64,000 nucleotides of DNA from Agromyces kandeliae (GTDB lineage: Bacteria; Actinomycetota; Actinomycetes; Actinomycetales; Microbacteriaceae): assembly GCF_009674665.1 (NCBI RefSeq), contig NZ_WKJD01000012.1, forward strand, positions 248,001 to 312,000, read 5' to 3'. The notes beneath the pieces were generated by a model. The model was not told the origin of the DNA, did not search any database, and saw nothing but the letters and a program-made list of their open reading frames with translations. Shown piece by piece: positions 1 through 64,000 of the stretch. How positions within the stretch are numbered: the first letter of the stretch is position 1; every line of letters begins with the position of its first letter. Position numbers and translations under genes: made by a program.

Positions 1-765
1 GGTGAAGAGCCCCGGCAGGTCGTTGAGCGGCTCGGACACGACGACGTGGGCGTGCTCGCCGAACTGGCTCAGCCGCTCGGCATCCGGGTACATGCTTCGG
101 ATGGTCGGGATGTCGGCCGAGTGGAAGAGCGTGCGCGACCGGCCCTGCGTGGAGTAGCGCAGCGCCCAGATCGTCGCGCCGTCGGCGACCGCGACCGTGC
201 CCTGCATCGGGAACATGACGCCGTGGTCGCGGCCGACGCGTTCGACGAGGTCGACGGTGGCGCGCAGTGCCGCCACCGGATCGTCGGCGAGCCCGTTCGT
301 GATCGCCAGGTGGAACAGCACCTCGGAGTCCGTGGTGCCCATCACGTGCGGGTACAGGGAGGGGTCGACGGCGAAGGTGAGCTCCCGCTTCACCTCCGCG
401 AACTCCGAGAGGGACCCGTTGTGCATGAACAGCCAGTTCTCCCACTTGAACGGATGGCAGTTGGTGCGCTGGATCGGCGGCCCGGCCGCCGCGCGCACGT
501 GGCTGAAGAACAGCGGGCTCTCGACGGCTCGCGCGAGCTCCCGGACGTTGTCGTCGTTCCACGCCGGCTCGATGCTGTGGAACGCCGCCGGGATGCTCCC
601 CGCGACGGACCCGATCGGATACCACCCGATGCCGAAGCCGTCGCCGTTCACCGTCTCCGCGCCGAGCGGGGAGTCGAGCGACTGCGCGACGAGCGAGTGC
701 GTGGCATCGAGCAGGACCGTCGAGGTCCTGAGCGGCTCACCCGAGTACGCCAGCCATCGGCACAT
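1..765 (-). CDS. Class II glutamine amidotransferase (YafJ/EgtC-like), 3' end missing
   Basis: The reverse strand opens with MCRWLAYSGEP. After removal of Met this gives the N-terminal catalytic Cys2 of class II (Ntn) amidotransferases, which hydrolyse glutamine to supply ammonia. The frame stays open for 255 codons to the window edge, so the C-terminus is missing. Family segments visible include NGDGFGIGWY, SHVRAA, the NCHPFKW stretch and MHNGSL, which form the glutaminase pocket. A GGGGGGAGG ribosome site lies just before the ATG. The real acceptor is unknown: EgtC-like enzymes act in ergothioneine synthesis and YafJ-like ones are uncharacterised. No egt genes are visible in the window. Confidence 0.88.
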   Translation of the reverse strand, partial: MCRWLAYSGEPLRTSTVLLDATHSLVAQSLDSPLGAETVNGDGFGIGWYPIGSVAGSIPAAFHSIEPAWNDDNVRELARAVESPLFFSHVRAAAGPPIQRTNCHPFKWENWLFMHNGSLSEFAEVKRELTFAVDPSLYPHVMGTTDSEVLFHLAITNGLADDPVAALRATVDLVERVGRDHGVMFPMQGTVAVADGATIWALRYSTQGRSRTLFHSADIPTIRSMYPDAERLSQFGEHAHVVVSEPLNDLPGLFT

Positions 766-848
766 GCGAACGCCTCCCCCCTGCCGGAGCCCGCTGCCCG
801 TCGGCGCCATTCTGGACCCGCGATCGTCCCGCCGCAGGGTCCAAGGTC

Positions 849-2138
849 TCATCCCTCGGCGTCGGCCGGGAGGGGGCAGGGCGCGGCATCCGTCATGCGC
901 TGCGTCGCCTGCTCGAGGGACCATGGCAGCTCGACGAGCGGCCGGTCGCGCCCCTCGGCGGGCGACGCCTTGGAGGCGATCGAGGCGAGCGCGAACGCCG
1001 CCTCGCGGACGAGCGTCTCGCCGCCGGTCGAGTTGTTCAGCGCGAGCACGACCGTGAGGCCGGTCTCGGGATCCGTGAACATCGCGGAGAGCGCTCCGAT
1101 GGACTCGCCGGCGACCCCGCGCAGCGGCCCGAACTGCTGCGCGCCGATGCCCTGCGCCTGCCAGCCGGGCGCGTCGCCGCCGAACGGCGTGAGCGTCCAG
1201 ACGTCGCGCGCGGTCGCCTCCTGGAACATCGCGCCGGTCGCGAACGACTCGCTGATGGCCTTCGCGTCCGTGAGCGTCGTGCGCGCGCCGGAGGCGGTGC
1301 CGCCGATCGAGCTGGATCGCTTCGAGACGTCGACGATCGCGTCGCACGCCGGCTTGCCGTCGGCGTACGTCGCCGCGTAGCCGCCGAGTGCGTCGGCGTA
1401 CGACGTGTCGGAGGCCGCGGGGAGGTCGGTCCCCTCGAGCTCCAGCGGGTCGAGCACGTACTGCTCCGCGAGGTCCGACCAGGACCGTCCGGTGCGTTCC
1501 TCGAGCGCCGCGGTGAGGAGCAGGATGCCGGTGCGGGACTCGACCCAGGTCGTCCCCGGGTCACCCTTCCGACCGGCCGCGAGCCCGCTCGCGAGCAGCT
1601 CGTTCGCGGGCCAGATCCGCTCGGGGTTCTTGACGAAGTGCGCGCGGAGCGGCCCGTAGTAGTCGGCGATGCCCGAGCGATTGCGGCAGAGCTGCTCCAG
1701 GGTGATGCCCTCGAGGCCGGGGATGCCGTTCACCATCTCGGACACCCGGTCGTCGAGTTCGACGACGCCCGCGTCCACGAGTCGCAGCATCACCGCGCAG
1801 GTCAGCTCGCCCGTCCCGTCGGCGAGTTGGAACCGCGTCGCCGACGTCACCCGATCGGCACCGTCCGTGAGGTCGACCGTGCCCGTTCCCACGGTCCAGC
1901 TGCCCGCCCAGGGCGCCCAGACCCCGGCGACCGCACCGCTCGACCCGCTCAACCTGACGGCCTCGGCGAGGGTCGCGTCGAGCTGCTCGACCACCTCTGG
2001 CGCGAAGGCGCCCTCGACCTGGTCGAAGTCGGCAGCCGGTCGGTCGGGCGAGGTGCACGCGGCGAACATCGCGACGACGACGGCAGACGCCATCGTCGCT
2101 GCGACCAACCGACGCAACCGCCCTGTCCGTGCAGCCAC
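849..2138 (-). CDS. Lipoprotein with serine beta-lactamase/DD-peptidase fold, catalytic motifs lost
   Basis: 429 aa from a GTG preceded by GGGGGG. The N-terminus is a lipoprotein signal with an MFAAC lipobox (Cys28), so it is probably anchored outside the membrane. The scaffold matches class C beta-lactamase/DD-carboxypeptidase relatives: FQLADGTGELTCAVMLRLVD corresponds to the usual FxxxSxxK helix, followed by VVELDDRVS and the RSGIADYYG segment. The catalytic Ser and Lys positions hold Asp107 and Gly110. The YxN motif reads VES (199-201), and no HxG/KTG triad is seen near AGESIGA. I infer a pseudo-enzyme, perhaps binding peptidoglycan. It stands alone between a divergent DUF4383 gene and the amidotransferase. 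Confidence 0.8.
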   Translation of the reverse strand: MAARTGRLRRLVAATMASAVVVAMFAACTSPDRPAADFDQVEGAFAPEVVEQLDATLAEAVRLSGSSGAVAGVWAPWAGSWTVGTGTVDLTDGADRVTSATRFQLADGTGELTCAVMLRLVDAGVVELDDRVSEMVNGIPGLEGITLEQLCRNRSGIADYYGPLRAHFVKNPERIWPANELLASGLAAGRKGDPGTTWVESRTGILLLTAALEERTGRSWSDLAEQYVLDPLELEGTDLPAASDTSYADALGGYAATYADGKPACDAIVDVSKRSSSIGGTASGARTTLTDAKAISESFATGAMFQEATARDVWTLTPFGGDAPGWQAQGIGAQQFGPLRGVAGESIGALSAMFTDPETGLTVVLALNNSTGGETLVREAAFALASIASKASPAEGRDRPLVELPWSLEQATQRMTDAAPCPLPADAEG

Positions 2139-2344
2139 CGTGCCCCCCGCCGTGTGTCCGCTGCGATTGTAACCCGATCGGCGCGGCCGACCGCACCCGG
2201 CTCCGCCGCGACCCCGGGGTGGCTGCCGCGCTCCCGGGGGCCGTGTCCCCCGATCGGAGGACCGCCCGATCCAATCCGGTCCCCACGGCGCGTCGAACCC
2301 CTACCAGCACGGCGCCCGCCGCGCGACGACAAGGAGGCATCGCC

Positions 2345-2752
2345 ATGAAGAACTCACCCAACCGCATCGCCGCGACCGTGTTCGGCGCGGTCTACGTCCT
2401 CGTCGGCCTGCTCGGCTTCGCCGTGACGGGCGGAGTGGACTTCATCGCCACCGAGGGCGGCCTGCTCCTCGGCGTGTTCGCCGTGAACCCGCTCCACAAC
2501 ATCGCCCACCTCGCGATCGGCGCCGCGCTCCTCATCGCGGGCCTGTCGAACGTCGCCGCAGCGAAGACCGTCAACACGATCATCGGCGCGGCCTACCTGC
2601 TGCTCGGCGTGGTCGGCTTCTTCATCGCCGGCACGCCGGCCAACATCCTCGCGCTCAACACGCCCGACCACTTCCTGCACCTGGCCAGCGCGATCGTGCT
2701 GCTCGGCGTGGGACTCGGCGCCGAGCGCACCGCACGCGTGGCGACGGCCTAG
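2345..2752 (+). CDS. DUF4383 family small integral membrane protein
   Basis: 135 aa. An AAGGAGG ribosome site at 2331-2337 fixes the ATG at 2345; the open frame continues upstream but without coding character. Four hydrophobic helices can be read: a first one around AVYVLVGLLGFAVTG, a second around NIAHLAIGAALLIAGL, a third around IIGAAYLLLGVVGFFIAG and a last HLASAIVLLGVGLG. The NxxHNxxHLxxG pattern is typical of DUF4383 proteins, common in actinobacteria with no known function. The next gene starts 11 nt after its stop, so the two are probably co-transcribed. Confidence 0.85.
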   Translation: MKNSPNRIAATVFGAVYVLVGLLGFAVTGGVDFIATEGGLLLGVFAVNPLHNIAHLAIGAALLIAGLSNVAAAKTVNTIIGAAYLLLGVVGFFIAGTPANILALNTPDHFLHLASAIVLLGVGLGAERTARVATA

Positions 2753-2762
2753 GGAGCCCGCC

Positions 2763-3335
2763 ATGCACGCACCGGCGACGATGACCCGGGCCTGGCCGAT
2801 GCTCGCCGGACTCGGCGGCGGCCTGGTCCTCACGGCACTCGCCGCCGGTGCGGGGGGAGCACCGCAGGTCGCCCTGGCCGGGCTCGGCGTCGCCGCGCTC
2901 GGCTGGGGCGTCCTGTCCCTCCGCGCGAGCCGCCCGCTCGCCCCGCGAGCGGTGCTCGCGACATCGGTCGCGGCGCTCCTCACGGCGGGAACCGCCGTCG
3001 CATCAGGTGCGCTGGCGGATGTCCCCGGCCTCCCGCTCGCGGCGGCCGGCGTGTTCCTCGCCGTCGTGGCGCTGTCGGTCGCCCGCGCCGCGCGCGGTCG
3101 GCGTGCCGATCACCGTGGGCCGGACGCATCCGCACGCAGGTCGCCCGCGACGCGGACCGCGACCGGGTCGGAGGCCCGCCGCTCGCTCGTCGGCCTCGCG
3201 ATCGGGGCCGTGCTGGTCTCGGCGCTCGCGACGCCGGCCCTCGCCGCCACCGAAGCCGGTCGCTCCGCCGTGCCGCACGGAGAGCACGGCACGCGTTCCG
3301 GCGACGCGCCCTCGGATCGGGCGCACCACCACTGA
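2763..3335 (+). CDS. Hypothetical membrane protein
   Basis: 190 aa. I do not recognise a family. The N-terminal half has about four hydrophobic segments (for example MLAGLGGGLVLTALAAGAGG and LPLAAAGVFLAVVALSVARAA). A polar Arg-rich linker follows, then one more hydrophobic stretch (LVGLAIGAVLVSALATPALAA), ending in a His-containing tail (HGEHG, then RAHHH). It follows the DUF4383 gene closely on the same strand and is probably in the same transcript. The His-rich tail could bind metal, but this is speculative. Confidence 0.6.
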   Translation: MHAPATMTRAWPMLAGLGGGLVLTALAAGAGGAPQVALAGLGVAALGWGVLSLRASRPLAPRAVLATSVAALLTAGTAVASGALADVPGLPLAAAGVFLAVVALSVARAARGRRADHRGPDASARRSPATRTATGSEARRSLVGLAIGAVLVSALATPALAATEAGRSAVPHGEHGTRSGDAPSDRAHHH

Positions 3336-3430
3336 CCTCCCAGACCGCGGCCGGGGGCGCGTGGCGATGACGCCCCCGGTCGCACCTTCGTCCGCGACAC
3401 GAGAACCGGGCGCCCGCCCGACGCGCCGGA

Positions 3431-3766
3431 TCAGCCGTGCGCGGCGGACTCCGCGGCGAACAGGTTGAGCACGAGCACGCCGGCCACGATGAGCCCGATC
3501 CCGACGAGCTTCGGCACCGAGATCGACTCGCCGAGGAACAGGACGCCGATCGCGACGATCGCAGCGGTGCCGACGCCCGACCAGATCGCGTAGACGATGC
3601 CGATCTCCAGCTCGCGGACCGTGAGCGCGAGCATCCAGAACGAGAACCCGTACCCTGCGAGCACGACGACGGTCCACCACAGCCGGGTGAAGCCCGCCGT
3701 GAACCCGATCAGGCTCGTCGCGGCGACCTCGGCCGCGATCGCCAGTGCGAGGAACACCCATGCCAT
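3431..3766 (-). CDS. SMR-family multidrug efflux / guanidinium exporter-type protein
   Basis: 111 aa, the standard length for small multidrug resistance proteins. Four TM helices are visible. The first holds the essential membrane glutamate in AEVAATS (Glu13, equivalent to Glu14 of EmrE), followed by GYGFSFWMLALTV and then the family-typical IVYAIWSGVGTAAI in helix 3 and GIGLIVAGVLVLNL in helix 4. These proteins work as dimers that exchange protons for cations. EmrE-like and Gdx/SugE-like subtypes cannot be separated with certainty by eye. It is a single gene with no paired SMR partner, so a homodimer is likely. Confidence 0.9.
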   Translation of the reverse strand: MAWVFLALAIAAEVAATSLIGFTAGFTRLWWTVVVLAGYGFSFWMLALTVRELEIGIVYAIWSGVGTAAIVAIGVLFLGESISVPKLVGIGLIVAGVLVLNLFAAESAAHG

Positions 3767-3809
3767 GAGGGCGAGTCTCCCAGATCGGCGGGCGCGTTCG
3801 GGACGGCGC

Positions 3810-5222
3810 TCAGGCGGGCGGCTCGCCGGCCGACCCGAGCTCGCGGGTCGCGCCCGACATGAACCGCTCGACGTCGCGGTCGACGATGATGTCGCGCGGC
3901 ACGAGCGGACGCGCGAGGTAGAGCCCGTCGAGGCTCGTCAGTCGCGAGAGGGCGACGTAGGTCTGTCCGGGGCTGAAGACGCGCGAGCCGAGGTCGACGA
4001 TCGCGGCGTCGTAGCTCGCGCCCTGCGACTTGTGGATGGTGACCGCCCACGCCAGGCGGAGCGGGAACTGCGTGAACTCGGCCACGATCTCGCGCTCGAG
4101 CTTCTTGGCGACCGGGTCCCACGAGTACCGGTACTTCTCCCACGTCGCCGGCTCGACCTCGTGCTCCTCGCCGTCGATCTCGACGCGCACCTCGCGCTCG
4201 AGCGACGTGACCGTGCCGATCGTGCCGTTCACCCAGCGCGGAGCCTCGCCCCAGCCCGCGGTGTCGTTGCGCAGGAACATGACCTGCGCGCCGACCTTGA
4301 GCTCCAGCCGCTCGTCGGCGGGATACCCGCGGCCGCCGAACTCGCCGTTCACGTCGGCCTCGTTCGCGATCGAGTGCCCGGGGAGCCGGTGGAGCGCCGC
4401 CCGGTTGATCCGGTTCACGGTCTCGTTCGTCGTCGCGAGCGTGATCGCGCCCTGCTCGGGAAGCGGCCGCCGCGCGCCCGTGTCGTTCAGGACCTCGGCG
4501 ATCTCGGCCGTGACCATCCCGTGGCGGACCGCGTTCAGCATGTGCTTGAAGGCGTCGTCGTGCTGCCGGTGGATCTCGCCGAGCTCGTAGATGCGCAGGT
4601 CGGCCTCATCCCAGACCTTGGCGTCGAAGAACCACATCGAGCGGTACGTGTCGGCGAAGTACCGGCGCTCGTCGCCCGACCCCGGCACCGGTGCGAGTTG
4701 GTAGGGGTCGCCGAACAGCACGACCTGCACTCCCCCGAACGGCTCGTGCGGGCGCTGGCGCGCCTGCCGGAGCGAGCGGTCCATCGCGTCCATCAGGTCG
4801 GCGTTGACCATCGAGACCTCGTCGATCACGAGCGTGTCCATGGCGTTCAGGATCTTGCGGACCGCGTCGTTCTGGTCGATGTCGTGGTCGGCGACCACGC
4901 CGATCGGCAGGCGGAACAGCGAGTGGATGGTCTGGCCGCCGACGTTGAGCGCCGCGACCCCCGTTGGCGCGCAGATGACGATCTGCTTCGAGGTGTTCCA
5001 GTTCAGGTGGTTCAGCAGCGTCGACTTGCCCGTGCCCGCCCGACCGGTGACGAACACGTGCTCGCGCGTGTGCTCGATCGCCCGGAACACCGCCTGCTGC
5101 TCGGCGGTCAGGGTCACGTGCTGCAACGGTCGGCCTTCGGTCTCGCTGGGTTCGACGGGGTTCTGGTGCGCCGCTGCGCGCTCCCGGGTCGTGGGGCGGA
5201 TGCCGCGGGCGGGCGTCTTCAC
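3810..5222 (-). CDS. PIF1-like / RecD-type ATP-dependent DNA helicase
   Basis: 470 aa superfamily 1B helicase. The N-terminus carries a Walker A GRAGTGKST (residues 60-68), followed by APTGVAALNVGGQTIHSLF (motif Ia region), Walker B TLVIDEVSM (130-138) and LFGDPYQLAPV (motif III). The C-terminal motifs are AVTIHKSQGASYDAAIVDL and the YVALSRLTSLDGL motif VI, as in PIF1/RecD helicases that move 5' to 3' on ssDNA. The GTG start at 5222 overlaps a TANNNT hexamer (5221-5226), so an internal GTG at 5117 is possible; the first 35 residues look poorly conserved. It is a single gene with no recB/recC partner nearby. Confidence 0.9.
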   Translation of the reverse strand: MKTPARGIRPTTRERAAAHQNPVEPSETEGRPLQHVTLTAEQQAVFRAIEHTREHVFVTGRAGTGKSTLLNHLNWNTSKQIVICAPTGVAALNVGGQTIHSLFRLPIGVVADHDIDQNDAVRKILNAMDTLVIDEVSMVNADLMDAMDRSLRQARQRPHEPFGGVQVVLFGDPYQLAPVPGSGDERRYFADTYRSMWFFDAKVWDEADLRIYELGEIHRQHDDAFKHMLNAVRHGMVTAEIAEVLNDTGARRPLPEQGAITLATTNETVNRINRAALHRLPGHSIANEADVNGEFGGRGYPADERLELKVGAQVMFLRNDTAGWGEAPRWVNGTIGTVTSLEREVRVEIDGEEHEVEPATWEKYRYSWDPVAKKLEREIVAEFTQFPLRLAWAVTIHKSQGASYDAAIVDLGSRVFSPGQTYVALSRLTSLDGLYLARPLVPRDIIVDRDVERFMSGATRELGSAGEPPA

Positions 5223-5318
5223 TGTAGACCGAGCTCGTCGCCCCGAGGCCCCGGCCGGGGCATCCGTCGACCCGTCACGCGACGTTGTGGAGAAACAGGT
5301 CCGTCACACGGCCCTGTC

Positions 5319-5324
5319 TAGACT
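5319..5324 (+). promoter_or_regulatory. -10 element of a leaderless promoter
   Basis: TAGACT ends 6 nt before the GTG at 5331. In actinobacteria a TANNNT hexamer placed this way gives an mRNA beginning at, or next to, the start codon. No ribosome site is seen, which agrees. Confidence 0.55.
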
Positions 5325-5330
5325 TGCCGG

Positions 5331-6380
5331 GTGGGGAGCTCGGGCCGACGTGAGGGACGCCTGTCGCCGGTCGCGATCGTCGGGTGGACAGGCCTCGCCG
5401 TCATGCTCGTCGCCGGGTTCCTCGCCGCCCTCGGCGGGCTGAACCAGAGCCTCTACGGCGCGCCCGCCTTCGTCGAACGCTACCTCGACGCCATCGCGCG
5501 CGACGACATCGTGAACGCCGCCGCGACGCCGGGCGTCCGGCTCGATGAGGGCGACCTGGCCGGCGCGGGGCTCCCCGCCGACATCTCCACCGCGATGCTG
5601 CGCTCGAACGTCGTGGAGTCCGGTCCCGAGGACGTCCGCGTCGTCTCCGACGAGGCCCATGACGACGGGCGGCACACGGTGACCGTGAGCTATCGGCTCG
5701 ACGCGTCGATCGTGCAGACGGCGTTCGTCGTGAGCCCGATCGAACCGCTCTACGGCCTGCTGCACCGCTGGGAGTTCGCGACGAGCCCGCTCGCGGTGAT
5801 CGAGGTCACGGCGGCCCAGAGCCCGCTGTTCACGGTCGGGTCGCTGACGCTCGACGCACGCGCTGCGAAGACGGGCGACGATCTCGCCGCGTTCACGCAG
5901 ACCACGCAGTACCTCGCGATCGCTCCCGCCGTGTACGAGTTCGGATACCAGTCGACGCTCCTCGAGGCCGCCCCGGTCCAGGTCATCGCCGAGCCGGGGG
6001 CGAGGGCCGCCGTCACGGTCGACTCCCTCCCCACGGCGGCGTTCCTGGAACGCGTCCAGGTCAAGGTCGACGAGTACCTCGTGGACCAGTGCGCGAGCCA
6101 GCCCGTGCTCCAGCCGGCCGGATGCCCGTTCGGCGTCGTGATCGACGACCGCGTGGTGGGCGATCCCGTGTGGAGCATCGTCGAGTCCCCGGCCGTCACG
6201 CTCGTGCCGAGCGAGTCGAGGTTCGAGATGCCGCCCACCCCGGGGCTCGCGCACATCTCGGTCGACGTGCAGTCGCTGTTCGACGGCGCGTTCTCGACGC
6301 TCGAACAGGACGAGTCCTTCACGCTCGCGCTCGAGGCGACCGTGCGGCCCGACGGGTCGATCTCGATCCAGTTGCGCTGA
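5331..6380 (+). CDS. Hypothetical protein with one N-terminal membrane helix
   Basis: 349 aa, not recognised. One hydrophobic helix near residues 13-33 (VAIVGWTGLAVMLVAGFLAAL) suggests a signal anchor with a large outer domain, rich in beta-type alternation (for example HTVTVSYRLDASIVQTAFVVS). A Cys pair (VDQCASQPVLQPAGCPFG) may form a disulphide outside the membrane. The VERYLDAIARDD segment resembles the start of SnoaL/NTF2-like folds, which is only a suggestion. The GTG start is supported by the TAGACT -10 element close before it. Neighbours on both sides are on the opposite strand, so it is monocistronic. Confidence 0.7.
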   Translation: MGSSGRREGRLSPVAIVGWTGLAVMLVAGFLAALGGLNQSLYGAPAFVERYLDAIARDDIVNAAATPGVRLDEGDLAGAGLPADISTAMLRSNVVESGPEDVRVVSDEAHDDGRHTVTVSYRLDASIVQTAFVVSPIEPLYGLLHRWEFATSPLAVIEVTAAQSPLFTVGSLTLDARAAKTGDDLAAFTQTTQYLAIAPAVYEFGYQSTLLEAAPVQVIAEPGARAAVTVDSLPTAAFLERVQVKVDEYLVDQCASQPVLQPAGCPFGVVIDDRVVGDPVWSIVESPAVTLVPSESRFEMPPTPGLAHISVDVQSLFDGAFSTLEQDESFTLALEATVRPDGSISIQLR

Positions 6381-6413
6381 TCCGCTCAGTCCGCTCAGCG
6401 CGACCGGACGAGC

Positions 6414-8417
6414 TCAGCGCACCCCGTCGCGCTCGGCGAGGGCCGCGAGCCTCGCGTTGTACTCCTCGAGCTCGGCATCGCCCGTGCGGTCGGCGTGCCG
6501 GTCGCGACGCTTCGACTCCTTCGCGTCGGTGCGCGACCACTGCACGGCCACGGTGATGGCGAGCGCCACCGTCGGGATCTCGCCGATCGACCAGGCGATG
6601 CCGCCTCCCAGCTGCTGGTCGGCGAGCGCATCGGTGCCCCACCCCATCGCGCCGTACCAGTCGGCGAGCAGCAGCCCCGTGCCCATCATGATCGCCAGGC
6701 CGAAGAACGCGTGGAACGCCATCGTGCCGAGCAGCAGGAGCAGCCGGAACGCGTACGGAAGGCGGTACGGCACCGGGTCGATCCCGATGAGCGACTGGAC
6801 GAAGAGGTACCCGGTGATGAGGAAGTGGGTGATCATCCACTCGTGCCCGATGTGGTCCTCCATCGACCACCGGAACAGCGGCGAGTAGTAGAAGACCCAG
6901 AGCGAGCCCGCGAAGAGCACCGCCGCGACGATGGGGTTCGCGATGATCGACGCGAACCTCGAGTGCACGGCGAGCAGGATCCACTCGCGCCCACCCCGGC
7001 TGCCGTCCTTCCGCGGGCGGATGGCTCGAGCCGCGAGCGTCACCGGCGCGCCGGGCACCAGCAGCACCGGCACCGCCATCGTCAGCATCATGTGCCCGAG
7101 CATGTGGGCGGAGAAGAGGTAGTTCTCGTACGCCGCGACGCCGCCGCTCGTGACCCACGCGAGGAGCAGCAGGCCCGCGACCCAGAGCACGGTGCGGTAG
7201 ATCGGCCAGCGGTCGCCGCGACGTCGCAGCCGGAGCACGCCCGCGACGTAGAAGAAGATGCCGAACCCGCACGCGATGAGCCAGAGCAGGTCGGGGCTCC
7301 ACTGGGTGAAGTAGGCCGTCGCGTCGGGAGCGGGAGGCAGGGGCTCGCCCGTGAGGATCTCGGCAGGCGTTCGCGCGAGCCCACCCGAGACGTCCTCGTC
7401 GATGGGCGTCGCCGTCCGGGCGAGTGCTGCGGCCACGCCCGAGGCGATGCCCATGAAGGCGAGCTCGATGACGACGAGCAGCCAGAAGGTCCGGTTCGCG
7501 GATCCGCCGGCTGCGCCGCGATCGGTGCGCGCGGCGTCGGCCCGCAGCATCCGGTCGATCAGCACGCGCCGCTGCGTGGCGCCGAACAGGCCGAGGGCCA
7601 CGAGCGCGGCCACCTTCATCACGACCAGCACGCCGTACTGCGTGGCGAGCTGGTCCCAGGTCCCGATCCGGAGGGCGGCGCTCGCGTAGCCGGACACGGC
7701 GACGACGATGAACGCGATGAGCGCGACCGTCGAGTAGCGCGTGAGCACGACCCCGAGCCGATCGCCGTCGAGCGCGGGCTTCAGCAGCACGATCGTGAGG
7801 AGTCCGCCGAGCCAGGCCGCCGCGAAGGCGAGGTGCAGCCCGAGCGCCGTGACCGCCTCGTCGTGGCCGGACGCACCGGCCGCGTGGCCCTGCTGCGCCA
7901 TGGGCACGAGGGCGACGACCGCCAGCACGGCGACGAAGACGAGCGCGGTGTGGTTCCGCACGGCGAAGCACAGCACGGTGACCGCGGCCGCGATCAGGGT
8001 CGTCGCGAGCCACGCCTGGCCGAGCTCGATCGACGTCACGAACTGGCCGAGCTGCTGGCCGAAGCGGTCCCCGAGCGAGAACTCCGCGCCCGTCACGAGC
8101 ATGAAGGTCAGCACGCCGGTCGCGGCGCTCGCGACGGTGAGCACGGCGGCGGATGCCGCGGCCACGTCGAGCGCGAGGTCGAACTCGCGTCGCTTCGGGC
8201 TCAACGCCCAGACGGCCAGCACGAGTGCGCCGATCATCCCCGCGGCGCCGAGGTTCACGAGCAGCTTCGCGACGGGGACGCCCCACCGCGCGATCGGGCC
8301 CGGGTCCTGGATCGGGTACGGCTCCGCGCCGCCGCCGTAGACGAGCGCGGCGGTCATCGCGGCGAGCGCGACGGCGACGAGGGCGGCTGGGCCCAGCACG
8401 CGGGCGGAACGGATCAC
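6414..8417 (-). CDS. CopD-CtaG fusion membrane protein (copper handling / cytochrome oxidase assembly)
   Basis: 667 aa, almost all transmembrane. The first half resembles CopD copper-resistance permeases (LHLAFAAAWLGGLLTIVLL, then YSTVALIAFIVVAVSGYASAALR). The second half resembles the caa3-type oxidase assembly factor CtaG (LFSAHMLGHMMLTMAVPVLLV, HEWMITHFLITGYLF, MGWGTDALADQQLGGGIAW). Conserved His and Met pairs in HMLGHMM and HDEWM-like positions are plausible copper ligands. Joined CopD-CtaG proteins are known in actinobacteria and are thought to move copper across the membrane toward terminal oxidase. It lies downstream of hup behind a strong terminator, so it has its own promoter; the gap before its start is short. 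Confidence 0.88.
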   Translation of the reverse strand: MIRSARVLGPAALVAVALAAMTAALVYGGGAEPYPIQDPGPIARWGVPVAKLLVNLGAAGMIGALVLAVWALSPKRREFDLALDVAAASAAVLTVASAATGVLTFMLVTGAEFSLGDRFGQQLGQFVTSIELGQAWLATTLIAAAVTVLCFAVRNHTALVFVAVLAVVALVPMAQQGHAAGASGHDEAVTALGLHLAFAAAWLGGLLTIVLLKPALDGDRLGVVLTRYSTVALIAFIVVAVSGYASAALRIGTWDQLATQYGVLVVMKVAALVALGLFGATQRRVLIDRMLRADAARTDRGAAGGSANRTFWLLVVIELAFMGIASGVAAALARTATPIDEDVSGGLARTPAEILTGEPLPPAPDATAYFTQWSPDLLWLIACGFGIFFYVAGVLRLRRRGDRWPIYRTVLWVAGLLLLAWVTSGGVAAYENYLFSAHMLGHMMLTMAVPVLLVPGAPVTLAARAIRPRKDGSRGGREWILLAVHSRFASIIANPIVAAVLFAGSLWVFYYSPLFRWSMEDHIGHEWMITHFLITGYLFVQSLIGIDPVPYRLPYAFRLLLLLGTMAFHAFFGLAIMMGTGLLLADWYGAMGWGTDALADQQLGGGIAWSIGEIPTVALAITVAVQWSRTDAKESKRRDRHADRTGDAELEEYNARLAALAERDGVR

Positions 8418-8464
8418 CGTACGAGCCTAGGCGAGCCGGCTGGGAGCGATCGCCCCGGGCACGA

Positions 8465-8499
8465 CGAAGGGGCGCCCGGGAGTACCGGGCGCCCCTTCG
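8465..8499 (-). terminator. Hairpin terminator downstream of hup
   Basis: A 15-bp perfect stem (CGAAGGGGCGCCCGG and its complement) with a GAGTA loop lies 34 nt after the hup stop. No T-run follows, as is common for high-GC actinobacteria. Confidence 0.8.
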
Positions 8500-8533
8500 G
8501 GAGTCGCGGAATGCGTCTGAGGACGCGCGCGGG

Positions 8534-8821
8534 TTACTTCGCGGCGGCCTTGAGCTTGGAGCCCGCGGTCACCTTGACCGAGTTGCCGGCGGCGATCTGG
8601 ATGGTCTCGCCGGTCTGCGGGTTGCGGCCCGTGCGGGCGGCGCGGTGGGTGCGCTCGACGGCGAGCCAGCCCGGGATGGACACCTTGGTGCCCGAGCCGA
8701 CCGACTCGGCGAGGGTGTCGAAGAAGCCGTTGAGCACGGCGTCGACGGCCGTCTGGCTCTGGCCCGTCGACGCGGCGATCTTGGCAACGAGCTCCGACTT
8801 GTTGAGCGACTTGTCAGCCAT
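8534..8821 (-). CDS. hup: HU family DNA-binding protein
   Basis: 95 aa, the compact HU form without the Lys/Ala-rich tail of mycobacterial HupB. MADKSLNKSELVAKIAASTGQSQTAV forms the dimer helices. The beta-arm region contains RAARTGRNPQTGETIQI, with the RNPQTG signature and the Pro that inserts into DNA. C-terminal KVTAGSKLKAA is typical. It bends and packs the nucleoid as a dimer. A -10-like TACATT on the reverse strand (8922-8927) would give a leader of about 90 nt. It is isolated between two strong hairpins, so it is transcribed alone. Confidence 0.95.
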   Translation of the reverse strand: MADKSLNKSELVAKIAASTGQSQTAVDAVLNGFFDTLAESVGSGTKVSIPGWLAVERTHRAARTGRNPQTGETIQIAAGNSVKVTAGSKLKAAAK

Positions 8822-9042
8822 TGAATGTCCTCCTCGGACCTTCGCTGTTGGTACAGCTGTCGTGTGGAAACACGGAGAACGGATCGCATCGATCGCCCCC
8901 GTAGCCGTTCAGGCCGCCTCGAATGTAGCAGAGTCCCGCGGAAACACGCGGATTTCCGGTCCGTTCGGGCAGGTTCGCCGGGGGCTTGACGGATGCCGTG
9001 TCATCCGTCGGGCCCGGCCGCCGGAGCACTGCGCGGGAACGA

Positions 9043-9079
9043 CGAGAGGGGCGCCCCGGAGACCGGGACGCCCCTCTCG
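9043..9079 (-). terminator. Hairpin terminator of the rpmB-rpmG-rpsN operon
   Basis: Stem CGAGAGGGGCG, one C/A mismatch, then CCCGG, an AGA loop and the complementary arm. It starts 15 nt after the rpsN stop. Sixteen base pairs form in total. Confidence 0.8.
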
Positions 9080-9093
9080 GGAAGCGGGTGGAG

Positions 9094-9399
9094 TTACCAG
9101 CTCGACTTCGTGATGCCGGGCAGCTCACCGCGGTGAGCCATGTCACGGAAGCGGACGCGCGAGACGCCGAACTTCGTGAGCACGCCACGGGGGCGGCCGT
9201 CGATGGCATCGCGCGAGCGCACGCGCACCGGCGAGGCGTTGCGGGGCAGCTTCTGCAGGCCGATGCGGGCGGCCTCACGGGCCTCGTCGGTCGCGTTCGC
9301 GTCGACGAGCGTCTTCTTCAGCTCGGCACGCTTCGCGGCGTAGCGGTCGACGACCACCTTGCGCTGCTCGTTGCGCGCGATCTTGCTCTTCTTGGCCAT
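9094..9399 (-). CDS. rpsN: 30S ribosomal protein S14 (long, zinc-free form)
   Basis: 101 aa. This is the long S14 form, starting [17 protein letters not shown] and ending [34 protein letters not shown]. The CxxC pairs of the zinc-binding form are absent. It is the last gene of a three-gene operon with rpmB and rpmG and is followed by a terminator. In many actinobacteria such zinc-free sets are Zur-controlled second copies; in several Microbacteriaceae they are the main copies. No Zur-like palindrome is visible before rpmB. Confidence 0.95.
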
Positions 9400-9402
9400 G
9401 TC

Positions 9403-9570
9403 TTAGCGCTCCTCTCGGAAGTCGACGTGCTTGCGCACCACGGGGTCGTACTTCTTGAGCACGAGACGGTCAGGGTTGTTGCGACGGTTCTTGCGGGTCA
9501 CGTAGGTGTACCCGGTGCCGGCCGTCGAACGGAGCTTGATGATCGGACGGATGTCCTGCTGCTTCGCCAT
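9403..9570 (-). CDS. rpmG: 50S ribosomal protein L33 (zinc-free form)
   Basis: 55 aa, read directly from the reverse strand: it begins [18 protein letters not shown] and ends [12 protein letters not shown]. The [13 protein letters not shown] core and LKKYDP segment are diagnostic for L33. No cysteines are present, so it belongs to the zinc-independent type. Its ATG overlaps the stop of rpmB by one base (TAATG), which implies translational coupling, and rpsN follows 3 nt after its stop. Confidence 0.95.
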
Positions 9571-9806
9571 TAGAGCTTCACCCCACGAGCCTGGATGTCC
9601 TTGATGACGGCCTCGATGCCACGGGCGTCGATCACCTTGATGCCCTTGGCAGACACGTTCAGGGTGACGTTACGACGCAGCGACGGCACGTAGTAGGTCT
9701 TCTTCTGCACGTTCGGGTCGAAGCGGCGCTTCGTCCGGCGGTGCGAGTGCGAGATGTTGTGGCCGAAGCCGGGGACGGCTCCGGTCACCTGGCACACTGC
9801 TGCCAT
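9570..9806 (-). CDS. rpmB: 50S ribosomal protein L28
   Basis: 78 aa, starting [21 protein letters not shown]. The signature [20 protein letters not shown] and the C-terminal STKG-like [17 protein letters not shown] place it with actinobacterial L28. The ATG at 9806 is chosen because GGAGGA stands 7 nt upstream; an in-frame start five codons earlier has no site. It leads the operon with rpmG and rpsN. Only one Cys near the N-terminus is present, so it has no full zinc ribbon. Confidence 0.95.
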
Positions 9807-9954
9807 TGGTCTTTCCTCCAATACCGAGGGGCCGGACGGCCCCTCCCAAGGTCTCTTGTCTGCAGGCGAGCCCCTCCGCTCGCGCGGTAGATACAGGTGG
9901 TTCGTCCACGGTCTGAGCGGTGGAAGCGCCCAGCCAAAGGGAAAGCCTAGCAGA

Positions 9955-10692
9955 TCAGGGCATCGAGCCCGAACCCGCCGACGGCCACGCCGCCGTCGCG
10001 TCGCCCGGCGAGTCCGCGCCGTCGACGCGCGTCGGCCCGTCCCTCGTCGGCTCGCCGCGGTCGACCCAACGACGCGACAGCAGCGCAGCGAGCAGGAAGC
10101 ACAGCGCGCCGAGCAGGGTCCCGAGGTTCGCCCAGAGGAGGTTCAGGAGCGTCCCCGTCTCCGGGATCACGTAGGCGCCGATCGCGGAGAGCCCGAAGAA
10201 CACCGAGCCGAGCATGCCCAGCCACGTGCCGTGCCAGGTGCGCGCGTCCGTGTCCCACAGCTCGCCTCGGTGCGTCGTCGCGACCATCGCGAACGCGCTC
10301 GCGGCGAGGAACGCGAGCGAACCCCACGCGTCCGGCTTCCAGCCCGCCCCCACGTAGTCGGGCGCCGCGATCGCGGCCAGCAGGGCCAGCGTGGTGCTCA
10401 GGTTGAACAGCAGCGTACCGACGAACTGCACCGCGGCCGCCCACCAGTCCCACCAGTCGGCCCGGTTGGTCACGCGTCGGCGCGGCAGGTGCCGGCCGCT
10501 CAGGCTCAACTGGACGAACGCGGCCAGCGTGAAGAACACGGAGCCGACCACGAACGTGATGTTCACTCCGACCGACCCGAGCCATTCCGCGTAGAACGGG
10601 AAGGCCGCGACGAGGAAGCACAGCGACCCGATCGCGAAGCCCCACGCCTCGCGACGCAGCCGACGCACCCTGCCGACCCTGCGCGCCGCCAT
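9955..10692 (-). CDS. Integral membrane protein, YrhK-like repeats
   Basis: 245 aa with about six TM segments. Two regions have the aromatic and glycine pattern of YrhK-like membrane domains: [22 protein letters not shown] and then [29 protein letters not shown]. The middle carries [22 protein letters not shown]. The hydrophilic tail after [14 protein letters not shown] is probably cytoplasmic. It starts 21 nt after the glutamate decarboxylase stop on the same strand and probably shares its transcript, which may link it to acid or GABA physiology. Function is unknown; the family assignment is tentative. Confidence 0.65.
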
Positions 10693-10713
10693 CCCGTTCC
10701 CGCTCCCGTCCGC

Positions 10714-12081
10714 TCAGTGGTGGAATGCCTGGACGAGGCCCTCGTGCGGCATCGGCGCGTCGAGGCCGTCGAGGAACTCCGTCTCCTCGCGGATGTCGCG
10801 CAACAGGTCCTCGGCGAGGTCGTGGCTGAGGCCGTTGCGGCAGACGATGCGCATGACGGTCTGGTCGGACTGGCCGCCGGAGAGCGGGTAGGCCGGCACG
10901 AGCCATCCCTTGATCCGCAGCCGTTCGGCGAGGTGGTACAGCGTCCACTTGTCGGTGTGCCCGGGCGTCTGCCGCCATGCGAAGACCGGGATGTCGGTGC
11001 CGTCGGTCAGCAGTTCGTACGCATCGAGCTTGCCGATCTCGCCCGAGAGGAACACGGCGACGTCCTGCGACGCCTGCTGGATCGCGGTGTACCCGAGCCG
11101 GCCGAGCCGCAGGAACCGGTAGTACTGCAGGAGCACCTGCGCTCCGGGGCGGGAGAAGTTGATGGCGAACGTCGGCATCGACCCCCCGAGGTAGCTCACC
11201 CGGAACACGAGGTCCTCGGGCAGCGCGGCGGTGTTCCGCCAGACGACCCAGCCGACGCCGGGGTAGACCAGTCCGTACTTGTGGCCGGACGTGTTGATGG
11301 ACTGCACCCGCTCGACGCGGAAGTCCCACTCGAGGTCGGGCTGAAGGAACGGCGCGACCATCGCACCGGAGGCGCCGTCGACGTGGATCGGGATGTCCAG
11401 GCCGGTCGCCGCCTGGATCTCGTCGAGCTTCGCGGCGACCTTCGTCACGGGCTCGTATGAGCCCGTGTAGGTGACGCCCATGATCACGACGACGCCGATC
11501 GTGTTCTCGTCGACCACGTCCTCGAGCCCGGTGCCGTCCATGAGCGGGTGCTCGTCGCTCGTGTCGATGAAGCGCATCTCGATGTCGAAGAAGTTGCAGA
11601 ACTTCTCCCAGCAGACCTGCACCGCGCTCGACATGATGAGGTTCGGCGTCTCGGTCGACTTCCCCGCCGCGCGGCGGGCGTGCTGCCAGCGGCGCTTCAG
11701 CGCGAGCCCGCCCAGCATGCACGCCTCCGACGAGCCGATGGTCGACGTGCCGATCGCGTCGTCGGGGTCGGGCGCATTCCAGAGGCCGGCGAGGATCCGC
11801 CAGCAGTACTCCTCGATCGCCGCCGTGGCCGGGTACTCGTCCTTGTCGATCATGTTCTTGTCGAAGGCGTCGTGGTACAGCCGATCGCCGTGCTCGTCCA
11901 TCCACGTCGTCACGAACGTCGCGAGGTTCAGGCGCGCGTTGCCGTCGAGCATCGACTCGTCGTGGATGATGCGGTACGCGGTCTCCGGCAGCATCGGCAG
12001 CTCCGGGATCCGCGTGTGCCGCGCGGTCGTCGCCTCCCCCGCCCGCGTGAACGTCGGCTCGAGCTCGTCGTCGTGGCGCAT
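10714..12081 (-). CDS. gad: Glutamate decarboxylase (PLP-dependent)
   Basis: 455 aa group II decarboxylase that converts glutamate to GABA and CO2 and consumes a proton. MRHDDELEP is chosen as start because GGGGGA precedes the ATG; the longer open frame is outside the promoter. Visible features include FVTTWMDEH near the N-terminus, GTSTIGSSEACMLGGLALKRRW (phosphate-binding), IHVDGASGAMVAPF with the PLP Asp, and SINTSGHKYG with the PLP Schiff-base Lys near residue 268. The C-terminus ends QAFHH, which resembles the His-containing tail that closes the site at neutral pH in GadB. No GadC antiporter is seen; a YrhK-like membrane gene follows. Confidence 0.93.
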   Translation of the reverse strand: MRHDDELEPTFTRAGEATTARHTRIPELPMLPETAYRIIHDESMLDGNARLNLATFVTTWMDEHGDRLYHDAFDKNMIDKDEYPATAAIEEYCWRILAGLWNAPDPDDAIGTSTIGSSEACMLGGLALKRRWQHARRAAGKSTETPNLIMSSAVQVCWEKFCNFFDIEMRFIDTSDEHPLMDGTGLEDVVDENTIGVVVIMGVTYTGSYEPVTKVAAKLDEIQAATGLDIPIHVDGASGAMVAPFLQPDLEWDFRVERVQSINTSGHKYGLVYPGVGWVVWRNTAALPEDLVFRVSYLGGSMPTFAINFSRPGAQVLLQYYRFLRLGRLGYTAIQQASQDVAVFLSGEIGKLDAYELLTDGTDIPVFAWRQTPGHTDKWTLYHLAERLRIKGWLVPAYPLSGGQSDQTVMRIVCRNGLSHDLAEDLLRDIREETEFLDGLDAPMPHEGLVQAFHH

Positions 12082-12127
12082 GGTTCCCCCTCCATCGCGT
12101 CGGCCGTCGGCGGCCGCACCGATGCGG

Positions 12128-12156
12128 ACGATAGTCCCCGCCGATCGGCGTCTCAA
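12128..12156 (-). promoter_or_regulatory. Promoter of gad with palindromic spacer
   Basis: On the reverse strand TTGAGA (12151-12156) and TATCGT (12128-12133) are spaced by exactly 17 nt. The spacer contains a perfect 12-bp palindrome CGCCGATCGGCG (12139-12150), which could be an operator. The start codon of gad lies about 45 nt downstream. Confidence 0.6.
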
Positions 12157-12172
12157 GGGCCGAAAGCACGAC

Positions 12173-12217
12173 GAAGCGGATGCCTCGGGCACGACGTGCG
12201 CCCGCGGCATCCGCTTC
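12173..12217 (-). terminator. Terminator after proX
   Basis: GAAGCGGATGCC pairs perfectly with GGCATCCGCTTC across a 21-nt loop that can itself pair in part (GGGCAC with GTGC and CCC). It lies 34 nt after the proX stop. Confidence 0.7.
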
Positions 12218-12251
12218 TCGGCTCATCGCGCCGTCACGGCGCGACCCGACC

Positions 12252-13145
12252 TCAGGAGGTCAGGGAGTCGACGTACTCCTGGTTGTCGGCGATCCACTGC
12301 TCCACGACGGGGCCGTAGTCGTCGGTGTCGTTCTCGTTGAACATGGCGTTCTCGAGGGAGTACAGCAGCTCGCTGTCCATCGAGAAGTCCTGCAGCCAGC
12401 CCGCGAGGGTCGGGTGGGTCTCCTCGAGGCTCGCGCTGCCGAACGAGTGGATGCCCTCGGCGTCGCCCAGCGTGCCCTCGGGGTCCTCGAGGTCCTTGAG
12501 CGGGAACGCGTCGTAGGCCCAGTGCGGACGCCACAGCGTGACGGCGATGTTCTCACCGGCGTCGGTCGCCGCGGTCAGCTCGGCGAGCATCGCGGGCGTC
12601 GAGGACGTGAGGTAGTCGATGCCGTCGAGGCCGTAGGTCGGGATGACGCTGTCGGTCGTGACGCGGTTCAGGCCCGAGCCCGGCTCGATGCCGACGAGGC
12701 GGTTGTCGAACGCGTCGGCGTTGGCGGCGAGGTCGGCGAGCGAGTCGACGGGGGCGTCCTCGTTCACGGCGATCGTGAGCTTGGCGTCCTCGTTCCAGGC
12801 GCCGAGGTCGACGATGTCGTCGCCGTACTGCTCGATGTAGTCCGCGTGCGTGACGGGCAGCCACGTGTCGAGCGTGACGTCGTAGTCGCCGTCGCTGAGA
12901 CCCTGGAAGACCGGGGCGGCGTCGGCGTACTCGAGCTCGACGTCGTAGCCCTGCTCCTCGAGCACGGTCTTCCAGAGCTCGCTCGCGGCGATGCCCTCGT
13001 CCCAGCCGTTGAACACGGCGATGGTGAGGTCCTTCTGGTCGCCGTTGTCGAGGGTCTCGGCCTCGGCGCTCGCGGCGCAGCCGGACAGGGCGAGCGCGGC
13101 GGCACCGCCGAGGGCGATGGTGGAGATCAGGTGACGCTTGGTCAT
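12252..13145 (-). CDS. proX: Glycine betaine/proline-type ABC transporter substrate-binding lipoprotein
   Basis: 297 aa. The signal MTKRHLIS...ALALSGC has a lipobox with Cys23, so the protein is tethered outside the membrane. The mature part follows the OpuAC/ProX fold: TIAVFNGWDEGIAASELW, DVTLDTWLPVTHADY and VTLWRPHWAYDAFPL, whose Trp and Tyr residues probably form the cation-pi box for betaine-like ligands. The ATG at 13145 is preceded by AGGAAAGG at a slightly long distance. It is last in the proV-proW-proX operon, separated from proW by 160 nt with a hairpin. Confidence 0.92.
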   Translation of the reverse strand: MTKRHLISTIALGGAAALALSGCAASAEAETLDNGDQKDLTIAVFNGWDEGIAASELWKTVLEEQGYDVELEYADAAPVFQGLSDGDYDVTLDTWLPVTHADYIEQYGDDIVDLGAWNEDAKLTIAVNEDAPVDSLADLAANADAFDNRLVGIEPGSGLNRVTTDSVIPTYGLDGIDYLTSSTPAMLAELTAATDAGENIAVTLWRPHWAYDAFPLKDLEDPEGTLGDAEGIHSFGSASLEETHPTLAGWLQDFSMDSELLYSLENAMFNENDTDDYGPVVEQWIADNQEYVDSLTS

Positions 13146-13240
13146 GTGGAGGGTGTTCCTTTCCTCCCGTGTGCTGTGGCACGGGTGTCGGGGATGGTTC
13201 CGCGCGGGTCCGCGCGGGGGTCCTGGAGGCGGCGGATGCC

Positions 13241-13263
13241 GCGTCCGGGGGCATGCCGGACGC
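13241..13263 (-). other. Intercistronic hairpin between proW and proX
   Basis: GCGTCCGG pairs with CCGGACGC around a 7-nt loop in the 160-nt gap between proW and proX. Such hairpins can protect or uncouple the mRNA segment for a binding protein made in excess. No full terminator signal is seen. Confidence 0.4.
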
Positions 13264-13305
13264 CGCCGTGCCGCAGGGCGGCCGTGCGGTGACCGGATGG
13301 TCTGG

Positions 13306-14235
13306 TTACGTGGTGGACGCGAGCTCGGGGTCGCGCTCGGCCGGCTCGGCCGGCCCGTCGGTGCGACGAGCCGGTGCGGCATCCGCTCGCTTCGTGCGCC
13401 GGGGACGTCGATCGCCGGAGCCGAACGCTCCGGTGATCCGGTCGAGCACGATCGCGAGGATCACGACCGACAGTCCCGCCTCGAAGCCGAGGCCAACGTC
13501 GATGCGCGTCAGCGACTGCACGACGTCGCCGCCGAGCCCGCCCGCGCCGACCATGCCGGCGATGACGACCATCGAGAGCGAGAGCATGATCACCTGGTTG
13601 ACGCCGGCCATGATGCTCGGCATCGCGAGCGGCAGTTGGATCTGCCGGAGGATGCGCCAGGGCGACGAGCCGAACGCCTGGCCCGCCTCGACGACCTCGC
13701 GGTCGACGCCGCGGATGCCGAGCTCGGTGAGCCGCACGCCGGGGGCCATCGCGAACACGATGGTCGCGACGATGCCCGGCACGACGCCGACCCGGAACAG
13801 GATCAGCGCGGGGATCAGGTACACGAACGCCGGCATCGTCTGCATGAAGTCGAGGATCGGGCGGATGACGCGGCTCGCCACGTCGTTCCGGGCGGCCAGG
13901 ATCCCGAGCGGGATCGCGACGACCACCGCGATCGCGCTGGACACGAGCACGAGCGCGAGGGTGTCCATCGCGTTCTCCCACTGGTCCACGCCGACGATCA
14001 CGACGAGGCCGGCCACGGTGCCCACCGCGAGCTTCCAGCCCTTGGCGAACCAGGCGAGCGCGGCGATCACGACGATCACGGCCCAGAACGGCGGCGTCGA
14101 GAGGACGAGGTCGACGAGGTCGTAGAACCCCGCGAAGATCGCGCGGATCACGTCGAACAGGCCGTCGAGGACGTCGGTGAGGACGTCGATGGCGCCCTCG
14201 GCGATCTCGCCGAGCGGAAGGCGGAACTCGTTCAT
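13306..14235 (-). CDS. proW: Glycine betaine/proline-type ABC transporter permease
   Basis: 309 aa. An amphipathic N-terminus (AIDVLTDVLDGLFDVIRAIF) leads into TM helices. The binding-protein-dependent transport signature appears as QTMPAFVYLIPALILFRVGVVPGIVATIVFAMAPGVR, with the EAA-loop equivalent EAGQAFGSSPWRILRQIQLPLAMPSIMAGVNQ that docks on the ATPase. It forms the membrane channel with ProV and takes substrate from ProX. Its ATG overlaps the stop of proV (ATGA at 14232-14235). The C-terminal tail is Arg- and Glu-rich and poorly conserved. Confidence 0.93.
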   Translation of the reverse strand: MNEFRLPLGEIAEGAIDVLTDVLDGLFDVIRAIFAGFYDLVDLVLSTPPFWAVIVVIAALAWFAKGWKLAVGTVAGLVVIVGVDQWENAMDTLALVLVSSAIAVVVAIPLGILAARNDVASRVIRPILDFMQTMPAFVYLIPALILFRVGVVPGIVATIVFAMAPGVRLTELGIRGVDREVVEAGQAFGSSPWRILRQIQLPLAMPSIMAGVNQVIMLSLSMVVIAGMVGAGGLGGDVVQSLTRIDVGLGFEAGLSVVILAIVLDRITGAFGSGDRRPRRTKRADAAPARRTDGPAEPAERDPELASTT

Positions 14236-15701
14236 GCGCGGCTCCCTTCGATCGGGGCGACGGCATCCGTCGCGAGCGCCTCCTCGAGGCCCGGCGCGGG
14301 GTCGGCCCCGACCTCCTCCGTCGAGCGCAGCGTCTCGGTGATCACGTCGACGGGCACCGTGGCGGGCGCGGTGATCGCGGGCAGCTCGCCGGTGGTGGCC
14401 GGGACGTTGCCGAGCGCGGCGAGGAGGGTGACGCGCGGCACGGCGCCGAGCAGGCGGTGCCGGTCGTCCACGACCGCGAGCGGCAGCTCGTGCTCGACCG
14501 CGCTGCCGAGCAGCTCGGAGAGGGGCACGTCGTCGGCGACGGTCGCGATGTCGTCGCGGATGGCCGCGTCGAGCGTGCGCTCGCCGCGCTGGACGAGCCG
14601 GAGCACCTCGCGGTCGTGCGCGACGCCGAGCAGGCGCCGGCCCGGCGCGACCACGAACACGGTCGAGGTCTGCAGGTCGCGCATGGTCCGGAGCGCGGCA
14701 CGCGGTCCGGCCGACGAGGACACGATCGCGCGCGGCGCCTCCATGACGTTGCCGGCGGTGAGCACGCGCGCCCGGTCGACGTCCTGCACGAACTGCGCGA
14801 CGTAGTCGTCGGCCGGGTCCGTGAGGATCTCCTCGGCCGTGCCGAGCTGCACGATGCGGCCGTCGCGCATCACGGCGATCCGGTCGCCGAGGAACATCGC
14901 CTCGTTCAGGTCGTGCGTGATGAAGACGATGGTCTTGCCGAGCTCCTGCTGGAGCTCGACGAGCTGCTCCTGCATCTCGCGGCGGATGAGCGGGTCGAGC
15001 GCCGAGAAGGCCTCGTCCATGAGCAGGATGTCGGTGTCGGCGGCGAGGGCGCGGGCGAGCCCGACGCGCTGCTGCATGCCGCCCGAGAGCTCGGACGGCA
15101 TCTTGTCGCCCCATCCGGCGAGGCCGACGCGGTCGAGGATCCGCGAGGCGCGCTCGCGACGCTCGTCGGCGCCCACGCCCTGGATCTCGAGGCCGTAGGC
15201 CGCGTTGTCGAGCACCGTGCGGTGCGGCAGCAGGGCGAAGTGCTGGAAGACCATCGAGACGTGGTCGCGGCGGATGGCACGCAGGCGCTTCGGGGAGACG
15301 CCGGTGATCCGCTCCCCCATGACCTCCACCGATCCGGCGGTCGGCTCGAGGAGGCCGTTGAGCATGCGGATGAGCGTCGACTTGCCGGAGCCGGAGAGGC
15401 CCATGACGACGAAGATCTCGCCGCGGCGGACGTCGAACTCGGCGTCGACGACGGCCGCGGTACCGAGGTGGGCGATGTCGTCCCGGGTCGCGCCGTCGGC
15501 GAGGCGCTGGAGCGCTTCGCCGGGCTTGCGGCCGAAGAACCTGGTGAGTCCGCGGACCTCGAGGGCGGGCGGGGCGTGGCGGGCCGCGGCCGCGGTCACG
15601 GCCGCATCGGCGTCGGGGATGGGGTGGGGAGTCGTGCCGGGCGGCGCGGCGACCTCGTGGGTCGCGACGCCGTCCTTCTCGGGGGCGGATGATTCGAGCA
15701 T
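14232..15701 (-). CDS. proV: Glycine betaine/proline-type ABC transporter ATP-binding protein with CBS domains
   Basis: 489 aa. The order is Walker A GLSGSGKST, the Q-loop in FQHFALLPHRTVLDNA, the signature LSGGMQQRVGLARALA, Walker B ILLMDEAFSALDP and the switch His in VFITHDLNEA. A C-terminal CBS pair (around ALRTMRDLQTSTVFVV and LAVVDDRHRLLGAVPR) could sense ionic strength or nucleotides, as in OpuA. The N-terminus before PALEVRGLTRFFG is low in complexity. ATG at 15701 has a GGAG about 12 nt upstream. It is the first gene of the operon. Confidence 0.93.
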   Translation of the reverse strand: MLESSAPEKDGVATHEVAAPPGTTPHPIPDADAAVTAAAARHAPPALEVRGLTRFFGRKPGEALQRLADGATRDDIAHLGTAAVVDAEFDVRRGEIFVVMGLSGSGKSTLIRMLNGLLEPTAGSVEVMGERITGVSPKRLRAIRRDHVSMVFQHFALLPHRTVLDNAAYGLEIQGVGADERRERASRILDRVGLAGWGDKMPSELSGGMQQRVGLARALAADTDILLMDEAFSALDPLIRREMQEQLVELQQELGKTIVFITHDLNEAMFLGDRIAVMRDGRIVQLGTAEEILTDPADDYVAQFVQDVDRARVLTAGNVMEAPRAIVSSSAGPRAALRTMRDLQTSTVFVVAPGRRLLGVAHDREVLRLVQRGERTLDAAIRDDIATVADDVPLSELLGSAVEHELPLAVVDDRHRLLGAVPRVTLLAALGNVPATTGELPAITAPATVPVDVITETLRSTEEVGADPAPGLEEALATDAVAPIEGSRA

Positions 15702-15957
15702 GTGTGCAGGCGCTCCGAAGCGCGCTCGTCGCGCCGGCCATGGTGCGCTGCGGCCGGCGGGCAGGAGCGTGCTCAGGGTCACGGCCGGGTTCCGCGCGAT
15801 CCGGGAGACGGGCTCGAGCCGCGGTGGTGCTGTGCACCGGGCGAGCACCGAGTCCAGCGCGCCCGGCCATAGGAGCCGGACACCACGCAGGGAACCGTAC
15901 GACCCCGGTGGGCACTCGGAGGAATGCCTGGCGACCGGGGGCGCGGACTGGGTGTGT

Positions 15958-15971
15958 GGTCCACGTGGACC
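15958..15971. promoter_or_regulatory. Perfect 14-bp palindrome upstream of proVWX
   Basis: GGTCCACGTGGACC is fully self-complementary and lies about 260 bp upstream of the proV start. It shares CACGTG with parS but lacks the TTTC/GAAA arms, so it is not counted as a ParB site. It is a candidate operator for an unknown regulator. Confidence 0.4.
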
Positions 15972-16100
15972 GTCGTCAACCGTATCCACGTCACGGGTCG
16001 GTTCCCAAATCGAGCGAGGCGATTCCGCGCTGACCTGCGATTTCCGATCTCGGCCGGGTGCACTGCGGGTCAGCCGGGCGACGGGACCTCGGTCCCGAGG

Positions 16101-16125
16101 AATACCCCAGGGGTATTGCTAGCAT
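16101..16125 (+). promoter_or_regulatory. Operator-like palindrome and -10 element of the DUF2202 gene
   Basis: AATACCCCAGGGGTATT is a perfect 17-bp palindrome centred on A16109. It ends 2 bp before TAGCAT (16120-16125), so it would sit over the promoter spacer. The TACCCC/GGGGTA arms resemble sites of CsoR/RcnR-type copper or persulfide sensors, but the spacing is shorter than usual. No csoR gene is present here. Confidence 0.5.
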
Positions 16126-16196
16126 CGAACTGCGGCCGGATCCCCCGAGCCGCGGAACCCGGACCCCCATCGGCCCGTCCCGGAAAGGCGCACACC

Positions 16197-16802
16197 ATGC
16201 CCACCCGCAGGAGCACGCTCATCAGCACCGTCGCCGCGATCGCCCTCGCGGGCTCGATCCTGTCGCTCGCGGCCTGCACGCCATCGCCGACCGGCGCCAC
16301 GTCCGAACCGACCGCGGCCACGTCGGCCGAGCCGACGACCCCTGCCCCCGAGGCATCCGCCGGGCCGGCTCAGGAGGACGCCTTCGACACGGCAGCCGCG
16401 CTCCGCTACCTGATCGAGGAGGAGAAGCTGGCGCACGACGTCTACGTGGTGCTCGGCGACCTCTGGGGCGCGCAGGTCTTCACCAACATCACCGCGAGCG
16501 AGACGACACACCAGGACCTCGTCGCACCGCTGCTCGCGGCGCGCGGCATCGAGGACCCGCGCTCGGGAGAGGTCGGCGTCTTCACGGATCCGGACCTGCA
16601 GGCGCTCTACGACGAACTCGTCGCGCGCGGGTCGACCAGCCTCGACGAGGCGATCCAGGTCGGCATCGCGATCGAGGAGAAGGACCTCGCCGACCTCGGG
16701 GCGGTGATCGACGCCGAGGACGAGGCCGACGTGACCAGCGTGCTCGAGCGGCTCTACGCCGGCTCGGAGAACCACCTCGCCTCGTTCGAGCGCCTCGCCT
16801 GA
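16197..16802 (+). CDS. DUF2202 family lipoprotein
   Basis: 201 aa. The N-terminus MPTRRSTLISTVAAIALAG followed by LSLAAC is a lipoprotein signal (Cys27), then comes a Ser/Thr/Pro/Ala-rich linker to about residue 60. The mature domain is helical and ferritin-like as in DUF2202: LRYLIEEEKLAHDVYVVLGDLWG, TASETTHQDLVAPLL, GIAIEEKDLADLGAVIDAE and YAGSENHLASFERL, with repeated E..H patterns suited to metal binding. Function is unproved. The ATG at 16197 has GGAAAGG about 9 nt before. It runs alone, convergent with zur, and its promoter holds a metal-sensor-like palindrome. Confidence 0.85.
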   Translation: MPTRRSTLISTVAAIALAGSILSLAACTPSPTGATSEPTAATSAEPTTPAPEASAGPAQEDAFDTAAALRYLIEEEKLAHDVYVVLGDLWGAQVFTNITASETTHQDLVAPLLAARGIEDPRSGEVGVFTDPDLQALYDELVARGSTSLDEAIQVGIAIEEKDLADLGAVIDAEDEADVTSVLERLYAGSENHLASFERLA

Positions 16803-16821
16803 GTGCGCGGCCGCGGCCGGC

Positions 16822-17226
16822 TCAGGCGCGCGCGCCCTCCACGGCCTGCCGCGAGCACTCCGCGCAGAGCCCGAACACGTCGACGACGTGCGCCGGCGCC
16901 GTGAAGCCCTGCTCCGCCGCGACGCGCTGCGCCCACGTCTCGACCTCGTCTGCCGCGATCTCGACGGTCAGGCCGCAGTTCCGGCAGATGAGGTGGTGGT
17001 GGTGGCCGGTGCTGCACGCGCGGTAGATCGCCTCGCCCTCGGGCGACTGCAGGCAGTCGGCGTCGCCGCTCGCCGCGAGGTCGCCGAGCGCCCGGTACAC
17101 GGTCGCGAGCCCGATGGGCGAGCCGCTCGCATGCAACGCGGAGTGCAGGGCCTGCGCGCTGATGAAGCCCTCGGTGCCGTCGAGCGCATCGCGCACCGCC
17201 TCGCGCTGCCAGGTGTTCCGTTTCAT
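16822..17226 (-). CDS. zur: Fur-family transcriptional regulator, probable zinc uptake repressor
   Basis: 134 aa, normal Fur-family length. The winged helix spans about residues 1-75 (NTWQREAVRDAL, SAQALHSALHASG, IGLATVYRALGDL). The metal part has CSTGHHHHLICRNCG (Cys81, Cys84) and FGLCAECS (Cys121, Cys124), the CxxC pairs of the structural zinc site. Location at the end of the znuACBB operon, with ATGA overlap of the upstream permease, and a palindrome at the operon promoter argue for Zur rather than Fur. It would repress the operon, including itself, when zinc is plentiful. Confidence 0.9.
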   Translation of the reverse strand: MKRNTWQREAVRDALDGTEGFISAQALHSALHASGSPIGLATVYRALGDLAASGDADCLQSPEGEAIYRACSTGHHHHLICRNCGLTVEIAADEVETWAQRVAAEQGFTAPAHVVDVFGLCAECSRQAVEGARA

Positions 17227-18065
17227 GCGATCCGTGCGTCCTCCGCGGTCTCCACCGGTATCGGAGCCCGCCTCGAGGGTAGTCGCCGCAGCTGTGAGCC
17301 GCCGAGCGCGACGAGGAAGAACGCCGTCGCCGCGAGCGCGATCGCCGGCCCGGCGGCGACCGCCAGTGCGCGCGAGGCGAGCACCCCGATCACGCCGGAC
17401 GCCGCGCCGATGACGGGGGCCGCGAGCAGCACGCCGCGATAGGTCGACACGACGGCGCGTGCGGCCGCCGCGGGCGCCGCGATGAGCGCGATCGCGAGGA
17501 TCGCGCCGACGGCCGGCAACGAGCTGACGACGGATGCCGCGGTGAGCCCGAGCACGAGCAGCTCGACCGGCCACTCCCGGAACCCGGCGGCCCGGAAGCC
17601 GCCCGGGTCGAACGTCGAGAAGGCGATGCGCGGACCGAAGGCCGTCACCAGTGCGACCGCGCCGACGAGCACCGCGGCCGCGAGGGCGATGTCGGCGTCG
17701 CCGACCGTCAGGATCGAGCCGACGAGGAGCGTCTCGGGGCGGACCGGGATCCCCGGGATGAGGGCCTGCAGGAGCGCACCGGCCGCGAAGCCCCCCGTGA
17801 GCACGATGCCCGCGGCGACCTGCGCCCCCTGGTGCCTGACTCGCGCGATCGCGACCACGATCGCGACGATCGCGACGGAGGCCACGGCGGCACCGAACGG
17901 AACGCTGAGCCCGAGCGCCGCCGCGGCGACGGCCCCCGGGTAGGTGGCGTGCGTGAGCGCCTGGGCGAAGAACGTGCGCCGTCGGAGCACGACGAGCGCG
18001 CCGACGAAGCCCGCGCCGGCGCCGATGACGACGGCGGCGAGGAGCGCGCGCTCGAAGTAGCCCAT
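17223..18065 (-). CDS. znuB: Zinc/manganese ABC transporter permease (second permease)
   Basis: 280 aa with about eight TM helices. It opens [30 protein letters not shown], followed by FFAQALTHATYPGAVAAAALG with the conserved metal-permease loop. The later RAAGFREWPVELLVLGLTAASVVSSLPAVGAI is the coupling segment. It overlaps the preceding permease by one base (TGATG at 18063-18067) and the regulator by ATGA. Two different permease genes in one operon recall the mntCD/adc arrangement of Gram-positive Mn/Zn transporters, so a heterodimeric channel is likely. Confidence 0.9.
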   Translation of the reverse strand: MGYFERALLAAVVIGAGAGFVGALVVLRRRTFFAQALTHATYPGAVAAAALGLSVPFGAAVASVAIVAIVVAIARVRHQGAQVAAGIVLTGGFAAGALLQALIPGIPVRPETLLVGSILTVGDADIALAAAVLVGAVALVTAFGPRIAFSTFDPGGFRAAGFREWPVELLVLGLTAASVVSSLPAVGAILAIALIAAPAAAARAVVSTYRGVLLAAPVIGAASGVIGVLASRALAVAAGPAIALAATAFFLVALGGSQLRRLPSRRAPIPVETAEDARIA

Positions 18066-18979
18066 CAGCGCTCCCCCGCCGCTCCGGCTCGGGCACGCGG
18101 GCGCGACGCGGCGGGCGCCGCCGGCGAGCGGGGCATCCGGTCTCGGACGAGCCGGTACCCCAGCATCAACGCGTACACCACGACGAAGACGGCGACGACC
18201 GTGCTGCCGGCGGGGAGGTCGATGCCTGCGCCGACCGACGCGCCGAATCCGACGGCGAGTCCGAGCCAGGCGCTGACGGCGCCGACCGCCGCCGCGATCG
18301 GGAAGAGCCGCCACAGGTGCACGGTCGCGAGTCGGGCGGATGCGCCGGGGACGATGAGCAGCGCGAGCACGAGGAGGGTTCCCACCGTGCTGGCCCCGGC
18401 GACGACGACGAGCGCGATCGACGCGTTGAGGACCAGGTCGAGCGCGAGCCCGCGGTCCCCCGCGGCGCGACTGCCGTGTGGATCGAACGCCCGGAAGACC
18501 TGCTGCTTCAGGGTCGCCCCGACGGCGACGGCTGCCGCGAGCGACACGACGACGAGCGGCGCGACGTCCTCGGGCGCGATCGTCAGCACGCGGCCGAACA
18601 GCAGCGCCTCGAGTTCGCCCGCGTAGTCGTCGCTCCGCGAGACCACGATCACGCCGACGCTGAACGTGGCCGTGAGCACGACGGCGACCGCGGCGTCGGA
18701 GGTCACCCCCGCACGGACGAAGAGCGTGAGCAGGACCGCGCCGATGAGCGCCGCGATCGCGGCGCCGGGCACGAGCCCGGCGCTGCCGCCGACGGCGAGG
18801 CCGATGGCGAGCCCCGGGAAGACCGCGTGGGTGAGCCCGTCGCTGATGAACTCGAGCCCACGCAGGTTGACGAGCACCCCGACGATGCCGGCCACGATCG
18901 AGAGCACGAGCAGCACGAGCAGCGCGCGGCCCATGAACGGCAGCGCGAACGCACCGAAGAGCACGTCGCCCAGGCTCAT
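18065..18979 (-). CDS. znuB: Zinc/manganese ABC transporter permease (first permease)
   Basis: 304 aa with about eight to nine TM helices. The ATG of [16 protein letters not shown] at 18979 is preferred because GGGGGAG lies 9 nt before it; an in-frame ATG eight codons upstream (19003) has none. [27 protein letters not shown] is the ABC-3 metal permease signature; [26 protein letters not shown] is the ATPase-coupling part. The C-terminus is Arg/Ala-rich. It sits 37 nt after znuC and overlaps the second permease. Confidence 0.9.
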
Positions 18980-19016
18980 CGCGAACCACTCCCCCGGTCG
19001 CATGCCCGAGTCTGCA

Positions 19017-19784
19017 TCAATGACCCTCGTGCCCCGGGACGACCACGGTGTGCTCGTCGATCTCGACGCCGACGCCCTCGAAGCACTCCTGCACGTTCTC
19101 GAGGGTCAGCACGTCGTCGACCGGGCCGCATCCGACCTGGCCGCCGTTCAGCAGGAGCACGGTGTCGCAGACCTGCCGGGCGAGTTCGAGGTCGTGCGTC
19201 GACACGACGATGGCGACCCCGCGTCGCTTCAGGGTCCGGATGGTCTCGATGAGCGCATCGCGGTTCGCCTGGTCGAGGCCGTTGAACGGCTCGTCCAGGA
19301 GCAGGAGCACGGGCTCGGATGCCAGTGCGCGCGCCAGCATCCCACGCTGGCGCTGGCCTCCCGAGAGCTCGCCGAATCGCAGGCGGGCGCGGTCCGCGAG
19401 CCCCACCGTCTCCAGGGCGCGGCGCACGACCTCCCGGTCGCGACGGCCGGGCCAGCGCAGCAGGCCGAGCCGCCGATAGCGTCCCTGCATCACGACCTGC
19501 TCGAGGCTGATCGGGAAGTCGGGGTCGAGGTCCGAGGACTGCGGCAGGAAGCCGACCATGCCGTCGGGAGCATGTTCGGAACCGCCGACGCGCATGCTGC
19601 CTCCGACGAGCGGGACGAGGCCGAGGATGCCCCGGAGGAGCGTCGACTTCCCCGCGCCGTTCGGCCCGATGACCGCGACGGCCTCGCCGGGCGCGACCGA
19701 CAGGCGCAAGCCTGCGACGCCGGCCCCTCCGGGGTGCCGGAACGCGGCGTCCCGGAGGACGAGGACGGGTCCCGACTCGCTCAT
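19017..19784 (-). CDS. znuC: Zinc/manganese ABC transporter ATP-binding protein
   Basis: 255 aa ATPase. Walker [11 protein letters not shown]-loop in [15 protein letters not shown], signature [16 protein letters not shown], Walker [13 protein letters not shown] and the switch His in [10 protein letters not shown] are all present. The ribosome site GGAGGA is inside the last codons of znuA, 4 nt upstream by gene boundaries. The C-terminal tail [11 protein letters not shown] is His-containing. It powers the two ZnuB subunits. Confidence 0.94.
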
Positions 19785-19788
19785 GCGG

Positions 19789-20796
19789 TCATCCTCCCAG
19801 CACCGACGGCGACGGGGAAGGCGTCACGCCCCACGACTCGAGGATCAGGCGCACGTTGTGCAGCTGGCTGCCGAGGTACGTCTCGCCCTCGGTCCCCGGC
19901 TGTCCGAGCGAATCGCCGTAGAGCGCGTCCTCGCCGGAGTAGACCACGACCCCCGCCTCGTCGGCGATCGTCTCGGCCGCCTTGGGCGAGATCGACGCCT
20001 CGGAGAAGACCGCCTGCACGCCGGTCTCCGCGATCCGCTCGACCAGCGCGTCGATCTCGGCGGCGCTCGGCTCGGCGTTGTCGTCGAAGCCCGGGATCAC
20101 GCTGCCGACGAAGGTGATGTCGTACGCGTGGAGGAAGTAGGTGAACGCGTCGTGGTTCGTCACGAGGAGTCGCTCCTCGACGGGCACGGTCGCGACGTTC
20201 TCGTCGATCCACGCGTCGAGCGCCTGGAGTCTGGCGGTGTAGTCGTCGGCGTTGGTCCCGACGGCGTCGGCGTCGATGCCGGGGACGTCGGCGAGTCCGT
20301 CGGCGATGTTCGCCACCATCCGCTCCGCGAGCACGGGGTCCGTCCAGACGTGCGGGTTCCCGCCACCGTCGTCGTGGCCGTCGTCCTCGGCTTCGTGGTC
20401 ATGGTCGTGGTCGTCCTCGGTGGCCTCGAGCCGGATGCCCGTGCTGGCGTCGACGAGGACGCCGTCGAACCCCGACGCCTCGACCGCATCGTCGATCCAC
20501 GACTCGAGCCCGGCGCCGTTCACGACGAGCGCGTCGGCCGATCCGAGCGCGAGCAGCTGTGCCGCGGACGGGTCGAACGAGTGCGCGCTCTGCCCGGGCT
20601 CGAGCAGGCCGGTCACCTCGGCGGCCTCCCCCGCGACCTCGCGTGCGAAGTCCGCGACCTGCGTGGTCGTCGCGACCACCTGCACGCCGTCCGATTCCGA
20701 CGCGCCCGGCGTCGCGCACCCCGCGAGCACCGTGACGGCTGCCGCCCCGAGGGCGAGTGCGGACCAGCGGGTTCGACGAGGGAGATCGATCGGCAT
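19789..20796 (-). CDS. znuA: Zinc ABC transporter substrate-binding lipoprotein
   Basis: 335 aa. MPIDLPRRTRWSALALGAAA followed by VTVLAGC gives a lipobox (Cys27). The metal-binding domain shows GQSAHSFDPS (His72 a probable ligand) and NPHVWTDP (His149), with a His/Asp-rich loop DDHDHDHEAEDDGHDD (128-143) between them, as in zinc-specific ZnuA/AdcA. The start is the ATG at 20796; the longer open frame would run through the operator. A TACGCT -10 ends 6 nt before this ATG, so the transcript is probably leaderless. Confidence 0.93.
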   Translation of the reverse strand: MPIDLPRRTRWSALALGAAAVTVLAGCATPGASESDGVQVVATTTQVADFAREVAGEAAEVTGLLEPGQSAHSFDPSAAQLLALGSADALVVNGAGLESWIDDAVEASGFDGVLVDASTGIRLEATEDDHDHDHEAEDDGHDDGGGNPHVWTDPVLAERMVANIADGLADVPGIDADAVGTNADDYTARLQALDAWIDENVATVPVEERLLVTNHDAFTYFLHAYDITFVGSVIPGFDDNAEPSAAEIDALVERIAETGVQAVFSEASISPKAAETIADEAGVVVYSGEDALYGDSLGQPGTEGETYLGSQLHNVRLILESWGVTPSPSPSVLGG

Positions 20797-20802
20797 GCAT
20801 CG

Positions 20803-20832
20803 AGCGTAGGCGTTATTGATAATGATTGTCAA
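20803..20832 (-). promoter_or_regulatory. Zur-box-like operator and promoter of the znu operon
   Basis: TTGATAATGATTGTCAA (20816-20832) is a 17-bp palindrome of NNNANAATNATTNT type with one mismatch pair, close to known Zur boxes. On the znuA strand its end is the -35 hexamer TTGACA (20827-20832), spaced 18 nt from TACGCT (20803-20808). Bound repressor would cover the -35 element. It stands out as AT-rich in GC-rich DNA. Confidence 0.8.
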
Positions 20833-20919
20833 AACCATCTGTCCGGCATGCGCGTGTTCGCGTGACGTTCTGTGCACGGGGGCTGTCGCTCGTCGGTCGT
20901 CCGTGCGAGAGTGTCAGCC

Positions 20920-21417
20920 GTGGAAACCGCCACGAGACCCATCACCCTGCACCCGTTCACCCCTTCCGACGCCGAGCGCCTGCTCGAGGGCCATGTCGAC
21001 CCGGTCGACGGCTGGGAGGGCGGCTACTCGTTCACCGACGAACCCGAGCTTCTCGCCGACTACGTCCGCGCAACGCAGCGCGACGGCGACCCGGCGCCCT
21101 ACGGCCCCTATCTCGTCCGGCGCCTCGGCGCCGACGGGGAGGCCGGCGCCGCCGTCGGCGGCGTCAACCTCTTCGGCCCTCCGGACGAACGCGGCGCGGT
21201 CGAGTTCGCGTTCGGACTCGTGCCCGCCGCCCGCGGTACCGGACTCTCCCCGTACGTCGTCGACGCCGCACTCGACGTGCTCCGCGAGGCGGGCGCACTC
21301 ATCGCCCGCGCCGAATGCGAGATCGCGAACCTCCCCGCCCGACGCGTGCTCGAGCAGGCCGGCCTGGGCGAGGTGGGTCGGTCCGACGGCGTCGTCGCCT
21401 TCGAGATCCGCCTCTGA
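20920..21417 (+). CDS. GNAT family N-acetyltransferase
   Basis: About 165 aa from a GTG at 20920 (an in-frame GTG at 20911 and another at 20872 are also possible). The fold begins with TRPITLHPFTPSDAERLLEG, the strand-turn pattern of GNAT enzymes. VEFAFGLVPAARGTGLSPYVVDAALDVL carries the acetyl-CoA pyrophosphate loop (AARGTGLS, a variant of Q/RxxGxG/A), and ARAECEIANLPARRVLEQAGL is the typical last helix, as in RimJ/RimL-like members. It diverges from znuA across the Zur box but does not share its -35. Substrate unknown. Confidence 0.88.
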   Translation: METATRPITLHPFTPSDAERLLEGHVDPVDGWEGGYSFTDEPELLADYVRATQRDGDPAPYGPYLVRRLGADGEAGAAVGGVNLFGPPDERGAVEFAFGLVPAARGTGLSPYVVDAALDVLREAGALIARAECEIANLPARRVLEQAGLGEVGRSDGVVAFEIRL

Positions 21418-21453
21418 GACGGCGCGGCGCGGGCCGTCGGCACGACGCGCCCG

Positions 21454-22866
21454 CTACTCGAGCAGGAGCGCCGGTTCCTCGATGATCGACGCCACGTCCG
21501 CGAGGAAGCGGCTGGCGACGTCGCCGTCGACGACCCGGTGATCGAACGACCCGCCGATCGTCGTCACGAACCGGGGCCGGACCTCGCCGTCGACCACCCA
21601 CGGCTTCTGCCGGATGGTGCCCAGTGCGACGATCGCCACCTCGCCGGTGTTGAGGATCGGCGTGCCGGTGTCCATGCCGAAGACGCCGATGTTGGTGATC
21701 GTGATCGTGCCGCCCTGCATCTCCGCGGGCTGCGTCTTGCCCTCGCGCGCGGTCAGCGTGAGCTGCTCGAGCGCGGTGGCGAGCTCGACCATCGTCATGG
21801 CCTGCGCCTCCTTGACGTTCGGGACGATCAGCCCGCGAGGGGTCGCCGCCGCGACGCCGAGGTTCACGTAGTGCTTGACGATGATCTCGTCATCGGTCCA
21901 CTGCGCGTTGACGGTCGGATTCCGGCGTGCGGCCCAGATCATCGCCTTCGCCATGATGAGCAGCGGCGACACCCTGACCCCGGCGAAATCGGGGGACGCC
22001 TTCAGCCGCTTGACGTACTCCATGGTTCGCGTCGCGTCCACGTCGACGAAGACCGATACATGCGGCGCGGAGTATGCACTCTGCACCATCGTCTGCGCGA
22101 TCGCCTTCCGCACGCCCTTCACGGGGATGCGCGTCTCCCGGTCGGCCGGGAGCTCCGGCGTCTGGATGTTGCGGAACACGCTCGCCTGGCTGGCCTCGCG
22201 GATGACGTCGTCGCGCGTGATGTCGCCGATCGGACCGGTGGGCGCCACGCGCGACAGGTCGACGCCGAGGTCCTTCGCGAGCTTGCGGATGGGGGGCTTC
22301 GCGATCACCGGAACCCCGTCGTCGTGCCGCTCCGCCGGACGGACCGGCTCGGCCGGCGCGGACGCCGGCGCCGCGGGACGCGCTGACGGCGCCGGCGCGG
22401 AGACGACGGGCGGCGCGGGCGGGGGAGCGAGGTGCTCGTGCGCGCCGCCCGGCGCCGGATGCCGGCGGCGACGGCTCTGGCTCGGCCCGGTGCTGCCGTG
22501 GCCGACGAGCACGGCGCCGCCGGCATCCGGCGATTCCGAGGTGCTCGGCGCGGGTGCGGCGGGAGCCGCCACGGGTGCCTCGGCCGGTGCGGGTGCGCCG
22601 TCGGGCGATGACATGCCGTCGGCGGCATCCGTCTGGATGACCAGGATCGGCGTCCCCACGTCGACCGTCCGGCCCTCCTCGACGAGCAGCTCCGTCACCG
22701 TGCCCTCGAAGGCGCTCGGGAGTTCGACGAGCGACTTCGCCGTCTCGATCTCGACGAAGACCTGGTCGAGCGAGATGCGCTCGCCGGGCGCGACGCGCCA
22801 CTGCACGATCTCGGCCTCGGTCAGGCCCTCGCCCACGTCGGGAAGCGGGAATCGGATCTCGCTCAT
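21454..22866 (-). CDS. bkdC: Branched-chain 2-oxoacid dehydrogenase E2 (lipoamide acyltransferase)
   Basis: 470 aa. The lipoyl domain is at 1-80 with the lipoylated Lys44 in [15 protein letters not shown] Pro/Ala-rich linker follows (about 82-165). The peripheral subunit-binding domain lies near 180-215 ([29 protein letters not shown]). The catalytic domain ends with [14 protein letters not shown], whose His is the active base. Only one lipoyl domain is present. It transfers acyl groups from E1 to CoA. It is last in the hisC-bkdA-bkdB-bkdC operon. A pyruvate-type complex is possible, but E1 alpha/beta here are of the branched-chain two-subunit type. Confidence 0.9.
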
Positions 22867-22913
22867 CGTGCTCCTCAGGTTCGAACGTGCGGGGTCGTGG
22901 TGCGACCCCCGGG

Positions 22914-23942
22914 TCAGTAGGACAGCGACCGGTCGACGGCCTCGAGCACCCGGTCGGCGCTCGGCAGGTACTCGGTCTCGAGCGCGGCAGGCGGGAACGG
23001 TGTGTCGAAGCTTGAGACCCGCAGCACCGGCGCCTCGAGCGAGTAGAATGCCCGCTCGGCGACCGTCGCGGCGATCTCGGACCCGACGCTCACGAACCCG
23101 TACGCCTCCTGCGCGACCACGAGGCGCCCGGTGCGCTGCACCGAGTCGACGATCGGGCCGAAGTCGATGGGGGAGAGCGAGCGCAGGTCCACGACCTCGA
23201 GGCTCCGGCCCTCTTCGGCGGCGATGTCGGCCGCCTGCAGCAGCGTCGCGATCATTGCGCCATGCCCGACGAGGGTGACGTCGTCGCCGCGTCGGACGAC
23301 CCGGCTCGCGTGCAGGGGCAGCCCGGCGTGGTCGTGGTCGACCGGACCCTTCGGCCAGTAGCGGCTCTTGGGCTCGAAGAAGAGGACCGGGTCGTTCGAC
23401 GCGATCGCCTCCTGGATCATCCAGTACGCGTCGTGCGGCGACGACGGACTCACCACGCGAAGGCCCGGCGTGTGCGCGAAGTACGCCTCCGGGCTCTCCT
23501 GGTGGTGCTCGATCGAGCCGATGTGGCCGCCGTAGGGCACGCGGATGACGACCGGCATCGGCATTCCGCCGTCGTGGCGGAGGTTCATGCGCGCCAGCTG
23601 GGTGGTGATCTGGTCGAACGCGGGGAAGATGAACCCGTCGAACTGGATCTCGAGCACCGGGCGGTAGCCGCGCATGGCCATGCCGATCGCGGTGCCCACG
23701 ATGCCCGACTCGGCCAGCGGGCTGTCGAGCACCCGGCGTTCCCCGAACTCGGCCACGAGGCCCTCGGTCACGCGGAACACCCCGCCGAGCGGCCCGATGT
23801 CCTCGCCCATGAGCAGGACCTTCGGGTCGTTGCGCATCGCCTCCCGGAGTCCGGCATTGATGGCCTTCGCCATCGACAGCGTGTGCACGCCCCGGAGTTC
23901 GGGCGCCTCGGCCGACGTGTCGGCGATCGTCTCGACCGTCAT
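22914..23942 (-). CDS. bkdB: Branched-chain 2-oxoacid dehydrogenase E1 beta subunit
   Basis: 342 aa transketolase-type beta subunit. [29 protein letters not shown] opens the PP domain; Glu in [17 protein letters not shown], then [27 protein letters not shown] and [16 protein letters not shown] (active-site His region) are family hallmarks. [20 protein letters not shown] text starts the C-terminal domain. The ATG at 23942 overlaps the E1 alpha stop (ATGA). With E1 alpha it decarboxylates branched-chain 2-oxoacids using thiamine diphosphate. Confidence 0.92.
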
Positions 23943-25123
23943 GCCTGGTCTCCTTCGAACGAGTTCTCGTACTCCTCGAGCCATGCGGCCTGCGCCTCCA
24001 TCAGGGGGTGGGCCTCGGCGTAGACGTGGGCGAAGATGTCGCTGCGCGGGGGAGCGGTGACGTCGAGCGCGCGCGTCCTGACGCCGGCCGCGACGTCCGC
24101 CGCCTCCTCGTCGACGCGGTCGAAGTACTCGGCCGACGCTCCGCGGCCCTCGAGCCACGTGCGGAAGCGCGTGATCGGATCGCGTGCGGTCCAGTACGCG
24201 ACCTCGTCATCGGTCCGGTACTTCGTCGGGTCGTCGGCGGTGGTGTGCGCGCCCATGCGGTAGGTCACCGCCTCGATGAACGACGGTCCCTCGCCCGCGC
24301 GGGCCTCCTCGAGCGCGCGGCGGGTCACGGCGTAGCTCGCGAGCACGTCGTTGCCGTCGACCCGGATGCCCGGCATGCCGAAGCCGCCGCCGCGCAGGGA
24401 GAGCGGGCTGCGCGACTGACGCGAGACCGGGACCGAGATCGCCCACTGGTTGTTCTGCACGAAGAACACCTGGGGGGTGGCGTAGCTCGATGCGAACACG
24501 AGCGCCTCGCTCGCGTCGCCCTGCGACGTCGAACCGTCGCCGTAGTAGACGAGCACCGCGGCATCCGACTCGGGGTCGCCCGTCGCGGTCGCACCGTCGA
24601 ACTGCAGGCCCATCGCGTAGCCGGTCGCGTGCAGCGTCTGCGAGGCCAGCACGAGCGTGTAGAGGTGGAAGTTGCCGTTCTCCTCGGGCGTCCAGCCGCC
24701 GAGGGTGGCGCCGCGGAAAAGCTTCAGGATGGCGACCGGGTCGAGGCCGCGGATCATGCCGACGATGTGCTCGCGGTACGACGGGAAGATGTGGTCCTGC
24801 GGGCGCGCGGCGCGCGCGGAGCCGACCTGGGCGGCCTCCTGGCCGTGGCTGGGGACCCACAGCGCGAGCTGGCCCTGGCGCTGGAGGTTCGCGCCCATGA
24901 CGTCGACCCGACGCGAGATCACCATGTCGCGGTAGAACTGCTCGAGCGCGGCATCGGGCAGCGCCTCGACCAGCGGCAGGTACTCCTCCGCCTCGGGCGA
25001 CGGACGAAGTTCGCCCTCGGGCGTCAGGAGCTGGACCGTCGGAGCGGTGAAGTCGCGTGAGGGGGCTGCCACCGTTCCACGGTACCCGCTCGATGTGGGG
25101 CCCTTCTTGTGGAGGTCAGACAA
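23939..25123 (-). CDS. bkdA: Branched-chain 2-oxoacid dehydrogenase E1 alpha subunit
   Basis: 394 aa. The thiamine diphosphate motif is [20 protein letters not shown] to [11 protein letters not shown] (GDG...N). Also typical are [21 protein letters not shown], the IFPSYREH segment and [17 protein letters not shown]. The TTG start at 25123 overlaps the 3' end of the aminotransferase gene and its GGGGAG lies only 1 nt before, so a GTG at 25072 (VAAPSRDF) is an alternative. The complex feeds branched-chain acyl-CoA primers for iso/anteiso lipids and leucine catabolism. Confidence 0.9.
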
Positions 25124-26207
25124 GCTCCCCGAGAAGCCTTAGGAGTACGTCCACAGACTCGCGCTCGCCGACCGACACCCGGATGCCGTCGCCGGGGAAC
25201 GCCCGCGCGACGATCCCGCCGTCGAACAGCGCCTCGGCGACCTCCATCGTGCGATCGCCCGTGGGCAGCCACACGAAATTGCCCTGCGCCACCGGGATCT
25301 CCCAGCCCTGCGCGATGAGCGCGTCGCGCAGGGCGTCGCGGCGCTCGGCGAGCGCGTCGACTCGGCCCAGCAGCTCCTCCTCGTTGGCCGGCTCGAGCGC
25401 GGCGAGCGCACCCGCCGTGGCGACGGCGGTCACGCCGAGGGGGATCGCCGTCGCACGAGCGGCGTCGAGGATCGGCACCGGGCCGATCGCGTAGCCGACG
25501 CGCACGCCGGCGAGCCCGTACGCCTTGGAGAAGGTCCGGAGCACGACGAGGTTGGGGTAGCGCCCGATGAGCGAACTGCCGTCGACGGATGCCTCGTCCC
25601 GCACGAACTCCGCGTACGCCTCGTCGAGCAGCACGAGCCGGTCGGCCGGAACGCGCGCCATGAAGCGCTCGAACTCGTCCGCGGTGACCGGGACCCCCGT
25701 CGGGTTGTTGGGGGAGCACACGATCACCACGCGCGTGCGGTCGGTCACCGCGTCCGCCATCGCATCGAGGTCGTGTCCGTGGTCGGGGCGGTTCGGGACC
25801 TGCACGCTCGTCGCGCCGGCGACGGTGACCAGCCCGGGGTACGCCTCGAACGAGCGCCACGAGTAGACGACCTCGTCGCCCGGGCCCGCCGCGGCGAGCA
25901 CGAACTGCGCGATCAGCGACACCGATCCGGCACCGACGAGCACCTCGTCGACGCTCACGCCGTAGCGCTCGGCCAGCCGCTCGCGGAGCGTCAGCGCGGT
26001 GGCGTCCGGATACCGGTGGACCTCCGTCGCGGCGGCTGCGATCGCGGACGCGACGGCCTCGACGGGCGGCCAGGGGTTCTCGTTGCTCGACAGCTTGAAG
26101 CCGTCCGCCGGGGCCGGCCGGCCCTGACGATACGGGGGAAGCGCGGCGATCTCCGGGCGCAGGCGCACCTGCGGGGGCGTGGGCTCCGATGCGGTCACGG
26201 CATCCAC
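25116..26207 (-). CDS. hisC: Histidinol-phosphate / aromatic amino acid aminotransferase (Pat/HisC2-like)
   Basis: 363 aa class I aminotransferase. [78 protein letters not shown] and [18 protein letters not shown] (PLP Lys in FSKAYG) are present. The GSVSL and [10 protein letters not shown] features are closer to Pat/HisC2, which transfers amino groups on aromatic amino acids, than to HisC of the histidine operon. The GTG at 26207 has AGGGG 4 nt before. It leads the bkd operon and no his genes are near. Confidence 0.85.
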
Positions 26208-26238
26208 CGTACCCCTTCGCTCGCGGGCCCCCCGCTGC

Positions 26239-26244
26239 CATAGT
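26239..26244 (+). promoter_or_regulatory. -10 element of a probable leaderless promoter
   Basis: CATAGT ends 6 nt before the ATG at 26251. It is one base off the TANNNT consensus. The GGGGG next to the ATG is too close to work as a ribosome site. Confidence 0.4.
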
Positions 26245-26250
26245 TGGGGG

Positions 26251-26631
26251 ATGCGCTTCCTCCTGAAGGTCATCGTCGTCGCGTTCGCACTCTGGCTCAC
26301 GACCCTCATCGTCTCCGGCGTGAGCGTCGTCCCCTATGAGGACACGGAGTTCGCGACCGTGCTCACCTACCTGCTGATCGCCGCCATCTTCGGCATCGTC
26401 AACGCGACGATCGGCACGTTCGTGCGCATCGTCGGGTTCCCGCTCTACGTGCTGACGCTGGGGCTCATCTCGTTCATCGTCAACGGGCTGCTCCTGCTGC
26501 TCGTCGACTGGATCAGCAGCCTGATGGGCTTCGGACTCGTGGTCGACGGATTCTGGTGGGGCGTGCTCGGTGCGCTCGTGCTCGGCCTCATCAGCTGGCT
26601 GATCGGACTGGTCGTCCGGCCGACCGACTGA
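26251..26631 (+). CDS. Phage holin family 4-2 type small membrane protein
   Basis: 126 aa with four TM helices ([85 protein letters not shown]). The spacing and the PLYVLTLGL and [15 protein letters not shown] segments match Pfam family PF04020, named after a mycobacterial phage holin but widespread on bacterial chromosomes, where it has no known lytic role. No lysin or phage gene is near, so it should not be read as prophage. It diverges from hisC. Confidence 0.85.
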
Positions 26632-26684
26632 GCTCGGCCGATCGAGCTCGGTCGCCCGTCGGGCGGATGCCCCCATCCGGCCGT

Positions 26685-28157
26685 TCACTCCCGCACCCGC
26701 TCGCTGCGCCAGTACGTGACGGCGGCGGGCGCGCCCCCCTCGGTGAACTCCGTCAGCAGTTCGCGGAACTCCGCGAGCCTCGGGTCGTCGTCGCGATCGA
26801 TCAGGCGGGCGGTCTCGCGGTAGCGCTCCATCGCGTGCGCGGGGACCGCATCGCCCGGCCCGGGATCGAGCGTGCCGAGACTGCGCCCCACCTCGATCCG
26901 ACCGCCGGCCGCGACGCCCGATCCCGCCGTGGCCGGCACGAGGTCCTCGCGGTGCGTCACCGACAGCAGTGGCGTGTCGCCGGTCGCCACCTGGGCGACC
27001 GGGCCGCCGAAGCTGACCGCGGCCGCGACGGCGAGGTCGGGGTCGGCGGCCGCATTCGCCGCCACCATGCCGCCGGCAGAATGGCCGACCACGATCACGG
27101 GGTCGCCGCTCCGCACCCCGGCCTCGGCCATCGACGCGCGGAGCGTCCGTTCGGACGCCGCAGCTTCCGACGGCAGGCCGACGAGCTCCTCCACGACGGA
27201 TGCCCCGGCGACCGCGTGCACGTTCGCGGTCATGTCGTACGGCTCCGTCGCCGGCGTCGTCGAGAAGTCGGCGGTGCCCGCCGAGTAGACGATCCAGCGG
27301 GGTCCGTCGGCGGAGTCGTAGCGCTCGATCCGGACCTGGGGCCCACCCGTCGCGGAGGGAGGGATCCGATCGGCGAGATCGGCGATGCCCTGCACCGGGG
27401 AGGGCGCTCCGCCGGCGCCGCTCAGTGGCCCCGGCGCGGGCACCGGGTCGGTGACCGCCGTCTCGCGGAGGCTGCGCGAGCCCGTCATGAGGCCCACGAC
27501 ACCCGCCGCGGCCAGGACGACTCCCGCGTTTTCCGGGGCGTCGAGCACGGAGCCGATGGCGAACACTCCCTGCGCGCGGAAGAGGCCCGCCAGGAACTCG
27601 TCCGCCTGATCGGCGGCGGCGCGGACGAGCCCGACGAACGCCGGATCGGACAGGACCGGCAGGCCGTGCTCCGCGAGGACGGCCTGGACGGCCTCGTCGT
27701 AGCCGTCCGGATCCGCGATGTGGGCGAGGATGCTGCCCGCCGCGATCGGCCCCAGCGCGATCGCGGCGGCGGAGGCGGCCGGGAGCACCGTGGCCGACAC
27801 GGCGACGCCGAGCAGCCCGGCGGCCACCCGGCGCCCGGCCTCGGCGAGGCCCGCGACCAGGCCCTCCGCCATCACGTACCGTGTCGCGCTCAGCCCCAGC
27901 GATGTCGAGAGCACGGATGCCGCCCGGCACGCCGAGCCGAAACCGGCATGTGCGGTGTCGAGGTCGATCGCAGCGCTCCACGCACGGTCGGCGGGATCGG
28001 GTCCCGCGACCGTCTCCGCCTCCACACGCAACGCGGCGGCCCGGGCGGCCCACCCGTCGACCAGGTGCGCCACGGCGGACAGGCGCACGGCCTCGGCGAT
28101 GAGCGACTCCGTCTCGACCGAGTGCGGCCCGCCGCTGCGGACCTCGAGTCCGCTCAC
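26685..28157 (-). CDS. Alpha/beta hydrolase with helical N-terminal region
   Basis: 490 aa. The N-terminal 200 residues are mostly helical and Ala-rich (AEAVRLSAVAHLVDGWAARAAALRVEAE, then hydrophobic VSATVLPAASAAAIALGPIAAGS). The C-terminal part from about residue 280 is a hydrolase: VIVVGHSAGGMVAANAAA has the GxSxG nucleophile elbow; LLSVTHREDLVPA holds the acid position and a later VPAHAMERY supplies a candidate His. Start GTG at 28157 overlaps the stop of the small helical gene before it. The organisation of a small WXG100-like helical gene plus a large hydrolase recalls type VII secreted pairs; no secretion gene is seen here. Confidence 0.75.
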   Translation of the reverse strand: MSGLEVRSGGPHSVETESLIAEAVRLSAVAHLVDGWAARAAALRVEAETVAGPDPADRAWSAAIDLDTAHAGFGSACRAASVLSTSLGLSATRYVMAEGLVAGLAEAGRRVAAGLLGVAVSATVLPAASAAAIALGPIAAGSILAHIADPDGYDEAVQAVLAEHGLPVLSDPAFVGLVRAAADQADEFLAGLFRAQGVFAIGSVLDAPENAGVVLAAAGVVGLMTGSRSLRETAVTDPVPAPGPLSGAGGAPSPVQGIADLADRIPPSATGGPQVRIERYDSADGPRWIVYSAGTADFSTTPATEPYDMTANVHAVAGASVVEELVGLPSEAAASERTLRASMAEAGVRSGDPVIVVGHSAGGMVAANAAADPDLAVAAAVSFGGPVAQVATGDTPLLSVTHREDLVPATAGSGVAAGGRIEVGRSLGTLDPGPGDAVPAHAMERYRETARLIDRDDDPRLAEFRELLTEFTEGGAPAAVTYWRSERVRE

Positions 28158-28480
28158 CAGACTCCGCCCGCGCCGGACACCGGACGATCCGGTGTCGTGA
28201 TCGAACGGGCTGCGGCGTCGGCCTCGCGCGCCCGCTCGCGCTCGACCACGAGCCGATCCTCGGCATCGAGCAGCGAGCGTTCGGCGCCGGCGAGCGCGAA
28301 GCGGAGTTCGCGAGCACGATCGGCGTAGAGGTCGGCCGCGTCGTCGTGCCATCCGTCGAGTCGTTCGAGCACGAGCCCCGGCCGGACCTGCTCGACCTCG
28401 ACGCGAAGCCGTCGCAGGGCGATGAGCGCTCGGTCGATCGCCCCGAGTCGGAGCTCGGCCGCGGCGGGGGAGAGGGACAT
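28154..28480 (-). CDS. Small helical protein (WXG100-like partner)
   Basis: 108 aa. MSLSPAAAELRLGAIDRALIALRRLRVEVEQ begins a long amphipathic helix. The turn LDGWHDDAADLYADRARELRF carries a Trp-x-Asp/His bend in place of WxG, and a second helix follows. This helix-turn-helix hairpin recalls WXG100/ESX-type proteins, although the canonical WxG reads GWHD. The ATG at 28480 is preferred; a GTG four codons earlier is possible. It overlaps the hydrolase gene by GTGA. The family is inferred, not proved. Confidence 0.6.
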   Translation of the reverse strand: MSLSPAAAELRLGAIDRALIALRRLRVEVEQVRPGLVLERLDGWHDDAADLYADRARELRFALAGAERSLLDAEDRLVVERERAREADAAARSITTPDRPVSGAGGVW

Positions 28481-28648
28481 CGGCGGGATCACCCCGCGAT
28501 ACTCGCCCTCGCCCGGGACCCGCGGGTGCGCGAACCCCGATCGCGTGCGCTGCTCGATCGGAGCCCGGCTGGGGAGGACGACACGACCGCATCCGGCGTC
28601 GCGGCACGACCGGACCGGACCCCGGCGGGCCGAACGCACGGAAGTGCC

Positions 28649-29542
28649 TCAGTCGAGGCGCACCTGCTCCAACGCGGACGACGCGACCGTCCCGAACGGT
28701 CCCGACGGCCCGGCGCGGTCGACGACCGCCGAAGCGATGACGAGCGCCCACCCGCGGGCCCGGGCCCAGGTCGCCTCGTCGACACCGCGTCGCTCCTCGA
28801 GCTCGGCTCGGAAGCGCCGCCGAGCGCTCGGACCGAAGGTCAGCCACGCCGTCGCCAGGTCGGTCGCCGGGTCGCCGGCCGTGACGTCGCCGAAGTCGAC
28901 GACGGCGACGAGCGCGCCGGATGGTGCGAGCAGGAGGTTGTGCGGGTGCAGGTCGCCGTGCAGCCACACGGGCGGTCCCGACCATCCGGATGCCGCGAGC
29001 GCGCGGTCCCACACGGGCACCAGCCCCGCGGCACCGGGGATCCGTCCCCTCGCCAGTCGTGACCGCACGTCGTCGTCGCGGTGCGCGAGCGGGACGCCGC
29101 GCCAGGCGTTGCGAGGCGCGTCCGCCGGTGCCGGGGTCGCGCCGAGCTCGGCGACGAACGAGGCGAGGGCGTTCACGGCGACGTCGCGCGTGGCGACGTC
29201 GAATGCGAGCCCGCTCGCCCCGCGGAACCACGGCACGATGCTCCACGGGGCGTCGTAGCCGAGCTCGGGCGCCGGGCGCCCGTTCCGCACCGGCGCGGGC
29301 ACCGCGACCGGCAGGCGTGGGGCGAGCTCGGGGAGCCAGCGCTGCTCGTGCACCATGAGGTCGAGCGCCTCGCGCCGCCGAGGCATCCGGATCGCGAGGT
29401 CGTCACCGAGCCGGAACATCGCGTTGTCCCAGCCGTTCGCGACGAACCGCACCTCGTCGGCGAGGTCGGGATGCTGGGCGTCGACGAGCCGCGCGGCGAG
29501 CGCCTCGTCGACATCGAAGTCGGGCGGCGGGGCATCCGTCAC
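28649..29542 (-). CDS. Aminoglycoside phosphotransferase (APH) family protein
   Basis: 297 aa kinase-like fold. GTG start with AGGGAGG 6 nt before. The N-lobe has FVANGWDNAMFRLGDDLAIRMPRR (nucleotide-binding Lys equivalent in LAIRMP with Arg). LHGDLHPHNLLL is the catalytic HGDxxxxN motif and VAVVDFGDVTAGDPATDLA is the metal-binding DFG-like motif. Enzymes with this exact HGDLHPHNLL pattern phosphorylate varied small molecules, including sugars and macrolides; resistance cannot be claimed. It is divergent from the phosphatase gene. Confidence 0.88.
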   Translation of the reverse strand: MTDAPPPDFDVDEALAARLVDAQHPDLADEVRFVANGWDNAMFRLGDDLAIRMPRRREALDLMVHEQRWLPELAPRLPVAVPAPVRNGRPAPELGYDAPWSIVPWFRGASGLAFDVATRDVAVNALASFVAELGATPAPADAPRNAWRGVPLAHRDDDVRSRLARGRIPGAAGLVPVWDRALAASGWSGPPVWLHGDLHPHNLLLAPSGALVAVVDFGDVTAGDPATDLATAWLTFGPSARRRFRAELEERRGVDEATWARARGWALVIASAVVDRAGPSGPFGTVASSALEQVRLD

Positions 29543-29657
29543 GGGGCGCCTCCCTTCGATGCAGCGCAACCGCAGGGTGCCGGCGCGGCGTCGGCGCGAT
29601 ACCCGCACCCGATCCCGCTCTGTTCCAACCCCCGGATTCGGTCCAGAATAGGGTTCC

Positions 29658-30185
29658 ATGACGCCTGCGGAGCCCGCCGGGGAATCCGCGCAGCGCTTCC
29701 GAGTCTCGTTCGTATGCACCGGCAACATCTGCCGGTCCCCGATGGCGGAGGTCGTGCTGCGCGCCCTCGCCGAACGCGCCGGCATCTCCGATCGGCTCGA
29801 CATCGTGTCCGCGGCGACCGGTGACTGGCACGTGGGCGAGCAGGCGGACCATCGCACGCTCGAGGCGCTGGAGCGCGCCGGGTACGACGGCAGCCGTCAT
29901 CGGGCCCGCCAGTTCGACCCCGAGGACTTCCCGGCGCTCGACCTCGTGGTCGCGTTCGACCGCGGCCAGTCGCGGGTGCTCCGGAACTGGGCGCGCACCC
30001 CGGTCGACGCGCACAAGGTGCGCCTGCTGCTCGAGTTCGATCCGGAGCTGGCCCCGCTGCAGGACGTTCCCGACCCCTACTACAGCGACGATGCGACCTT
30101 CGACCGGGTTCTTGGGATGATAGAGCGGTCGACTCAGGCGCTCTTCCGGCAACTCGCGCCGGCTCTCAGACAAGGAAACCGATGA
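29658..30185 (+). CDS. Low-molecular-weight protein-tyrosine phosphatase
   Basis: 175 aa. The CxxxxxRS loop is CTGNICRS (Cys20, Arg26) and the general acid Asp139 lies in DPYYSDD, both as in LMW-PTPs and arsenate reductases. It has a short N-terminal extension. The ATG at 29658 follows a CAGAAT hexamer by 8 nt and no ribosome site is evident, so the mRNA may be leaderless. Its TGA overlaps the purB ATG (ATGA at 30182-30185), so translation of purB may depend on it. Target proteins are unknown. Confidence 0.9.
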   Translation: MTPAEPAGESAQRFRVSFVCTGNICRSPMAEVVLRALAERAGISDRLDIVSAATGDWHVGEQADHRTLEALERAGYDGSRHRARQFDPEDFPALDLVVAFDRGQSRVLRNWARTPVDAHKVRLLLEFDPELAPLQDVPDPYYSDDATFDRVLGMIERSTQALFRQLAPALRQGNR

Positions 30186-31567
30186 CTTCGCTGCCTCCCC
30201 AGCCGCTCAGCCCGCTCGACGGGCGCTACCGCGCCGCCGTCGGCGAACTCGGCGAGCACCTGTCCGAGGCCGGCCTGAACCGGGCGCGCGTGCACGTCGA
30301 GATCGAGTGGCTGATCGCGCAGACCGATCGCGGCTTCTTCGGCACGAGCCCGCTGGCGGATGACGCGAAGCGGGCGCTCCGCGCGGTCGTCGCCGACTTC
30401 GGCCAGGCCGACATCGACGAGCTCGCTCGCGTCGAGGCGACGACGCGGCACGACGTCAAGGCCGTGGAGTACTTCGTCCGGGGCAAGCTCGACGAGCTCG
30501 GCCTCTCGAACCTCGCGGAGCTCACGCACTTCGCGTGCACCAGCGAGGACATCAACAACCTCTCCTATGCGCTCACCGTGCGCGACGCCGTCGCGCAGGT
30601 GTGGCTGCCGAAGTACCGCGCGGTCATCGCCAAGCTGATCGGGCTGGCCGAGGAGCACCGCGACGCCGCGATGCTCTCGCGCACGCACGGGCAGCCCGCG
30701 ACCCCCACGACCATGGGCAAGGAGCTCGCGGTCGTCGCGTACCGTCTCGATCGCATCCTCCGCCAGGTCGAGACGACCGAGTACCTCGGCAAGTTCTCCG
30801 GCGCGACCGGCACGTTCTCGGCGCACGTCGTCGCCGCGCCCGGCGTCGACTGGCCCACGGTCTCGCGCGAGTTCGTCGAGTCGCTCGGGCTCACCTGGAA
30901 CCCGCTCACCACGCAGATCGAGTCGCACGACTGGCAGGCCGAGCTCTACGGCCGCATCTCGCACGCGAACCGCGTGCTGCACAACCTCGCGACCGACATC
31001 TGGACCTACATCTCGCTCGGCTACTTCCGCCAGATCCCCGCCGCCGGCGCGACGGGCTCGTCGACGATGCCGCACAAGGTCAACCCGATCCGCTTCGAGA
31101 ACGCCGAGGCGAACCTCGAGCTCTCGAGCGCGATCCTCGACTCGCTCGCCGCAACGCTCGTCACGAGCCGCCTGCAGCGCGACCTCACCGATTCGAGCTC
31201 GCAGCGCAACATCGGCGTCGGGGTCGGCCACTCGGTGCTCGCCCTCGACAACATCCTCCGCGGCCTCGGTGAGATCGACCTCGACCGCGCGCTGCTGCTC
31301 GCGGACCTCGACGGCAACTGGGAGGTGCTCGGCGAGGCGATCCAGACCGTGATCCGCGCCGAGGTGGCCGCGGGCCGGTCGTCGATCGCCGACCCGTACG
31401 CCCTGCTCAAGGAGCTCACTCGCGGCAAGCGCGTCGGCGCGCCGGAGCTCGCCGCGTTCGTCGGCGGCCTCGACATCTCCGACGACGCGAAGGGGCGCCT
31501 GCTCGCGCTGACGCCCGCCACCTACACGGGCATCGCCGACGACCTCGTCGACCGCCTGCGGGGCTAG
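30182..31567 (+). CDS. purB: Adenylosuccinate lyase
   Basis: 461 aa, full length. It cleaves SAICAR and adenylosuccinate to fumarate plus AICAR or AMP in purine synthesis. TSEDINNLSYALTVRD and LSRTHGQPATPTTMGKE carry catalytic His residues. The superfamily signature GSSTMPHKVNPIRFEN lies around residue 290, with the mobile-loop Ser. PLSPLDGRYRAA at the N-terminus is typical of the long PurB form. It is translationally coupled to the upstream phosphatase by ATGA overlap, and a hairpin terminator follows. Confidence 0.95.
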   Translation: MTSLPPQPLSPLDGRYRAAVGELGEHLSEAGLNRARVHVEIEWLIAQTDRGFFGTSPLADDAKRALRAVVADFGQADIDELARVEATTRHDVKAVEYFVRGKLDELGLSNLAELTHFACTSEDINNLSYALTVRDAVAQVWLPKYRAVIAKLIGLAEEHRDAAMLSRTHGQPATPTTMGKELAVVAYRLDRILRQVETTEYLGKFSGATGTFSAHVVAAPGVDWPTVSREFVESLGLTWNPLTTQIESHDWQAELYGRISHANRVLHNLATDIWTYISLGYFRQIPAAGATGSSTMPHKVNPIRFENAEANLELSSAILDSLAATLVTSRLQRDLTDSSSQRNIGVGVGHSVLALDNILRGLGEIDLDRALLLADLDGNWEVLGEAIQTVIRAEVAAGRSSIADPYALLKELTRGKRVGAPELAAFVGGLDISDDAKGRLLALTPATYTGIADDLVDRLRG

Positions 31568-31624
31568 GCGCGCCCGCGCCCGCGCTCCGGCCGCTCACGC
31601 CCGCTTCACGTTCACGGACGATCT

Positions 31625-31663
31625 CTGGGGTGGAGCGCCGCTTCAAACGGCACTCCACCCCAG
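31625..31663. terminator. Bidirectional terminator between purB and a convergent membrane-protein gene
   Basis: CTGGGGTGGAG pairs with CTCCACCCCAG and GCCG with CGGC, with one C/A mismatch between and a CTTCAAA loop. The arms total 15 bp and can act in either direction. Confidence 0.8.
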
Positions 31664-31696
31664 AAATCGCACTCTAACCGTGCACGGGCGCGGCGC

Positions 31697-31981
31697 TCAG
31701 TGCGCCGAGTCGCCGCCCTGCCGGCGCTCGGGGTCGCCGCCTGCGCCGTCGCCGTGCTCGCTCGAGTTGGGCTTGACCGCCATCGAGAGCAGCGCGAGCA
31801 CCATCAGCACGATGATGAAGACGCCGCCGAGCGTGATGAGCGTGAGCGTCCAGTCGCGCGTGCCGAAGAGCACGATGACGGCGGTGAAGACGGCGGCGAT
31901 CGCGGCGCCGCCGACGTACTCGACCGGGCGCAGCACGTCTCGCCGGCTCGGCCGGTAGCCGCCGTCGGGGGAGTTGGTCAC
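31697..31981 (-). CDS. Small two-TM membrane protein
   Basis: 94 aa from GTG 31981. Two hydrophobic helices (YVGGAAIAAVFTAVIVLFG and LTLITLGGVFIIVLMVLALLSMAV) are joined by a short TRDWT turn. The tail is Gly/Asp/His-rich (SSEHGDGAGGDPERRQGGDSAH). The start overlaps the stop of the DUF308 gene (GTGA at 31978-31981), so the pair is coupled. Such small proteins follow HdeD-like genes in related genomes, but no function is known to me. Confidence 0.75.
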   Translation of the reverse strand: MTNSPDGGYRPSRRDVLRPVEYVGGAAIAAVFTAVIVLFGTRDWTLTLITLGGVFIIVLMVLALLSMAVKPNSSEHGDGAGGDPERRQGGDSAH

Positions 31982-32583
31982 GATCGCTCCGATCCGGATG
32001 CCGCGTCGCCGGAGCCGCTCGGCTCGGTCGCGGCCCACTTCAACGACAACCCGCCGATCACGAGCAGCACGCCTGCCACGACGAGGTAGGCGCCGAAGAG
32101 GCCCACCGCGGTGACGGGATCGAGCGGGAGGAGGACGAAGGCGAGGGCCAGCGCGGCGGTGAGCCCGCCGACGGCCAGCCAGTCGCGCGCCGCGGCGACG
32201 CGGCCGCGCGCACGGATCCCGGCGAAGAGCTCGAGGATCCCGGTGACGGCAGCCCAGACCGCCACCGTGAAGGTGAACGTGGCGACACCGGCAGAGGGGG
32301 TTCCGGCCAGCTGGACGGCGACGAGGCCCGCGGCGGCCGTGATCACGCCGTTCGCCACGAAGGTCAGGCGAGCCGTGCGGTCGGCCACGAGTCGACCCGA
32401 GAGCGCGCCCACAACGACGCCCGCGACGAGCGCCCACCAGCCGAAGACCGTGAGGCCGAGCGCGGCAGAGTGGTCCTGCGAGAACGTGATGACCACCGAT
32501 GGGATGATGGCGAGCGCCCCGCGGGTCACCGGGAGCAGCCAGGCGCCTGCGCGCTCGGGCGCGGCATCGCGGGCATCGGCCAC
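31978..32583 (-). CDS. DUF308/HdeD-like membrane protein
   Basis: 201 aa with about six TM helices in three pairs, as in DUF308 and HdeD proteins (TVFGWWALVAGVVVGALSG, FTVAVWAAVTGILELFAGIRARG, LLPLDPVTAVGLFGAYLVVAGVLLVIGGLSLK). WAAVTGILELFAGIR is the diagnostic segment. The GTG start at 32583 has AAAGAGG a few bases upstream. HdeD in enteric bacteria is linked to acid resistance, but that role is not shown for actinobacterial members. Confidence 0.85.
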   Translation of the reverse strand: MADARDAAPERAGAWLLPVTRGALAIIPSVVITFSQDHSAALGLTVFGWWALVAGVVVGALSGRLVADRTARLTFVANGVITAAAGLVAVQLAGTPSAGVATFTFTVAVWAAVTGILELFAGIRARGRVAAARDWLAVGGLTAALALAFVLLPLDPVTAVGLFGAYLVVAGVLLVIGGLSLKWAATEPSGSGDAASGSERS

Positions 32584-32665
32584 GGCGACCTCTTTCGACT
32601 GGGGAACCGTTCAATCCTACGCGGGACGTCGCCCGGAGGATGCTGGGCGCCGAACGCCCGATGGC

Positions 32666-32693
32666 GGATGCCGCGACGCGAGCCGCGGCATCC
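32666..32693 (-). terminator. Terminator after pntB
   Basis: GGATGCCGCG pairs perfectly with CGCGGCATCC around an 8-nt loop, about 38 nt after the pntB stop. Confidence 0.7.
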
Positions 32694-32730
32694 GTCACCC
32701 CCTCAGCCGGTCACCGACCGGCCGACGGCG

Positions 32731-34143
32731 TCAGAGGGACTTCAGGATGTCCTCGACCCGCTCCTTCGCATCGCCGAAGAGCATCTGGGCGTTGTCGCGG
32801 AAGAACAGCGGGTTCTGCACCCCGGCGTAGCCGGTCGACATCGAGCGCTTGAACACGATGACGTTGTCGGCCTCCCAGACGCGCAGCACCGGCATGCCCG
32901 CGATGGGGCTGCCCGGATCCTCGGCCGCGGCCGGGTTCACCGTGTCGTTCGCGCCGATGACGAGCACGACCGAGGTCGCCGCCAGGTCGTCGTTGATCTC
33001 GTCCATCTCCTCGACGATGTCGTACGGCACCTTCGCCTCGGCGAGCAGCACGTTCATGTGCCCGGGCAGTCGGCCGGCGACGGGGTGGATGCCGAAGCGC
33101 ACGTCGATGCCGCGCTCGCGCAGCTTCGCCGTCAGCTCCGCGACCGGGTACTGGGCCTGCGCGACCGCCATGCCGTAGCCCGGCGTGATGATCACGCTGC
33201 TCGCGCCCTTCAGCATCTCCGCGGCGTCCACCGCCTGGATCTCGCTGTACTCCCCGAGGTCGGCGTCGGCCTTGGCGGGTGCCTCGATGCCGAAGCCACC
33301 GGCGATCACCGAGATGAACGAGCGGTTCATCGCCTTGCACATGATGTACGACAGGTAGGCACCCGACGAGCCCACGAGCGCGCCGGTCACGATGAGCAGG
33401 TCGTTGTTCAGGAGGAAGCCCGCCGCGGCCGCCGCCCAGCCCGAGTAGCTGTTGAGCATCGAGATCACGACGGGCATGTCGCCGCCCCCGATCGACGCGA
33501 CGAGGTGCCAGCCGAGTGCGAACGCGAGCGCCGTCACGAGCACCAGCAGCCAGAGCTGCGAGTCCATCACGTACCAGACGGTCAGGCCCAGGAACACGAC
33601 GATCGCGCCCAGGTTGAGCGCGTTCTTGCCCGGCAGCACGAGCGGTGCCGACTTCATGCGCGCCGAGAGCTTCAGGAACGCGACGATCGAGCCCGTGAAG
33701 GTCACGCCGCCGATGAAGATGCCGATGAAGACCTCGGCGTGGTGGATGTCGGCCAGCGAGCCCTCCAGTGCGGGCGGGTCGAGGTGGCCGTTCCATCCGA
33801 CGATCACGGCCGCCAGGCCGACGAAGCTGTGCAGCAGCGCGATCAGCTCGGGCATGCCCGTCATCTCGACGATGCGAGCACGCCACAGGCCGATGGATCC
33901 GCCGATGAGCACCGTGACGACGAGCAGGCCGAGGCCGAGCATGGTGCCTGGCCGGTCCCACGCGCCCTGGAAGGTCACCCAGATCGTGGCGACCAGGGCG
34001 ATGGTCATGCCGGCGATGCCGTATCCGACACCGGCCCGGGCGGTCTCATGGCGGCTCAGCCCGGCGAGGCTGAGGATGAAGAGCAGGGCCGCGACGATGT
34101 ACGCGGCACCGGCGATCGATTCGGGGGTCAGGGACTCAGGCAA
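32731..34143 (-). CDS. pntB: NAD(P) transhydrogenase beta subunit
   Basis: 470 aa. The N-terminal half has about eight to nine TM helices, including the proton channel. The C-terminal NADP domain (dIII) shows [65 protein letters not shown] and [21 protein letters not shown], all typical. It uses a TTG start at 34143 with GAGGAG 7 nt upstream. With PntA it makes NADPH from NADH using proton flow. It lies 39 nt after pntA. Confidence 0.95.
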
Positions 34144-34182
34144 CAGGGGGCTCCTCGATGACGTCTTCGGTCGGTCCGCGGC

Positions 34183-35745
34183 TCAGCTGCTCGCCCGGTC
34201 GCCCTTGGCGAACATGGAGAGCATTCGCCGAGTCACCGCGAACCCGCCGAAGACGTTGATGCTGGCGATCAGGATGGCGATCGACGCCAGGACCTGCACC
34301 GCGACGACCTCGCTGGTGACCTGCACGATCGCGCCGACGATGATGATGCCCGAGATCGCATTGGTCACGCTCATGAGCGGCGTGTGCAGCGCGTGGGCGA
34401 CCTTGCTGATCACGTAGAAGCCCGCCACGACCGCGAGCACGAACACCGTGATGTGCTGCGGGAGCGGCTGCGGTGCGAAGGCGTTGAGCAGGAACAGGCC
34501 CGCGATCCCGACGCCGATCAGTGCGGCGCGACCGGCGGCGGTGAGCTGCCGCTTCGGCTTCGGGCCTGCGGCGGATGCCGCGGCATCCGCCGCACTCGGC
34601 GTCGCGGCCGCCGGGGCGGCCGACACCTGCACCGGCGGCGGCGGCCACGTCGTCTCGCCGTCGCGCACGACCGTCACCGCGCGCTGGACGACGTCGTCGA
34701 AGTCGATGACGAGCTCGCCGTCCTTGCCGGGCGTCAGGAGCTTGACGAGGTTCACGAGGTTCGTGCCGTACAGCTGCGAGGCCTGCGCGGGCAACCGCGA
34801 GGCGAGGTCGGTGTAGCCGAGGATCGTCACGCCGTTCGGCGTCACGATCCGCTCGCCCGCGACCGAGCCCTCGACGTTGCCGCCCTGGCCGGCGGCCATG
34901 TCGACGATGACGCTGCCGGGCTTCATGCTCGCGACGTCCGCCGCCGTGATCAGGCGCGGCGCGGGCCGACCCGGGATCAGCGCCGTCGTGATGACGATGT
35001 CGACGTCGCGCGCCTGCTCGGAGTAGATCTCGGCGGCACGCCGGTCGTAGGCCTCGCTCGTCGCCTTCGCATATCCGTCGGTGGACTGCTCCACCTCGAC
35101 CTCGACCTTCAGGTACTCGCCGCCGATCGACTTGACCTGGTCGGCGACCTCGGGTCGCGGATCGGTCGCGCGCACGATGGCGCCGAGGCTGGATGCCGCC
35201 CCGATCGCCGCGAGCCCGGCGACGCCCGCACCGGCGACCAGCACCTTCGCGGGCGGCACCTTGCCCGCCGCCGTCACCTGCCCCGTGAAGAAGCGGCCGA
35301 ACTCGTGCGCGGCCTCGACGACCGCGCGGTAGCCGGCGATGTTCGCCATCGAGCTCAGCACGTCCATCGACTGGGCGCGCGAGATGCGCGGCACCGCGTC
35401 GAGCGCGAGTGCCGTGACGCCTCGTTCGGCGAGCGCCTCGACGAGATCGGGTCGCAGCGCCGGGCTCAGCAGGCCGATGAGCGTGGTGCCGGGGGAGAGC
35501 GCGGCGATCTCGTCGGGGGCCGGCTGGTTCACCTTGAGGACGATGTCGCTCGCGAACGCGGCCTCGCGCGTGACGAGTCCGGCGCCCGCCGCGACGTACG
35601 CGTCGTCCGGGAACGACGAGCGCTCGCCTGCTCCCGCTTCGACGACGACCTCGTAGCCCAGGCCGACCAACTGCTTCACGGTCGCCGGCGTGGCGGCGAC
35701 CCGGGTCTCCGAGCCCTGCTCGGTGACGACGCCGATGCGCGTCAT
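34183..35745 (-). CDS. pntA: NAD(P) transhydrogenase alpha subunit (single-chain form)
   Basis: 520 aa. Domain I binds NAD: VLVAGAGVAGLAAIGAASSLGAIV (GxGxxG) and GYAKATSEAYDRRAAEI (closing loop region), preceded by an alanine-dehydrogenase-like part with RVAATPATVKQL. The C-terminus adds a linker (Pro/Ala) and about four TM helices (IGVGIAGLFLLNAF, ITVFVLAVVAGFYVISKVAHALH, AISGIIIVGAIVQV, VLASIAILIASINVFGGF). The fused form matches E. coli PntA rather than the split alpha1/alpha2 form. ATG at 35745 with GAGAGGGAG before. Confidence 0.95.
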   Translation of the reverse strand: MTRIGVVTEQGSETRVAATPATVKQLVGLGYEVVVEAGAGERSSFPDDAYVAAGAGLVTREAAFASDIVLKVNQPAPDEIAALSPGTTLIGLLSPALRPDLVEALAERGVTALALDAVPRISRAQSMDVLSSMANIAGYRAVVEAAHEFGRFFTGQVTAAGKVPPAKVLVAGAGVAGLAAIGAASSLGAIVRATDPRPEVADQVKSIGGEYLKVEVEVEQSTDGYAKATSEAYDRRAAEIYSEQARDVDIVITTALIPGRPAPRLITAADVASMKPGSVIVDMAAGQGGNVEGSVAGERIVTPNGVTILGYTDLASRLPAQASQLYGTNLVNLVKLLTPGKDGELVIDFDDVVQRAVTVVRDGETTWPPPPVQVSAAPAAATPSAADAAASAAGPKPKRQLTAAGRAALIGVGIAGLFLLNAFAPQPLPQHITVFVLAVVAGFYVISKVAHALHTPLMSVTNAISGIIIVGAIVQVTSEVVAVQVLASIAILIASINVFGGFAVTRRMLSMFAKGDRASS

Positions 35746-35966
35746 GCGTACTCCCTCTCATCGCCCGACCGCAGGTCGGTGCGATGCGGCACCTCGTGGA
35801 CGGGTCCGTGCGAGCACGTCGTCCGGTGGGGGCCGGAGCGGCGACGGTGCTGCACGCGATCACTTTAGGTCCCCGCATGGCGCCGACTCCATGTTTCGCG
35901 CCCGATGACAGGGAAAGACCGCGCATTCTTTCGCGAATCGGAAAGAGCCGGTGCGAGCCGACCGCC

Positions 35967-37163
35967 TCAGGCGAACTCGGCGCGGAAGAGGTGCATCGCC
36001 CCCGGCACGCCCTTGAGCTCCGCGGGCCCGACGTCGCGGAAGCTGATGCCCTCCTCGTCGCCGGCATCGGCGACCGCCTGGGTGACGAGGACCTCGCCCG
36101 GTCGTGCGTAGTCGGCGATGCGCGAGGCGAGGTTCACCGTCTGCCCGAAGTAGTCGCCCTGCTGGTACAGCACGGGTCCGGTGTGGAGGCCGACGTGGGC
36201 CGGCGGCAACCCGGCCGTCGTCAGCTCGTCCACCATCTCGAGGCCGGCCCGCACCGCGGGACCGGGGTCCCGGAAGTGGAACATCACGCCGTCGCCCAGC
36301 CACTTGATGGGCTTGCCTCCGTGGCGCACGGAGCCGCGCTGCACGAGCCGTGCGAGCGTCGCGGCCAGGTCGGCGGCGGCCTCGTCGCCGCGCTCCTGCG
36401 TGAGCCGCGTGTACCCGGTGATGTCGAAGAAGCAGATCGCCGGCGGCCGTTCGAGGTGGCTGTGGATGCCGGCCTTGGCCATGAGCACCTCGAACCCCTC
36501 GATGATGTTGGACGTCCACGCGCGCGCCTGCTGCGCGTGGTAGAGGCCGAGCATCGCCCGTTCCGCGAGGGGGGCGCTCCGATCGGCGAACTCGGGATCG
36601 GCGATCTCATCCGCCGAGAGGCCCGCGGCGATGGCCGGCTCGATGACCTCGGAGTTCCACCACGCCCCTTCGGCCTCCGCCATGCGTCGCGTGCTGTCAC
36701 CCTGGACGCGGAGCAGTCGCTCGACGGCCGCCGGCCGGAACCCTTCGGCGACCTGCAGTTCGAGGAACGGCACGACGGCCATCTCGTCCTCGCGCATCGG
36801 GTCGTCGGGTGACGGCAGCGGCGATCCGATGGCCTCTCGGATCGTGGTGAGGAGTTCGAGCGGCACGCCGGTGCGCTCGCTGACCTGCTGGAACGTCTCG
36901 CCCGTGAGCGGTGCGAACCGCTCGTACGCCTCCGCGTCGAAGAACCCGAGCGAGAGCGCGCCGTGCTCGAGCGCCGTGGCGAGCCGCTCGAGGGGGACGG
37001 CGGCCTCCTCGAGCGAACGCGCCATCAGCATCCGGCGCACGTCGCCCGCCGAGAAGCGATCGCCCGCCTCAGGCGCGACGATGCCGAGGCGCACCAGGCG
37101 GTCGACGTACGGTACGTCGACGCCGGCGCGTTCGGCCGCCTCTCCGCGTGAGAAGCCGCTCAC
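35967..37163 (-). CDS. HTH domain fused to class III adenylate/guanylate cyclase
   Basis: 398 aa. Residues 1-65 resemble a MerR-like winged helix (GEAAERAGVDVPYVDRLVRLGIVAPEAGDRFSAGDVRRM). A helical linker follows. The class III catalytic domain spans about 235-395: CFFDITGYTRLT gives the first metal Asp near 245, IKWLGDGVMFHF the Lys and second metal Asp near 284, and GQTVNLASRIADYA the Asn/Arg transition-state pair near 342. All key residues are retained, so it should make cAMP or cGMP. GTG at 37163 is 7 nt after TAGGCT, suggesting a leaderless mRNA. It is divergent from an IclR gene. Confidence 0.88.
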   Translation of the reverse strand: MSGFSRGEAAERAGVDVPYVDRLVRLGIVAPEAGDRFSAGDVRRMLMARSLEEAAVPLERLATALEHGALSLGFFDAEAYERFAPLTGETFQQVSERTGVPLELLTTIREAIGSPLPSPDDPMREDEMAVVPFLELQVAEGFRPAAVERLLRVQGDSTRRMAEAEGAWWNSEVIEPAIAAGLSADEIADPEFADRSAPLAERAMLGLYHAQQARAWTSNIIEGFEVLMAKAGIHSHLERPPAICFFDITGYTRLTQERGDEAAADLAATLARLVQRGSVRHGGKPIKWLGDGVMFHFRDPGPAVRAGLEMVDELTTAGLPPAHVGLHTGPVLYQQGDYFGQTVNLASRIADYARPGEVLVTQAVADAGDEEGISFRDVGPAELKGVPGAMHLFRAEFA

Positions 37164-37170
37164 GCCGGCC

Positions 37171-37176
37171 AGCCTA
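37171..37176 (-). promoter_or_regulatory. -10 element of the cyclase gene (leaderless)
   Basis: TAGGCT on the reverse strand ends 7 nt before the GTG at 37163. No ribosome site lies between, so transcription probably starts at the start codon. Confidence 0.6.
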
Positions 37177-37220
37177 CTCGCGTCGCGCGACCCGCTGTTC
37201 GGATTTCGCGCAACGCGTTC

Positions 37221-37226
37221 TACTAT
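37221..37226 (+). promoter_or_regulatory. -10 element of the iclR-type gene
   Basis: TACTAT fits TANNNT. A -35-like TTCGGA lies 17 nt upstream (37198-37203). Transcription would start near 37233 and leave a 47-nt leader with the ACGGAGGA site, in agreement with the GTG start at 37281. Confidence 0.5.
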
Positions 37227-37280
37227 CGACCGAGTGCCCGCGTGCATCCGGCTCGGGCAGCGACGAGACGGAGGACCGAC

Positions 37281-37997
37281 GTGGACGCAGCCAAGCCCAC
37301 CGCGGCGGCCGGATCGCAGACGCTGAGCCGGGGCATCCGCGTGCTCGAGGTGCTCGCCGACGCCGACCGCAACCTGACGATCGACGAGGTCGCCGCGGCC
37401 CTGGGCGTGCACCGGTCGGTCGCCTACCGGCTCGTGCGGACCCTGGAGGAGCACACCCTCGTCACCCGCGACGCTGCCGGCCGGCTCGCGCTCGGCACCG
37501 GGCTCGCGGCCCTCGCCGCAGGCGTGGCTCGCGACCTGCAGCAGGTCGCGCTGCCCGAGCTCACCGAGGTCGCGAACGAGCTCGGCATGACCTGCCTCAT
37601 CGCGGTGCTCGCCGACAACGAGGAGGCCGTCACGCTGCTGAGCGCCGCGCCGCGGCAGACCATGACGGTGGTCTCGTACCGCCCGGGCCACCGGCATCCG
37701 ATCACGCGCGGCGGACCGGGCAAGGCGATCCTGCTCGCGATGCCCGAGAGCGCCTGGCCGGTCGACGTGCCCGAGGACCTGCGGGCCGAGATCACCGAGA
37801 GCCGCGCCCGCGGCTACGCGCTGAGCCATGACGAGGTCGTGCCGTCGCTGCGATCGGTCGCCGTTCCGCTCACGCTGCCGGGGCAGCCGCCCGCGGCCAT
37901 CGCGGTCATCCACGTGTCGATGCCGCGGCCCGAGGGCGAGATCGCCGATCGGCTCGCCGCCGCGGCGCGCGCGGTGTCCCGCAGCTACGGGGCCTGA
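37281..37997 (+). CDS. IclR family transcriptional regulator
   Basis: 238 aa. The N-terminal winged helix is SQTLSRGIRVLEVLADADRNLTIDEVAAALGVHRSVAYRLVRTLEEHTLV; the C-terminal IclR effector domain starts at [18 protein letters not shown] and contains PITRGGPGKAILLAM and ESRARGYALSHDEVVPSLRSVAVPL. ACGGAGGA at 37269-37276 fixes the GTG at 37281. Convergent with the aromatic monooxygenase gene, it probably controls it; IclR-type PcaR/PobR/MhpR proteins act on aromatic acid pathways. That is an inference from position. Confidence 0.9.
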   Translation: MDAAKPTAAAGSQTLSRGIRVLEVLADADRNLTIDEVAAALGVHRSVAYRLVRTLEEHTLVTRDAAGRLALGTGLAALAAGVARDLQQVALPELTEVANELGMTCLIAVLADNEEAVTLLSAAPRQTMTVVSYRPGHRHPITRGGPGKAILLAMPESAWPVDVPEDLRAEITESRARGYALSHDEVVPSLRSVAVPLTLPGQPPAAIAVIHVSMPRPEGEIADRLAAAARAVSRSYGA

Positions 37998-38010
37998 GCG
38001 CGCCGCGGGC

Positions 38011-38039
38011 GGTCGCGGTCCGTCAGCGGGTCCGCGACC
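38011..38039. terminator. Bidirectional terminator between the IclR and monooxygenase genes
   Basis: GGTCGCGG pairs with CCGCGACC, with a T/T mismatch and two more pairs inside, around a short loop. It lies in the 51-nt gap between convergent genes. Confidence 0.6.
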
Positions 38040-38048
38040 GACTGACGG

Positions 38049-40010
38049 TCAGCGGCTGACCAGGTCGCGTTCGACGGTCGCGTCGGCCGAGGCATCCGCC
38101 ACCGCCCGCTGCGGCAGCAGGTGCTGCTCGAAGAACGCCGCGAGCTCGTCGGTCGCCGTCAGGGGCAGGACGTGCGCGACGTACTGGTCGGGGCGCACCA
38201 CGACGACGGCGCCCTCGCGTGAGATGCCCCGCTCGTCGAAGATGTCGGTGGGGCACCACGTGCTCGGCCCGGCCGCGAACACCTTCTCCCAGTCCATGAG
38301 CGCGAACGGCCCGGTCCTCGGTCGGAACACCTCCGGCGCGGCCATGATCTCGACGTCCTCGTGCGGCTGCTGGTAGACCACCTTGACGTCGAACACGGCG
38401 TCGACGTCGACGCCGTCCGGCGTGTGCCGCGCCAACGGGGCGTCGGGCGACGACATCCACTCGGCCCAGTCGGTGAGAGCGGATGCCTCGCCGGCGGCGG
38501 GCGCGTCGGCGAACGCGTAGATCCGCCACCGTCCGTCGGCCCTCGCGTGGTGGCCCAGGTGCACGACGTTCCCGTCGCATACGAGCGACACCGGCGACGA
38601 CTTGAAGCGCATGCCGATCGGGAACCCGGTGGCGAGCGCCTGGTGCTCCGCGTCGCCGGTGATCATCGACGGGCCGTAGTGCGTCATGAACCCCGACGGG
38701 AACTCGGCGGTGCCGAGGTAGTGCTTCGCCAGTTCCTGCGGGTCCGAGATCTCCTCCGGCTTGCGCGCCATGAGCGAGGACCATTCGCGGTCGAAGTCGA
38801 TCAGCTGCTGCGCGACCGGCTGCCGCTCCGACGAGTAGGTCGCGAGCAGGTCGGCGGGTGCCAGGCCGGTGACGACCGAGCCAAGCTTCCACCCCAGGTT
38901 GAACCCGTCCTGCATCGAGACGTTCATGCCCTGCCCGGCCTTCGCGCTGTGCGTGTGGCACGCGTCACCGGTGAGGAACACCCGCGGAGCGACATCCGCC
39001 CCCTCGTCGCGGTCGTCGAAGTGATCGGTGACCCGGTGACCGACCTCGTACACGCTGGACCAGGCGACGTTGCGCACGTCGAGCGTGTACGGGTTCAGGA
39101 TGTCGTTCGCCTTGGCGATGATCGTCTCGATCGGCGTCTTGCGCACCTCGTGGTGGTCGTCGTCGGCCACCTCGCCGAGGTCGATGTACATGCGGCAGAG
39201 GTACCCGCCCTCGCGTGGGATGTGCAGGATGTTGCCCGCTGCGGAGTTGATCGCGCACTTCGTGCGCCAGTCGGGGAAGTCGGTGTTCACGACCACGTCC
39301 ATGACGCCCCACGCGTGCGCCGAGATGCCTCCGATGTGCTTGCGGCCGATCGCCTCGCGGACTCCGCTGCGGGCGCCGTCGCTGCCCACGACGTACTTGG
39401 CGCGCACGGTGCGCTCCTCGCCCTCGCGCTCGCCGGCGGTGTAGCGCACGCGCACTTCTACGGGGTACTCGCCCGCGGCGTCGGAGCCCTCGTCGTGCAC
39501 GGTGAGCCCGGTGAACTCGATGCCGTAGTCGGGCACGATCCGCCCCGGCCCGTTGGCGGCGGCTTCGGCGAAGTAGTCGAGCACGCGCGCCTGGTTGACG
39601 ATGAGGTGCGGGAATTCGCTGATCTTGTATCCGTAGTCCTCGGTGCGGGAGGTGCGGATGATCTTCTCCGGTTCGGCCGGGTCGGGGCCCCAGAAGTTCA
39701 TGTAGCCGATGTTGTAGGCCTCGGCGATGATGCGTTCGGCGAACCCGAACGCCTGGAACGTCTCGACGCTGCGCGGCTGGATGCCGTCGGCCTGGCCGAG
39801 CACGAGTCGCCCGTCACGGCGTTCGATGACGCGGGTGACGACATCGGGGTACTGCGAGAGCTGCGCGCCGAGCAGCATGCCGGCCGGGCCCGAGCCGACG
39901 ACGAGGACGTCGACCTCGTCCGGCAGGTCCTCGGGGCGGTCGATGCCGACGCCGGCAGCGGGCTTCACCCGGGGATCGCCGGACACGTATCCGTGGTGGT
40001 GGAACTGCAC
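38049..40010 (-). CDS. FAD-dependent aromatic hydroxylase, 3-hydroxybenzoate 4-monooxygenase-like
   Basis: 653 aa. FAD is bound by VDVLVVGSGPAGMLLGAQLSQ (GxGxxG, residues 38-44), the DG-type motif KYVVGSDGARSGVREAIG and RVFLTGDACHTHSAKAGQGMNVSMQDGFNLGWKL (GD motif near 350). A thioredoxin-like C-terminal domain follows, as in phenol hydroxylase/MobA, and the total length is close to MobA. It would use NADPH and O2 to add a hydroxyl. The GTG start has GAGGAG close before. Substrate is inferred from size, the MVVVNTDFPDWRTKCAINS-type segment and the IclR neighbour. Confidence 0.85.
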   Translation of the reverse strand: MQFHHHGYVSGDPRVKPAAGVGIDRPEDLPDEVDVLVVGSGPAGMLLGAQLSQYPDVVTRVIERRDGRLVLGQADGIQPRSVETFQAFGFAERIIAEAYNIGYMNFWGPDPAEPEKIIRTSRTEDYGYKISEFPHLIVNQARVLDYFAEAAANGPGRIVPDYGIEFTGLTVHDEGSDAAGEYPVEVRVRYTAGEREGEERTVRAKYVVGSDGARSGVREAIGRKHIGGISAHAWGVMDVVVNTDFPDWRTKCAINSAAGNILHIPREGGYLCRMYIDLGEVADDDHHEVRKTPIETIIAKANDILNPYTLDVRNVAWSSVYEVGHRVTDHFDDRDEGADVAPRVFLTGDACHTHSAKAGQGMNVSMQDGFNLGWKLGSVVTGLAPADLLATYSSERQPVAQQLIDFDREWSSLMARKPEEISDPQELAKHYLGTAEFPSGFMTHYGPSMITGDAEHQALATGFPIGMRFKSSPVSLVCDGNVVHLGHHARADGRWRIYAFADAPAAGEASALTDWAEWMSSPDAPLARHTPDGVDVDAVFDVKVVYQQPHEDVEIMAAPEVFRPRTGPFALMDWEKVFAAGPSTWCPTDIFDERGISREGAVVVVRPDQYVAHVLPLTATDELAAFFEQHLLPQRAVADASADATVERDLVSR

Positions 40011-40048
40011 GTGTGCTCCTCACGTCGTCGTGATGCGATGTCGTTGCG

Positions 40049-40079
40049 TTCGATAATAGAATGTGGCTTTCGATTATCG
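40049..40079 (-). promoter_or_regulatory. AT-rich inverted repeat at the monooxygenase promoter
   Basis: CGATAAT (40051-40057) and ATTATCG (40073-40079) are inverted across 15 nt. The same stretch reads as a direct repeat TTCGATAAT/TTCGATTAT. On the reverse strand TATTAT inside it can be the -10 of the monooxygenase gene, about 45 nt before its start. An IclR-family operator is a reasonable guess. Confidence 0.55.
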
Positions 40080-40163
40080 CGCGTGGATATGGTAGGCCGT
40101 GATCCGCCCGGACACAAGCGGGCCGGTTCGCCGCGGGCTCTGGATGCTCCGGGGCGCGTGCGT

Positions 40164-41522
<1,359 letters not shown>

Positions 41523-41544
41523 GCGGGCGGCGGAGACGGGGCCG

Positions 41545-42861
41545 GTGGACGTGAGCGGGTCGGACGAGACCGACGTCGTCGTCGTCGGCGCCGGCCTCGC
41601 GGGCCTGCGCTGCGCGGCCCGCGTCGCCGCATCCGGCCTCGGCGTCGCCGTGCTCGAGGCGGCCGACGAGGTCGGCGGCCGTCAACGGACCGACGAGGTC
41701 GACGGGTTCCGCCTCGACCGCGGCTTCCAGGTCCTGAACCCCGCCTACCCGGCGGTGCGTCGCTGGGTGGACGTCGACGCCCTCGACCTGCGGAGGTTCC
41801 CGGTCGGCGTCGAGGTGCGGCGAGCGGCCGGGGCGGATGTCGCGGTGCTCGCGCACCCGCTCAGGCATCCCGCCGCACTCCCGGCCACCCTCCGAAGCGG
41901 CCTGCTGGCGCCCCGCGACCTCGCCGCGCTGGTGCGGTGGCTCGCGCCGGCGATGGTGCGGCCGCGCTCGGTGATCGCCGGACCAGACGGGCCGCTCGCC
42001 GAGGCCTGGGACCGTGTCGGCCTCCGCGGCCCGCTTCGCACCGAGGTCCTCGAGCCGTTCCTCGCCGGCGTCCTCGCCGACGACCGCGGCGAGACCTCCG
42101 ACACGTTCGCGCGCCTGCTCGTGCGCATGTTCGCACTCGGCCGACCCGGGCTGCCGGCCGCGGGCATCGGCGCGCTCCCGACGCAGCTCGCAACGGCGGC
42201 GCGCGTCGCGGGAGCCGAGGTGCGCACGGGGACGGTCGTCGAGCGGATCGGACGGCGCGGGCCGGCGGGCCGGGTGCACGTCGACCTCGCCGACGGCTCG
42301 CGTGTCGCGGCATCCGCGGTCGTCGTCGCCGTCGGCCCAGAGGCCGTCGCGAGCCTCGTCGACGTGCCGGCTCCGCAGACGCGCGGCCTGCAGACCTGGT
42401 GGTTCGCGGCCACGGAGCCGCCCACGGCGTCCGCCATGCTCGCCGTCGACGGGCGCCGAGGCGGCCCGATCGTGAACGCGGTCGTGCTCTCGCACACCGT
42501 CCCCGCCTCGGCACCCAGCGGGATGCACCTCGTCGCGGCGACGAACCTGCTCCCGCGGGCCGCACGCACCGACCCCGCTGCGGCACCCGCGGAGGCGGAC
42601 GTGCGCCGCCACCTCGGCGAGATCTGGGCGACGGATGCCTCCGCCTGGCGCCTGCTCCGCCGCGACGACCTGCACGACGCCCTCCCCGCCCAACTCCCCC
42701 CGCTCCGCACGCGGCGCCCCGCACGGCTGGGCGACGGGCTCTACGTCGCCGGCGACCACCGCGACACCGCATCGATCCAGGGCGCGCTCGTCTCCGGCGA
42801 CCGCATCGGTCGCGCCGTGGTCCGCGACCTGCTCGGCCCGATCGGCGATACGCCATCGTGA
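41545..42861 (+). CDS. FAD-dependent oxidoreductase (amine oxidase/desaturase-like)
   Basis: 438 aa. The Rossmann start VVVVGAGLAGLRCAARVAASGLGVAVLEAADEVGGRQRTD has GxGxxG and the GG-R motif of the amine oxidase/phytoene desaturase family. FQVLNPAYPAVRRWVD and the C-terminal LGDGLYVAGDHRDTASIQGALVSGDRIG (FAD-closing GD motif) fit the family. A GTG at 41545 with GGAG 9 nt before is preferred; a GTG two codons later is possible. It follows the dgdA-like gene by 22 nt, probably co-transcribed. Substrate unknown. Confidence 0.85.
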   Translation: MDVSGSDETDVVVVGAGLAGLRCAARVAASGLGVAVLEAADEVGGRQRTDEVDGFRLDRGFQVLNPAYPAVRRWVDVDALDLRRFPVGVEVRRAAGADVAVLAHPLRHPAALPATLRSGLLAPRDLAALVRWLAPAMVRPRSVIAGPDGPLAEAWDRVGLRGPLRTEVLEPFLAGVLADDRGETSDTFARLLVRMFALGRPGLPAAGIGALPTQLATAARVAGAEVRTGTVVERIGRRGPAGRVHVDLADGSRVAASAVVVAVGPEAVASLVDVPAPQTRGLQTWWFAATEPPTASAMLAVDGRRGGPIVNAVVLSHTVPASAPSGMHLVAATNLLPRAARTDPAAAPAEADVRRHLGEIWATDASAWRLLRRDDLHDALPAQLPPLRTRRPARLGDGLYVAGDHRDTASIQGALVSGDRIGRAVVRDLLGPIGDTPS

Positions 42862-42944
42862 GCGAGCTCGCGTCGTGCCGAGCGCTGCCTGCGGGGTCGA
42901 TGCCTGTTCACCGCCCGTGTCTGGCCGCGTGGCGCGAACGCGCG

Positions 42945-42950
42945 TAGCGT
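42945..42950 (+). promoter_or_regulatory. -10 element of the gerW-like gene (leaderless)
   Basis: TAGCGT ends exactly 7 nt before the ATG at 42958, with no ribosome site between. Confidence 0.55.
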
Positions 42951-42957
42951 CGGGCGC

Positions 42958-43329
42958 ATGGGCAAGCTCATCGAGAACCTGGCGGAATCGGTCCCCTCGT
43001 GGGGCGCACGCGTGGCGTACGGCGAGAAGACCACGGTCGACGGACAGGAGGCGGTGCCGGTCGCATTCGTCGGCTTCGGCTTCGGCGCGGGCGAGGGCTC
43101 CGGCGACATGCCGGAGGGCGGCAAGGCCGTGGCCGGGCACGGCGAGGGCAGCGGGGGCGGGGGCGGCGGGTTCTCCGTTCCGATCGGTGCCTACATCAAC
43201 GGCCCGGACGGCCTGCGCTTCCGGCCGAACACGATCGCCCTCGCGGTCGCCGCGGTGCCGCTCGTCTCGGCGATCGGCGGGGCACTGGCGTTGATCGTCG
43301 GGGCTGCGCGCTTCCGCGGCGTCCGCTGA
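42958..43329 (+). CDS. GerW/YtfJ-like sporulation-family protein
   Basis: 123 aa. MGKLIENLAESVPSWGARVAYGEKTTVDGQEAVPVAFVGFGFGAGEG and the glycine-rich stretch with GGGGGGFSVPIGAYI match the YtfJ/GerW family. A C-terminal hydrophobic helix (LAVAAVPLVSAIGGALALIVGAA) is added. In Bacillus the family affects spore germination, but many non-sporulating actinobacteria have members, so the role here is unknown. It is monocistronic, ending in a hairpin shared with dnaB. Confidence 0.85.
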   Translation: MGKLIENLAESVPSWGARVAYGEKTTVDGQEAVPVAFVGFGFGAGEGSGDMPEGGKAVAGHGEGSGGGGGGFSVPIGAYINGPDGLRFRPNTIALAVAAVPLVSAIGGALALIVGAARFRGVR

Positions 43330-43330
43330 C

Positions 43331-43361
43331 GCGCGCGGCCCGTCGGGGACGGGCCGCGCGC
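43331..43361. terminator. Bidirectional terminator between the gerW-like gene and dnaB
   Basis: GCGCGCGGCCCG pairs perfectly with CGGGCCGCGCGC around TCGGGGA. It serves both convergent genes. Confidence 0.85.
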
Positions 43362-43377
43362 AGTGGGGGCAGCCCGG

Positions 43378-44751
43378 CTACACCTGCACCATGTCGGCGA
43401 ACCGCGAGAAGTGGCCGTGGAACGCCACGGTCACGGTGCGGGTCGGTCCGTTGCGGTGCTTGGCGACGATGAGGTCGGCTTCGCCCGCGCGCGGGCTGTC
43501 GCGCTCGTACGCCGACTCGCGGTGGAGCAGGATGACCATGTCGGCGTCCTGCTCGATCGATCCCGATTCGCGCAGGTCGGAGAGGGCCGGCATCTTGTCG
43601 GCGCGCTGCTCCGGACCACGGTTCAGCTGCGACAGTGCGAGCACCGGCACCTGGAGCTCCTTCGCGAGCAGCTTCAGCGCACGCGAGAACTCGGAGACCT
43701 CTTGCTGCCTGCTCTCGACGCGCTTGCCGCTCGTCATGAGCTGCAGGTAGTCGATGACGACCATCTTCAGGCCGACGCGCTGCTTCAGGCGGCGGCACTT
43801 GGCGCGGATCTCGACGAGCGTCATGTTGGGGGAGTCGTCGATGTAGAGCGGGGCGTCGTTGATGCGGCCGCGGGTCGACGCGATCGTGGTCCAGTCGCGC
43901 GTGTCGACGGTGCCCTTGCGCATGTTCTGCAAGGGCACGGATGCCTCGGCGGAGAGCAGGCGCATCGCGATCTCGCTTCGCCCCATCTCGAGCGAGAAGA
44001 AGATCGTGGGCAGGTCGTGCGTGATCGCCGCGGACCGCGCGAAGTCGAGCGCGAGCGTCGACTTTCCCATCGCGGGACGCGCGGCGACGATGATCATCTG
44101 ACCGGGGTGGAAGCCGTTCGTGAGGTCGTCGAGGTCGGCGAAGCCGGTCGGCACGCCGGTCATCTTGCCGTCGGTGTGCTTGGCCGCCTCGATCTCGTCG
44201 ATCGCGGTGCCGATCGCGTCGGTCAGCGGGACGTAGTCCTCGCTCTCGACCGAGCCCGTGACCGAGTAGATCTCGGCCTGGGCGTTGTTCACGAGCTCGA
44301 CGACCTCGCCCTCGCCCGCGTAGCCCATCTGCACGATGCGCGTGCCGGCCTCGACGAGGCGGCGCAGCAGCGCGCGCTCGGCGACGATCGAGGCGTAGTA
44401 CCCGGCGTTCGCCGCCGTCGGCACGAGGCTCGTGAGCGTGTGCAGGTACTCGACGCCGCCGGCCCGCTGCAGTTCGCCGTTCTTCGTGAGCTCATCGGTG
44501 ACCGCGATGACGTCGGTGGGCTCGCCGTGCGAGTACAGGGCGAGGATGGCGTTGAAGACCACCTCGTGCTTCGGGACGTAGAAGTCGATGCCGCGGAGCG
44601 TCTCGATGACGTCGGCGACCGCGTCCTTCGAGAGCATCATGCCGCCGAGCGCGCTCTGCTCCGCGAGGAGATCGTGCGGAGGCGTCCGCTCGCCGCGACG
44701 GGTCTCGGCCTCGTCGACCGGTTCCGCGATCCCGAGATGCGCGATCGACAA
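43378..44751 (-). CDS. dnaB: Replicative DNA helicase DnaB
   Basis: 457 aa, uninterrupted by an intein. The N-terminal domain begins with TPPHDLLAEQSALGGMMLSKDAVADV. The RecA-like C-terminal domain has Walker A ARPAMGKST near 225, Walker B MVVIDYLQLM and QEVSEFSRALKLLAKELQVPVLALSQLNRGPEQR. The hexamer unwinds DNA at the fork. The TTG start at 44751 has GAGGTAGGA just upstream; related proteins begin MSIAHLG. Its upstream side is the DnaA-box cluster. Confidence 0.95.
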   Translation of the reverse strand: MSIAHLGIAEPVDEAETRRGERTPPHDLLAEQSALGGMMLSKDAVADVIETLRGIDFYVPKHEVVFNAILALYSHGEPTDVIAVTDELTKNGELQRAGGVEYLHTLTSLVPTAANAGYYASIVAERALLRRLVEAGTRIVQMGYAGEGEVVELVNNAQAEIYSVTGSVESEDYVPLTDAIGTAIDEIEAAKHTDGKMTGVPTGFADLDDLTNGFHPGQMIIVAARPAMGKSTLALDFARSAAITHDLPTIFFSLEMGRSEIAMRLLSAEASVPLQNMRKGTVDTRDWTTIASTRGRINDAPLYIDDSPNMTLVEIRAKCRRLKQRVGLKMVVIDYLQLMTSGKRVESRQQEVSEFSRALKLLAKELQVPVLALSQLNRGPEQRADKMPALSDLRESGSIEQDADMVILLHRESAYERDSPRAGEADLIVAKHRNGPTRTVTVAFHGHFSRFADMVQV

Positions 44752-44915
44752 TTCCTACCTCCGCTCGCCCGCCGGGCATGTGCCATCGCCCCGCGACCAG
44801 TCTCGCCGGACCCCCCGACACCTCGTCGAACGGCTCTGGCGGGGCCCGTTCACGGCGTCATTCCGAAGGAGACTGACTCACCATAAGGAAGGGGTTCCCA
44901 CAGCACAAGCCGCCC

Positions 44916-45046
44916 TGTGGATAACTCTGTGGAGGACGTGGGCGAAACGCCGTGGAACATGTGCACAGGTCCTGTGGACAACTGTGGAAATCTTGTGAAT
45001 GACACGGCGTGAATTCGCTTCTGACCTGGGTATTCTCGAATCCACA
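44916..45046. promoter_or_regulatory. Cluster of DnaA-box-like sequences upstream of dnaB
   Basis: TGTGGATAA (44916-44924, complement of the consensus TTATCCACA), TGTGGACAA (44973-44981, complement of TTGTCCACA favoured in actinobacteria), TGTGGAAAT (44983-44991) and, in the other direction, GAATCCACA (45038-45046). A further TGTGGAGG follows the first box (44928). Two of the boxes are exact. The cluster could control dnaB or hold DnaA. Confidence 0.65.
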
Positions 45047-45186
45047 CCTGTGGGGGGAAAATTCTTCCGTTTTCCCTCCGCCGCATTCGCCCTCCTGTGT
45101 ACAAACCTGAGGACAGCACCCCGAAATGCGGACTTGCGGCGGCCCGACCGACGGGTGTAATACAGCCGCGAACGGCGTGCAGCACG

Positions 45187-45223
45187 ACGACGCGGCGGGG
45201 GCCTCAGCCCACCGCCGCGTCGT
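45187..45223 (-). terminator. Terminator of the rpsF-ssb-rpsR-rplI operon
   Basis: ACGACGCGGCGG pairs with CCGCCGCGTCGT, plus GGG/CCC across one bulged A, around CCTCAG. It begins 19 nt after the rplI stop. Confidence 0.75.
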
Positions 45224-45241
45224 GCGTTGCGTCGGAAGCGA

Positions 45242-45694
45242 CTACTTCGCCGCGACCACCTGGAGGGTGACCGTCGCGGTGACTTCGTCGCGCAGCTTGA
45301 CGGTGACCTCGTGGTCGCCGACCGACTTCACCGGTGCGGTGAACTCCACCTTGCGCTTGTCGATCTCGCCGAGGCCGGCGTCGGCGACGGCCGACGCGAC
45401 ATCCGCCGGCTTGACCGAGCCGAACAGGCGGCCGCCGAGGCCGGCCTTGACGGCCAGCTTGACCTTCGCCGACTCGAGCTTGGCCTTGAGGGCCTGCGCG
45501 TCCTCGAGGGAGTGCAGCTCGCGCGCGGCGCGCGCGGCCTTGATCTGGTCGACCTGCTTCTGGCCGCCACGGGTCCACGGGGTCGCGAAGCCCTGGGGGA
45601 CGAGGTAGTTGCGGGCGTACCCGTTCTTGACCTCGACCACGTCGCCGGCCTCGCCGAGACCGGAGACCTCGTGCGTGAGGATGATCTTTGCCAT
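45242..45694 (-). CDS. rplI: 50S ribosomal protein L9
   Basis: 150 aa, full length. [37 protein letters not shown] is the N-terminal rRNA-binding domain with the L9 signature. A long helix ([30 protein letters not shown]) connects to the C-terminal domain ending [19 protein letters not shown]. It is the last gene of rpsF-ssb-rpsR-rplI and starts 11 nt after rpsR. Confidence 0.96.
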
Positions 45695-45705
45695 TTCCGT
45701 GCTCC

Positions 45706-45966
45706 TTAGCGGCCGGAGCCCGAGTAGGGCAGGAGCGCCATCTCGCGCGCGTTCTTCACTGCGCGGGCGATGAGGCGCTGCTCCTGCACGGAGACACCGG
45801 TGATGCGACGGGCGCGGATCTTGCCGCGCTCCGAGATGAACTTCCGAAGGGTCGCGACATCCTTGTAGTCGATGACGCCGACCTTGACGGACTTCGCGGG
45901 GGCGGCGTTCTTCGCGCCCTTGCCGCCGCGAGGCTTGCGGCGGTCGCCGCTGCTCTTTCCAGCCAT
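45706..45966 (-). CDS. rpsR: 30S ribosomal protein S18
   Basis: 86 aa. The core [55 protein letters not shown] is S18. No CxxC zinc motif is present. The N-terminus is Lys/Gly/Arg-rich. It lies 73 nt after ssb in the same operon. Confidence 0.96.
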
Positions 45967-46039
45967 GGTTCTTTCCTAATCGTGTGTGAGTTCCTGGTGC
46001 GAGCGGATGCCACGTGGCATCCGTCGCCGGCCTGACGGC

Positions 46040-46558
46040 CTAGAAGGGCGTCTCGTCGCCGTAGTTGGTGCCCGGGGTGTTCCAGACGTCGCCGCCGCCC
46101 GAGGAGGACTGCGCGGGTGCGCTGGGCGCCCACGCGTCGTCGGAGGACTGCTGGCCGCCCCCGAAGGAGCCGCCTCCGCCGACGCCGCGGTTGGACTGGG
46201 CGCGCGTCACGGACGCGGTGGCGTAGCGCAGGCTCGGGCCGATCTCGTCGATCTCGAGCTCGATGCTGGTGCGCTTCTCGCCTTCCTTCGTCTCGTAGGA
46301 GCGCTGCTTGAGACGTCCGGAAGCGATGACCCGGGTTCCCTTGGTGAGCGACCCCGCGACGTGCTCGGCGAATTCACGCCAGCAGCTCGCACGCAGGAAG
46401 AGGGCCTCGCCGTCCTTCCACTCGTTCGCCTGACGGTCGAACGTGCGGGGCGTCGACGCGATCGTGAAGTTCGCGACAGCCAGTCCGCTCTGCGTGTAGC
46501 GCAGCTCGGGGTCGGCGGTGAGGTTGCCCACCACGGTGATGACGGTCTCGCCGGCCAT
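46040..46558 (-). CDS. ssb: Single-stranded DNA-binding protein
   Basis: 172 aa. The OB fold is [36 protein letters not shown] to [45 protein letters not shown] Gly/Ser/Gln-rich tail ends in DETPF, a slight variant of the usual acidic DDxPF tip that recruits partner proteins. It follows rpsF by 5 nt. Confidence 0.95.
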
Positions 46559-46563
46559 GGGGA

Positions 46564-46947
46564 CTAGGCGTCCTTCTTGGCGGTGGCCTTCGCGGCGGCG
46601 GCGGCCTTCTTCGCGGCCTTCGCCTCCTCGGCCTTCTTCACGGCGGCGACCTGGGCGATCGCCTCCTCGGCGCGGAGCACCTTCGTGCGCATGACGGCCT
46701 CGCTGAGGTTCAGCTGGCGGTCGAGCTCGTTGGTGGTCGCGGACTCGGCCGTGAAGTCGACGACGGCGTAGATGCCCTCGGACTTCTTGTCGATCTCGTA
46801 GGCCAGGCGACGCTTGCCCCAGATGTCGACGTTGTCGACGGTGCCGCCATCCTTGCGGATGACGTTGAGGAACTTGTCGAGGCTCGGAGCAACGGTGCGC
46901 TCGTCGATCGACGGATCGAGGATGACCATCAGCTCGTACTGGTGCAT
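46564..46947 (-). CDS. rpsF: 30S ribosomal protein S6
   Basis: 127 aa. [52 protein letters not shown] is the S6 ferredoxin-like fold. The Ala/Lys-rich tail ([18 protein letters not shown]) is common in actinobacteria. The ATG at 46947 has AAGGAGG about 10 nt before, so the longer open frame is rejected. It opens the rpsF-ssb-rpsR-rplI operon. Confidence 0.95.
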
Positions 46948-47120
46948 GACAGACCCACCTCCTTCGGACTCAGCGGTCGCAGACGTTCTGCGACAGGAGG
47001 GTGTACATGCGTCGTACCGCGGAGGCCCGGACTCGGGCACGCAGACAACCTGTCAAGTGTAACGGATGCCTCGGACCCGCGCACATCGGCCCGGCGCCCG
47101 CGCACCCTGACCCGCCCCGG

Positions 47121-48554
47121 TCAGGCCTCGCCGCGGGCGGCCCACCAGGCGAGCAGGCGCTCGCGCGCGGCATCCGGCCCGATCGGGCCCTCGTCGAGGC
47201 GCACCTCGAGCAGGTGCCGGTACGCCTCGCCGACGACCGGACCCGGGCGGATGCCGAGGATCTCCATGATCTGCTGTCCGTCGAGCTCGGGACGCACGGC
47301 CGCGAGCTCCTCCTCCTCGGCGAGCCGGGCGACGCGTTCCTCGAGGTCGTCGTACGCGAACCCGAGGCGGTCGGCCTTGCGGCGGTTGCGGGTCGTGACA
47401 TCCGCCCGCGTGAGGATGTGGAGGCGCTCGAGCTGGTCGCCCGCGTCGCGCACGTACCGCCGCACGGCAGAGTCGGACCACGCGCCATCCGTGTACCCGA
47501 AGAAGCGCAGGTGCAGCTCGATGAGCCGCGACACCGCCTTGATCGTGTCGTTGTCGAAGCGCAGCGCGCGCAGGCGCTTGCGCGCGAGCTTCGCGCCGAC
47601 CATGTCGTGGTGGTGGAACGACACGGCGCCGCCCGACTCGAGCCGCCGCGTCGCGGGCTTGCCGATGTCGTGCAGCAGCGCCGCGAGGCGCACCACCAGG
47701 TCGGGGGAGTCGAGCACGCCCCGCGAGACCTCGTAGTCGACGGCCTGGTCGAGCACGGTCAGGCTGTGCTCGTAGACGTCCTTGTGGTGGTGGTGCTCGT
47801 CGATCTCGAGGCGGAGCGCCGGGACCTCGGGCAGCACGCGCGCCGCGATCCCGCTGTCGACGAGCAGGCGGATGCCCCGGCTCGCAGCGCCCGTGCACAG
47901 CAGCTTCGACAGCTCGTCGCGCACCCGCTCGGCGGAGATCCGGTCGATCTCGGGCGCGAGCGCCCCCATCGCGGCGAGCGTGCCCGGCTCGACCTCGAAG
48001 CCGAGCTGGGCCGCGAAGCGCGCGGCGCGCATCATCCGCAGCGGGTCGTCGCCGAACGAGACCTCGGGTGCGGAGGGCGTGCGAAGCACCCGCGCGATGA
48101 GGTCCTCCACCCCGCCCGACGGGTCGACCAGCGTGCGCTCGGGCAGGCGGAGCGCGAGTGCGTTGACGGTGAAGTCGCGGCGCACGAGATCGTCCTCGAG
48201 CGACGTGCCGAACACGACCTCCGGCTTGCGCGAGGACCCGTCGTAGGCGTCGGCCCGGTAGGTCGTGATCTCGACCGTGTGGCCGTGGACGATCGCGCCG
48301 ATCGTGCCGAACGCGCGTCCGATGTCCCAGTGCGCCTCGGCGACGGGCTTGACCACGGCGAGGATCTCGTCGGGCGTGGCATCCGTCGTGAAGTCGAGGT
48401 CGTTCGTCGCTCGGCCGAGGAACGCGTCGCGGACGGGCCCGCCGACGAGGGCGAGCTCGAATCCGGCCGCCCGGAAGGCGTCGGCGAGCGTGGCGACCGT
48501 CGGCGAGGCCGCCAGACCCGCGAGCCGGTCGAGGGCCTCCGCGACACTCTGCAT
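47121..48554 (-). CDS. cca: CCA tRNA nucleotidyltransferase
   Basis: 477 aa, class II enzyme that adds CCA to tRNA 3' ends. ELALVGGPVRDAFLGRATNDLDFTTDATPDEI is the polymerase-beta-type head with the metal Asp pair (DLDF). RRDFTVNALALRLPE is the basic motif and LVDPSGGVEDL follows. HHHHKDVYEHSLTVLDQAV carries an HD domain, present in the PcnA-like actinobacterial form. A TAACAT -10 ends 6 nt before the ATG. Divergent from the DUF6049 gene, as is usual near the origin. Confidence 0.93.
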   Translation of the reverse strand: MQSVAEALDRLAGLAASPTVATLADAFRAAGFELALVGGPVRDAFLGRATNDLDFTTDATPDEILAVVKPVAEAHWDIGRAFGTIGAIVHGHTVEITTYRADAYDGSSRKPEVVFGTSLEDDLVRRDFTVNALALRLPERTLVDPSGGVEDLIARVLRTPSAPEVSFGDDPLRMMRAARFAAQLGFEVEPGTLAAMGALAPEIDRISAERVRDELSKLLCTGAASRGIRLLVDSGIAARVLPEVPALRLEIDEHHHHKDVYEHSLTVLDQAVDYEVSRGVLDSPDLVVRLAALLHDIGKPATRRLESGGAVSFHHHDMVGAKLARKRLRALRFDNDTIKAVSRLIELHLRFFGYTDGAWSDSAVRRYVRDAGDQLERLHILTRADVTTRNRRKADRLGFAYDDLEERVARLAEEEELAAVRPELDGQQIMEILGIRPGPVVGEAYRHLLEVRLDEGPIGPDAARERLLAWWAARGEA

Positions 48555-48659
48555 TGCTCCATGTTAGGCAGGGCGCCCGCGGCACGGCGCGCGCGGCGGG
48601 CGGCGCAGCCCGGCGACGCCCCACGACCTCCCGGGAGCGGTCCCCGTAGAATCGCCTCC
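48555..48659. promoter_or_regulatory. Divergent promoter region between cca and the DUF6049 gene
   Basis: On the reverse strand TAACAT (48561-48566) ends 6 nt before the cca ATG. On the forward strand TAGAAT (about 48646-48651) ends about 8 nt before the DUF6049 ATG. Both look leaderless. Confidence 0.55.
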
Positions 48660-50840
48660 ATGCCGGCCGAGTCGACCCCTCCTCGACGCCTGCGCCGACT
48701 CCTCGCCCTCCTGTCCGCCGGGGCCGCGACCGCGGCCCTCGGGATCGCCGGCGCGGTCGCGCCGATCGACGGCCCGACCGGCCCGTCGGCCGCCCGCGCG
48801 GCCGAGCCCGTCGACGGAGTCCGCGTGAGCGTCGCCCCCGCCGACGGCACGTCCGTGGCCGCCGGCGCCCCGTTCGACGTGGTCGTCGAGATCGTGAACG
48901 GCGGAGACGGCGCCATCGCGGCGGGGACGCTCTCGATCGGCGTCGCCGCATCGGGCCTCGACGACACCGCCGACCTCGACGCATGGACGAGCGACGGCGG
49001 CCTGCCGGCATCCGCCCGCACCGTCGCAGAGCGCGCCACCGCCGCCCTTCCCGTGGGCGCGGTCACGACCCTGGAGTTCACGATCCCCGGCGAGGCGACC
49101 GGCGCCGCAGACCCGGCGATCGGGCTCGCCGCATCGCTCGAGTCGGGCGGGGCGGATGTCGCGGGCGCCACCACGGCCGTCGCGAACACGCTCGTGACCG
49201 ACGACGATCGCCCCGCGCTCTCGCTCGTCTCCCCCCTCACGGTCCCGGCGGGCGAGGGCGGCATCCTCCCCGCGGATCGCCTGGCGTCGTGGACCGGCCC
49301 GACCGGGCTGCTCACCCGCCAACTCGAGGCCGTCTCCGGCGCCGGGGTCGCGGTGGGCATCGACCCGCGCATCCCGGTGTCGATCCGCGCCCTCGGCTCC
49401 GCGGCACCGGAGTCGGCCGTGGCCTGGCTCGAGGCGCTCGCCGAGATGCCCAACGAGGTCTTCCCGCTCGCCTACGCCGACGCCGACCTCGCCGCGCAGT
49501 CGCAGGCCGGGCTCGACGCCCCGCTCGAGCCGATCGGCTTCGCCGACGTCGTCGACCCCGCCGACTTCTCCGAACCCCAGGGCCCAGCGGGCGCGACGAC
49601 GGCGCCCGGCGAGGCGCCGACCGATGCCGAGCTGTTCGACTGGGACTTCACGCGGACCGACCTCGCCTGGCCGGCCGACGACACCGTGGCATCCGGCGAC
49701 CTCGACCGCTTCGCGGCCGGAGGGCTGACGACCGCGATCCTGGCACCCGGGAACGTCGAGCCGATCGGTGGGTCGGCGAATGCGGGCGCGACCATCGACG
49801 GTCGCGGTGCGGTCGTCGCCGACGAGCGGCTGCAGGGCCCGCTCCGCCGCGCCGCGGCGGCCCAGACCGACGCCGAGTGGCGCAGCGCCGCGTCGAGCCT
49901 GCTCGCCGAACTGGCGCTCGGGCCCGGCGACGCAGCGACGACCCTCGTCGGCACGTTCGCCCGGTCCGCCGGAGCCGACGCGGACCGCGTCGGCGAGACG
50001 CTCGCCGTGCTCGACGGATCCAGCTGGTCGCGCCCCGCGACGCTCGCCGAGGCCGTCGGGGCGCCGCCGGTCGCGCGCACGCTCGTGTCGCTGCCCGAGG
50101 ACACGCAGCGCCTCGGGAACGTCGATCGCCTCCTCGGCGCGGAGCTCGCCGTCGAGGAGTTCTCGGACGTGCTCGACGATCCGACGCTGCTCACCGCGCC
50201 GACGCGGCGCGACCTGCTCGCGCTCCTGGCGGTCGGATGGCTCGACGTGCCGACCGAATGGACCGAGGCCGTCGGCCGATGGCTGATCGACCAGCGCGCG
50301 GTCACGGACTCGGTCTCCACCGTCCCCACGAGCAGCGTCCTCGTGGTCGCCAGCGAGACCGGCATCCCCGTCACGGTCGAGAACGACCTCCCGTACCCGG
50401 TGAACGTGGTCGTCACGGTCGACCCGTCCAACGGCCGGCTGCTCGTCGAGGACACGGTCGAGGCGACCGTCGAGGGCGAGAGCCGTCGGACGGTCCAGGT
50501 CCCCGTCGCGGCCGGGGTCGGCAGCGGCGAGGTCACCCTCGAGGTCTCGCTCGCGTCGCCCGGCGGCACGCCGCTCGGCTCGATCGTCCGGATCCCGGCG
50601 AACGTGCACGCCGACTGGGAGGGCGTCGGTGCGACCGTGCTCGCCGTGCTCGCGGTGGTCGTCTTCGGCGCCGGCATCCTGCGCACGATCCTGCGTCGCC
50701 GCCGCCAGCGCGCGGCTGCGGCGACCGCGGCGACCGCGGCGGCCGAGGCCGAGACCGAACCCGAGCCGGAGCCGGAGACCGAGGCCGAGGCCGAGGCCGC
50801 ACCCGAGCCCGCCCGACCGGAGGACCCCTCGCATGGCTGA
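48660..50840 (+). CDS. DUF6049 family secreted/anchored protein
   Basis: About 726 aa, homologous in position and layout to mycobacterial Rv3909, next to murJ. A signal peptide (LRRLLALLSAGAATAALGIAGAVA) opens it. A long extracellular part follows with beta repeats (GVRVSVAPADGTSVAAGAPFDVVVEI and VTVDPSNGRLLVEDTVEATVEGESRRTVQVP). One TM helix near the C-terminus (VLAVLAVVVFGAGILRTILRR) is followed by a Glu/Pro-rich cytoplasmic tail. Function unknown, probably envelope. It overlaps murJ by 8 nt, so both are coupled. Confidence 0.88.
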   Translation: MPAESTPPRRLRRLLALLSAGAATAALGIAGAVAPIDGPTGPSAARAAEPVDGVRVSVAPADGTSVAAGAPFDVVVEIVNGGDGAIAAGTLSIGVAASGLDDTADLDAWTSDGGLPASARTVAERATAALPVGAVTTLEFTIPGEATGAADPAIGLAASLESGGADVAGATTAVANTLVTDDDRPALSLVSPLTVPAGEGGILPADRLASWTGPTGLLTRQLEAVSGAGVAVGIDPRIPVSIRALGSAAPESAVAWLEALAEMPNEVFPLAYADADLAAQSQAGLDAPLEPIGFADVVDPADFSEPQGPAGATTAPGEAPTDAELFDWDFTRTDLAWPADDTVASGDLDRFAAGGLTTAILAPGNVEPIGGSANAGATIDGRGAVVADERLQGPLRRAAAAQTDAEWRSAASSLLAELALGPGDAATTLVGTFARSAGADADRVGETLAVLDGSSWSRPATLAEAVGAPPVARTLVSLPEDTQRLGNVDRLLGAELAVEEFSDVLDDPTLLTAPTRRDLLALLAVGWLDVPTEWTEAVGRWLIDQRAVTDSVSTVPTSSVLVVASETGIPVTVENDLPYPVNVVVTVDPSNGRLLVEDTVEATVEGESRRTVQVPVAAGVGSGEVTLEVSLASPGGTPLGSIVRIPANVHADWEGVGATVLAVLAVVVFGAGILRTILRRRRQRAAAATAATAAAEAETEPEPEPETEAEAEAAPEPARPEDPSHG

Positions 50841-52455
50841 CGACCGCATCGCCCGGGCGAGCCTGTTCCTCGCGTCGGGCACGATCGTCTCGCGCATCCT
50901 CGGGTTCCTGAAGGCGATCGTCCTCGCCGCGACCATCGGCGTCGTGGGCTCGGCGAGCGCCGACGCGTTCGCCGTGGCGAACGGACTGCCGAACACGGTC
51001 TACGTGATCGTCGCGGGCGGCGTGCTCTCCGCCGTGCTCGTGCCGCAGATCGTGCGCGCGGCCGCCCACGCCGACGGCGGCAGCGCCTACATCAACAAGC
51101 TCGTCACGCTGGCGCTCGTCGTGATCGGCGCGGCGACGGTGGTCGCGACCGCGCTCGCGCCGGTGCTGGCCTGGCTCTACGGCGGCGGGTTCGCGCCGGA
51201 CACCCTCGCGCTCGCCACCGCGTTCGCGTTCTGGTGCCTGCCCCAGATCTTCTTCTACGGGCTCTACACGCTGCTCGGGGAGGTGCTGAACGCACGCCGC
51301 AGCTTCGGACCGTTCACGTGGGTTCCGGTCCTGAACAACGTCGTCGCGCTCATCGGCCTCGTGGCGTTCGGCCTGCTGTTCGGCTTCGATCCGGCAGGCA
51401 CCCGGTCCGCCGCCGACTGGACGCCGGGCATGATCGCGCTGCTCGCCGGCTCGGCGACGCTCGGCATCGCGGCGCAGGCGCTCGTGCTGTTCTGGTTCTG
51501 GCGTCGGATCGGCCTGCACTACCGGCCCGACTTCCACTGGCGCGGCGTCGGCCTGCGCTCCGCCGGCCGCATGGCGGGATGGACGTTCGGGATGCTGCTG
51601 CTGACGACGTTCGCCGGCATCGTCCAGACGCGGGTCGTGAGCACGGCATCCGAGCAGGGGGCGTCGGTCGCCGCGATCGAGAACGCCTGGCTGATCTTCA
51701 TGCTGCCGCACTCGGTGATCACGGTCTCGATCGCGACCGCCTACTTCACGCGCATGAGCGAGCACGCACGCGACGGCGAACTCGACCGGGTGCGCTCCGA
51801 CCTCTCGGGCGCCGTGCGCGCCGTCGGCCTCATCCTCATGCTCGCCTCGGCCGTGCTCGTCGTGGTCGCCTACCCGTTCGCCGCGGTCTTCCAGCCGGGG
51901 AACTTCGCCAACGCGTCCGCGCTCGGCAACGTGATCATCGCGTTCGCCGTCGGGCTCGTCGGCTTCAGCATCCTCTTCGTCGTGCAGCGGACGTTCTACG
52001 CGCTCGGCGACACCCGGACGCCCTTCATGTTCACCCTGGTCCAGGTGGTCGTCTTCACGGCGGCGGCGCTGTCGTGCCTGCTCCTGCCCGTGGAGTGGAT
52101 CGCCGTCGGCGTGGCCCTGTCGACGACGGTGGCGGGCACCATCCAGCTCGGTCTGGCCGTCCTCCTGCTGCGGCCGAAGCTCGCGCGACTCGACGCGACG
52201 CGCGTGCTCACGAGCCTCGCGCGGGACTTCGCCGCGGTGATCGTCCCGGTGGTCGCCGGCGCGGCGATCGTCTGGGCCTTCGGCGGGTTCGCCGAGGGCG
52301 GGTTCGCGATCGCCGACCGCTGGGGTGCGATCCTCGTCATGGCGATCACGGGAACGGCGATGGCCCTGCTCTACGGCGGCATCCTCTGGCTGCTGCGCTC
52401 TCCCGAACTGCGCGGCTTCGCCGAGCCCGTGGTGGCACGGCTCCGGCGCCGATGA
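50833..52455 (+). CDS. murJ: Lipid II flippase MurJ
   Basis: 540 aa MOP-superfamily membrane protein with about 14 TM helices. ASLFLASGTIVSRILGFLKAIVLAATIG opens it, and FRVANGLPN-like ADAFAVANGLPNTVYVIVAGGVLSAVLVPQIVRA is the family signature. AVFQPGNFANASALGNVIIAFAVGLVGFSI and RTFYALGDTRTPFMFT are also typical. It flips peptidoglycan precursors. The kinase-like C-terminal extension of some actinobacterial MviN proteins is absent. It overlaps the DUF6049 stop by 8 nt. Confidence 0.93.
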   Translation: MADDRIARASLFLASGTIVSRILGFLKAIVLAATIGVVGSASADAFAVANGLPNTVYVIVAGGVLSAVLVPQIVRAAAHADGGSAYINKLVTLALVVIGAATVVATALAPVLAWLYGGGFAPDTLALATAFAFWCLPQIFFYGLYTLLGEVLNARRSFGPFTWVPVLNNVVALIGLVAFGLLFGFDPAGTRSAADWTPGMIALLAGSATLGIAAQALVLFWFWRRIGLHYRPDFHWRGVGLRSAGRMAGWTFGMLLLTTFAGIVQTRVVSTASEQGASVAAIENAWLIFMLPHSVITVSIATAYFTRMSEHARDGELDRVRSDLSGAVRAVGLILMLASAVLVVVAYPFAAVFQPGNFANASALGNVIIAFAVGLVGFSILFVVQRTFYALGDTRTPFMFTLVQVVVFTAAALSCLLLPVEWIAVGVALSTTVAGTIQLGLAVLLLRPKLARLDATRVLTSLARDFAAVIVPVVAGAAIVWAFGGFAEGGFAIADRWGAILVMAITGTAMALLYGGILWLLRSPELRGFAEPVVARLRRR

Positions 52456-52554
52456 CGACGGATGACGCGGGGCGCGAGCCCGCGACATCCGCTCGGCCGC
52501 TGCCCAGCCTGTGACCCGCCCGTGAGCGCCATCGGGCCCGGAATAGGCGCCGCC

Positions 52555-52560
52555 TAGACT
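52555..52560 (+). promoter_or_regulatory. -10 element upstream of trxB
   Basis: TAGACT lies 69 nt before the preferred TTG start of trxB. If a leaderless start at the ATG at 52570 were used, the protein would have 20 extra residues. Confidence 0.4.
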
Positions 52561-52629
52561 GTGTTCACCATGTCGTGGCATCCGGAACGTAGGATGCCGC
52601 TGGCATCGCACGGAACGACAGGAGCGGGT

Positions 52630-53640
52630 TTGCGCGACATCATCATCATCGGGTCTGGACCGGCAGGATTCACCGCCGCCATCTACGCGGCCCGCGCAGA
52701 GCTGAAGCCGCTGCTCATCGCCAGTTCCGTCGAGATCGGCGGCGAGCTCATGAACACCACCGAGGTCGAGAACTTCCCGGGCTTCCCCGAGGGGATCATG
52801 GGGCCCGACCTCATGGGCAAGATGCAGGCCCAGGCGGAGCGCTTCGGAACCGAGGTCGTCTACGACGACGTCGTCGAGCTCGACGTCGAGGGTCCGGTCA
52901 AGCGCGTGAAGCTCGGCAACGGGGGTGGGCACGAGGCGAAGTCGCTGATCTTCGCGACGGGCTCGGCCTACCGCAAGCTCGGCCTGCCCGAGGAGGAGCG
53001 CCTCTCGGGCCACGGCCTCTCGTGGTGCGCCACGTGCGACGGATTCTTCTTCCGCGAGAAGACGATCGCGGTCGTGGGCGGCGGCGACTCGGCGATGGAG
53101 GAGGCGACCTTCCTCACGCGCTTCGCCGACAAGGTCTACGTGATCCACCGCCGCGACCAGCTCAAGGCCTCGAAGATCATGCAGCAGCGCGCGTTCGACA
53201 ACCCGAAGATCGAGTTCGTCTGGAACGCCGAGGTGTCCGCGATCCACGGTGACACCGCCGTGACCGGTGTCACCCTGCGCGACACCGTCTCGGGCGATGT
53301 GAGCGCACTCGACCTCGACGGCCTGTTCGTCGCGATCGGCAACGACCCGCGCACGCACCTCGTGCACGGCAAGCTCGACCTGACCGCCGAGGGAACGATC
53401 GCCGTCGACGGCCGTTCGTCCCGGACCTCCGTGCCCGGCGTGTTCGCCGCGGGCGACGTGATCGACCCGACGTACCGCCAGGCGGTCACCGCGGCAGGGT
53501 CCGGCACGGTCGCCGCGTTGGACGCCGAGCACTACCTCGCGGCCCTCGAGGACACGGACGGCGAGCCGGCCGCAGCCTCCGCGGAGGCGGCCGAGGTCGA
53601 CGAGCTCGTCGCGGTCGACCTCGCGGACGCCACTCGCTGA
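52630..53640 (+). CDS. trxB: Thioredoxin-disulfide reductase
   Basis: 336 aa. RDIIIIGSGPAGFTAAIYAARAELKPLLI binds FAD (GxGxxG, residues 8-13). The redox-active pair is Cys133/Cys136 in SWCATCDGFFFREKTIAVVGGGDSAMEEATFL, where GGGDSA binds NADPH. AAGDVIDPTYRQAVTAAGSG is the final FAD loop. The TTG at 52630 has AGGAG 5 nt before and puts the start directly at the Rossmann fold; an ATG at 52570 is possible. A short acidic tail is added. It passes electrons from NADPH to TrxA. Confidence 0.93.
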   Translation: MRDIIIIGSGPAGFTAAIYAARAELKPLLIASSVEIGGELMNTTEVENFPGFPEGIMGPDLMGKMQAQAERFGTEVVYDDVVELDVEGPVKRVKLGNGGGHEAKSLIFATGSAYRKLGLPEEERLSGHGLSWCATCDGFFFREKTIAVVGGGDSAMEEATFLTRFADKVYVIHRRDQLKASKIMQQRAFDNPKIEFVWNAEVSAIHGDTAVTGVTLRDTVSGDVSALDLDGLFVAIGNDPRTHLVHGKLDLTAEGTIAVDGRSSRTSVPGVFAAGDVIDPTYRQAVTAAGSGTVAALDAEHYLAALEDTDGEPAAASAEAAEVDELVAVDLADATR

Positions 53641-53723
53641 CCCACCCTCCGGGGGCGGATGCCGGCATCGACATATGCCCGAGCGCCGCCCCGGACCATC
53701 GCATCCACCAAAGGAGATATCCA

Positions 53724-54047
53724 ATGACTGCACGTGCAGTGTCCGAGGCCACCTTCGACCAGGAGGTGCTGCAGAACGACAAGGCCGTCCTCGTCGACTT
53801 CTGGGCCGAGTGGTGCGGTCCGTGTCGCGCGGTGAGCCCGATCCTCGACCAGATCGCGACGGAGCACTCCGACAAGCTCGACATCGTCAAGCTCAACGTC
53901 GACGAGAACCCCGGTCTCGCCATGAAGTACCAGATCACGGCCATCCCGGCGATGAAGGTCTTCAAGGGCGGCGAGGTCGTCCGCACGGTGATCGGCGCGA
54001 AGCCGAAGCCCATCCTCGAGCAGGACCTCGCCGAGTTCATCGGCTGA
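53724..54047 (+). CDS. trxA: Thioredoxin
   Basis: 107 aa, full length. WAEWCGPCRAV carries the Cys31/Cys34 pair; KYQITAIPAMKVFKGGE has the cis-Pro loop. AAAGGAGATATCC precedes the ATG. It follows trxB by 83 nt, forming the usual TrxB-TrxA pair near the origin, and is followed by a strong hairpin. Confidence 0.95.
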   Translation: MTARAVSEATFDQEVLQNDKAVLVDFWAEWCGPCRAVSPILDQIATEHSDKLDIVKLNVDENPGLAMKYQITAIPAMKVFKGGEVVRTVIGAKPKPILEQDLAEFIG

Positions 54048-54064
54048 TCCGGGCACGGAGCCTC

Positions 54065-54105
54065 ACGAAGGGCTGCAACCGCGTATGGCGGTTGCGGCCC
54101 TTCGT
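54065..54105 (+). terminator. Terminator after trxA
   Basis: ACGAAGGGC and GCAACCGC pair with the complementary arm around GTATG with one T-G pair, 18 bp in total, 18 nt after the trxA stop. Confidence 0.85.
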
Positions 54106-54170
54106 CGTCGCGGCTGGTCCGCCGGGCGTCACGCAGCGGCATCCGGTCCGGGCTGCTCCGTCCGGCTGGC

Positions 54171-54176
54171 TAGCAT
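54171..54176 (+). promoter_or_regulatory. -10 element of the aminotransferase gene
   Basis: TAGCAT fits TANNNT and overlaps an in-frame ATG at 54175. Transcription would then start near 54183, which supports the GTG at 54205 as start. Confidence 0.45.
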
Positions 54177-54204
54177 GGAATGCCTGAGCAGAACGGAATC
54201 AGCA

Positions 54205-55527
54205 GTGACCTCTGACGGAGTGCCCCAGCGGGCCGGCAACAACCTCGATCCGTGGTACGCGAACTACGCCGACCGAGCCGCCGGCTTCGCCGCCTCCGAG
54301 GTGCGGGCGCTGTTCGCCGTCGCCTCGCGTCCCGAGGTCGTCTCGCTCGCAGGCGGCATGCCGTACGTGTCCGCCCTCCCGCAGGAACTCATCACCGCCG
54401 CATTCGAGCGGACCATGCGCGAACAGGGACCGGTGGCGCTGCAGTACGGCTCGGGCCAGGGCATCCCTGCGCTCCGCGAGCACATCCTCGAGGTCATGTC
54501 GCTCGAGGGCATCCGCGCATCGGTCGACAACGTCGTGACCTCGACCGGATCGCAGCAGGCGCTCGACTTCGTGGCCAAGCTCTTCCTCGACCCGGGCGAC
54601 GTCGTGCTCGCGGAGGCGCCGTCCTACGTCGGCGCGATGGGCGTCTTCCGGTCCTACCAGGCTTCGGTCGTCCACGTGGCGATGGACGACGAGGGCCTCA
54701 TCCCCGAGGCGCTGCGCGAGACGATCGCGCACCTCCGCGGGCAGGGTCGGCGCATCAAGTTCCTCTACACGATCCCGAACTTCCACAACCCCGCCGGCGT
54801 CACCCTCTCCGCCGCACGTCGTCCCGAGATCCTCGAGATCTGCCGTGCGAACGAGATCCTGGTGCTCGAGGACAACCCGTACGGGCTCCTGCACTTCGAC
54901 GAGCCCGCACCCGATGCCCTGCGATCGATGGACCCCGAGGGCGTCATCTACCTGGGATCGTTCTCGAAGACGCTCGCGCCGGGATTCCGCGTCGGCTGGG
55001 CGCTCGCCCCCCACGCCATCCGCGAGAAGCTCATCCTCGCCGCCGAGTCGGCGATCCTGTCGCCGTCCTCCTTCAGCCAGCTCGTCGTGTCCGAGTACCT
55101 CTCGCAGGCCGACTGGCGCGGGCAGATCGACGCGTTCCGTGGTGTCTACCGCGAACGGAAGGACGCGATGATCGAGGCGCTGGGGGAGTACCTGCCCCAG
55201 CTCTCGTGGACGAACCCCAACGGCGGGTTCTACGTCTGGGTGACGCTGCCCGACGTGCTCGACTCGAAGCAGATGCTGCCGCGTGCGGTCCGCGAACTCG
55301 TCGCCTACACGCCCGGCACCGCGTTCTTCGCCGACGGGCGCGGGCGGCACGCGATGCGACTCTCGTTCTGCTACCCGACGCCCGATGCCATCCGCCTGGG
55401 CATCCGACGACTCGCGACCGTCGTCAACGGCGAGCTGGACCTGCTCGACACCTTCGCCGGGACCGGTACGCTCCAGGTCCCCGATCGACCCGGCATCGAA
55501 CTTGCACCGCCCACCGACCTGAAGTAG
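54205..55527 (+). CDS. PLP-dependent aminotransferase, class I/II (2-aminoadipate type)
   Basis: 440 aa from GTG 54205 with GAACGGAA before; an ATG at 54175 lies within the -10 hexamer. EVVSLAGGMPYVSALP, LQYGSGQGIPALREHI, VVTSTGSQQALDFVAKLFLDPGD, TIPNFHNPAGVTLS, LVLEDNPYGLLHF and LGSFSKTLAPGFRVGWALA (PLP Lys in SFSKTLAP) are the class-I aminotransferase blocks of the LysN/2-aminoadipate or MocR-derived subgroup. No winged-helix domain is present. Substrate unknown. It lies just before the ddl-like gene, an arrangement seen in relatives. Confidence 0.9.
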   Translation: MTSDGVPQRAGNNLDPWYANYADRAAGFAASEVRALFAVASRPEVVSLAGGMPYVSALPQELITAAFERTMREQGPVALQYGSGQGIPALREHILEVMSLEGIRASVDNVVTSTGSQQALDFVAKLFLDPGDVVLAEAPSYVGAMGVFRSYQASVVHVAMDDEGLIPEALRETIAHLRGQGRRIKFLYTIPNFHNPAGVTLSAARRPEILEICRANEILVLEDNPYGLLHFDEPAPDALRSMDPEGVIYLGSFSKTLAPGFRVGWALAPHAIREKLILAAESAILSPSSFSQLVVSEYLSQADWRGQIDAFRGVYRERKDAMIEALGEYLPQLSWTNPNGGFYVWVTLPDVLDSKQMLPRAVRELVAYTPGTAFFADGRGRHAMRLSFCYPTPDAIRLGIRRLATVVNGELDLLDTFAGTGTLQVPDRPGIELAPPTDLK

Positions 55528-55543
55528 TGGAGAACCCCTGATC

Positions 55544-56503
55544 ATGAGCGATTCCACCGGGCTTTCCGTCGTCGTGCTCGCCGGGGGCATCTCGCACGAA
55601 CGCGATGTCTCGCTCCGCTCCGGGCGGCGCGTCGCCGACGCCCTCGCCGAGGCCGGACACCGTGTCGAACTCCGCGATCCCGATGCCGGACTGCTGCCGT
55701 ACCTCGCCGAGCATCGGCCCGACGTGGTGTTCCCGGCGCTGCACGGCTCGAGCGGCGAGGACGGCACCCTGCTCGAACTGCTGGCTGCGCTGCGCATCCC
55801 CACCGTCGGCTCCACCGGCTCGGCCGCACGCCGGGCATGGTCGAAGCCGGTCGCGAGCTCGCTCATCGCGGCCGCCGGCGGTGCGGTGCCGGAGTCGATC
55901 GTGCTCTCGCACGAGGCGTTCCGCGAACTCGGTGCGGCGAGCGTGCTCGAGGTGGTGCGCGATGCGCTCCCGGGAGACCTCGTGGTGAAGCCCGGCTCGG
56001 GCGGGTCCGCACAGGGCGTCACCATCGTCGAGGCGCCGGCCGATCTCCCTCGCGCGATGGTCGACGCGTTCACGTACGCCGACGTCGCGGTCGTGGAGCG
56101 TCGCGTCCTCGGTACCGAGCTCGCCATCGCGGTCGTCGAGACGGATGGCGCGCCGCGCGCGCTCACGGCGGTCGAGATCGTCCCGTCGGCCGGGGTCTAC
56201 TCGTTCCAGGCGCGCTACAACGCAGGGGAGACCACCTTCTTCTCGCCGTGTCGGCTGTCCGAGGAGGCGGTCGAGCGGGCCACCGCTGCGGCGCTGGCCG
56301 CGCATCGCGCGCTCGGACTCCGGGATCTCTCTCGCGTCGACCTCATCGTCGACGACGAGGGCACGCCATGGTTCCTCGAGGCGAACGTGCTCCCCGGTCT
56401 CACCGAGACCTCGCTCGTCCCGCTCGCGATCGAGGCGTCCGACACGGATGCCGCGACCGTCTACGACGGACTGGTTCGAACCGCCGCGCGCCGCGGAGCC
56501 TGA
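55544..56503 (+). CDS. D-alanine--D-alanine ligase-like ATP-grasp protein
   Basis: 319 aa. SVVVLAGGISHERDVSLRSGRRVADAL starts the ATP-grasp fold as in Ddl; DVVFPALHGSSGEDGTLLELL is the Ddl N-terminal signature. ATP-binding: LVVKPGSGGSAQGVTIV and VVERRVLGTELAIAV; metal end: RVDLIVDDEGTPWFLEANVLPGLTETSLVPLA. It is a little shorter than Ddl. Genomes with this gene near parB often have a separate ddl, so its substrate may differ. It is convergent with parB with only 18 nt between. Confidence 0.88.
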   Translation: MSDSTGLSVVVLAGGISHERDVSLRSGRRVADALAEAGHRVELRDPDAGLLPYLAEHRPDVVFPALHGSSGEDGTLLELLAALRIPTVGSTGSAARRAWSKPVASSLIAAAGGAVPESIVLSHEAFRELGAASVLEVVRDALPGDLVVKPGSGGSAQGVTIVEAPADLPRAMVDAFTYADVAVVERRVLGTELAIAVVETDGAPRALTAVEIVPSAGVYSFQARYNAGETTFFSPCRLSEEAVERATAAALAAHRALGLRDLSRVDLIVDDEGTPWFLEANVLPGLTETSLVPLAIEASDTDAATVYDGLVRTAARRGA

Positions 56504-56521
56504 AGCCCGCCCTCGGGTCGA

Positions 56522-57499
56522 TCAGAGCCCGTCGAGGTTCTCGCCGAGCTCCGACAGGATGCGACGCAGATCCTGGACTGTGGCGAAATCGATGTTGATC
56601 TGGCCTTTTCGGGCGCCGAGCGAGATCTTGACGCGCGTGTCGAGTCGATCGCCGAGTCGTGTCGACAGGTCGTCGAGGAACTCCTGCCGCTTCCCGGCGG
56701 CGGGCTTCACGCGTGCCGCCTTCGGTGCCGACGCGACGATCGCCTCGGCGGCGCGCACCGAGAGGTCCTCGTTGATGATCTTGTCCGCGAGGCGCTGCAT
56801 GGCGTCGGGATCGCCCGCAGCGAGGATCGCCCTGGCGTGGCCTGCCGTCAGCACGCCCGCGGCCACGCGGATCTGAACGGGCTCGGGAAGCTTCAGCAGC
56901 CTGAGCGTGTTCGAGATCTGCGGGCGCGATCGACCGATCCTCGACGCGAGCTCCTCCTGGGTGATGCCGAAGTCGGCGAGCAGTTGCTGGTAGGCGGATG
57001 CCTCCTCGAGCGGGTTGAGCTGCGAACGATGGAGGTTCTCGAGGAGCGCGTCGCGAAGCATCGCCTCGTTCGCCGTCTCCTTGACCACGGCCGGAATCGA
57101 GTCGAGCCCGGCGGCCTTGGTCGCGCGAAGGCGACGCTCTCCCATGACGAGCTCGTACTTACCGGGCTCGTCGGGGTGCGGCCGGACGACGATCGGCTGG
57201 AGGACGCCGAACTCCCGGACCGAGTGCACGAGCTCCTCGAGGTCCTCGGGGTCGAACACCGATCTCGGCTGTTGCGCGTTCGGAACGATGTCATCGGGGT
57301 TCAGCCGGGCGAGGTGCGCTCCGGGCACCGTGACGAGATTGGCCTCGACCGCGTTCTCGACCGCGGCCACCGCGGTCGTGGGGGCTTCGCTTTCGGGGAA
57401 GAAGACATCGACGGGACGCGTGACCCTGGGCGGTGCGTCCTCGGTGGTCGGGATGAGTGCGCCGATCCCGCGGCCGAGACCAGTGCGCTTGGTCGCCAT
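56522..57499 (-). CDS. parB: Chromosome partitioning protein ParB
   Basis: 325 aa. The N-terminal CTP-binding domain has QPRSVFDPEDLEELVHSVREFGVLQPIVV and GERRLRATKAAG (120-130), followed by ENLHRSQLNPLEEA (154-167). The helix-turn-helix is at ITQEELASRIGRSRPQISNTLRLLKLP (about 179-206), which recognises parS. The C-terminal part (LDTRVKISLGARKGQINIDFATVQDLRRIL) is the dimer domain. Its ATG overlaps the parA stop by one base (TGATG). It clamps around parS sites located nearby. Confidence 0.95.
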   Translation of the reverse strand: MATKRTGLGRGIGALIPTTEDAPPRVTRPVDVFFPESEAPTTAVAAVENAVEANLVTVPGAHLARLNPDDIVPNAQQPRSVFDPEDLEELVHSVREFGVLQPIVVRPHPDEPGKYELVMGERRLRATKAAGLDSIPAVVKETANEAMLRDALLENLHRSQLNPLEEASAYQQLLADFGITQEELASRIGRSRPQISNTLRLLKLPEPVQIRVAAGVLTAGHARAILAAGDPDAMQRLADKIINEDLSVRAAEAIVASAPKAARVKPAAGKRQEFLDDLSTRLGDRLDTRVKISLGARKGQINIDFATVQDLRRILSELGENLDGL

Positions 57500-59436
57500 C
57501 AGTGGGACTCCTTCTGTTCGGACGCGTCCTGCGCCCCGCGCCACGCGATCTCCGCCGCGGCCTCACGGTAGGAGAGGGAACCGGTCGACCCGAAGTCGTA
57601 GCTGATCACGCTCTGGCCGTAGCTCGGTGCCTCGGAGACCCGGACCGAGCGAGGGATGATCGTGTCGAGGGTCTGGGTGGGGAAGTGGTCGCGAACCTCC
57701 TGCGCCACCTGCTGGGCGAGGTTCGTGCGCGAGTCGTACATCGTCAGGAGGATCGTCGTCAGGCGAAGCTCGGGATTCAGGTGACGCTCGATGAGCTCGA
57801 TATTGCTCAGCAGCTGGGACAGGCCCTCGAGCGCGTAGTACTCGCACTGGATCGGAATCAGCACCTCCCGCGCGGCGACGAAGGCGTTGATCGTGAGCAG
57901 TCCGAGCGAGGGCGGGCAGTCGATGAACACGTAGTCGTACGGGCGCTCCATGGCCGCGAGGTGGGCATCGAGCGCTCGACGGAGCCGCTGCTCGCGCGCG
58001 ACCAGGGAGACCAGCTCGATCTCGGCCCCGGCGAGGTGGATCGTGGCCGGCACGCAGTCGAGGTTCGCGTGCTCGGTCGAGGGCTGCACGACGTCGGCGA
58101 TCGGGAGGTCGGACACGAGCACCTCGTAGACGCTCTGCAGTTCGGATCGGTGGTCGACGCCGAGCGCGGTCGACGCGTTGCCCTGCGGGTCGAGGTCGAC
58201 CACGAGGACATGCGCTCCCGCACGCGCGAGCGCGGCAGCCAGATTCACGGCGGACGTCGTCTTCCCGACGCCGCCCTTCTGGTTCGAGATCGTGAAGATC
58301 CGCGTGGTGCCGGGAATGGGCAGCACGGCCTGGTCGAGCGCGAGTCGGCGCCGGGTCTCGTCGGCAAGCTGATCGGCCAGGGGGGTTCCTCCGTATGATT
58401 CCGATGTTTCACGTGAAACCGACCCCTGGGGGCCGGCGACGACGGCGTGACTCGTCGTGGCGGCGTATGGGTGGTGGGACGGAGCTCCGCGATCGGTGTC
58501 CACGGCTCCGAGATCCGCCGGCGGCGCCTCGTCACCCGCCCCGACAGCATACGGCTCCGCCGGCCCGGATGCCGCCTCGAGCGTCCCCTCGGGCGCCGCC
58601 TCGGGCGCATCGACGTCGCTCTGTGGACGGCTCTCGTCCGCTGTACTCGCTTCGGGCTGCCGATGGGACTCCGGGGTCCGCGCGAGCCGCGCCTCCGGTA
58701 CCGACGCTGGGGGAGCACTCGGCTCACCGGGAGACCCGTGCGGGGGAGCGACCTGCGGTCGAGTCTGGAGGCTCGAGACCGTCTCGGCGGTCGCGTCGCC
58801 GACGATCTCGCGGATGATGTCCTCGAGCAGCTTGTCCGGGTCGCCGTGGGGAAGCGGATGACTCGATGGACCCGCCGCCGGCGCAGACTCCTCGGAGAGC
58901 GCGGCGGCGGTTGCGGCATCCCAGTCGTACCGCCCGGTCGCCTGGGGAACGCTCGCGCCTCCGCCATCGGGAGCCTGAGCGCCCGTCCGTGGCGTCCGCT
59001 CGCGATCCGGGTTCCCCGTTCCCGCAGAGGAGCGAGCGGCGGCGGCGTCCGATCCGGAGACCGCATCCTTCTGCGAGGTCTCGGTGCCGGCGGGCGTCCC
59101 GGCCTGGCCTCGCCAGGCCTCCGCCGGCGGCGCCCATCGTTGGTCGGGGTCGTCATCGGTTCCCGAATCCGGCGGCACGGACTGGTCGTGGAACGCGACC
59201 GAGGGAGTTTCCGGCGAGCCCGACTGGGCCGGCGGTCCGGGACGGACGTCCTCAGCGGCGGGGCGGAGCAGCGAGTCGAAGTCAGGACGGCCCGCCTCCG
59301 CCGCAGCTTCAGCGCGGCGCTCCGCTTCGTACGCCTCGATCCGCGTGAGCTCCGGCTCCCTCGGTTCCGGCGTCGGCGAGACGGCGTCGGACTGCGGCTT
59401 CCTGCGCTGGAACCAGCCGCGCCCACCGTTCGCCAT
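57499..59436 (-). CDS. parA: Chromosome partitioning ATPase ParA with long low-complexity N-terminal extension
   Basis: 645 aa as read from the ATG at 59436 (MANGGRGWFQRRKPQSD), which has GGCAGGAG before it and a TAGGCT -10 at 59495-59500. Residues from about 345 are a normal ParA: TPLADQLADETRRRLALD, deviant Walker A KGGVGKTT (387-394), VLVVDLDPQGNAST, YDYVFIDCPPSLGLLTINAF and TQTLDTIIPRSVRVSEAPSYG. The first 345 residues are Pro/Ala/Ser/Asp/Glu-rich with one helical patch (DKLLEDIIREIVGDATAETVSSL). A shorter start at GTG 58503 would give about 334 aa. The parS site at 58406-58419 encodes VSRET inside it, as in mycobacterial ParA. Confidence 0.85.
   Translation of the reverse strand: MANGGRGWFQRRKPQSDAVSPTPEPREPELTRIEAYEAERRAEAAAEAGRPDFDSLLRPAAEDVRPGPPAQSGSPETPSVAFHDQSVPPDSGTDDDPDQRWAPPAEAWRGQAGTPAGTETSQKDAVSGSDAAAARSSAGTGNPDRERTPRTGAQAPDGGGASVPQATGRYDWDAATAAALSEESAPAAGPSSHPLPHGDPDKLLEDIIREIVGDATAETVSSLQTRPQVAPPHGSPGEPSAPPASVPEARLARTPESHRQPEASTADESRPQSDVDAPEAAPEGTLEAASGPAEPYAVGAGDEAPPADLGAVDTDRGAPSHHPYAATTSHAVVAGPQGSVSRETSESYGGTPLADQLADETRRRLALDQAVLPIPGTTRIFTISNQKGGVGKTTSAVNLAAALARAGAHVLVVDLDPQGNASTALGVDHRSELQSVYEVLVSDLPIADVVQPSTEHANLDCVPATIHLAGAEIELVSLVAREQRLRRALDAHLAAMERPYDYVFIDCPPSLGLLTINAFVAAREVLIPIQCEYYALEGLSQLLSNIELIERHLNPELRLTTILLTMYDSRTNLAQQVAQEVRDHFPTQTLDTIIPRSVRVSEAPSYGQSVISYDFGSTGSLSYREAAAEIAWRGAQDASEQKESH
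58406..58419. other. parS site 1 (inside parA)
   Basis: GTTTCACGTGAAAC, exact core of the ParB-binding site. It is read in the parA frame as Val-Ser-Arg-Glu-Thr. Confidence 0.92.
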
Positions 59437-59494
59437 GCCGCACTCCTGCCCCTCCGAGATCGCTCGCCGTGCCCCGCGATCACTCCGAGACCCA

Positions 59495-59500
59495 AGCCTA
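59495..59500 (-). promoter_or_regulatory. -10 element of the parAB promoter
   Basis: TAGGCT on the reverse strand gives a predicted start near 59488 and a leader of about 52 nt containing GGCAGGAG before the ATG at 59436. Confidence 0.45.
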
Positions 59501-59587
59501 ATCGCCGCCACGGATACGAAAGCGGCGTCGCCGCCGTGGAACGGTGAACTTGTTCCACGCACCCGTGGGTGACGTCCGGTCAGGTGC

Positions 59588-59601
59588 GTTTCACGTGAAA
59601 C
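59588..59601. other. parS site 2 (extended palindrome)
   Basis: GTTTCACGTGAAAC, exact core. Flanks GGTGC and GCACC extend the perfect palindrome to 24 bp (59583-59606). It lies upstream of the parA promoter. Confidence 0.93.
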
Positions 59602-60054
59602 GCACCAACGGACGTCCGTGCTGGATGATGCTCCGAAGCGACCCGACGATCCCCGGCTCGACGGCCGATCCGGGCGCACCCCGCTGTGGGCTGGGTCGGT
59701 CACGGCGGACGGGGAGCGATCGGGTCGCCTCGCCGAAGGGCCGGTCCGAGACTGCACGCCGGGAAGGCTCCCCGGCACCGACCGTTCGCCACGCTCGGCG
59801 CTACTCCCTGCCGCGTAGGACGCACCAGATCGACCTGCTCACCCTGCCGTTGCCCTCGACCGGCGAGACGGCAATCCAGCATCTGCATCGGATGCCCCCG
59901 CCCACCCGGATCGCCACCGGATCCGGTCGGCAGGTCGGCGGTTCACCGTCGAGAATCGAAAGCCCATCGCGTGACCGGTGCGGCCGCGGCTCGATGGCCG
60001 TCCCTCGTCGACTGCCGACCGTCCCTCAGTCCGCATGCTCCGGCGCACTACGCC

Positions 60055-60068
60055 GTTCCACGTGAAAC
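60055..60068. other. parS-like site 3
   Basis: GTTCCACGTGAAAC, one base from the core, flanked by CC/GG so that the outer bases stay paired. Confidence 0.85.
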
Positions 60069-60492
60069 GGTGGCGCCCGACATGGTGTGTCCGAACCGGG
60101 GTGGAAATCCGACCTGCGCGTCCGTCCACCTGCGGGCGCACCTCGATGTGCGGGCGATCCGAGGCGAGTGCCTATCCCTGGTCGGGCCGCCGCGTCTCGC
60201 CGCGCGCGGCACGCCGGGCACGCGGCCTCGCACGCCGACGCCCGTCGCCACGAGTCGCCGGTCCGCCGAGGTCGACCGATCAGCGGACAGACCGCGCCGT
60301 CGAGAATGCGATCGTGCCCACCCTGTGACCCGATCTCCACTGTCGTGTCGAGTGCCCGGCCACCGCAACGGCCGACGGAGTCCAGCCACGCCGGCGGCGG
60401 GCCGTCGGCAGGCTGCGGCAGGGGAGTGGGCGGCCCTCTCCACTGTCCGTTTGTTCGAAGTCATCGGTTCCGGCGACATGTCGGGGGCCGTG

Positions 60493-60645
60493 ATGAGCGG
60501 GGGCGTCCAGGACTCCTGCGACTGGTGCTTCGGCGCGTTGACTCGGCGGGCACGCGACGAGGTCGCGCGGCTGGGGCCGGCAGCCGAGGATGCCCGGGCA
60601 TGTTCGAACTGCCCGGAGGCCGGTCGGTATCGCCCTTCCTCCTGA
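60493..60645 (+). CDS. Possible 50-aa protein with two CxxC motifs (low support)
   Basis: ATG at 60493 opens 50 codons with CDWC and CSNC 27 residues apart, a spacing possible for a zinc ribbon. Third-base G/C content is high but not decisive. No ribosome site is clear, and the same stretch has longer competing frames. It may be chance. Confidence 0.15.
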   Translation: MSGGVQDSCDWCFGALTRRARDEVARLGPAAEDARACSNCPEAGRYRPSS

Positions 60646-60928
60646 CGGTCGGATCGGTCCCGAGAACGCGTGGCGGGCACGCGACGATGTCGCGGGCGTG
60701 GATCCTCGACCCGCGATCGTCCACGCGCCGAGTGCAGTGCCTCGCGGCCCGGGCGCCGTCGAAGATCGGGGGTTCCACACGCGACTGGGGGTCACGCGGT
60801 CGGACGCTCTCCAGACCCCCGGCCCATCGGAACACGGTCGACGTGGAGCCGCGAGGTCGCCGCCATTCGAACGTCGACCGTCCTCGCCGGCTCGCGGAGC
60901 CCTCTCCGCGCGATTCGGCACACGCACC

Positions 60929-60942
60929 GTTCCACGTGAAAC
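60929..60942. other. parS-like site 4
   Basis: GTTCCACGTGAAAC followed by A. One base from the core at the same position as in site 3. Confidence 0.85.
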
Positions 60943-61596
60943 ATCAGGTGGCGTGGGCACCGCCGATCGCAGGTCACACCAGGCCCTCACTGCGGACACC
61001 GCACCGAGGGGACGATGATCGAGTACTTCAGAAGCGACGTCCGGTCCATGCCAAGCACGGCCGGACAAGGCGAGCGCGGTCGCTGGCTCGCCCCACGGGG
61101 CCCGACTCGACGACTGTCCCGCGCAGCCTCCGCGCTCGATTGGAGCTCAGCCTGAGCGCCGGGACGCGGCTCACTGGCGAGGGGTGCCCGGTCGAGTGAC
61201 TCCCGGTCGAATCCCGTCGCGATATTCGGGTCGCGAACGGTACCGACCACCTCTCCGGGTCCGCCTCCACGCCCGTTTCGCCGAGGTCACCACCTCGAAC
61301 GCCGAGGGACCTGAACGTCACTGAAGCGGAGCGCCGACAGCAACTGTTCCTGCAGCCGCAGCTCCTGCTGCGGTGGCTGCGAGTCGGCGAGCAGAATCAG
61401 GCTGGGCGTCCGACCCCGCCGCGTCCTGCGGACGTCCGGTTGGTCGACACCTCATCGACGCACTCCTCGCCAGCGTCCGGCAGGAAGGTCCCGATTCGGA
61501 TGCCGATCGCGCGGCGTCGCGATCCGACCGGGCGCAGAACAGCTGCGCGGCGACAGCCATGCGGCTCGGGTCGGCGCGAGCCTGGGGCGGCCCCGC

Positions 61597-61610
61597 GTTT
61601 CACGTGAAAC
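61597..61610. other. parS site 5
   Basis: GTTTCACGTGAAAC, exact core, 20 bp beyond the LD-carboxypeptidase stop. Confidence 0.92.
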
Positions 61611-61630
61611 ATGAGCTCGGCGGCAGCGGA

Positions 61631-62692
61631 TCAGCCCGCGCTGCCGTAGTCCGCGGTCACGGATCCTCGCGCCGGATCGAGGGAGACCTCGCCGCCGTAC
61701 GGCAGGATCCACTGCGGTCGGGTGTGTCCGAACGGCGGGCCGACGCACACCACCGCATCCGGGTTGTAGCGCTCGATCATCTCGACCACCGCGTCGCGCT
61801 GGGCCGCTCGATAGGCGACGCGGTCCTCCGAAGACGGCATCACCTCGAGGGAACTGGCAGGCGGGCGGGCGGCGACCACGCCGGCGAGCGACTCCAGCAG
61901 ACCACGCTCACCCATGGCGCGGAGCACTCGCGCCACCCAGTCGGCCGGCGGCAGGAGTTCACTGGTCTCGAGCAGCAGGATCGCACCCTCCAGCACCGTC
62001 GGTGCGAAGGGGAAGCGGTCGGCGATGAGCAGTTGGTCGATCACCTCGAGACATCCGCCCCACGTCCTTCCAGTCACCACACCGGTGCCGCCGGCCCAGG
62101 TCCATGGTTCGGTGCGCTCGCGCACACCGAACTCGGACAGCGATCGCGGTTCGGTCCAGGGCGCGCCGAAGTCCTCGGACTCGCCGGGCTCGACGACGTC
62201 GATCACCCCGCCGTCCAGCAACGCGGCGCGCAGCGACCGGGCGTGCACGTCGTCGACCCGCGGGCCGGAGCCGAGGTGGACCTGCGTGCTGCCGCCGTAG
62301 AAGCTCGCGACCCCGTTCGTCCACAGCCAGTGATGGAGGTTCGTGTTGTCGCTGTAGCCGACGAACGGCTTCGGGTCGTGACGGACCGCGGCGGGTTCGA
62401 GGTGAGGAATCACGAGGATCTGATCATCGCCACCGATCGTGGCCAGGATGGCCCGGATCGACGGATCGGAGAACGCCGACATCAGGTCCGCTGCCCGGTC
62501 GGACGGACTGGCGTCCGGCCTGCGCGTCGTCGGGTACTCCACCGGCACGAGTCCGGTCAGGTCCACGAGCCTCCGCATCGCCTGCTCGTGGATCGCCGGG
62601 AAGTGCGCTGGCGCGGCCCAGGCGGGGGAGAGCACGGCGACGCGATCGCCTGCTCGTGCCTTGGGCGGCTGGGTCAGGTGGTGCGCACGCAT
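61631..62692 (-). CDS. S66-family LD-carboxypeptidase / MccF-like peptidase
   Basis: 353 aa. GYSDNTNLHHWLW carries the Ser nucleophile (S66 family GYSD motif), GRTWGGCLEVIDQLL follows, then LLLETSELLPPADWVARVLRAMGERG and VGPPFGHTRPQWILPYGGEVSLD with the His of the relay. The start MRAHHLTQPPKARAGDRVAVLSPAW is typical. The family removes the terminal D-Ala from murein tetrapeptides or cleaves microcin C-like nucleotides. It is inserted between rsmG and parA, which are usually adjacent. Confidence 0.88.
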   Translation of the reverse strand: MRAHHLTQPPKARAGDRVAVLSPAWAAPAHFPAIHEQAMRRLVDLTGLVPVEYPTTRRPDASPSDRAADLMSAFSDPSIRAILATIGGDDQILVIPHLEPAAVRHDPKPFVGYSDNTNLHHWLWTNGVASFYGGSTQVHLGSGPRVDDVHARSLRAALLDGGVIDVVEPGESEDFGAPWTEPRSLSEFGVRERTEPWTWAGGTGVVTGRTWGGCLEVIDQLLIADRFPFAPTVLEGAILLLETSELLPPADWVARVLRAMGERGLLESLAGVVAARPPASSLEVMPSSEDRVAYRAAQRDAVVEMIERYNPDAVVCVGPPFGHTRPQWILPYGGEVSLDPARGSVTADYGSAG

Positions 62693-62800
62693 ATCGCGAT
62701 CATCTCGCACTCCGCGACGAGGAGACATACGGGGCTGAGACGGATCGGAGCCGCAGCGGGAACTTCTTCGACCCACTGCGCCCGACGCACCGGACTGCCG

Positions 62801-63457
62801 TCAGTCCGACGGAACGCGCGCCCGGAACACCCGGGTCACGTCGTCGACGACACCCTCGCCGAGGACGACCACCTCGACGTCGCTCAACCGATACTTGCGG
62901 ATCGCCTTCTCCGCTGCGCCGATCTCACCGTCCACTCCGCTGCCCTTCATGAGGACGAGCTCACCCCCGGGTCGAAGCAGGGGAGCCGTGATCGGGATCA
63001 GCGTCCGGAGCGCACTGACGGCGCGGGCCGTGACCTGGTCGAGTCGACCCTTGAGCTTGACGTCCTCGGCTCGAGCCCGCACCACGTCGACGTTGTCGAG
63101 TCCGAGCTCGGCGACCTGACGATCGAGCCAGGCCACCCGACGTTCCATCGGCTCGATGAGGGTCAGGTGCACGTCGGGGCGGGCGATCGCCAGCACTAGT
63201 CCCGGGAGACCGGCGCCGGACCCCACGTCCCCGACACGACCCGGACGAAGGAGGGGAGCGACCAGGCCCGAGTTGACCACATGACGCGTCCAGAGCCGCG
63301 GCAGCTCGAGTGGGCCGATCAGTCCGAGCTCCTCGCCGTGCTCGCCCAAGCTCTCGGTGAAGGCGCGCGCGACATCGAGGCGGTCACCGAACACCACTGC
63401 CGCGGACGAGGGCTCGGCTTCGAGGCCGGGCTGTCGGTCGGGGGACTGGTCAGTCAT
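62801..63457 (-). CDS. rsmG: 16S rRNA (guanine527-N7)-methyltransferase
   Basis: 218 aa. RLWTRHVVNSGLVAPLL is the GidB substrate helix; VGDVGSGAGLPGLVLAIARPD binds SAM; IEPMERRVAWLDRQVAELGLDNVDVVRARAEDV and VTARAVSALRTLIPITAPLLRPGG are the later methylase motifs. It methylates G527 of 16S rRNA. The ATG directly follows parS site 6, leaving no ordinary ribosome site. The gene order jag-rsmG-parA is conserved in actinobacteria. Confidence 0.95.
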   Translation of the reverse strand: MTDQSPDRQPGLEAEPSSAAVVFGDRLDVARAFTESLGEHGEELGLIGPLELPRLWTRHVVNSGLVAPLLRPGRVGDVGSGAGLPGLVLAIARPDVHLTLIEPMERRVAWLDRQVAELGLDNVDVVRARAEDVKLKGRLDQVTARAVSALRTLIPITAPLLRPGGELVLMKGSGVDGEIGAAEKAIRKYRLSDVEVVVLGEGVVDDVTRVFRARVPSD

Positions 63458-63471
63458 GTTTCACGTGAAAC
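63458..63471. other. parS site 6 (abutting the rsmG start codon)
   Basis: GTTTCACGTGAAAC, exact core, in the 26-nt gap between jag and rsmG. Its last base touches the rsmG ATG. Confidence 0.92.
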
Positions 63472-63483
63472 GGACGTCGGCGG

Positions 63484-63981
63484 TCAGCCGACTCGCGTGA
63501 TGACGGTGTGACGCTCCGCACCCTCGCCACGGGACTCTGAGTGAAGGCCCCGCTCCGCGACGAGGTCGTGCACGAGCTTCCGCTCGTACGACGACATCGG
63601 CGGGAGCGCCGCCTCGGACGCACCGGCCTCGAGCCGCTCCGCCGCGCGGGCGACCAGTCGACCGAGTTCGTCGCGGCGCGCATCGCGCGATCCGCCGACA
63701 TCGAGGATGAGCCGCGAGAACGCACCGGTCTTGGTCTGCACCGCCAGCCGGGTCAGCTCCTGGAGCGCGGTCACCGTCTCGGGCCGGGAGAGCACCGCGA
63801 GGTCGGCCGGCTCGGAGGCGTGCACGGAGACATAGGCGCGACCGTTGCGCGCGTCGATGTCGATGTCGCCGTCGAGGTCGCAGATGTCGAGGAGTTCCTC
63901 GATGTAGTCGGCGGCGATATCGCCCTCCTCCTCGAGTTGCTCGAGGGATCGGGTCGCGGCGTCGTGCTGGACGTCCGTCAT
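63484..63981 (-). CDS. jag: Jag-like protein with KH and R3H domains
   Basis: 165 aa. IAADYIEELLDICDLDGDIDIDARNGRAYVSVHA is the KH-like part; MSSYERKLVHDLVAERGLHSESRGEGAERHTVITRVG is the R3H domain (R...H). ATG at 63981 with AGGAA about 10 nt before is preferred; the GTG at 63990 is possible but its site would be too close. The protein binds RNA and is linked to YidC and cell-wall control. yidC and rnpA are expected just past the window end. Confidence 0.92.
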   Translation of the reverse strand: MTDVQHDAATRSLEQLEEEGDIAADYIEELLDICDLDGDIDIDARNGRAYVSVHASEPADLAVLSRPETVTALQELTRLAVQTKTGAFSRLILDVGGSRDARRDELGRLVARAAERLEAGASEAALPPMSSYERKLVHDLVAERGLHSESRGEGAERHTVITRVG

Positions 63982-64000
63982 CGAGGTCACTTCCTGTTCT

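Follow-up and report, generated by a model that had tools for sequence, protein, structure and literature searches.

Introduction

DnaA is best known for initiating replication. At oriC of E. coli, arrays of same-facing low-affinity sites about 11 bp apart lie between strong boxes. Reviews describe DnaA-box clusters near oriC that hold back untimely initiation in B. subtilis and S. coelicolor (PMC4585315, PMC5742627). The closest described counterpart of the locus analyzed here is mycobacterial. In M. tuberculosis DNA, Hicks et al. (2020) mapped five regions bound by DnaA in vitro, and mycobacterial homologs of all five were found (PMC7738170). In the passages on dnaB, mycobacterial DnaA binds upstream of this gene both in vitro and in vivo, and the DnaA mutant I282T, whose binding there is weaker, uniquely under-expresses dnaB, a link that is a correlation (PMC7738170). 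These authors see agreement with Caulobacter for dnaB (PMC7738170).

We analyzed a 64-kb stretch of the Agromyces kandeliae genome (the window; C4:248001-312000 of a 3.78-Mb genome in 22 contigs), in which DnaA boxes cluster upstream of dnaB. The locus is like the mycobacterial site in the Rv0057 region in its gene, its side and its DnaA boxes, and at that site, in one mutant, the level of dnaB expression goes along with DnaA binding (PMC7738170). The box array, its spacing to a predicted -35 element and its conservation across Actinobacteria have no counterpart in the passages of that paper on the Rv0057-region site, the two loci being compared by description (PMC7738170).

Loci and Genomes Compared

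The first comparison set held 80 actinobacterial dnaB loci (Microbacteriaceae 26, Streptomycetaceae 34, others 20). These were grouped by record titles, which placed L062 (titled Curtobacterium) among the others and L080 (titled Saccharothrix) with the Streptomycetaceae. The second set took one genome per genus of Microbacteriaceae; one of the 60 (G018) had no full dnaB and was left out, leaving 59. A class-wide set was drawn from 40 genomes, of which 10 were left out; the other genomes besides our own gave 29 loci, and removal of two short upstreams and four loci without the N-terminal part left 23. In many class relatives (e.g. G077, G081, G095), dnaB was matched in separate pieces inside one long open frame, as expected of inteins.

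A DnaA-Box Array in the Gap Upstream of dnaB

The genes dnaB, rplI, rpsR and ssb lie in this order on the minus strand, with a gap of 490 bp between the first two, and the nearest dnaB in the species collection is that of Agromyces sp. Marseille-P2726 (93% identity). A previous reading of the window from its letters alone (the sequence-only reading) had described a cluster of boxes beside an AT-rich patch in a gene-free stretch of 490 bp. All of its motifs were present where it had placed them, over a total span of 131 bp, and the length of the stretch was exact (44752-45241, between dnaB and rplI). The patch was also there in modest form, at 53% AT in the 40-bp windows from 45012 and 45032, vs 37% gap-wide. 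Beyond this description, we found weak sites at 44928, 44939, 44951 and 44960, an adjoining predicted promoter and TGTGTACAA at 45096 (Table 1).

Counted upstream from the predicted -35, the slots of the window at 7, 19, 30, 42, 51, 64 and 74 bp have 0, 2, 4, 3, 2, 0 and 2 mismatches, as scored by eye. Slots 30 and 42 may be DnaA sites as well. The block CGGCGTTTCGCnCA (44939-44952, minus strand) is conserved across the family to the same degree as the boxes, and it could be either a degenerate DnaA slot or the site of another factor.

Table 1. Features in and around the gap upstream of dnaB (window positions; slots in bp upstream of the predicted -35)
Feature	Position	Strand	Remarks
dnaB, replicative helicase	43378..44751	-	457 aa, TTG start; Pfam DnaB + DnaB_C
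GGAGGT ribosome-binding motif of dnaB	44757-44762		identified by eye from sequence
Predicted transcript start of dnaB	near 44873-44874	-	inferred
Predicted -10 TATGGT	44880..44885	-	pattern TTGN3-N16-18-TANNGT 7 bp from exact box; alignment column conserved
Predicted -35 TTGTGC	44903..44908	-	17 bp from -10
Exact DnaA box TGTGGATAA / TTATCCACA	44916..44924	-	slot 7, 7 bp upstream of predicted -35
Weak box TCCTCCACA	44928..44936	-	slot 19; 2 mismatches; conserved TcTCCACA column; distance peak 19-20
Conserved block CGGCGTTTCGCCCA	44939..44952	-	its TTTCGCCCA part is slot 30, possible degenerate box, 4 mismatches
Possible degenerate box TGTTCCACG	44951..44959	-	slot 42; 3 mismatches; sequence only, column not conserved in consensus
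Weak box CTGTGCACA	44960..44968	-	slot 51; 2 mismatches; conserved TgTnCACA column; distance peak 51-52
Exact DnaA box TGTGGACAA / TTGTCCACA	44973..44981	-	slot 64
Weak box TGTGGAAAT / ATTTCCACA	44983..44991	-	slot 74; 2 mismatches; distance peak 74
Weak box GAATCCACA, opposite-facing	45038..45046	+	2 mismatches; from sequence
Outlying box TGTGTACAA / TTGTACACA	45096..45104	-	1 mismatch
Strong hairpin directly 3' of rplI	45170..45241	-	possible rplI transcript end; no T run
rplI	45242-45694	-	

The sequence-only reading had named an equal density of boxes at random in intergenic DNA as grounds for dropping the cluster, and the counts speak for clustering beyond chance. The gap holds two exact boxes, three boxes with at most one mismatch and five TCCACA cores; dinucleotide-preserving shuffles of the gap gave means of 0.006, 0.12 and 0.28, respectively, and none of 2000 reached any of these counts. 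The whole genome has seven exact TTRTCCACA boxes, vs four for a reversed control pattern, and two of the seven lie in the dnaB gap, 57 bp apart. Chance or base composition as the source of the boxes is rejected by the shuffles together with the genome-wide counts. At the one-mismatch level, the window as a whole is unremarkable (6 boxes vs 4.0 expected), and clustering is what stands out. In Agromyces cerinus, the dnaB pair, again 57 bp apart, is the sole pair within 200 bp among the 14 exact boxes listed. The rarity of exact boxes is not general, since Pseudarthrobacter has at least 79 and Rothia at least 44.

The hairpin next to rplI has a predicted stability of -42.7 kcal/mol (z -3.5), which none of 200 shuffles equaled, and a terminator scan did not call it. 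No Rfam family was matched at gathering scores in the 64-kb window, and an RNA leader or riboswitch was rejected on this basis; the window also contains no tRNA.

The Boxes Follow dnaB Across Actinobacteria

Within 700 bp upstream of dnaB, boxes with at most one mismatch occur at 5.9, 6.5 and 6.9 per kb in the Microbacteriaceae, the Streptomycetaceae and the others, vs 0.085, 0.115 and 0.33 per kb elsewhere in these loci, so that the upstream density in the 80 loci is 21-70 times that of the flanks. At least one box is present in 78 of the 80 loci and at least two in 75. The same holds within the family, where every one of the 59 genera has at least one box upstream of dnaB and 55 have at least two. 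Class-wide, 22 of the 23 loci carry at least one box and 14 carry at least two, at 22 times the density of the flanks.

The boxes could in principle have belonged to rplI, which lies within 1 kb in 17 of the 80 loci (15 of them with at least two boxes). This candidate was rejected, because the boxes remain at dnaB in loci that lack rplI within 1 kb, at least two being present in 60 of these 63. The sites are thus conserved with the gene and not with the place, with exceptions in Nesterenkonia and Rothia. The Rothia dnaB has a single weak box. In Nesterenkonia (2 of the 80 loci), boxes are absent at dnaB, and a module of three boxes lies 2.9 kb upstream of it (L083:93-210, L085:104-166), with a minus-strand gene between the module and dnaB; by eye, a similar predicted promoter lies near the L083 module.

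A Predicted Promoter at a Fixed Distance from the Array

We aligned the upstream regions of 21 Microbacteriaceae and found TTnTCCACAG, TgTnCACA, CGGcGTTTCnCgCA, TcTCCACAgaGTTATCCACAGG, TTG, a spacer and TAnnGTG in this order. The dnaB strand of the window reads TTATCCACA (44924-44916), 7 bp, TTGTGC (44908-44903), 17 bp and TATGGT (44885-44880). A sigma-70 consensus scan found no promoter, and the proposed elements are of the weaker TTGNNN / TANNGT kind. The pattern used to search for them, TTG-N3-N16-18-TANNGT, was picked after viewing the 21-sequence alignment; its density in dnaB upstreams is about 52 times that in the gene and the DNA that follows.

In the 59-genus set, which is mostly but not wholly independent of the alignment (at least one genome is in both), a forward box stands ahead of this pattern in 38 genera, in 34 of them at 7-8 bp. 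In 2000 trials with circularly shifted box positions, the count at that distance averaged 0.28 and never exceeded 3. Among 81 sequences (the 80 loci and the window), 67 have an exact box 0-30 bp before the predicted -35, so that in both sets boxes keep a fixed place just upstream of the predicted promoter. Forward boxes in the 81 sequences lie at 7-8 bp (23), 18-20 bp (7) and 28 bp (1), and 36 inverted boxes, mostly in Streptomyces, lie at 5-6 bp. The strict pair of box and promoter is absent in 21 of the 59 genera and in 18 of the 23 class loci. The distances cluster at 7-8, 17-20 and 28-30 bp, in steps of about one helical turn, a spacing that would suit a need for DnaA and RNA polymerase to lie on one face of the helix. 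A single rigid DnaA contact cannot hold for all loci, because Streptomyces and its relatives have the promoter-proximal box in inverted orientation.

The array behind the proximal box is also ordered. In the 120 bp upstream of the -35, boxes with at most one mismatch face the promoter 101 times and the opposite way 5 times across the 38 genera. Forward sites with at most two mismatches peak at 7-8, 19-20, 51-52, 62-64 and 74 bp, and the best period tried was 11.0 bp (vector length 0.90), with positions that are homologous and not independent draws. At slot 29-30, the 38 genera hold three boxes with at most one mismatch. Several Microbacterium upstreams (e.g. L010, L016, L017, L020) contain, at a greater distance from dnaB than the array, the direct repeat AACCTTCAA ... 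CTTCAA; it is absent in the window and is a possible site of another regulator.

When box and promoter were joined into one composite (TCCACA-N6-9-TTG-N19-21-TANNGT), our genome had a single match, at dnaB. The 60 family genomes had 44 matches, 35 at dnaB and 9 elsewhere; the latter are at background level, since the reversed-pattern control gave 20. The box-promoter geometry is therefore close to dnaB-specific in Microbacteriaceae.

An exact box that lies upstream of the -35 without covering it is in an activator's place. The opposite effect, in which DnaA represses dnaB from the array and limits the helicase when the initiator is abundant, would suit a box just 7 bp from the -35, from which an oligomer could spread across that element, and autorepression by DnaA is a known type of regulation. 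We nevertheless judge repression to be quite unlikely, as the boxes end upstream of the -35, no listed slot covers the -35 or the -10, and the mycobacterial mutant with weaker DnaA binding has lower, not higher, dnaB expression (PMC7738170).

Proposed Role of the Array

We conclude that the gap contains a real, conserved regulatory element, and we consider it likely, from sequence comparison, that DnaA activates dnaB from the array. Direct observation covers the motifs and how they are spaced, their association with dnaB across Actinobacteria and the near-unique occurrence of the composite in the genome. Of the two roles that the sequence-only reading had offered, control of dnaB by DnaA is well borne out by the comparison: the boxes follow dnaB, they keep a spacing of 7-8 bp or about one helical turn more, the composite is nearly unique and binding in mycobacteria has been published. 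The other role, a DnaA-holding site like datA, gained no specific support.

The organism's DnaA has both the ATPase domain and the box-binding domain. The conserved, mostly one-directional array of boxes stops 7 bp short of the -35 of a predicted housekeeping promoter; DnaA likely assembles on this array as an oligomer and activates dnaB. The exact boxes at slots 7 and 64 would anchor DnaA, and the weak sites between the anchors, about 11 bp apart on one strand, would fill cooperatively, probably at high ATP-DnaA. The promoter-proximal DnaA would then contact RNA polymerase at the -35, and helicase output would rise with initiator activity. As a side effect, the array may also retain some DnaA near oriC.

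We also put forward, tentatively, a wider possibility: Actinobacteria may tie helicase supply to the state of the initiator by a nearly one-gene DnaA switch. Such a switch would consist of DnaA sites at intervals of about 11 bp, arranged as an oriC-like filament array that reads toward the promoter and is fixed to the same helix face as the -35; it would turn dnaB on at high ATP-DnaA and would have been kept class-wide through changes in gene order. If a deeply conserved, promoter-phased array of this kind is real, supply of the motor that DnaA loads would also be set by the initiator, and the array would explain why DnaA has a peak upstream of dnaB in mycobacteria. The array would name exact sites to mutate in harmless actinobacteria, and the composite motif offers a simple genome-wide test for DnaA-run promoters, which in Microbacteriaceae points almost only to dnaB.

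These proposals take DnaA to be the protein that reads the TCCACA motifs. Its binding here is predicted from motifs, and the CGGCGTTTCGCnCA block could be another factor's site, but a different reader of the boxes is highly improbable: the exact TTATCCACA and TTGTCCACA are among the high-affinity DnaA boxes tabulated for many bacteria, including S. coelicolor and M. tuberculosis (PMC4285127), and DnaA binds the homologous place in mycobacteria (PMC7738170).

Relation to oriC

Like the low-affinity arrays of E. coli oriC, the array has weak sites that face one way and follow each other at about 11 bp, with strong boxes on either side; unlike these, it lies beside a predicted promoter and 22.9 kb from dnaA-dnaN, with a modest AT-richer patch as candidate unwinding element. 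The genes dnaA (L002:6290-7939) and dnaN (8359-9546) are on the same contig, and the gap between them is 22.9 kb from the cluster, in agreement with the remark of the sequence-only reading that this is not the usual place of oriC. That gap has two one-mismatch and five two-mismatch boxes and no exact TTRTCCACA.

The strong boxes and the weak sites at steps of about 11 bp resemble one half of an oriC, and the array has an AT-richer patch on its upstream side, which would fit a secondary or former replication origin that is upstream of dnaB by happenstance. We regard this as very improbable, as the gap of dnaA-dnaN is itself rich in boxes (7 sites with at most two mismatches, none exact), the array does not adjoin either gene, the patch, as a candidate unwinding element, peaks at just 53% AT and the array keeps promoter geometry. 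GC skew in the window was too noisy to inform on an origin.

Other DnaA-Box Places in the Genome and Titration

The other exact boxes of the genome are two between a rhomboid-like gene and crgA (C4:329052, 329174), one on contig C14 and two on C19. The first two belong to a second DnaA-box cluster, outside the window (L003:9053-9183, i.e. G000:C4:329052-329182), between convergent genes, 3' of both neighbors and thus 3' of crgA. Here the rhomboid-like gene was named from sequence by eye; the 80-aa reading of crgA had no Pfam match, and its identity rests on a family search. We surveyed 30 loci of the 39 genomes matched and found at least one box within 400 bp 3' of the crgA match in 25 and at least two in 22, at 17 times the density elsewhere in those loci. 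Mycobacterial Rv0011c is crgA. The place of the cluster matches that of the mycobacterial Rv0010c-Rv0011c DnaA site, to which it would be the conserved counterpart in the present genome (PMC7738170). Unlike the dnaB array, from which it is a separate element about 36 kb away, it lies between convergent genes; no promoter being apparent there, it makes the better candidate for a DnaA sink.

This bears on whether the dnaB array could itself be a datA-like site, one that mainly titrates DnaA or promotes its ATP hydrolysis near oriC against untimely initiation, with any effect on dnaB incidental. The array has several boxes within 22.9 kb of the dnaA-dnaN gap, and Nesterenkonia retains its box module away from dnaB. 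By their descriptions in reviews, datA and the repressive clusters near oriC of B. subtilis and S. coelicolor are likewise intergenic box clusters near the origin (PMC4585315, PMC5742627); unlike them, the dnaB array is tied to the predicted promoter of one gene. Nothing would require a pure sink to stay 7-8 bp from a promoter or to move with dnaB when gene order changes, and the crgA-side cluster of the same genome fits a sink better. We therefore find a datA-like role unlikely and retain activation of dnaB as our preferred reading.

The exact boxes on C19 (L005:3047 and 4021) and C14 (L004:3043) are near gene starts; the genes there, both named by eye, are a small helix-turn-helix-like one and a CpaF-like ATPase. 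A box pair about 975-990 bp apart also occurs in two other genomes, among the matches listed.
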